13,542 nucleotides of DNA from Gemmatimonadota bacterium (GTDB taxonomy: Bacteria; 4572-55; J002). A program made the translations under genes and the position numbers. The stretch spans positions 1 to 13,542 of the forward strand of contig RFFQ01000180.1 of the NCBI GenBank assembly GCA_003697105.1, written 5' to 3'. Below the pieces are notes generated by a model, which saw nothing but the letters and a program-made list of their open reading frames with translations, was not told where the DNA came from and searched no databases. Positions 1-13,542 of the stretch are shown here, one piece after another (within the stretch, counting starts at the first letter, position 1; every line of letters begins with the position of its first letter).

Positions 1-543
1 ACAACAGCGACATCGTCTCAATCGGGGTCATCCGTGATGCCGAATCCGCACATGTTACCGGTAGAAACGGGGGAAATGACGTGGAAAGCCCCAGAAGGCT
101 GGGTGGAGGAGATGCCTTCATCCAGTATGCGGAAGGGTCAATTTCGCCTGCCAAAAGTGGCGGGTGACAGTGAAGATGGTGAGGTGGCCATTTTTCATTT
201 CCCCGGTCAAGGGGGTTCGGTAGAAGCCAATCTGCAACGGTGGTACGGACAATTTTCGCAACCGGATGGGCGTTCCACCGCCGAGGTTGCAGAGCGCACC
301 GTTCAGCAGGTGAATGGTTTGCAACAGACCTTAGTCACCTTTAACGGCACCTACCTTTTTAAAGCCAACTTGATGTCCCCTGACCCGCCGGTGGAAAAAC
401 CCGGCTACCGGATGCTCGCCGGGGTGGTGGAAACCGATGCGGGGCCCTGGTTTGTGAAAGCCACCGGTCCTGAAGCCACCATGAAGCATTGGGAAGAGAG
501 TTTTCATGAGTTTATGAAGACCTTTAAGCTAACTACCTTGTAA
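1..543 (+). CDS. Probable lipoprotein of unknown function, 5' end missing
   Basis: The reading frame is open from the first base of the window to a TAA at 541-543, so the gene is cut by the left edge. A GTG-ATG at 34-39 could be read as a start, but the codons before it give a Thr/Ser/Gln/Gly-rich stretch (TTATSSQSGSS) typical of the flexible linker after a lipobox cysteine. I infer the true start and signal peptide lie upstream. The visible part is about 180 residues, soluble, without membrane spans. Landmarks are 'MTWKAPEGW' near the start, an 'MRKGQF' segment, 'GSVEANLQRWYGQF' in the middle and 'WFVKATGPEATM' near the end. I recall similar W-x-AP-x-GW proteins annotated only as hypothetical in other bacteria, and no function can be given. 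It converges on kdsD, with a palindromic hairpin 26 nt beyond its stop. Confidence 0.7.
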   Translation, partial: TTATSSQSGSSVMPNPHMLPVETGEMTWKAPEGWVEEMPSSSMRKGQFRLPKVAGDSEDGEVAIFHFPGQGGSVEANLQRWYGQFSQPDGRSTAEVAERTVQQVNGLQQTLVTFNGTYLFKANLMSPDPPVEKPGYRMLAGVVETDAGPWFVKATGPEATMKHWEESFHEFMKTFKLTTL

Positions 544-568
544 AAACATGTAAAAACAAACAGGCAAC

Positions 569-601
569 ATGACTGCCAGTCCTTAAAGGACTGGCAGTCA
601 T
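569..601. repeat. 33-bp palindrome, copy 1
   Basis: Two perfectly complementary 16-nt arms (ATGACTGCCAGTCCTT and its reverse complement) surround a single A at 585. Transcribed from either strand it would fold into a 16-bp hairpin. It begins 26 nt after the stop of the upstream + gene. There is no T-run on either side, so it does not look like a standard intrinsic terminator. It is the exact reverse complement of the copy at 715-747. Confidence 0.95.
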
Positions 602-606
602 ATTAT

Positions 607-712
607 ATGCAATTCCGTGATCATCCACGACGGGTAACACCATAATCTGGCTGGGTCGATTTTCCATCAGGTGGATCGCATCTACCGCCATGGTTTGGGG
701 GGTGACGGAAAT
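607..712 (-). pseudogene. Decayed duplicate of the kdsD 3' end
   Basis: Bases 615-712 match 819-916 inside kdsD at 96 of 98 positions. Bases 607-617 match the next part of kdsD (791-796 and 805-809) if 8 and 12 bases are deleted. The fragment corresponds to about the last 32 codons of the second CBS domain before the 3' tip, starting at ISVTPQT. One of the two substitutions is silent (a Val codon) and the other would change Arg to His (DAIRLM to DAIHLM), which fits a copy of a once-coding sequence. It has no start, stop or complete fold, so it is a relic rather than a gene. Confidence 0.9.
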
Positions 713-714
713 TG

Positions 715-747
715 ATGACTGCCAGTCCTTTAAGGACTGGCAGTCAT
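715..747. repeat. 33-bp palindrome, copy 2
   Basis: This has the same two 16-nt arms as copy 1, with a central T at 731, so the two copies are exact reverse complements. Both are followed by ATATT on the + strand, which extends the shared sequence. It lies 19 nt past the kdsD stop on the - strand and could act as a 3'-end stem-loop for the operon transcript. A U-run is lacking. Confidence 0.95.
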
Positions 748-766
748 ATTCACAACTTCTTCCGGT

Positions 767-1744
767 CTAAAGTCCGGCTCGTACTAAATCATGCAAACGG
801 ACAATTCCGACCGCTCTCCCGTGATCATCCACGACGGGTAAAACCATAATCTGGCTGGGTCGATTTTCCATCAGGCGGATCGCATCTACCGCCATGGTTT
901 GGGGGGTGACGGAAATCGGGTGGCGGGTCATGATGTCTGCCGCCGTCAAGTTGAGCAGGTGAGACCCTTGATGTTGTAATGCCCGCCGTAAATCGCCATC
1001 GGTAATAATTCCCACCAATTTTTGATCCGCTTCTACGACGTTGACTGCCCCCATCGCTTTAGAGGTCATTTCAATAATCACTTGGGGTAGGGGCACATCA
1101 CCGCCCACCCGTGGATTTTCTTCGCCGCTGTGCATCACATCTGCTACGGTTAGAAGGAGCCGTTTACCCAAACGTCCTCCCGGATGAAAGAGGGCATAGT
1201 CCTGCGGTTTGAAATCATGCAAATTGAGTAGCGTCACGGCTAAGGCATCGCCCATAACCAGCATGGCGGTTGTACTGGCGGTGGGGGCTAAATCTAGCGG
1301 GCAGGCTTCCTTTTCCACCGTGACGTTTAGCACAACATCTGCGGCTTGTGCCAACGGGGAGTCCAGATTCCCGACCATGGCAATCAATCGCGCCCCAATT
1401 TTTTTCAATACCGGTAAAATTGCCAGAATTTCATCGGACGTGCCGCTTTTACTCAGCGCAATAACGACATCATCTTTTGTCACGACACCTAAATCGCCGT
1501 GCAACCCTTCTGCCGGATGGAGAAATACCGCCAACGTACCTGTACTGCACAAGGTCGCCGTGATCTTACGGGCAATATTACCTGATTTTCCGATACCGGT
1601 GACAATCACCTTGCCTGCGCTTTGCAAGATCAAGTTAACTGCTGCCGCAAAGGAATCATTCAATTGATCTTTGACATGTTTTACGGCATCGATTTCAACG
1701 GTAAACGTTTCGTGTGCCATGCTTAAAATTGTAGAGGTATCCAT
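767..1744 (-). CDS. kdsD: D-arabinose 5-phosphate isomerase, KdsD/KpsF/GutQ family
   Basis: Interconverts ribulose 5-phosphate and arabinose 5-phosphate in the cytoplasm, the first step towards Kdo for LPS or capsule. The 325 residues show an N-terminal SIS sugar-isomerase domain (about 30-185: VTGIGKSGN, LSKSGTSDE, FHPGGRLGK) and two CBS domains (about 203-260 and 268-325). Lys53, Glu105, Glu146 and His187 fall at a constant offset from the four catalytic residues of E. coli KdsD (K59, E111, E152, H193), so activity is expected. I chose the ATG at 1744 because GGGA lies 8 nt upstream. A TTG at 1750 would overlap the preceding stop by 4 nt but sits too close to that ribosome site. The upstream triple-TIR gene ends 2 nt away, so translational coupling is likely. 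The family name is secure. Whether it is housekeeping (kdsD) or capsule-specific (kpsF) is not. Confidence 0.95.
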   Translation of the reverse strand: MDTSTILSMAHETFTVEIDAVKHVKDQLNDSFAAAVNLILQSAGKVIVTGIGKSGNIARKITATLCSTGTLAVFLHPAEGLHGDLGVVTKDDVVIALSKSGTSDEILAILPVLKKIGARLIAMVGNLDSPLAQAADVVLNVTVEKEACPLDLAPTASTTAMLVMGDALAVTLLNLHDFKPQDYALFHPGGRLGKRLLLTVADVMHSGEENPRVGGDVPLPQVIIEMTSKAMGAVNVVEADQKLVGIITDGDLRRALQHQGSHLLNLTAADIMTRHPISVTPQTMAVDAIRLMENRPSQIMVLPVVDDHGRAVGIVRLHDLVRAGL

Positions 1745-1746
1745 TT

Positions 1747-4700
1747 TCAATATCCCACTGTGTCAAGGATGTACAATATTATTGAGAGACCCGTGAACAC
1801 GGGCAATAGCAACCATAATCCAAATATCGTATAACGTTGGTGATAAAACGCAGTGACCGCTCGTTTTGCCGGAAACCAGATCAAGGCAAAGGGGATGGAG
1901 ACATAAAAGGTCATGATGCTTACCCCCAGCATGAATAACCCAGACAGGAGTTTTCCCACCCATTTGGTTTGACGGCGAAACCACTGCCACGTGGCGATCA
2001 GAACCATCAACATCACCAATATAATGCCCAAAATAAGGATTCCCAGACCCGGTTCGTAATAGGTGGTGAGGGTACTGATGGCTATTACCAATCCATCGAT
2101 AATTCCGAAAAGTAAAATCGCTAAAAATTGCCGGTTTTGATAGTAAAGGGACATCTGCCGCACCATGTTTGCGACCAGATAGACCACCGCCAGCGTGGGC
2201 AGGAGCAGTAAACTGTAGAATATCAGGTAAAAACCGGTGTCTGTGACCAAATCACCTTGATCTAACCCCCAAACGGTGATGATCGAGGCATCTAACAAAC
2301 TGAGCATGACCAGCACAAACCACCAGAACAGGCGTCGTCGCCCACTATAATACAGGTTTAACAACAATGTAAAGGCATAAAACATTGCCACTTTGATCGG
2401 TGTTACCCATAATACCGGAAGAAAGACATTTGATTGGTATTGGGGGTTGTTCATGTGTGGGGCGACATGAACTGTTAGTACCGCAAAGAGCACCAAAAAA
2501 CTCACCATATAAAAATAGCGTTGTCGCTTTTGATCATAGTAGCGAACGAGTGCCAAAAAAGAGACGACTGCCGCCAACAATGTGGCCAGTACGAGTACAA
2601 AATCAAAGAAAAAATCGGCTAATTGCCATTTCGCCAGTACCAGCCAAAATGCTACAGTACTGAGATAACCCACCGTGTACAACACGAGGGCAAAATAACG
2701 GCACTCTTGGAAATGCCGGCGAAATTGCCGTATCGTTTGGATTAGCAAAAACGAGAGCGCTAATACAAACAAGACCCATTGGACCCCGAATTTGAGCTTT
2801 TTTTCCTGCGCTAACTGGGACAATCTCTCCGAAAAAGAGCCATGTTTCTGGTAAAGCCGTTGCGCGGTGGGGTATAATGAGGGGCTATTCACTGCCGCCC
2901 ACTTCAGTGGGCTTTGCTCCACCGGATAAATGACTATCCAATGACCGGTTGCCGTGGCGAGTGTTTGCCCCTGAGGAGAAAATTTCGCCTCCTGAACATC
3001 ATCAGCATGTAAAAACAGGTCAACCCATTGCCCCTCCATTGACCATAAGCGGGCGCTGTTATCTTCTGAAGCGGTAAGAATATACTCACCGGTGGGTGAG
3101 ATATCGAGGGCAGTGAGCGGTGCATCATGGACATCTAGCGTGCGGAGTTTTTGCAACCGTACCGGAGAAATTAGCGGTTCATCCCGCTGTAAGGACTTCA
3201 TCATGATGTCTTGTAAATCCAGATCGGTACGGATTGAATCCTGCACGGACCAGATGCCTAGGTGTGTGCCGTATGTTCCCACAATTCGGTGATGATCGGT
3301 GGTTACTGCCAGTTGTTCGATGGGGGGGTCAAGTTGGGCAAGGTATTTTCCGTCCTCATTCCAGAGCGTTGCCGGCTGGTTGTAGGCTTCCTTGCTGATC
3401 ACGATCCAACGGTCTGATGGCGAAAATCTGGCAAGCGAATAGCTGGAAGAGAGCACTTGGGGCGATGTACCATCTGAATGCCAAAGTTTGATGGCGCCCC
3501 ATTGGGAGGTCACTTCCGGTATTCCGGTCGCTGCTGCGGGCTGGTGGCGGGTTAGAATGCGCCGTCCATCCGCGGAAATATCTGCCCAATCCACTGGACC
3601 GGTGTCCGTATCGCCGGAATCAATCAGGGTGATTTCCCGCCGGAATTCACCATCTAGGCTCCAAAATTGGACACTGTAAGTGCGGGTCGTCGTCAGGATT
3701 TCCTCGCGATTGGGAACAAACACCGCGGAGCTGAATTGCAAGGTATCCGGCGCGACAAGACGGCACCGCCGCTGTAAATCTGCCACCGACCACACCTCAA
3801 TCACCCCAGTGCCGGTCAAGGTGACTATATGGGACCCGTCCGGAGAATATTCAAACGATTGAACCCGGCGTTCGGTACGGATCGTTTTGAACGGTGGGGG
3901 CACACCGGTGGTTCGCGCGATGGAATCTGCCCGGGTGTAAAGTTCCTGATGCAACTGTGCGAGCTGGCGGGTTATCGGCGGCGGGACTGCCGGAAAACTA
4001 AGGGTAAATGCCCGTTCCGCCAGATAGAACCCATGTAGAAAATCGGTGGGGGATACGGCTTGGGAAGCAGACAGCAGGATGTCTTGCACCGACTGGGTGA
4101 TCTCATCACTTTCTCGTTTTTCATAAAAAATGGCGAAAAGGATCATCACTACCAGCGCCACCAGCCCCAAAATATTCAATTGTTTTAACTGTTGTTGCCG
4201 TTTTTCTCGTTTATTCCGCCGGTTTAGGCTTGCCCCAATCCATTCCTGTTGAAGTGGGGTGGGTGGGGGTTGCTTATTTTCGGCGCGGGCGGTTTCCAGC
4301 CATTCGAGGGCGACCGGTAGTTCGGAGTCTCCCAGAAGCAAATCTTCGGGACGGTGGTTGTGTTCCCATTCCTGTGCCCGTTGCGACCATTTGGTATGAT
4401 TCCGTACATGTTCGCGGTCTGTGTCCAACGTCCGGATCAATTCACTAAACGCGCGGTGGAATTCTGGCGGGTTCGTCCAGTCAATTCGCTGTACCGAACG
4501 GATTGCTTCCGGTACGTCTTCATCGGGAGTCGGGGCGATTCGCAGGGTTACAATCCGCTTATTGAATTGCTGGGCATGGGCAATCTCTGCTTTGCAATAG
4601 CGCGATTTGACCGAGTGCGGCGAGATCAAAAACAGAAAGTTATCGGCGGTTTCAATCCCACGTAGAATCTCCTGTTTGAAATCCTCTCCGGCGGCGATGC

Positions 4701-6063
4701 TTTCCAGATCAAACCAGGTGGTTTTCCCATGAATTTGCAGTTCCTCATTTAACTTTCGGGCAACGTCACTATCGGCACGGGAATACGAAATAAAAACCTC
4801 ACTGTGGAGTTGTTCACGTTTCGCATCACTCTCTAAGATAAATTGTTTGTGGAGCTTTGTTGGGGGGTAGGTGGTGCGTTGTTCTCCCAATTTTAGCCAA
4901 ATTTTGGCTTTTTCCAGATTATGGCCTCGTAACAAAATGCTGGCGTTGCCTCCCTGCCGTTGCCACTTGATTGCCTGCGCTAAAAAGACCTTATGCTGCC
5001 AGAAATACTCGCGATCGGTGTAAATTTCCTTTAGGAGTTCGTCGATGTCCCGTTCAAAATCCGCTTCTTCGCGGTTATCGGTAAAATCGATACTTTGCAG
5101 TCCCTGAATTAGCGGGGGGAGGTCTGCCGGATCGACCGCTTCAATCCGTAGGGGGATAATCCGCTTGTGATACTGCTGAACATACGCCAATTCTTTTTGA
5201 CAATATTCCGACTGGACAGATTCATGCGAGATAAAAAAGAGGAAATTATCTGCCTGAATCACCCCATCCCGGATGGCATCATCCAATTTTGACCCTTTTT
5301 GAACATCGGTATCGTGCGTCCAGGTTGTGATGAGATGGCGTGAGAGCACCCGGCGCACCTTCTCCCGAATCGCCTGATCTGTGGAGGTGTAGGAGATAAA
5401 GCAGTCTGTCATCAGGTTATCGGCATTTTTACGTGACTCGCAAATATAGTCACATTGTAAATCTGTCGGGTGGCAGGGGGGTTGTTCCTTAAATTCTGTG
5501 AGGAGCCATTTTTGGGCGGCGTGCCGTTCTGCACCTACCAGCAGGTACGCCGTAGAGCGTTGGTGGTTCTCCCATGCGATTGCCTGATTCAACAATTGGG
5601 TGTGGTGTTCCACATATTCGCGACGGTCTTCCAGTACGCTCTGCAATGTTTGGAAGTCCGCTTCAAAGGGATAAACCGGTTCCCATTGATCCGGTGGGGT
5701 ATCCGCATCATATTTTTCTTCAAACAGTAGCCAATTGAGTTTGCGGATTACCGGGTGCATTTGCTGTTCACTGGCGGTGATATGTAAAATGGGGATGATT
5801 CGCTTGCCGAGCCGGACTGCCTGATCGATCTCTTTCCGGCAATACTCCGATTCCACCGAGCGCGGGGCAATAATGAAGATAAAATTGTGTGCTTGCACAA
5901 TCCCGACATCAATTGCTTGCTGAAAGTCTTCTGCTGCGCGAATGTCATTCTGATCCAACCACACGGAATAGCCCGCCGCCGTGAGCCGGTCATGGAGGCG
6001 TATCGCAAAAAATTTGCTTTCGCGTCGCCCATAGGAGATAAAGACATCTTTGAATTCTGGCAT
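1747..6063 (-). CDS. Membrane protein with three TIR domains, a WD40-type propeller and a polytopic C-terminus
   Basis: A 1438-residue protein. Three repeated units of about 200-214 residues start at 4, 218 and 420. Each has a TIR domain (FISY at 8-11, 222-225, 424-427) and an S-x-YC-x-x-E helix whose glutamate (E78, E291, E493) aligns with the catalytic Glu of TIR NADases. Each TIR is followed by the same helical module (Asp-Arg-x-Glu, A-x-x-W, then a Leu-Leu-x-Gly or similar segment and a WL pair). A Lys/Arg-rich stretch (614-628) precedes one span (630-647). About seven WD40-like blades follow at 730-1050 (for example LTALDISPTGEYILTASEDN at 983-1002), then about 11 spans at 1094-1433. Loop charges fit N-terminus inside and propeller outside. 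AAAGGA lies 5 nt before the ATG. TIR domains commonly break down NAD or make nucleotide signals, and propellers commonly bind partners. Function here is unknown, and immune defence or envelope sensing are both possible. Confidence 0.9.
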   Translation of the reverse strand: MPEFKDVFISYGRRESKFFAIRLHDRLTAAGYSVWLDQNDIRAAEDFQQAIDVGIVQAHNFIFIIAPRSVESEYCRKEIDQAVRLGKRIIPILHITASEQQMHPVIRKLNWLLFEEKYDADTPPDQWEPVYPFEADFQTLQSVLEDRREYVEHHTQLLNQAIAWENHQRSTAYLLVGAERHAAQKWLLTEFKEQPPCHPTDLQCDYICESRKNADNLMTDCFISYTSTDQAIREKVRRVLSRHLITTWTHDTDVQKGSKLDDAIRDGVIQADNFLFFISHESVQSEYCQKELAYVQQYHKRIIPLRIEAVDPADLPPLIQGLQSIDFTDNREEADFERDIDELLKEIYTDREYFWQHKVFLAQAIKWQRQGGNASILLRGHNLEKAKIWLKLGEQRTTYPPTKLHKQFILESDAKREQLHSEVFISYSRADSDVARKLNEELQIHGKTTWFDLESIAAGEDFKQEILRGIETADNFLFLISPHSVKSRYCKAEIAHAQQFNKRIVTLRIAPTPDEDVPEAIRSVQRIDWTNPPEFHRAFSELIRTLDTDREHVRNHTKWSQRAQEWEHNHRPEDLLLGDSELPVALEWLETARAENKQPPPTPLQQEWIGASLNRRNKREKRQQQLKQLNILGLVALVVMILFAIFYEKRESDEITQSVQDILLSASQAVSPTDFLHGFYLAERAFTLSFPAVPPPITRQLAQLHQELYTRADSIARTTGVPPPFKTIRTERRVQSFEYSPDGSHIVTLTGTGVIEVWSVADLQRRCRLVAPDTLQFSSAVFVPNREEILTTTRTYSVQFWSLDGEFRREITLIDSGDTDTGPVDWADISADGRRILTRHQPAAATGIPEVTSQWGAIKLWHSDGTSPQVLSSSYSLARFSPSDRWIVISKEAYNQPATLWNEDGKYLAQLDPPIEQLAVTTDHHRIVGTYGTHLGIWSVQDSIRTDLDLQDIMMKSLQRDEPLISPVRLQKLRTLDVHDAPLTALDISPTGEYILTASEDNSARLWSMEGQWVDLFLHADDVQEAKFSPQGQTLATATGHWIVIYPVEQSPLKWAAVNSPSLYPTAQRLYQKHGSFSERLSQLAQEKKLKFGVQWVLFVLALSFLLIQTIRQFRRHFQECRYFALVLYTVGYLSTVAFWLVLAKWQLADFFFDFVLVLATLLAAVVSFLALVRYYDQKRQRYFYMVSFLVLFAVLTVHVAPHMNNPQYQSNVFLPVLWVTPIKVAMFYAFTLLLNLYYSGRRRLFWWFVLVMLSLLDASIITVWGLDQGDLVTDTGFYLIFYSLLLLPTLAVVYLVANMVRQMSLYYQNRQFLAILLFGIIDGLVIAISTLTTYYEPGLGILILGIILVMLMVLIATWQWFRRQTKWVGKLLSGLFMLGVSIMTFYVSIPFALIWFPAKRAVTAFYHQRYTIFGLWLLLPVFTGLSIILYILDTVGY

Positions 6064-6091
6064 GAATGTCCTTTATGGGAAAGATTCTGGC

Positions 6092-6124
6092 AGGATTGCG
6101 TGTCCTTATGGGACGGGCAGTCAT
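6092..6124 (-). repeat. 33-bp palindrome, diverged copy 3
   Basis: Aligned without gaps, this stretch matches copy 1 at 26 of 33 positions, and one arm end (GGACGGGCAGTCAT on the + strand) matches at 13 of 14. Read on the - strand it begins 14 nt after the glycosyltransferase stop and ends before the ribosome site of the triple-TIR gene, so it would form an imperfect hairpin between the two cistrons. It may modulate mRNA stability or relative expression, as REP-like intercistronic hairpins do. That role is inference. Confidence 0.6.
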
Positions 6125-6138
6125 GCCGTTATGGAAAA

Positions 6139-7221
6139 TTACGTCATTCCGCACTGTTGCATCAGCTGGCGAGTGGCGCCGAACACCTCCTCGACCGGAA
6201 TCGCCGCTAGGGTATCCGCGGCAGTTTCTACCACGCGATAGGGTACGCCAAACGGATGCCATTGGGTATTTTTGGTCTGGAACAGCCCCACCGTCGGGAT
6301 GCCCAGCGCCGAGGCGAAGTGAATTGCAGAGGTATCCGGTGAGAGGAGTACATCACTGCAGTGGATGAGGGCGGCAAAATCATCAATGTGGGGGGTGGGA
6401 GGGGAAAGCTGGCATCGCTCCGAACCCACTCCGATTAAAATCTGATTCGCTTGAGCCTGATCGGAGGGGGCATGTAACAGCCATACCCCGCACTGGGGGT
6501 CATTATCTAGCAAAAGGCGACTCAACTGGATAAAGTTTTCCACTCCCCAAAATCGTGTAGGCGAACTCGCACTGATATTGACCGCAATCAGCCGTTCCAC
6601 GGCTTGCCCAAATTGTTGCCGCTGACGGGTCGCCCATTGTTGCCGTTGTTCCGAAAGGGGGTAATATGGGCGTAATGTCGTCATGTCAAATGAATCATCC
6701 AGCGCTAACATCAATTGACCCAGTACCTGAATCATATGACCTTCTTGCGGAGTGATTTGTTGGGGAACCACAATATTTGCCGCGTAATCCGTTTTTTTAG
6801 CGAGGCTGATCCGGTACGGTGCGCGGAGGAGTTGCATCAGTATTGCCACCGTGGTGGATCGATCATGCCCTAAATCGATAATCACATCATAGCGCTGGCG
6901 GCGCAACGTGACGATCAGTTGCCATATCCGAAACGGATTTTTGCGATAGACAAAAATCTGCCGCAAATGCGTATCTGCCGAAAGTAATTGCGCGTTTTTC
7001 TCCCCCAATAGCATATCCAGCGTAAAATGGGGATAGTGTGACCAAATTGCCCGAATGACCGGTGTGGAAACCAGCAAATCTCCAATCCGTGCGGGACGAA
7101 GGAGTAATAGGGTGTATGGTTTTTCCGGGTGGGGTAGGGTTTTGAACGGCGTTTGTGATGGCAACAGCCATTTGATGAGCTTTGCTAACCCTCGCCGAGA
7201 GATGATCTCAAGTGTTTTCAT
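6139..7221 (-). CDS. Glycosyltransferase family 9, ADP-heptose:LPS heptosyltransferase-like
   Basis: GT9 enzymes transfer heptose (or a related sugar) from ADP-heptose onto the LPS core at the inner face of the cytoplasmic membrane. From the ATG at 7221 the protein has 360 residues, normal for the family. The N-terminal Rossmann half opens with LLLLRPARIGDLLVSTP (about 38-54), where Asp48 matches the catalytic aspartate position. The C-terminal donor-binding half has ISASSPTRFWGVENF (216-230) and SPDTSAIHFASALGIPTVG (294-312), the family's DTxxxHxAxAxxxP signature. A TTG at 7251 would add 10 residues, but the GGAGAG site lies only 2 nt from it, so the ATG is preferred with modest confidence. 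The preceding capA-like stop is 37 nt away. Which core sugar it transfers cannot be told. Confidence 0.9.
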   Translation of the reverse strand: MKTLEIISRRGLAKLIKWLLPSQTPFKTLPHPEKPYTLLLLRPARIGDLLVSTPVIRAIWSHYPHFTLDMLLGEKNAQLLSADTHLRQIFVYRKNPFRIWQLIVTLRRQRYDVIIDLGHDRSTTVAILMQLLRAPYRISLAKKTDYAANIVVPQQITPQEGHMIQVLGQLMLALDDSFDMTTLRPYYPLSEQRQQWATRQRQQFGQAVERLIAVNISASSPTRFWGVENFIQLSRLLLDNDPQCGVWLLHAPSDQAQANQILIGVGSERCQLSPPTPHIDDFAALIHCSDVLLSPDTSAIHFASALGIPTVGLFQTKNTQWHPFGVPYRVVETAADTLAAIPVEEVFGATRQLMQQCGMT

Positions 7222-7244
7222 CTGTTCCGTTGGGATAAGGTCAT
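7218..7244 (-). other. Possible 8-codon leader ORF coupled to the glycosyltransferase
   Basis: A short frame MTLSQRNR starts at an ATG with GGAGAG 7 nt upstream, the best ribosome site in this gap. Its TGA overlaps the glycosyltransferase ATG as ATGA. This arrangement could deliver ribosomes to the glycosyltransferase start by reinitiation. It may be a chance frame; there is no evidence that the peptide itself matters. Confidence 0.25.
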
Positions 7245-7258
7245 TTTTCAACTCTCCA

Positions 7259-10246
7259 TTATTTCAACAACACACTGTGGATGGTGTGGGTGGTATTCCG
7301 CCATGAGAGCCGGATCAAATAAACCCCCGAGGGGTGCGCTCTGGCATTCCATTGAACCTGATAAGTGCCTTTTTCTTGCCATTCATCCACTAGAATCGTT
7401 ACCAATTTCCCGGCGATATTATACACCTTTAAGATGACCTGACCGGCTTCCGGGAGGTCATAGCGGAGTGTCGTTACGGGATTAAATGGATTGGGGTAGT
7501 TTTGGTGCAAACGGACGTTTTGCGGCACGGCGGGGCGGTGATCGGGTTTTCCGGCAGAGATGATTGGGTCTTCTGGGGCGTAGATGGTTTCGATATAGCG
7601 CACTATCAGGGAATCCGGCTCGACAGGGGTCTCCAGTTGCAGGTAATACCTGTCATTGGGGTTGGGGATATCCACCGGTAGTTGGGTGACGGTCTGCCAT
7701 TCGCTCCACTCAATCACACTGATGTCATCAAACCAGGTGATTCCGGTTCCTGTTGCGGGTCCTTCGCTGTTGAGCCGTACATTTAGGTAGATCGTCTCCG
7801 GTGGAATCTCCATTTCATGCCAGAGGTACGTCCAATCGGCATCACCTTGGATGGCGGTTCCGATATTTTCTGTTCCTAGATTTTCACCCAGCGTGCGCCA
7901 CCGGTAATAGCGGGTGTGGATGGTGGCATTGGCGGCATTTTCGGTTTTAATCCAGCCTTGAACGGTGTGAGGTTTGGTGGCGTCGATGGGTAACCGTTTT
8001 TCCAAATGGGTGTTTAGCCGGACCCAACCTGCGGGACGCTCCTGTTTCAGGGAGCGCTGACCACGGTGAGCGATGGTTTCATCAATGGATTCGTCCGCGT
8101 GATCCAATTCCCACAAAGTAGAACCTTCCGCTTCAAAATTACCCATCCAGAGTACCTCTCGCCCGATTCGATACCGCCATGGGTGCGGTTGGGGGCGAAT
8201 CTCATAGAGCTGGCTGAGGAACCCTTCACGTTCCAACCGGATGGGTACGGTTTGCCAGCGGAGCGAGTCCGCCGGTTGGAGCGCGAGCTGTATGGTGAAC
8301 ATCTCGCTGTGGGTTTCCTGTGTGGCGGGGTCTAAAACGACATATCCGCGCCCTGCTTCGCGATCCACGTGGAGGATCGTCCCCAGATCGCGGGACAACT
8401 GTGCCAGATGATCCAGTATGAACAGCCCTAATTCACCGGTTGCCGGAGTTGGGATGTAATCATCAATGTAAATGGGGGTGATGCTCCACCGGTAAAAGCC
8501 GCGTTGGTCATACTCCGCGTTGAGGATGATCGAAGGAAAGGTCTCTGGGAAATTTTGATCAAAAGCAAAATTGCCTAAGGAGTGGGCAATGACCTTTCCC
8601 TGATAGACCTCAATTCCCTGCAAGACATGGGGATGGTGGCAGATCACCGCGTCTGCACCGGCATCGATTGCCATTTGCCGCAAGGTTCGGTCTGCCGGTT
8701 GGGGGGTGCGAAGGTTCGCGGCATCTCGTGACCCTTGTATCCGATATGCTTCCCCCCGGATGATACTTTCACCTGCCATTTCGGGATGTTCAGCGTACTC
8801 ATATCCGGCGTGAAGTTCTAAGATGATGGCATCGGCATCCGTCCGGACGGCGTCGATCATCCGCAGAACGTCATAGACGGTCTCTTCAGCAAACCCCGGC
8901 TTGTTAAAACCGGCATTCAAAAAGGGTTGGAGGTTATCGTATTGCCCGGTACGGTCACAAAAGGCTAAAAAGGCAAAATTGACTCCTTTTTCGGAATAAA
9001 ACAGCGGTTGGTATGCCTGATAGGCATTATCTCCCCCACCTGAATGGGCAATTCCGGCACTATCCAGCAATGCCTGTGTGTGCCGTTGTCCCTCGACCCC
9101 AAAATCGATGGCATGATTATTCGCCAAAGAGACGACATCAATACCGGCGTAAGAGAGGGCGGTTACATTTGCTGGAGAACCCCGGAATACATACGATTTA
9201 GAAGGGTGTGGTGTGCCGCGGTCGGTGAGGGGGCATTCCAGATTCGCCACAGTCACATCGGCGGCACGTCCTAGTACGTCCCGGGTGGGTTCAAAAATCA
9301 CTTCTGCTCCGTATGTGGGGATGATACCGCCTTCTTCTTCGTAACGGCGCGCCAGCATAATATCCCCAACAAAATTGAAGGTGACCGGAAAGCTTGTTTC
9401 GCCTGTATCCACACTGATTTGGGTGGTTGCCCAACCGGATTTGCGGGTGGTATCGGTGACGGTCAAGCGGACGGTGTAGGGGTGATCATCTTCCACAATA
9501 AAGGTGTGTACCGGGTTGGTTTCGTAGCTGGTGGTACTGTCGCCAAAATCCCAATGGTAGATGTGGATGTCACTATCCGGATCGACGACCTCTGCTCCAA
9601 ACGCGACTGTCACGGCGCGCAAGCCGGCTGGTGTCCGGAACGGGCGTCCGATGTCCGTCAAAATGGTCACCTGCGGAGCAACCGGCAGATCGTCTGTGAT
9701 GTCTAAAATCTCATCGATAAAGAAAAACCGGACACCGGTCGTATCCCGGTCATTAAAAAACGCCAGATGATCAATCTGCGGGAGATAGCCAAAATTTGCC
9801 AACCAGTCTGCTCCGACCGGTAGTTGGTAAATTTGCCAGTCCCCGACCGGAAACGCCCCCTGATAGACGGTTGTCCAGATGTCATTATCGAGCGCTTCGC
9901 TACCGCTAAAAGCGTACCGCAGTTCATGGAGCGAATCCAGCAGAGCAATCCCTTGAATCTCTGCCGCCTCGCTGAGGACTTTTGCCGCCACTTGCCAGAC
10001 GGTGGCGGTATCCAGTGGGGTGGGTTCAATGGTTTCCAATTTCCACGTATTCCCAAAAATCAGCAGGGCAAACGCGGATTCATCATACGTGTCGGTGGCA
10101 GTGATTTGCCACGCCGCCGGATTCTGATCTTCCTCAGGATACGAGAAGAGAATCACCTCGCCGTCGTTAAAATCTTCAATGATTTCAGCGGCAAAACTGG
10201 GCAGGATCAGCAAACAACTGAATCCGACTGCCAAAATAGCATTCAT
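7259..10246 (-). CDS. Secreted CapA-family metallophosphatase-like protein with T9SS sorting domain
   Basis: A 995-residue exported protein. A signal peptide (MNAILAVGFSCLLILPSFAA) is followed by a jelly-roll, carbohydrate-binding-like region (about 22-185) and a PKD domain (about 193-281, with YHWDFGDS). Next comes a CapA/PgsA-type capsule-synthesis domain (about 287-580: FVGDIMLAR, NLECPLT, LANNHAIDFG, LHAGYEY, HHPHVLQG, HSLGNFAFD). A second binding-like jelly roll (about 699-848) and a C-terminal T9SS type A sorting domain with QNYPNPFNP (915-923) and SGVYLIRL complete the chain. CapA proteins have a calcineurin-like fold and are linked to poly-gamma-glutamate or capsule, and some act as phosphatases; the substrate here is unknown. 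The ATG at 10246 has GGGAG 8 nt upstream and gives a clean signal peptide. An ATG at 10297 directly abuts the promoter -10 box and lacks a ribosome site. It is the first gene of the four-gene operon. Confidence 0.88.
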   Translation of the reverse strand: MNAILAVGFSCLLILPSFAAEIIEDFNDGEVILFSYPEEDQNPAAWQITATDTYDESAFALLIFGNTWKLETIEPTPLDTATVWQVAAKVLSEAAEIQGIALLDSLHELRYAFSGSEALDNDIWTTVYQGAFPVGDWQIYQLPVGADWLANFGYLPQIDHLAFFNDRDTTGVRFFFIDEILDITDDLPVAPQVTILTDIGRPFRTPAGLRAVTVAFGAEVVDPDSDIHIYHWDFGDSTTSYETNPVHTFIVEDDHPYTVRLTVTDTTRKSGWATTQISVDTGETSFPVTFNFVGDIMLARRYEEEGGIIPTYGAEVIFEPTRDVLGRAADVTVANLECPLTDRGTPHPSKSYVFRGSPANVTALSYAGIDVVSLANNHAIDFGVEGQRHTQALLDSAGIAHSGGGDNAYQAYQPLFYSEKGVNFAFLAFCDRTGQYDNLQPFLNAGFNKPGFAEETVYDVLRMIDAVRTDADAIILELHAGYEYAEHPEMAGESIIRGEAYRIQGSRDAANLRTPQPADRTLRQMAIDAGADAVICHHPHVLQGIEVYQGKVIAHSLGNFAFDQNFPETFPSIILNAEYDQRGFYRWSITPIYIDDYIPTPATGELGLFILDHLAQLSRDLGTILHVDREAGRGYVVLDPATQETHSEMFTIQLALQPADSLRWQTVPIRLEREGFLSQLYEIRPQPHPWRYRIGREVLWMGNFEAEGSTLWELDHADESIDETIAHRGQRSLKQERPAGWVRLNTHLEKRLPIDATKPHTVQGWIKTENAANATIHTRYYRWRTLGENLGTENIGTAIQGDADWTYLWHEMEIPPETIYLNVRLNSEGPATGTGITWFDDISVIEWSEWQTVTQLPVDIPNPNDRYYLQLETPVEPDSLIVRYIETIYAPEDPIISAGKPDHRPAVPQNVRLHQNYPNPFNPVTTLRYDLPEAGQVILKVYNIAGKLVTILVDEWQEKGTYQVQWNARAHPSGVYLIRLSWRNTTHTIHSVLLK

Positions 10247-10297
10247 GAGTATCGCTCCCGCGCTGAGGGTTGTTTCCCAAGGACGTGTTTGAAGCAT

Positions 10298-10324
10298 AGT
10301 ATATCAAAACGGAAATGTTTTCAA
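10298..10324 (-). promoter_or_regulatory. Putative promoter of the capA-GT9-TIR-kdsD operon
   Basis: On the - strand a TTGAAA (10324-10319) and a TATACT (10303-10298) are separated by 15 bp, slightly short of the usual 17. Transcription would start near 10291, upstream of the ATG at 10246 but downstream of the alternative ATG at 10297, which supports the shorter protein. The consensus assumed is the standard housekeeping sigma one. Confidence 0.45.
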
Positions 10325-10351
10325 GCACTTTTGTTGAATTGGAAAAAGCCC

Positions 10352-10380
10352 TTGACAATAACCGGCATGAACCATTAAAC
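10352..10380 (+). promoter_or_regulatory. Putative promoter of phhB
   Basis: A perfect TTGACA (10352-10357) is followed 16-18 bp later by a poor, A/T-rich -10 region (ATTAAAC, 10374-10380). It points to the pterin dehydratase gene and is divergent from the operon promoter on the other strand. Confidence 0.35.
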
Positions 10381-10424
10381 AAACAGATGTGAAGATTAAA
10401 AATGAACCCAGCAAGGAGGAAACC

Positions 10425-10766
10425 ATGATGAAATTAGCGGAGATGCATTGCGAACCCACTCACGCGGATTCTAAACCGCTGACACCGGCTGAAATTGAGG
10501 CGTATCGGGATCAAATTCCGCAATGGAACGTGACCACGGTGGAAGGGATTGACCGCATTGAGCGAGAATATACGTTTAAGGACTTTGTTACCGCGATCTC
10601 GTTTGCCAATAAAGTCGGTGAGATTGCCGAAGCTGAAGATCATCATCCGGCACTGCTCATCGAATGGGGTAAGGTGAAGGTCACGTGGTGGACGCATTCC
10701 ATCGGGGGCTTGCACTTGAACGACCTGATTATGGCGGCACAATCGGATGTATTATATGCCGGGTGA
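10425..10766 (+). CDS. phhB: Pterin-4a-carbinolamine dehydratase
   Basis: Dehydrates 4a-hydroxytetrahydrobiopterin (or the tetrahydropterin used by bacteria) to recycle the cofactor of aromatic amino acid hydroxylases, in the cytoplasm. The 113 residues match the size of the family. The signature EDHHPAL (71-77) with His73 and His74, then VTWWTHSIGGLHLND (86-100) with His91 and Asp100, carries the expected active-site histidines. AAGGAGGA at 10413-10420 decides the start: it sits 4 nt before the ATG at 10425 and 7 nt before a second ATG at 10428. A GTG at 10389 in the same frame has no such site. No hydroxylase gene is visible, so the partner enzyme is elsewhere or the protein has another role, as known for some DCoH-type homologues. 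It stands alone between a divergent operon and a terminator. Confidence 0.95.
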   Translation: MMKLAEMHCEPTHADSKPLTPAEIEAYRDQIPQWNVTTVEGIDRIEREYTFKDFVTAISFANKVGEIAEAEDHHPALLIEWGKVKVTWWTHSIGGLHLNDLIMAAQSDVLYAG

Positions 10767-10792
10767 GAGGTGGTTATCCCGTCAAACCGGTT

Positions 10793-10829
10793 AAACCCTT
10801 AGGGCATTGAGATGCCCTAAGGGTTTTTT
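10793..10829 (+). terminator. Rho-independent terminator after phhB
   Basis: A perfect 15-bp stem (10793-10807 with 10812-10826, arm AAACCCTTAGGGCAT) with a TGAG loop runs into a six-T tract at 10824-10829. It lies 27 nt after the phhB stop and 13 nt before the end of the convergent peptidase gene. On the - strand the trailing T-run is only three bases, so it may serve that gene weakly. Confidence 0.92.
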
Positions 10830-10841
10830 ATTGTTGGTGCC

Positions 10842-13289
10842 TCATTTATGGCGTGGCGGTGCATTTTTAACGTAGGTATCGAGCCACCGGGTCATTTCCC
10901 ATGCCATGTGCATAATGGATTCGCGGGCGCGGTAGCTGTGAGATTCGTGGGGTAGCATGACCAATCGTGCCGTTTTGCCCAGCCCTTTGAGAGCCTCGTA
11001 CATGCGTTCACTCTGCATGGGGAACGTACCGGCGTTGTTGTCCGCATCACCGTGGATCAGCAGGAGGGGTTCGTTGATGTGGTCGGCATACATGAACGGC
11101 GACATTTTAATGTAGGTGTCCCGTGCTTCCCACAAGGTGCGTTCTTCTGCCTGAAAGCCGAACGGTGTTAGGGTGCGGTTGTACGCTCCGGTTCGGGCGA
11201 TGCCTGCCCGAAACAGATCGGAATGTGCCAGCAAATTGGCGGTCATAAACGCACCGTAGGAGTGCCCGCCGATGGCAATTCGATCCGCATCGGCGACACC
11301 CCGGCGTACAATTTCATCCACTGCCACTTGCGCACCAGCGACCAATTGTTCCACATAGGTGTCGTTGGGTTCGGCATCCCCTTCGCCAATGATGGGTAAG
11401 GACGGGTCATCGAGAACGGCATAGCCATGTACCAGCCATAACAGGGGTGTCCACCAGCCAACCCGATCAAATTGGTAGGGGGAATCGGTGATTTGACCGG
11501 CGGCATCCGCACTTTTGAACTCTTCCGGGTACGCCCAGACGAGTACCGGCAAGGGTCCTTGTTCTGGGGTGTAGCCGGGTGGTAAGTAGAGCGTGGCGCT
11601 CAGGTTCACACTGTCCGCCCGCTGGTACTGGATCAATTCTTTTCGTACGTCCTTCAATTGTGGGGTTGGGTGAGGAAAATCGGTTAGCTGGGTCAGGGTA
11701 CTGTCGTCCAGATCGCGCACAAAATAATTGCGCGGCTGCTCGACGGCTTCTCGGCCGGTGAGGAGCAACCGTTCTTCCGGGTCGATTAACCGGATGCCGT
11801 ACTCATAAAAGGGTGCTTCGGATCGCCACAACCGGGTGGATTTGCCACTTTCCAGATCGAATTGATCCATAAAGGGGCGTTTCCCTTCCGGCGAATGCCC
11901 GTCGCCTGCCATAAAAATTGTTTTTCCGTCATCAAGGAGGATCAAGGTGCGGGTTCCGGATGGGGTGTAAGCCTTCATTGGATCGCCGGGATCGGTGTAG
12001 CGATCCTCAAAGGAGCGGTCGTAGATCAGGTGGGGTACTTTTTCCGGGTGATCCGGTTGGATGCGCCACATGCGGGATTGGCGGGTGCTCCACCACCAGT
12101 CGTAAACCAGTGCCACCTCTCCAGTGCCCCAATCGACGCCACCGTAACGCAGACCCAGTGCCGCTAATAATACAGGATCGCCATCAAATGGCGCTTTTAA
12201 TGCGTACAGATGATCGCGGATTTTTGCCTCCGTTTTGGGGTCGCCACCATCTTGTGCTTCTGCCCAGACCACCGTTGCCGGAACATCGGCTCGCCATTCC
12301 ACACGACGTGCCCCCCGCCGGGCGGCACCACGCCCAATAGGGATTTCTTCCGCCAGCGGCAGGTCATCAATTTGCCGCACAACCCTTCCAGACCGGTCCC
12401 AAATTTCGATGGTTTTCGGGAAGCGATACGCCGGCACGAGGTAAGAAAACGGGCGGTGGATGGTCTCAACCAAAAAATAGTTGCCATCTGGGGAGGGTTC
12501 GGCGGTGATGATCAATGCCGGATCGCCTAAGCGATTCACCGTACCTTCCACATCCACGGTTGCCACTTGGGCAGTTAGGTAATATTCAAATAGGTCTTCA
12601 TCATGGGGATTTTTCAGTAGGTCGGCATAGGTGCGGGCGGGTGCTTTTTTACCGGTATTTTCCTGTACGATAGGTCCCACGGGCACTTGTGGGGCTTGGG
12701 GTTTTTCCTGCCGCTTTTCCGGCAGGGCACGGCAGACCAAGGTTCGGCTATCCGAGAGCCAGTAGAACGCATCCCCGTAAGCGGCGTCGTTTAAGCGGAG
12801 GGTACTTAGGCGGCGGGCGGTGCTTGTGGCGACCTCTGCCAACCATAATTCAACCGCTTCCGAACTTGTTCGTGTGAACGCCACGTACCGGCTATCCGGC
12901 GACCACTTGAAGGTTTGCAGTTTGGGGTTCTCCGGTAATCCGGTGATTTTCTGCTGAGATTGATCGGAAATCTTCAATAGTGTCAGGGAATTGCGATAGT
13001 AATTCCGGCTTGACCCGTTGGTACGCGGGTTGATGCGCAGCCCTGCCAGTCGTTCTTCCGGTTGAGCAACTTCTTCAATCGAGGGATAATTGGGGATGCC
13101 AATGAGTAGTAACCATTGATTATCTGGGCTGATGCTGGCGTACGGTGTTCGGGGGGCATCAATCAGGGCGGCGATCTCATCCGGGGGCATTTGGTAGGTG
13201 AGCGTGGTTTCGGCAGAGATGATACCGGTAGCGGTGGCATCAAACATCAGGGTCAGGCTGGCTAAAAAAATGATGGTTTTAAGGCGCAT
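10842..13289 (-). CDS. S9 family (prolyl oligopeptidase-type) serine peptidase, probably exported
   Basis: An 815-residue protein with an N-terminal signal-like segment (hydrophobic 5-25, SAETT after it). A beta-propeller region follows (about 45-535, with PD40-type blades such as FKWSPDSRYVAF at 127-138) and then an alpha/beta-hydrolase domain (about 550-808). The predicted triad is Ser677 in GGHSYGA, Asp750 in HGDADNN and His784 in PHESHSY. The start of the mature chain (LIDAPRTPYASISPDNQWLLL, then RLAGLRINPRTNG) resembles the S9 subgroup that includes chloroplast glutamyl endopeptidase, so cleavage after acidic residues is possible but unproven. No good ribosome site precedes the ATG (GAGG is 12 nt away). 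The start overlaps the end of the upstream MscS reading frame by 11 nt, which implies translational coupling, and that upstream gene is now broken by an insertion sequence. Confidence 0.92.
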   Translation of the reverse strand: MRLKTIIFLASLTLMFDATATGIISAETTLTYQMPPDEIAALIDAPRTPYASISPDNQWLLLIGIPNYPSIEEVAQPEERLAGLRINPRTNGSSRNYYRNSLTLLKISDQSQQKITGLPENPKLQTFKWSPDSRYVAFTRTSSEAVELWLAEVATSTARRLSTLRLNDAAYGDAFYWLSDSRTLVCRALPEKRQEKPQAPQVPVGPIVQENTGKKAPARTYADLLKNPHDEDLFEYYLTAQVATVDVEGTVNRLGDPALIITAEPSPDGNYFLVETIHRPFSYLVPAYRFPKTIEIWDRSGRVVRQIDDLPLAEEIPIGRGAARRGARRVEWRADVPATVVWAEAQDGGDPKTEAKIRDHLYALKAPFDGDPVLLAALGLRYGGVDWGTGEVALVYDWWWSTRQSRMWRIQPDHPEKVPHLIYDRSFEDRYTDPGDPMKAYTPSGTRTLILLDDGKTIFMAGDGHSPEGKRPFMDQFDLESGKSTRLWRSEAPFYEYGIRLIDPEERLLLTGREAVEQPRNYFVRDLDDSTLTQLTDFPHPTPQLKDVRKELIQYQRADSVNLSATLYLPPGYTPEQGPLPVLVWAYPEEFKSADAAGQITDSPYQFDRVGWWTPLLWLVHGYAVLDDPSLPIIGEGDAEPNDTYVEQLVAGAQVAVDEIVRRGVADADRIAIGGHSYGAFMTANLLAHSDLFRAGIARTGAYNRTLTPFGFQAEERTLWEARDTYIKMSPFMYADHINEPLLLIHGDADNNAGTFPMQSERMYEALKGLGKTARLVMLPHESHSYRARESIMHMAWEMTRWLDTYVKNAPPRHK

Positions 13290-13431
13290 GATGGGGTGTA
13301 TCCTCTTTTAGATGACGGAAAGTCATTTCGACCCGTAGCGGTTCGGATGCCGATCCCGCATAAAGCGACACATGGGGGAACGGTATTTCAATACCTTCTT
13401 GATCGAAACGGGTTTTGATGTGTTCCTGAAC
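13279..13431 (-). pseudogene. 3' remnant of an MscS-type mechanosensitive channel gene
   Basis: From the edge of the insertion sequence to a TAA at 13281-13279 the - strand encodes 50 residues beginning VQEHIKTRFDQEGIEIPFPH. The IK-x-RFD-x-EGIEIPFP string is the hallmark of the MscS channel C-terminus. Everything upstream (membrane pore and most of the beta domain) is separated by the insertion sequence or lies beyond the window. The frame stays intact right up to the junction, which suggests a recent insertion. It overlaps the peptidase start by 11 nt. Confidence 0.85.
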
Positions 13432-13542
13432 AGGACTTACGCAAACTAGGTTCTGTTGACATTTCGTAATTTGTTTATGACATATTGTTTCTTTGAAAGG
13501 AGAAACGCCCTATGTCATCAAAATTACGAACGGATCAATGGT
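13432..13542 (+). mobile_element. Left end of an insertion sequence, cut by the window edge
   Basis: The MscS frame breaks at AGGACTTACGCAA (13432 onward), a sequence type I recall at the ends of several bacterial insertion sequences. About 80 bp later a new + strand frame begins after a good ribosome site. A TTGACA at 13456-13461 may belong to its own promoter, though no good -10 box is seen. The right end, the terminal inverted repeat partner and the target duplication are outside the window, so family and exact boundary are not fixed (a few bases either way). Confidence 0.7.
13512..13542 (+). CDS. Transposase, first 10 codons only
   Basis: GAAAGGAG (13495-13502) precedes an ATG by 9 nt. 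The visible residues are MSSKLRTDQW. A basic start followed by a D-x-W motif resembles IS5-type transposases (LTDEQW), but ten residues cannot assign a family. The position just inside the presumed insertion-sequence end supports the call. Confidence 0.55.
   Translation, partial: MSSKLRTDQW

What the first reader, a model, noticed from the sequence alone, without database searches (positions are those of the whole stretch)
1747..6063. Single-chain protein with three TIR domains, a WD40-type propeller and about 12 membrane spans
Seen directly: three TIR units in tandem at residues 4-217, 218-419 and 420-620, one span at 630-647, about seven propeller blades at 730-1050 and about 11 spans at 1094-1433. 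TIR proteins with WD40 repeats are known in bacteria, and TIR domains are known as NAD-degrading or signal-producing parts of antiphage systems. I do not know of a described system that joins triplicated TIRs to a propeller and a large polytopic membrane domain. This is the best candidate in the window for an undescribed system: a membrane sensor-effector where three TIRs are pre-assembled in cis, perhaps replacing the oligomerisation TIRs normally need.
Basis: partly seen in the sequence, partly recalled or inferred. Interest (0 to 1): 0.85.

Follow-up and report, generated by a model that had tools for sequence, protein, structure and literature searches.

The report
Membrane receptor with three linked TIRs
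This bacterial gene encodes a membrane protein that carries three different, always identically ordered TIR immune-signalling domains in one chain, and it belongs to a widespread but apparently undescribed family of receptors in which the middle TIR seems to have become a helper that lets its neighbour break down NAD.

Summary
Confirmed: one intact 1,438-aa ORF (window 1747-6063, minus strand) with three TIR units, one TM helix, a seven-bladed propeller and 11 further predicted TM helices. It is neither a one-off nor an assembly error. Two paralogues lie in the same genome (three and five TIRs). I found 24 multi-TIR proteins in all, in this phylum, a Bacteroidota plasmid, and Cyanobacteria (11 of 386 sampled genomes plus one plasmid). 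The three units are different things. In every protein they form positional classes I-II-III older than the paralogues and phyla, and both five-TIR proteins read I-II-I-II-III. Class I keeps the NADase residues (24/25). Class II keeps the Glu but has lost the beta-A Arg and beta-B Asp in nearly all members, whereas 15 single-TIR relatives keep all three. The TIR output is joined through a TM helix to interchangeable sensors: WD40 propeller, CHASE2, coiled coil, or, only here, propeller plus an 11-TM domain without detectable relatives. In Cyanobacteria the WD40 type sits in same-strand clusters with SLATT, TRPM-type SLOG and patatin genes. Best reading: a transmembrane receptor whose NADase strand is covalently pre-assembled, with a pseudo-TIR completing the active site. 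The composite site, ligand and defence role are inferred, not shown.

The parts
1747..6063 (-). whole gene: TIR I - TIR II - TIR III - TM - seven-bladed propeller - 11 TM, 1,438 aa
5407..6048 (-). unit I (residues 6-219): TIR plus helical linker; NADase residues R13, D37, Y74, E78 present
   Evidence: class I clade
4801..5406 (-). unit II (residues 220-421): TIR plus linker; Glu291 kept, beta-A Arg replaced by Ser227, beta-B Asp replaced by His250; predicted pseudo-enzyme
   Evidence: class II clade
4180..4800 (-). unit III (residues 422-628): TIR plus linker; NADase residues present, Glu493
5830..5832 (-). codon of catalytic-type Glu78 (SARM1 E642 / AbTir E208 position)
5191..5193 (-). codon of Glu291
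4585..4587 (-). codon of Glu493
4123..4179 (-). first TM helix (residues 629-647), KR-rich on the TIR side: TIRs predicted cytoplasmic
2884..3906 (-). WD40-type propeller (about residues 720-1060), predicted extracytoplasmic
1765..2796 (-). polytopic membrane domain, 11 predicted TM helices (residues 1090-1433), no detectable relatives
767..1744 (-). next gene, KdsD/KpsF-type sugar-phosphate isomerase (context only); its ATG lies 2 bases after the stop of the TIR gene
6139..7251 (-). preceding gene, GT9 heptosyltransferase-like (context only), 75 bases upstream

Best explanation
A transmembrane receptor with a covalently pre-assembled TIR enzyme. The three TIRs lie in the cytoplasm and the propeller outside the inner membrane, followed here by an 11-TM domain. 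The chain carries a fixed head-to-tail strand of three specialised TIRs. Class I is the NAD-cleaving unit; class II is a pseudo-TIR that keeps the fold and BB-loop region and would complete the active site of class I at their shared interface; class III, next to the membrane, is a second, more dispensable enzyme unit and the link to the sensor. Binding of an extracytoplasmic ligand or envelope damage would align the strand, or align strands of neighbouring receptors, and start NAD cleavage or production of an ADP-ribose-type signal. In cyanobacterial relatives the likely receivers are the co-encoded SLOG, SLATT or patatin proteins; in this organism the receiver is unknown, or the output is NAD loss itself. 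Shown by computation: domain order, the three classes, residue losses, the interchange of sensors and the neighbour association. Supported by positive-inside charges and CHASE2 fusions: topology. Inferred: composite site, ligand, product and biological role.
For: Classes I, II and III each form one clade by position across 23 proteins (SH-aLRT 99, 100 and 94). Trees with the three units of one protein held together are rejected (p-AU 2.2e-5 or less for four proteins). Class I keeps Arg/Asp/Glu in 24/25; class II keeps Glu in 24/25 but Arg in 1/25 and Asp in 2/25; 15/15 single-TIR relatives keep all three. The lost Asp falls on AbTir D167 by the alignment ranges, where Ala abolishes NADase activity, as does the matching D203 change in TcpC (PMC11374754). 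Known TIR NADase sites lie between two head-to-tail TIRs (PMC11364022), so a partner need not have a full site of its own. Five-TIR proteins from two lineages both keep the order I-II-I-II-III. CHASE2, an extracellular sensor domain, replaces the propeller in five relatives, and all 24 proteins examined have more Lys/Arg on the TIR side of the TM. Seven of 18 DUF4231/SLATT genes in ten genomes lie within 6 kb of a triple-TIR gene against 0.1 expected (P 3e-12; 3e-8 if tandem copies are merged), in mostly same-strand clusters, several with TRPM-type SLOG or patatin.
Against: No biochemical data. Class I lacks the Trp of the WxxxE motif (it has Tyr). No SLATT (DUF4231) gene was found in the window's own genome, and the window's neighbours are LPS and housekeeping genes, so the conflict-signalling context does not extend to this member. 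In CHASE2 relatives class III is degraded, so a universal two-site model fails. The five-TIR protein C keeps Arg and Asp in one class II unit.
Confidence: 0.55

Rival explanations
1. Non-enzymatic scaffold: the tandem TIRs are adaptors that recruit other TIR proteins (as MyD88/MAL do), and no NAD is cleaved; class-specific sequences reflect binding to different partners.
For: One unit has lost key NADase residues; class III is degraded in several proteins; a separate small TIR protein exists in the genome (L062:4593-5387).
Against: Class I keeps Arg, Asp, Glu in 24 of 25 units over three lineages; a pure scaffold would not be expected to keep an enzymatic set in one unit only.
Confidence: 0.15
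2. Self-contained killer: the 11-TM domain of this protein is itself the membrane effector (pore or transporter) and TIR products or TIR rearrangement gate it in cis, taking the place of the separate SLATT protein of cyanobacteria.
For: Only this protein has the polytopic domain, and its genome has no DUF4231/SLATT gene.
Against: The domain has no detectable relatives and no usable predicted structure; paralogues B and C lack it.
Confidence: 0.12
3. Envelope or metabolic sensor without a defence role: the receptor monitors the outer envelope (the gene lies between heptosyltransferase and KdsD genes) or a small molecule (CHASE2 versions) and uses an NAD-derived messenger for ordinary regulation or programmed death.
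For: LPS-gene context with a 2-base gap to kdsD; CHASE2 fusions; no phage or viral relatives found.
Against: The LPS context is not shared by the paralogues or by other family members; SLATT/SLOG/patatin neighbours in relatives point to conflict systems.
Confidence: 0.13
4. Recent tandem duplication or assembly artefact without functional meaning.
For: None found beyond the repeat itself.
Against: Units are only 30-35% identical to each other, cluster by position across phyla, tandem-origin trees are rejected, GC3 is even.
Confidence: 0.02

Closest known systems
Single-TIR TM-WD40 proteins of Cyanobacteria and others (e.g. L059, L013, L065)
   Same: Same TIR plus helical linker, TM helix and WD40 propeller
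   Different: One TIR only; Arg, Asp and Glu all kept; no aromatic at the WxxxE Trp position (mostly Val); no polytopic domain
SARM1 and AbTir/TcpC TIR NADases
   Same: TIR fold (Z 18.3 and 16.0) and catalytic residues in units I and III; active site between two TIRs (PMC11364022)
   Different: One TIR per chain (SARM1 gains proximity by ring formation); no pseudo-TIR, no extracytoplasmic sensor
SPARTA (TIR-APAZ with short Argonaute)
   Same: Closest solved TIR by fold (Z 19.3); head-to-tail TIR pairs
   Different: No APAZ or Argonaute domain; sensor is membrane-bound
Thoeris (ThsB/ThcB TIRs with ThsA or other receivers)
   Same: A TIR that may make an ADP-ribose signal for a partner with SLOG or membrane parts
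   Different: Curated model of type III ThcB4 not reached (103.7 of 220 bits); no ThsA in the window; multi-TIR and TM receptor architecture not part of Thoeris
Toll-like receptors, including mollusc Tolls with tandem TIRs (PMC4929906)
   Same: Extracytoplasmic sensor, TM helix, cytoplasmic TIRs; tandem TIRs occur in mollusc Tolls
   Different: No LRR; TIRs at the N-terminus; three ordered classes with a pseudo-enzyme; bacterial
TIR/SLATT conflict operons (PMC9503650, PMC7159879)
   Same: TIR gene next to a 2TM SLATT gene in cyanobacterial members
   Different: There the TIR gene is not described as a multi-TIR receptor; here a triple-TIR receptor, also with TRPM-type SLOG; no SLATT in the window's genome

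Membership tests
TIR domain superfamily | TIR sequence profile and flavodoxin-like TIR fold | tested here: met
   PF13676 E 6.4e-76, three stretches; unit III model pLDDT 88.7, Z up to 19.3 to solved TIRs. Units I and II were tested by sequence only.
TIR NADases | Catalytic Glu with beta-A Arg and beta-B Asp | tested here: met
   Met in units I and III (R13/D37/E78 and the unit III equivalents); not met in unit II (Ser227, His250)
TIR NADases | NAD cleavage or cADPR production | not testable with these tools
   needs an enzyme assay
Thoeris type III (ThcB4 equivalog) | NCBIfam NF058526 curated score | tested here: not met
   103.7 bits against cut-off 220
Thoeris (any type) | Adjacent ThsA-type receiver gene | tested here: not met
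   No such gene among the other ORFs of the window scanned with Pfam
SPARTA | APAZ domain and short Argonaute partner | tested here: not met
   No APAZ or Argonaute match in the protein or its neighbours
STAND/NLR-type TIR proteins | NTPase (AP-ATPase/NACHT) domain between TIR and repeats | tested here: not met
   No NTPase match; the TM helix directly follows the TIR units
Toll-like receptors | LRR ectodomain, single TM, C-terminal TIR | tested here: not met
   Propeller instead of LRR, 12 spans, N-terminal TIRs
Triple-TIR transmembrane receptors (family proposed here) | Ordered classes I-II-III followed by a TM helix with cytoplasmic TIRs | tested here: met
   Order and classes; topology by charge only:

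The most novel reading that the evidence does not exclude
Bacteria have a Toll-receptor-like family in which the signalling TIR strand is built into one chain: catalytic and pseudo-catalytic TIRs alternate in a fixed order (I-II repeated, III last), are attached to exchangeable extracytoplasmic sensors (WD40 propeller, CHASE2, or propeller plus an orphan 11-TM domain), and signal through an NAD-derived messenger to SLOG/SLATT/patatin effectors.
Probability: 0.4. Interest if true: 0.87.

Novelty: new variant of a known kind. Interest (0 to 1): 0.72.

Why it matters
TIR enzymes are thought to need assembly because their active site lies between two TIRs. A family in which nature has fused the partners in a fixed order, with one partner turned into a pseudo-enzyme, makes the division of labour within a TIR strand directly testable with one gene and point changes. 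It would also show bacterial transmembrane receptors that couple outside sensing to TIR signalling, a layout otherwise associated with animal Toll receptors.

Tried and rejected
The search for related loci in genome contigs with the full protein gave only one weak TIR locus; profile searches in whole genomes worked. Phage records and viral contigs held no relatives at the settings used. Two other T9SS-rich phyla gave 0 of 245 and 0 of 82 genomes with a class II unit; G059 was alone in its phylum. Bacteroidota could not be sampled systematically because no genome handle of that phylum was known. Relatives of the 11-TM domain: only chance-level matches. AlphaFold2 of residues 700-1438 from a single sequence was unusable. 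The three-helix linker was barely tested in the fold comparison, which was filled by TIR matches; no claim is made about its fold family. Assembly error or recent duplication rejected. Membership in Thoeris, SPARTA, STAND/NLR and TLR families rejected. A search of the own genome for the TRPM-type SLOG family was not possible (cap reached).
Full report
WHAT IS THERE. The gene at window 1747-6063 (minus strand) is one open frame of 1,438 aa. It has three tandem units of about 200 aa, each a TIR domain followed by a helical linker (residues 6-219, 220-421, 422-628). Then come one TM helix (629-647), a WD40-type propeller with seven d-strand motifs (about 720-1060), and eleven further predicted TM helices (1090-1433). 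A model of unit III is confident (pLDDT 88.7) and is a TIR fold plus three helices, closest to SPARTA, SARM1 and AbTir TIRs. The propeller and 11-TM part could not be modelled.

NOT A ONE-OFF. The same 4.18-Mb genome holds two paralogues: B (L009:222-3638, 1,138 aa; three TIRs, TM, coiled coil, WD40) and C (L010:2010-8081, 2,023 aa; five TIRs, TM, coiled coil, 14 strong WD40 repeats). A tblastn of plasmids found a Bernardetia protein with three TIRs, a TM helix and a coiled coil (52% identity over the TIR part), and a Kovacikia protein with three TIRs and CHASE2. A broad sample of 386 genomes gave one more genome, a cyanobacterium. A class II profile then found multi-TIR proteins in 11 of 386 cyanobacterial genomes (10 strong; the eleventh, L080, recognised). 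In all I count 24 such proteins: 3 in the own genome, 1 from Bernardetia, 20 cyanobacterial including Kovacikia.

THREE KINDS OF TIR IN FIXED ORDER. In a tree of 76 units from 23 multi-TIR proteins and three single-TIR relatives, all first units, all second units and all third units form separate clades (SH-aLRT 99, 100, 94). A smaller careful tree agrees. Holding the three units of one protein together is rejected for A, B, Kovacikia and Bernardetia (p-AU 2.2e-5 or less). The triple is therefore an old module inherited whole. The two five-TIR proteins, C and the cyanobacterial L111, both read I-II-I-II-III. In C, units 3-5 resemble B; the units of L111 group with cyanobacterial ones. The same order thus seems to have been reached twice by inserting a I-II pair.

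DIVISION OF LABOUR. Positions were mapped by alignment to SARM1 (R570, D594, W638, E642). Class I has Arg, Asp and Glu in 24 of 25 units; the one exception is C unit 3. Class II has Glu in 24 of 25 but Arg in only 1 and Asp in only 2 (mostly Glu/Asp and Asn instead). Class III keeps Arg in 18, Asp in 22 and Glu in 19 of 23, with degraded members mostly in the CHASE2 proteins. As a control, 15 of 15 single-TIR relatives keep all three; L080 has an intact class I and degraded II and III. The class II Asp position corresponds to AbTir D167, where Ala abolishes NADase activity, as does D203A in TcpC (PMC11374754). TIR NADase sites lie between two head-to-tail TIRs (PMC11364022). The simplest reading, an inference, is that class II is a pseudo-enzyme that completes the site of class I.

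TOPOLOGY AND SENSORS. All 24 proteins checked (23 multi-TIR, one single) have more Lys/Arg on the TIR side of the TM helix. In the 11-TM domain the predicted inner loops carry 17 Lys/Arg and the outer loops 4. CHASE2, described as a small-molecule receptor domain on the outside of the cell (PMC8195603), stands in the propeller's place in five relatives (L064, L101, L102, L109, L111). So the TIRs are predicted inside and the sensor outside. The 11-TM domain is found only in the window protein; searches of 386 genomes, plasmids and Pfam gave nothing credible. Its GC3 matches the rest of the gene.

NEIGHBOURS. In the window the gene lies 75 bases after a GT9 heptosyltransferase-like gene and 2 bases before kdsD. 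The paralogues sit in other settings (pseudouridine synthase-like gene; TonB receptor). In cyanobacteria, WD40-type members lie beside DUF4231/SLATT 2TM genes (L057, L103, L104, L105, L107), TRPM-type SLOG genes (L057, L104, L106, L107), and in one case a patatin gene like CBASS phospholipase effectors (L106), mostly on one strand with short gaps. Seven of 18 DUF4231 genes in ten genomes are within 6 kb of a triple-TIR gene, with 0.1 expected. SLATT is predicted to be a nucleotide-responsive membrane effector and is known beside TIR genes (PMC9503650, PMC7159879). No DUF4231 gene is in the window's genome, in a search that did find the family in nine of the ten other genomes, so the receiver there is unknown. 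CHASE2-type members instead have a DUF928 neighbour in all five cases and CHAT proteins in two.

MECHANISM AND NOVELTY. I commit to a transmembrane receptor with a covalently pre-assembled TIR strand in which I is the enzyme and II its pseudo-enzyme partner (0.55). Defence against phage is plausible from relatives' neighbours but not shown. The parts are known kinds (TIR, WD40, CHASE2, SLATT, SLOG). The ordered three-class TIR module with exchangeable sensors was not found described in the papers searched, which cover open-access texts only. I therefore rate it a new variant of a known kind.

Noticed in passing
L010:2010-8081 (own genome, contig C57): Paralogue with five TIR units (I-II-I-II-III), TM, coiled coil and 14 WD40 repeats, 2,023 aa; its inner units 3 and 4 are degraded.
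   Followed up: yes
L111:5434-9963: Cyanobacterial five-TIR protein with CHASE2, also I-II-I-II-III.
   Followed up: yes
L057, L103, L104, L105, L106, L107: Clusters of triple-TIR genes with SLATT (DUF4231), TRPM-type SLOG (LSDAT_prok), patatin or TPR-S genes; L103 carries the TIR-SLATT pair twice in tandem.
   Followed up: partly
L064, L101, L102, L109, L111: All five CHASE2-type multi-TIR proteins have a DUF928 gene close by, two also a CHAT-TPR protein; in these proteins the class III TIR is degraded.
   Followed up: partly
L058:1671-2534: A single TIR plus TM protein lies next to genes that look like lpxA and an lpxC-fabZ fusion; with the window gene between GT9 and kdsD this is a second TIR membrane protein beside LPS genes, perhaps by chance.
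   Followed up: no
window 7259-10297 (-): CapA-like (PGA_cap) protein with a PKD domain and a T9SS sorting tail, 1,012 aa.
   Followed up: no
L062:4593-5387 (own genome, contig C160): Small separate TIR protein of 264 aa, the only other TIR in the genome by PF13676.
   Followed up: no
class I units versus single-TIR relatives: At the WxxxE Trp position the multi-TIR proteins have Tyr, the single-TIR relatives mostly Val; Trp there is linked to cyclic ADP-ribose production in AbTir (PMC11374754), so products may differ.
   Followed up: no
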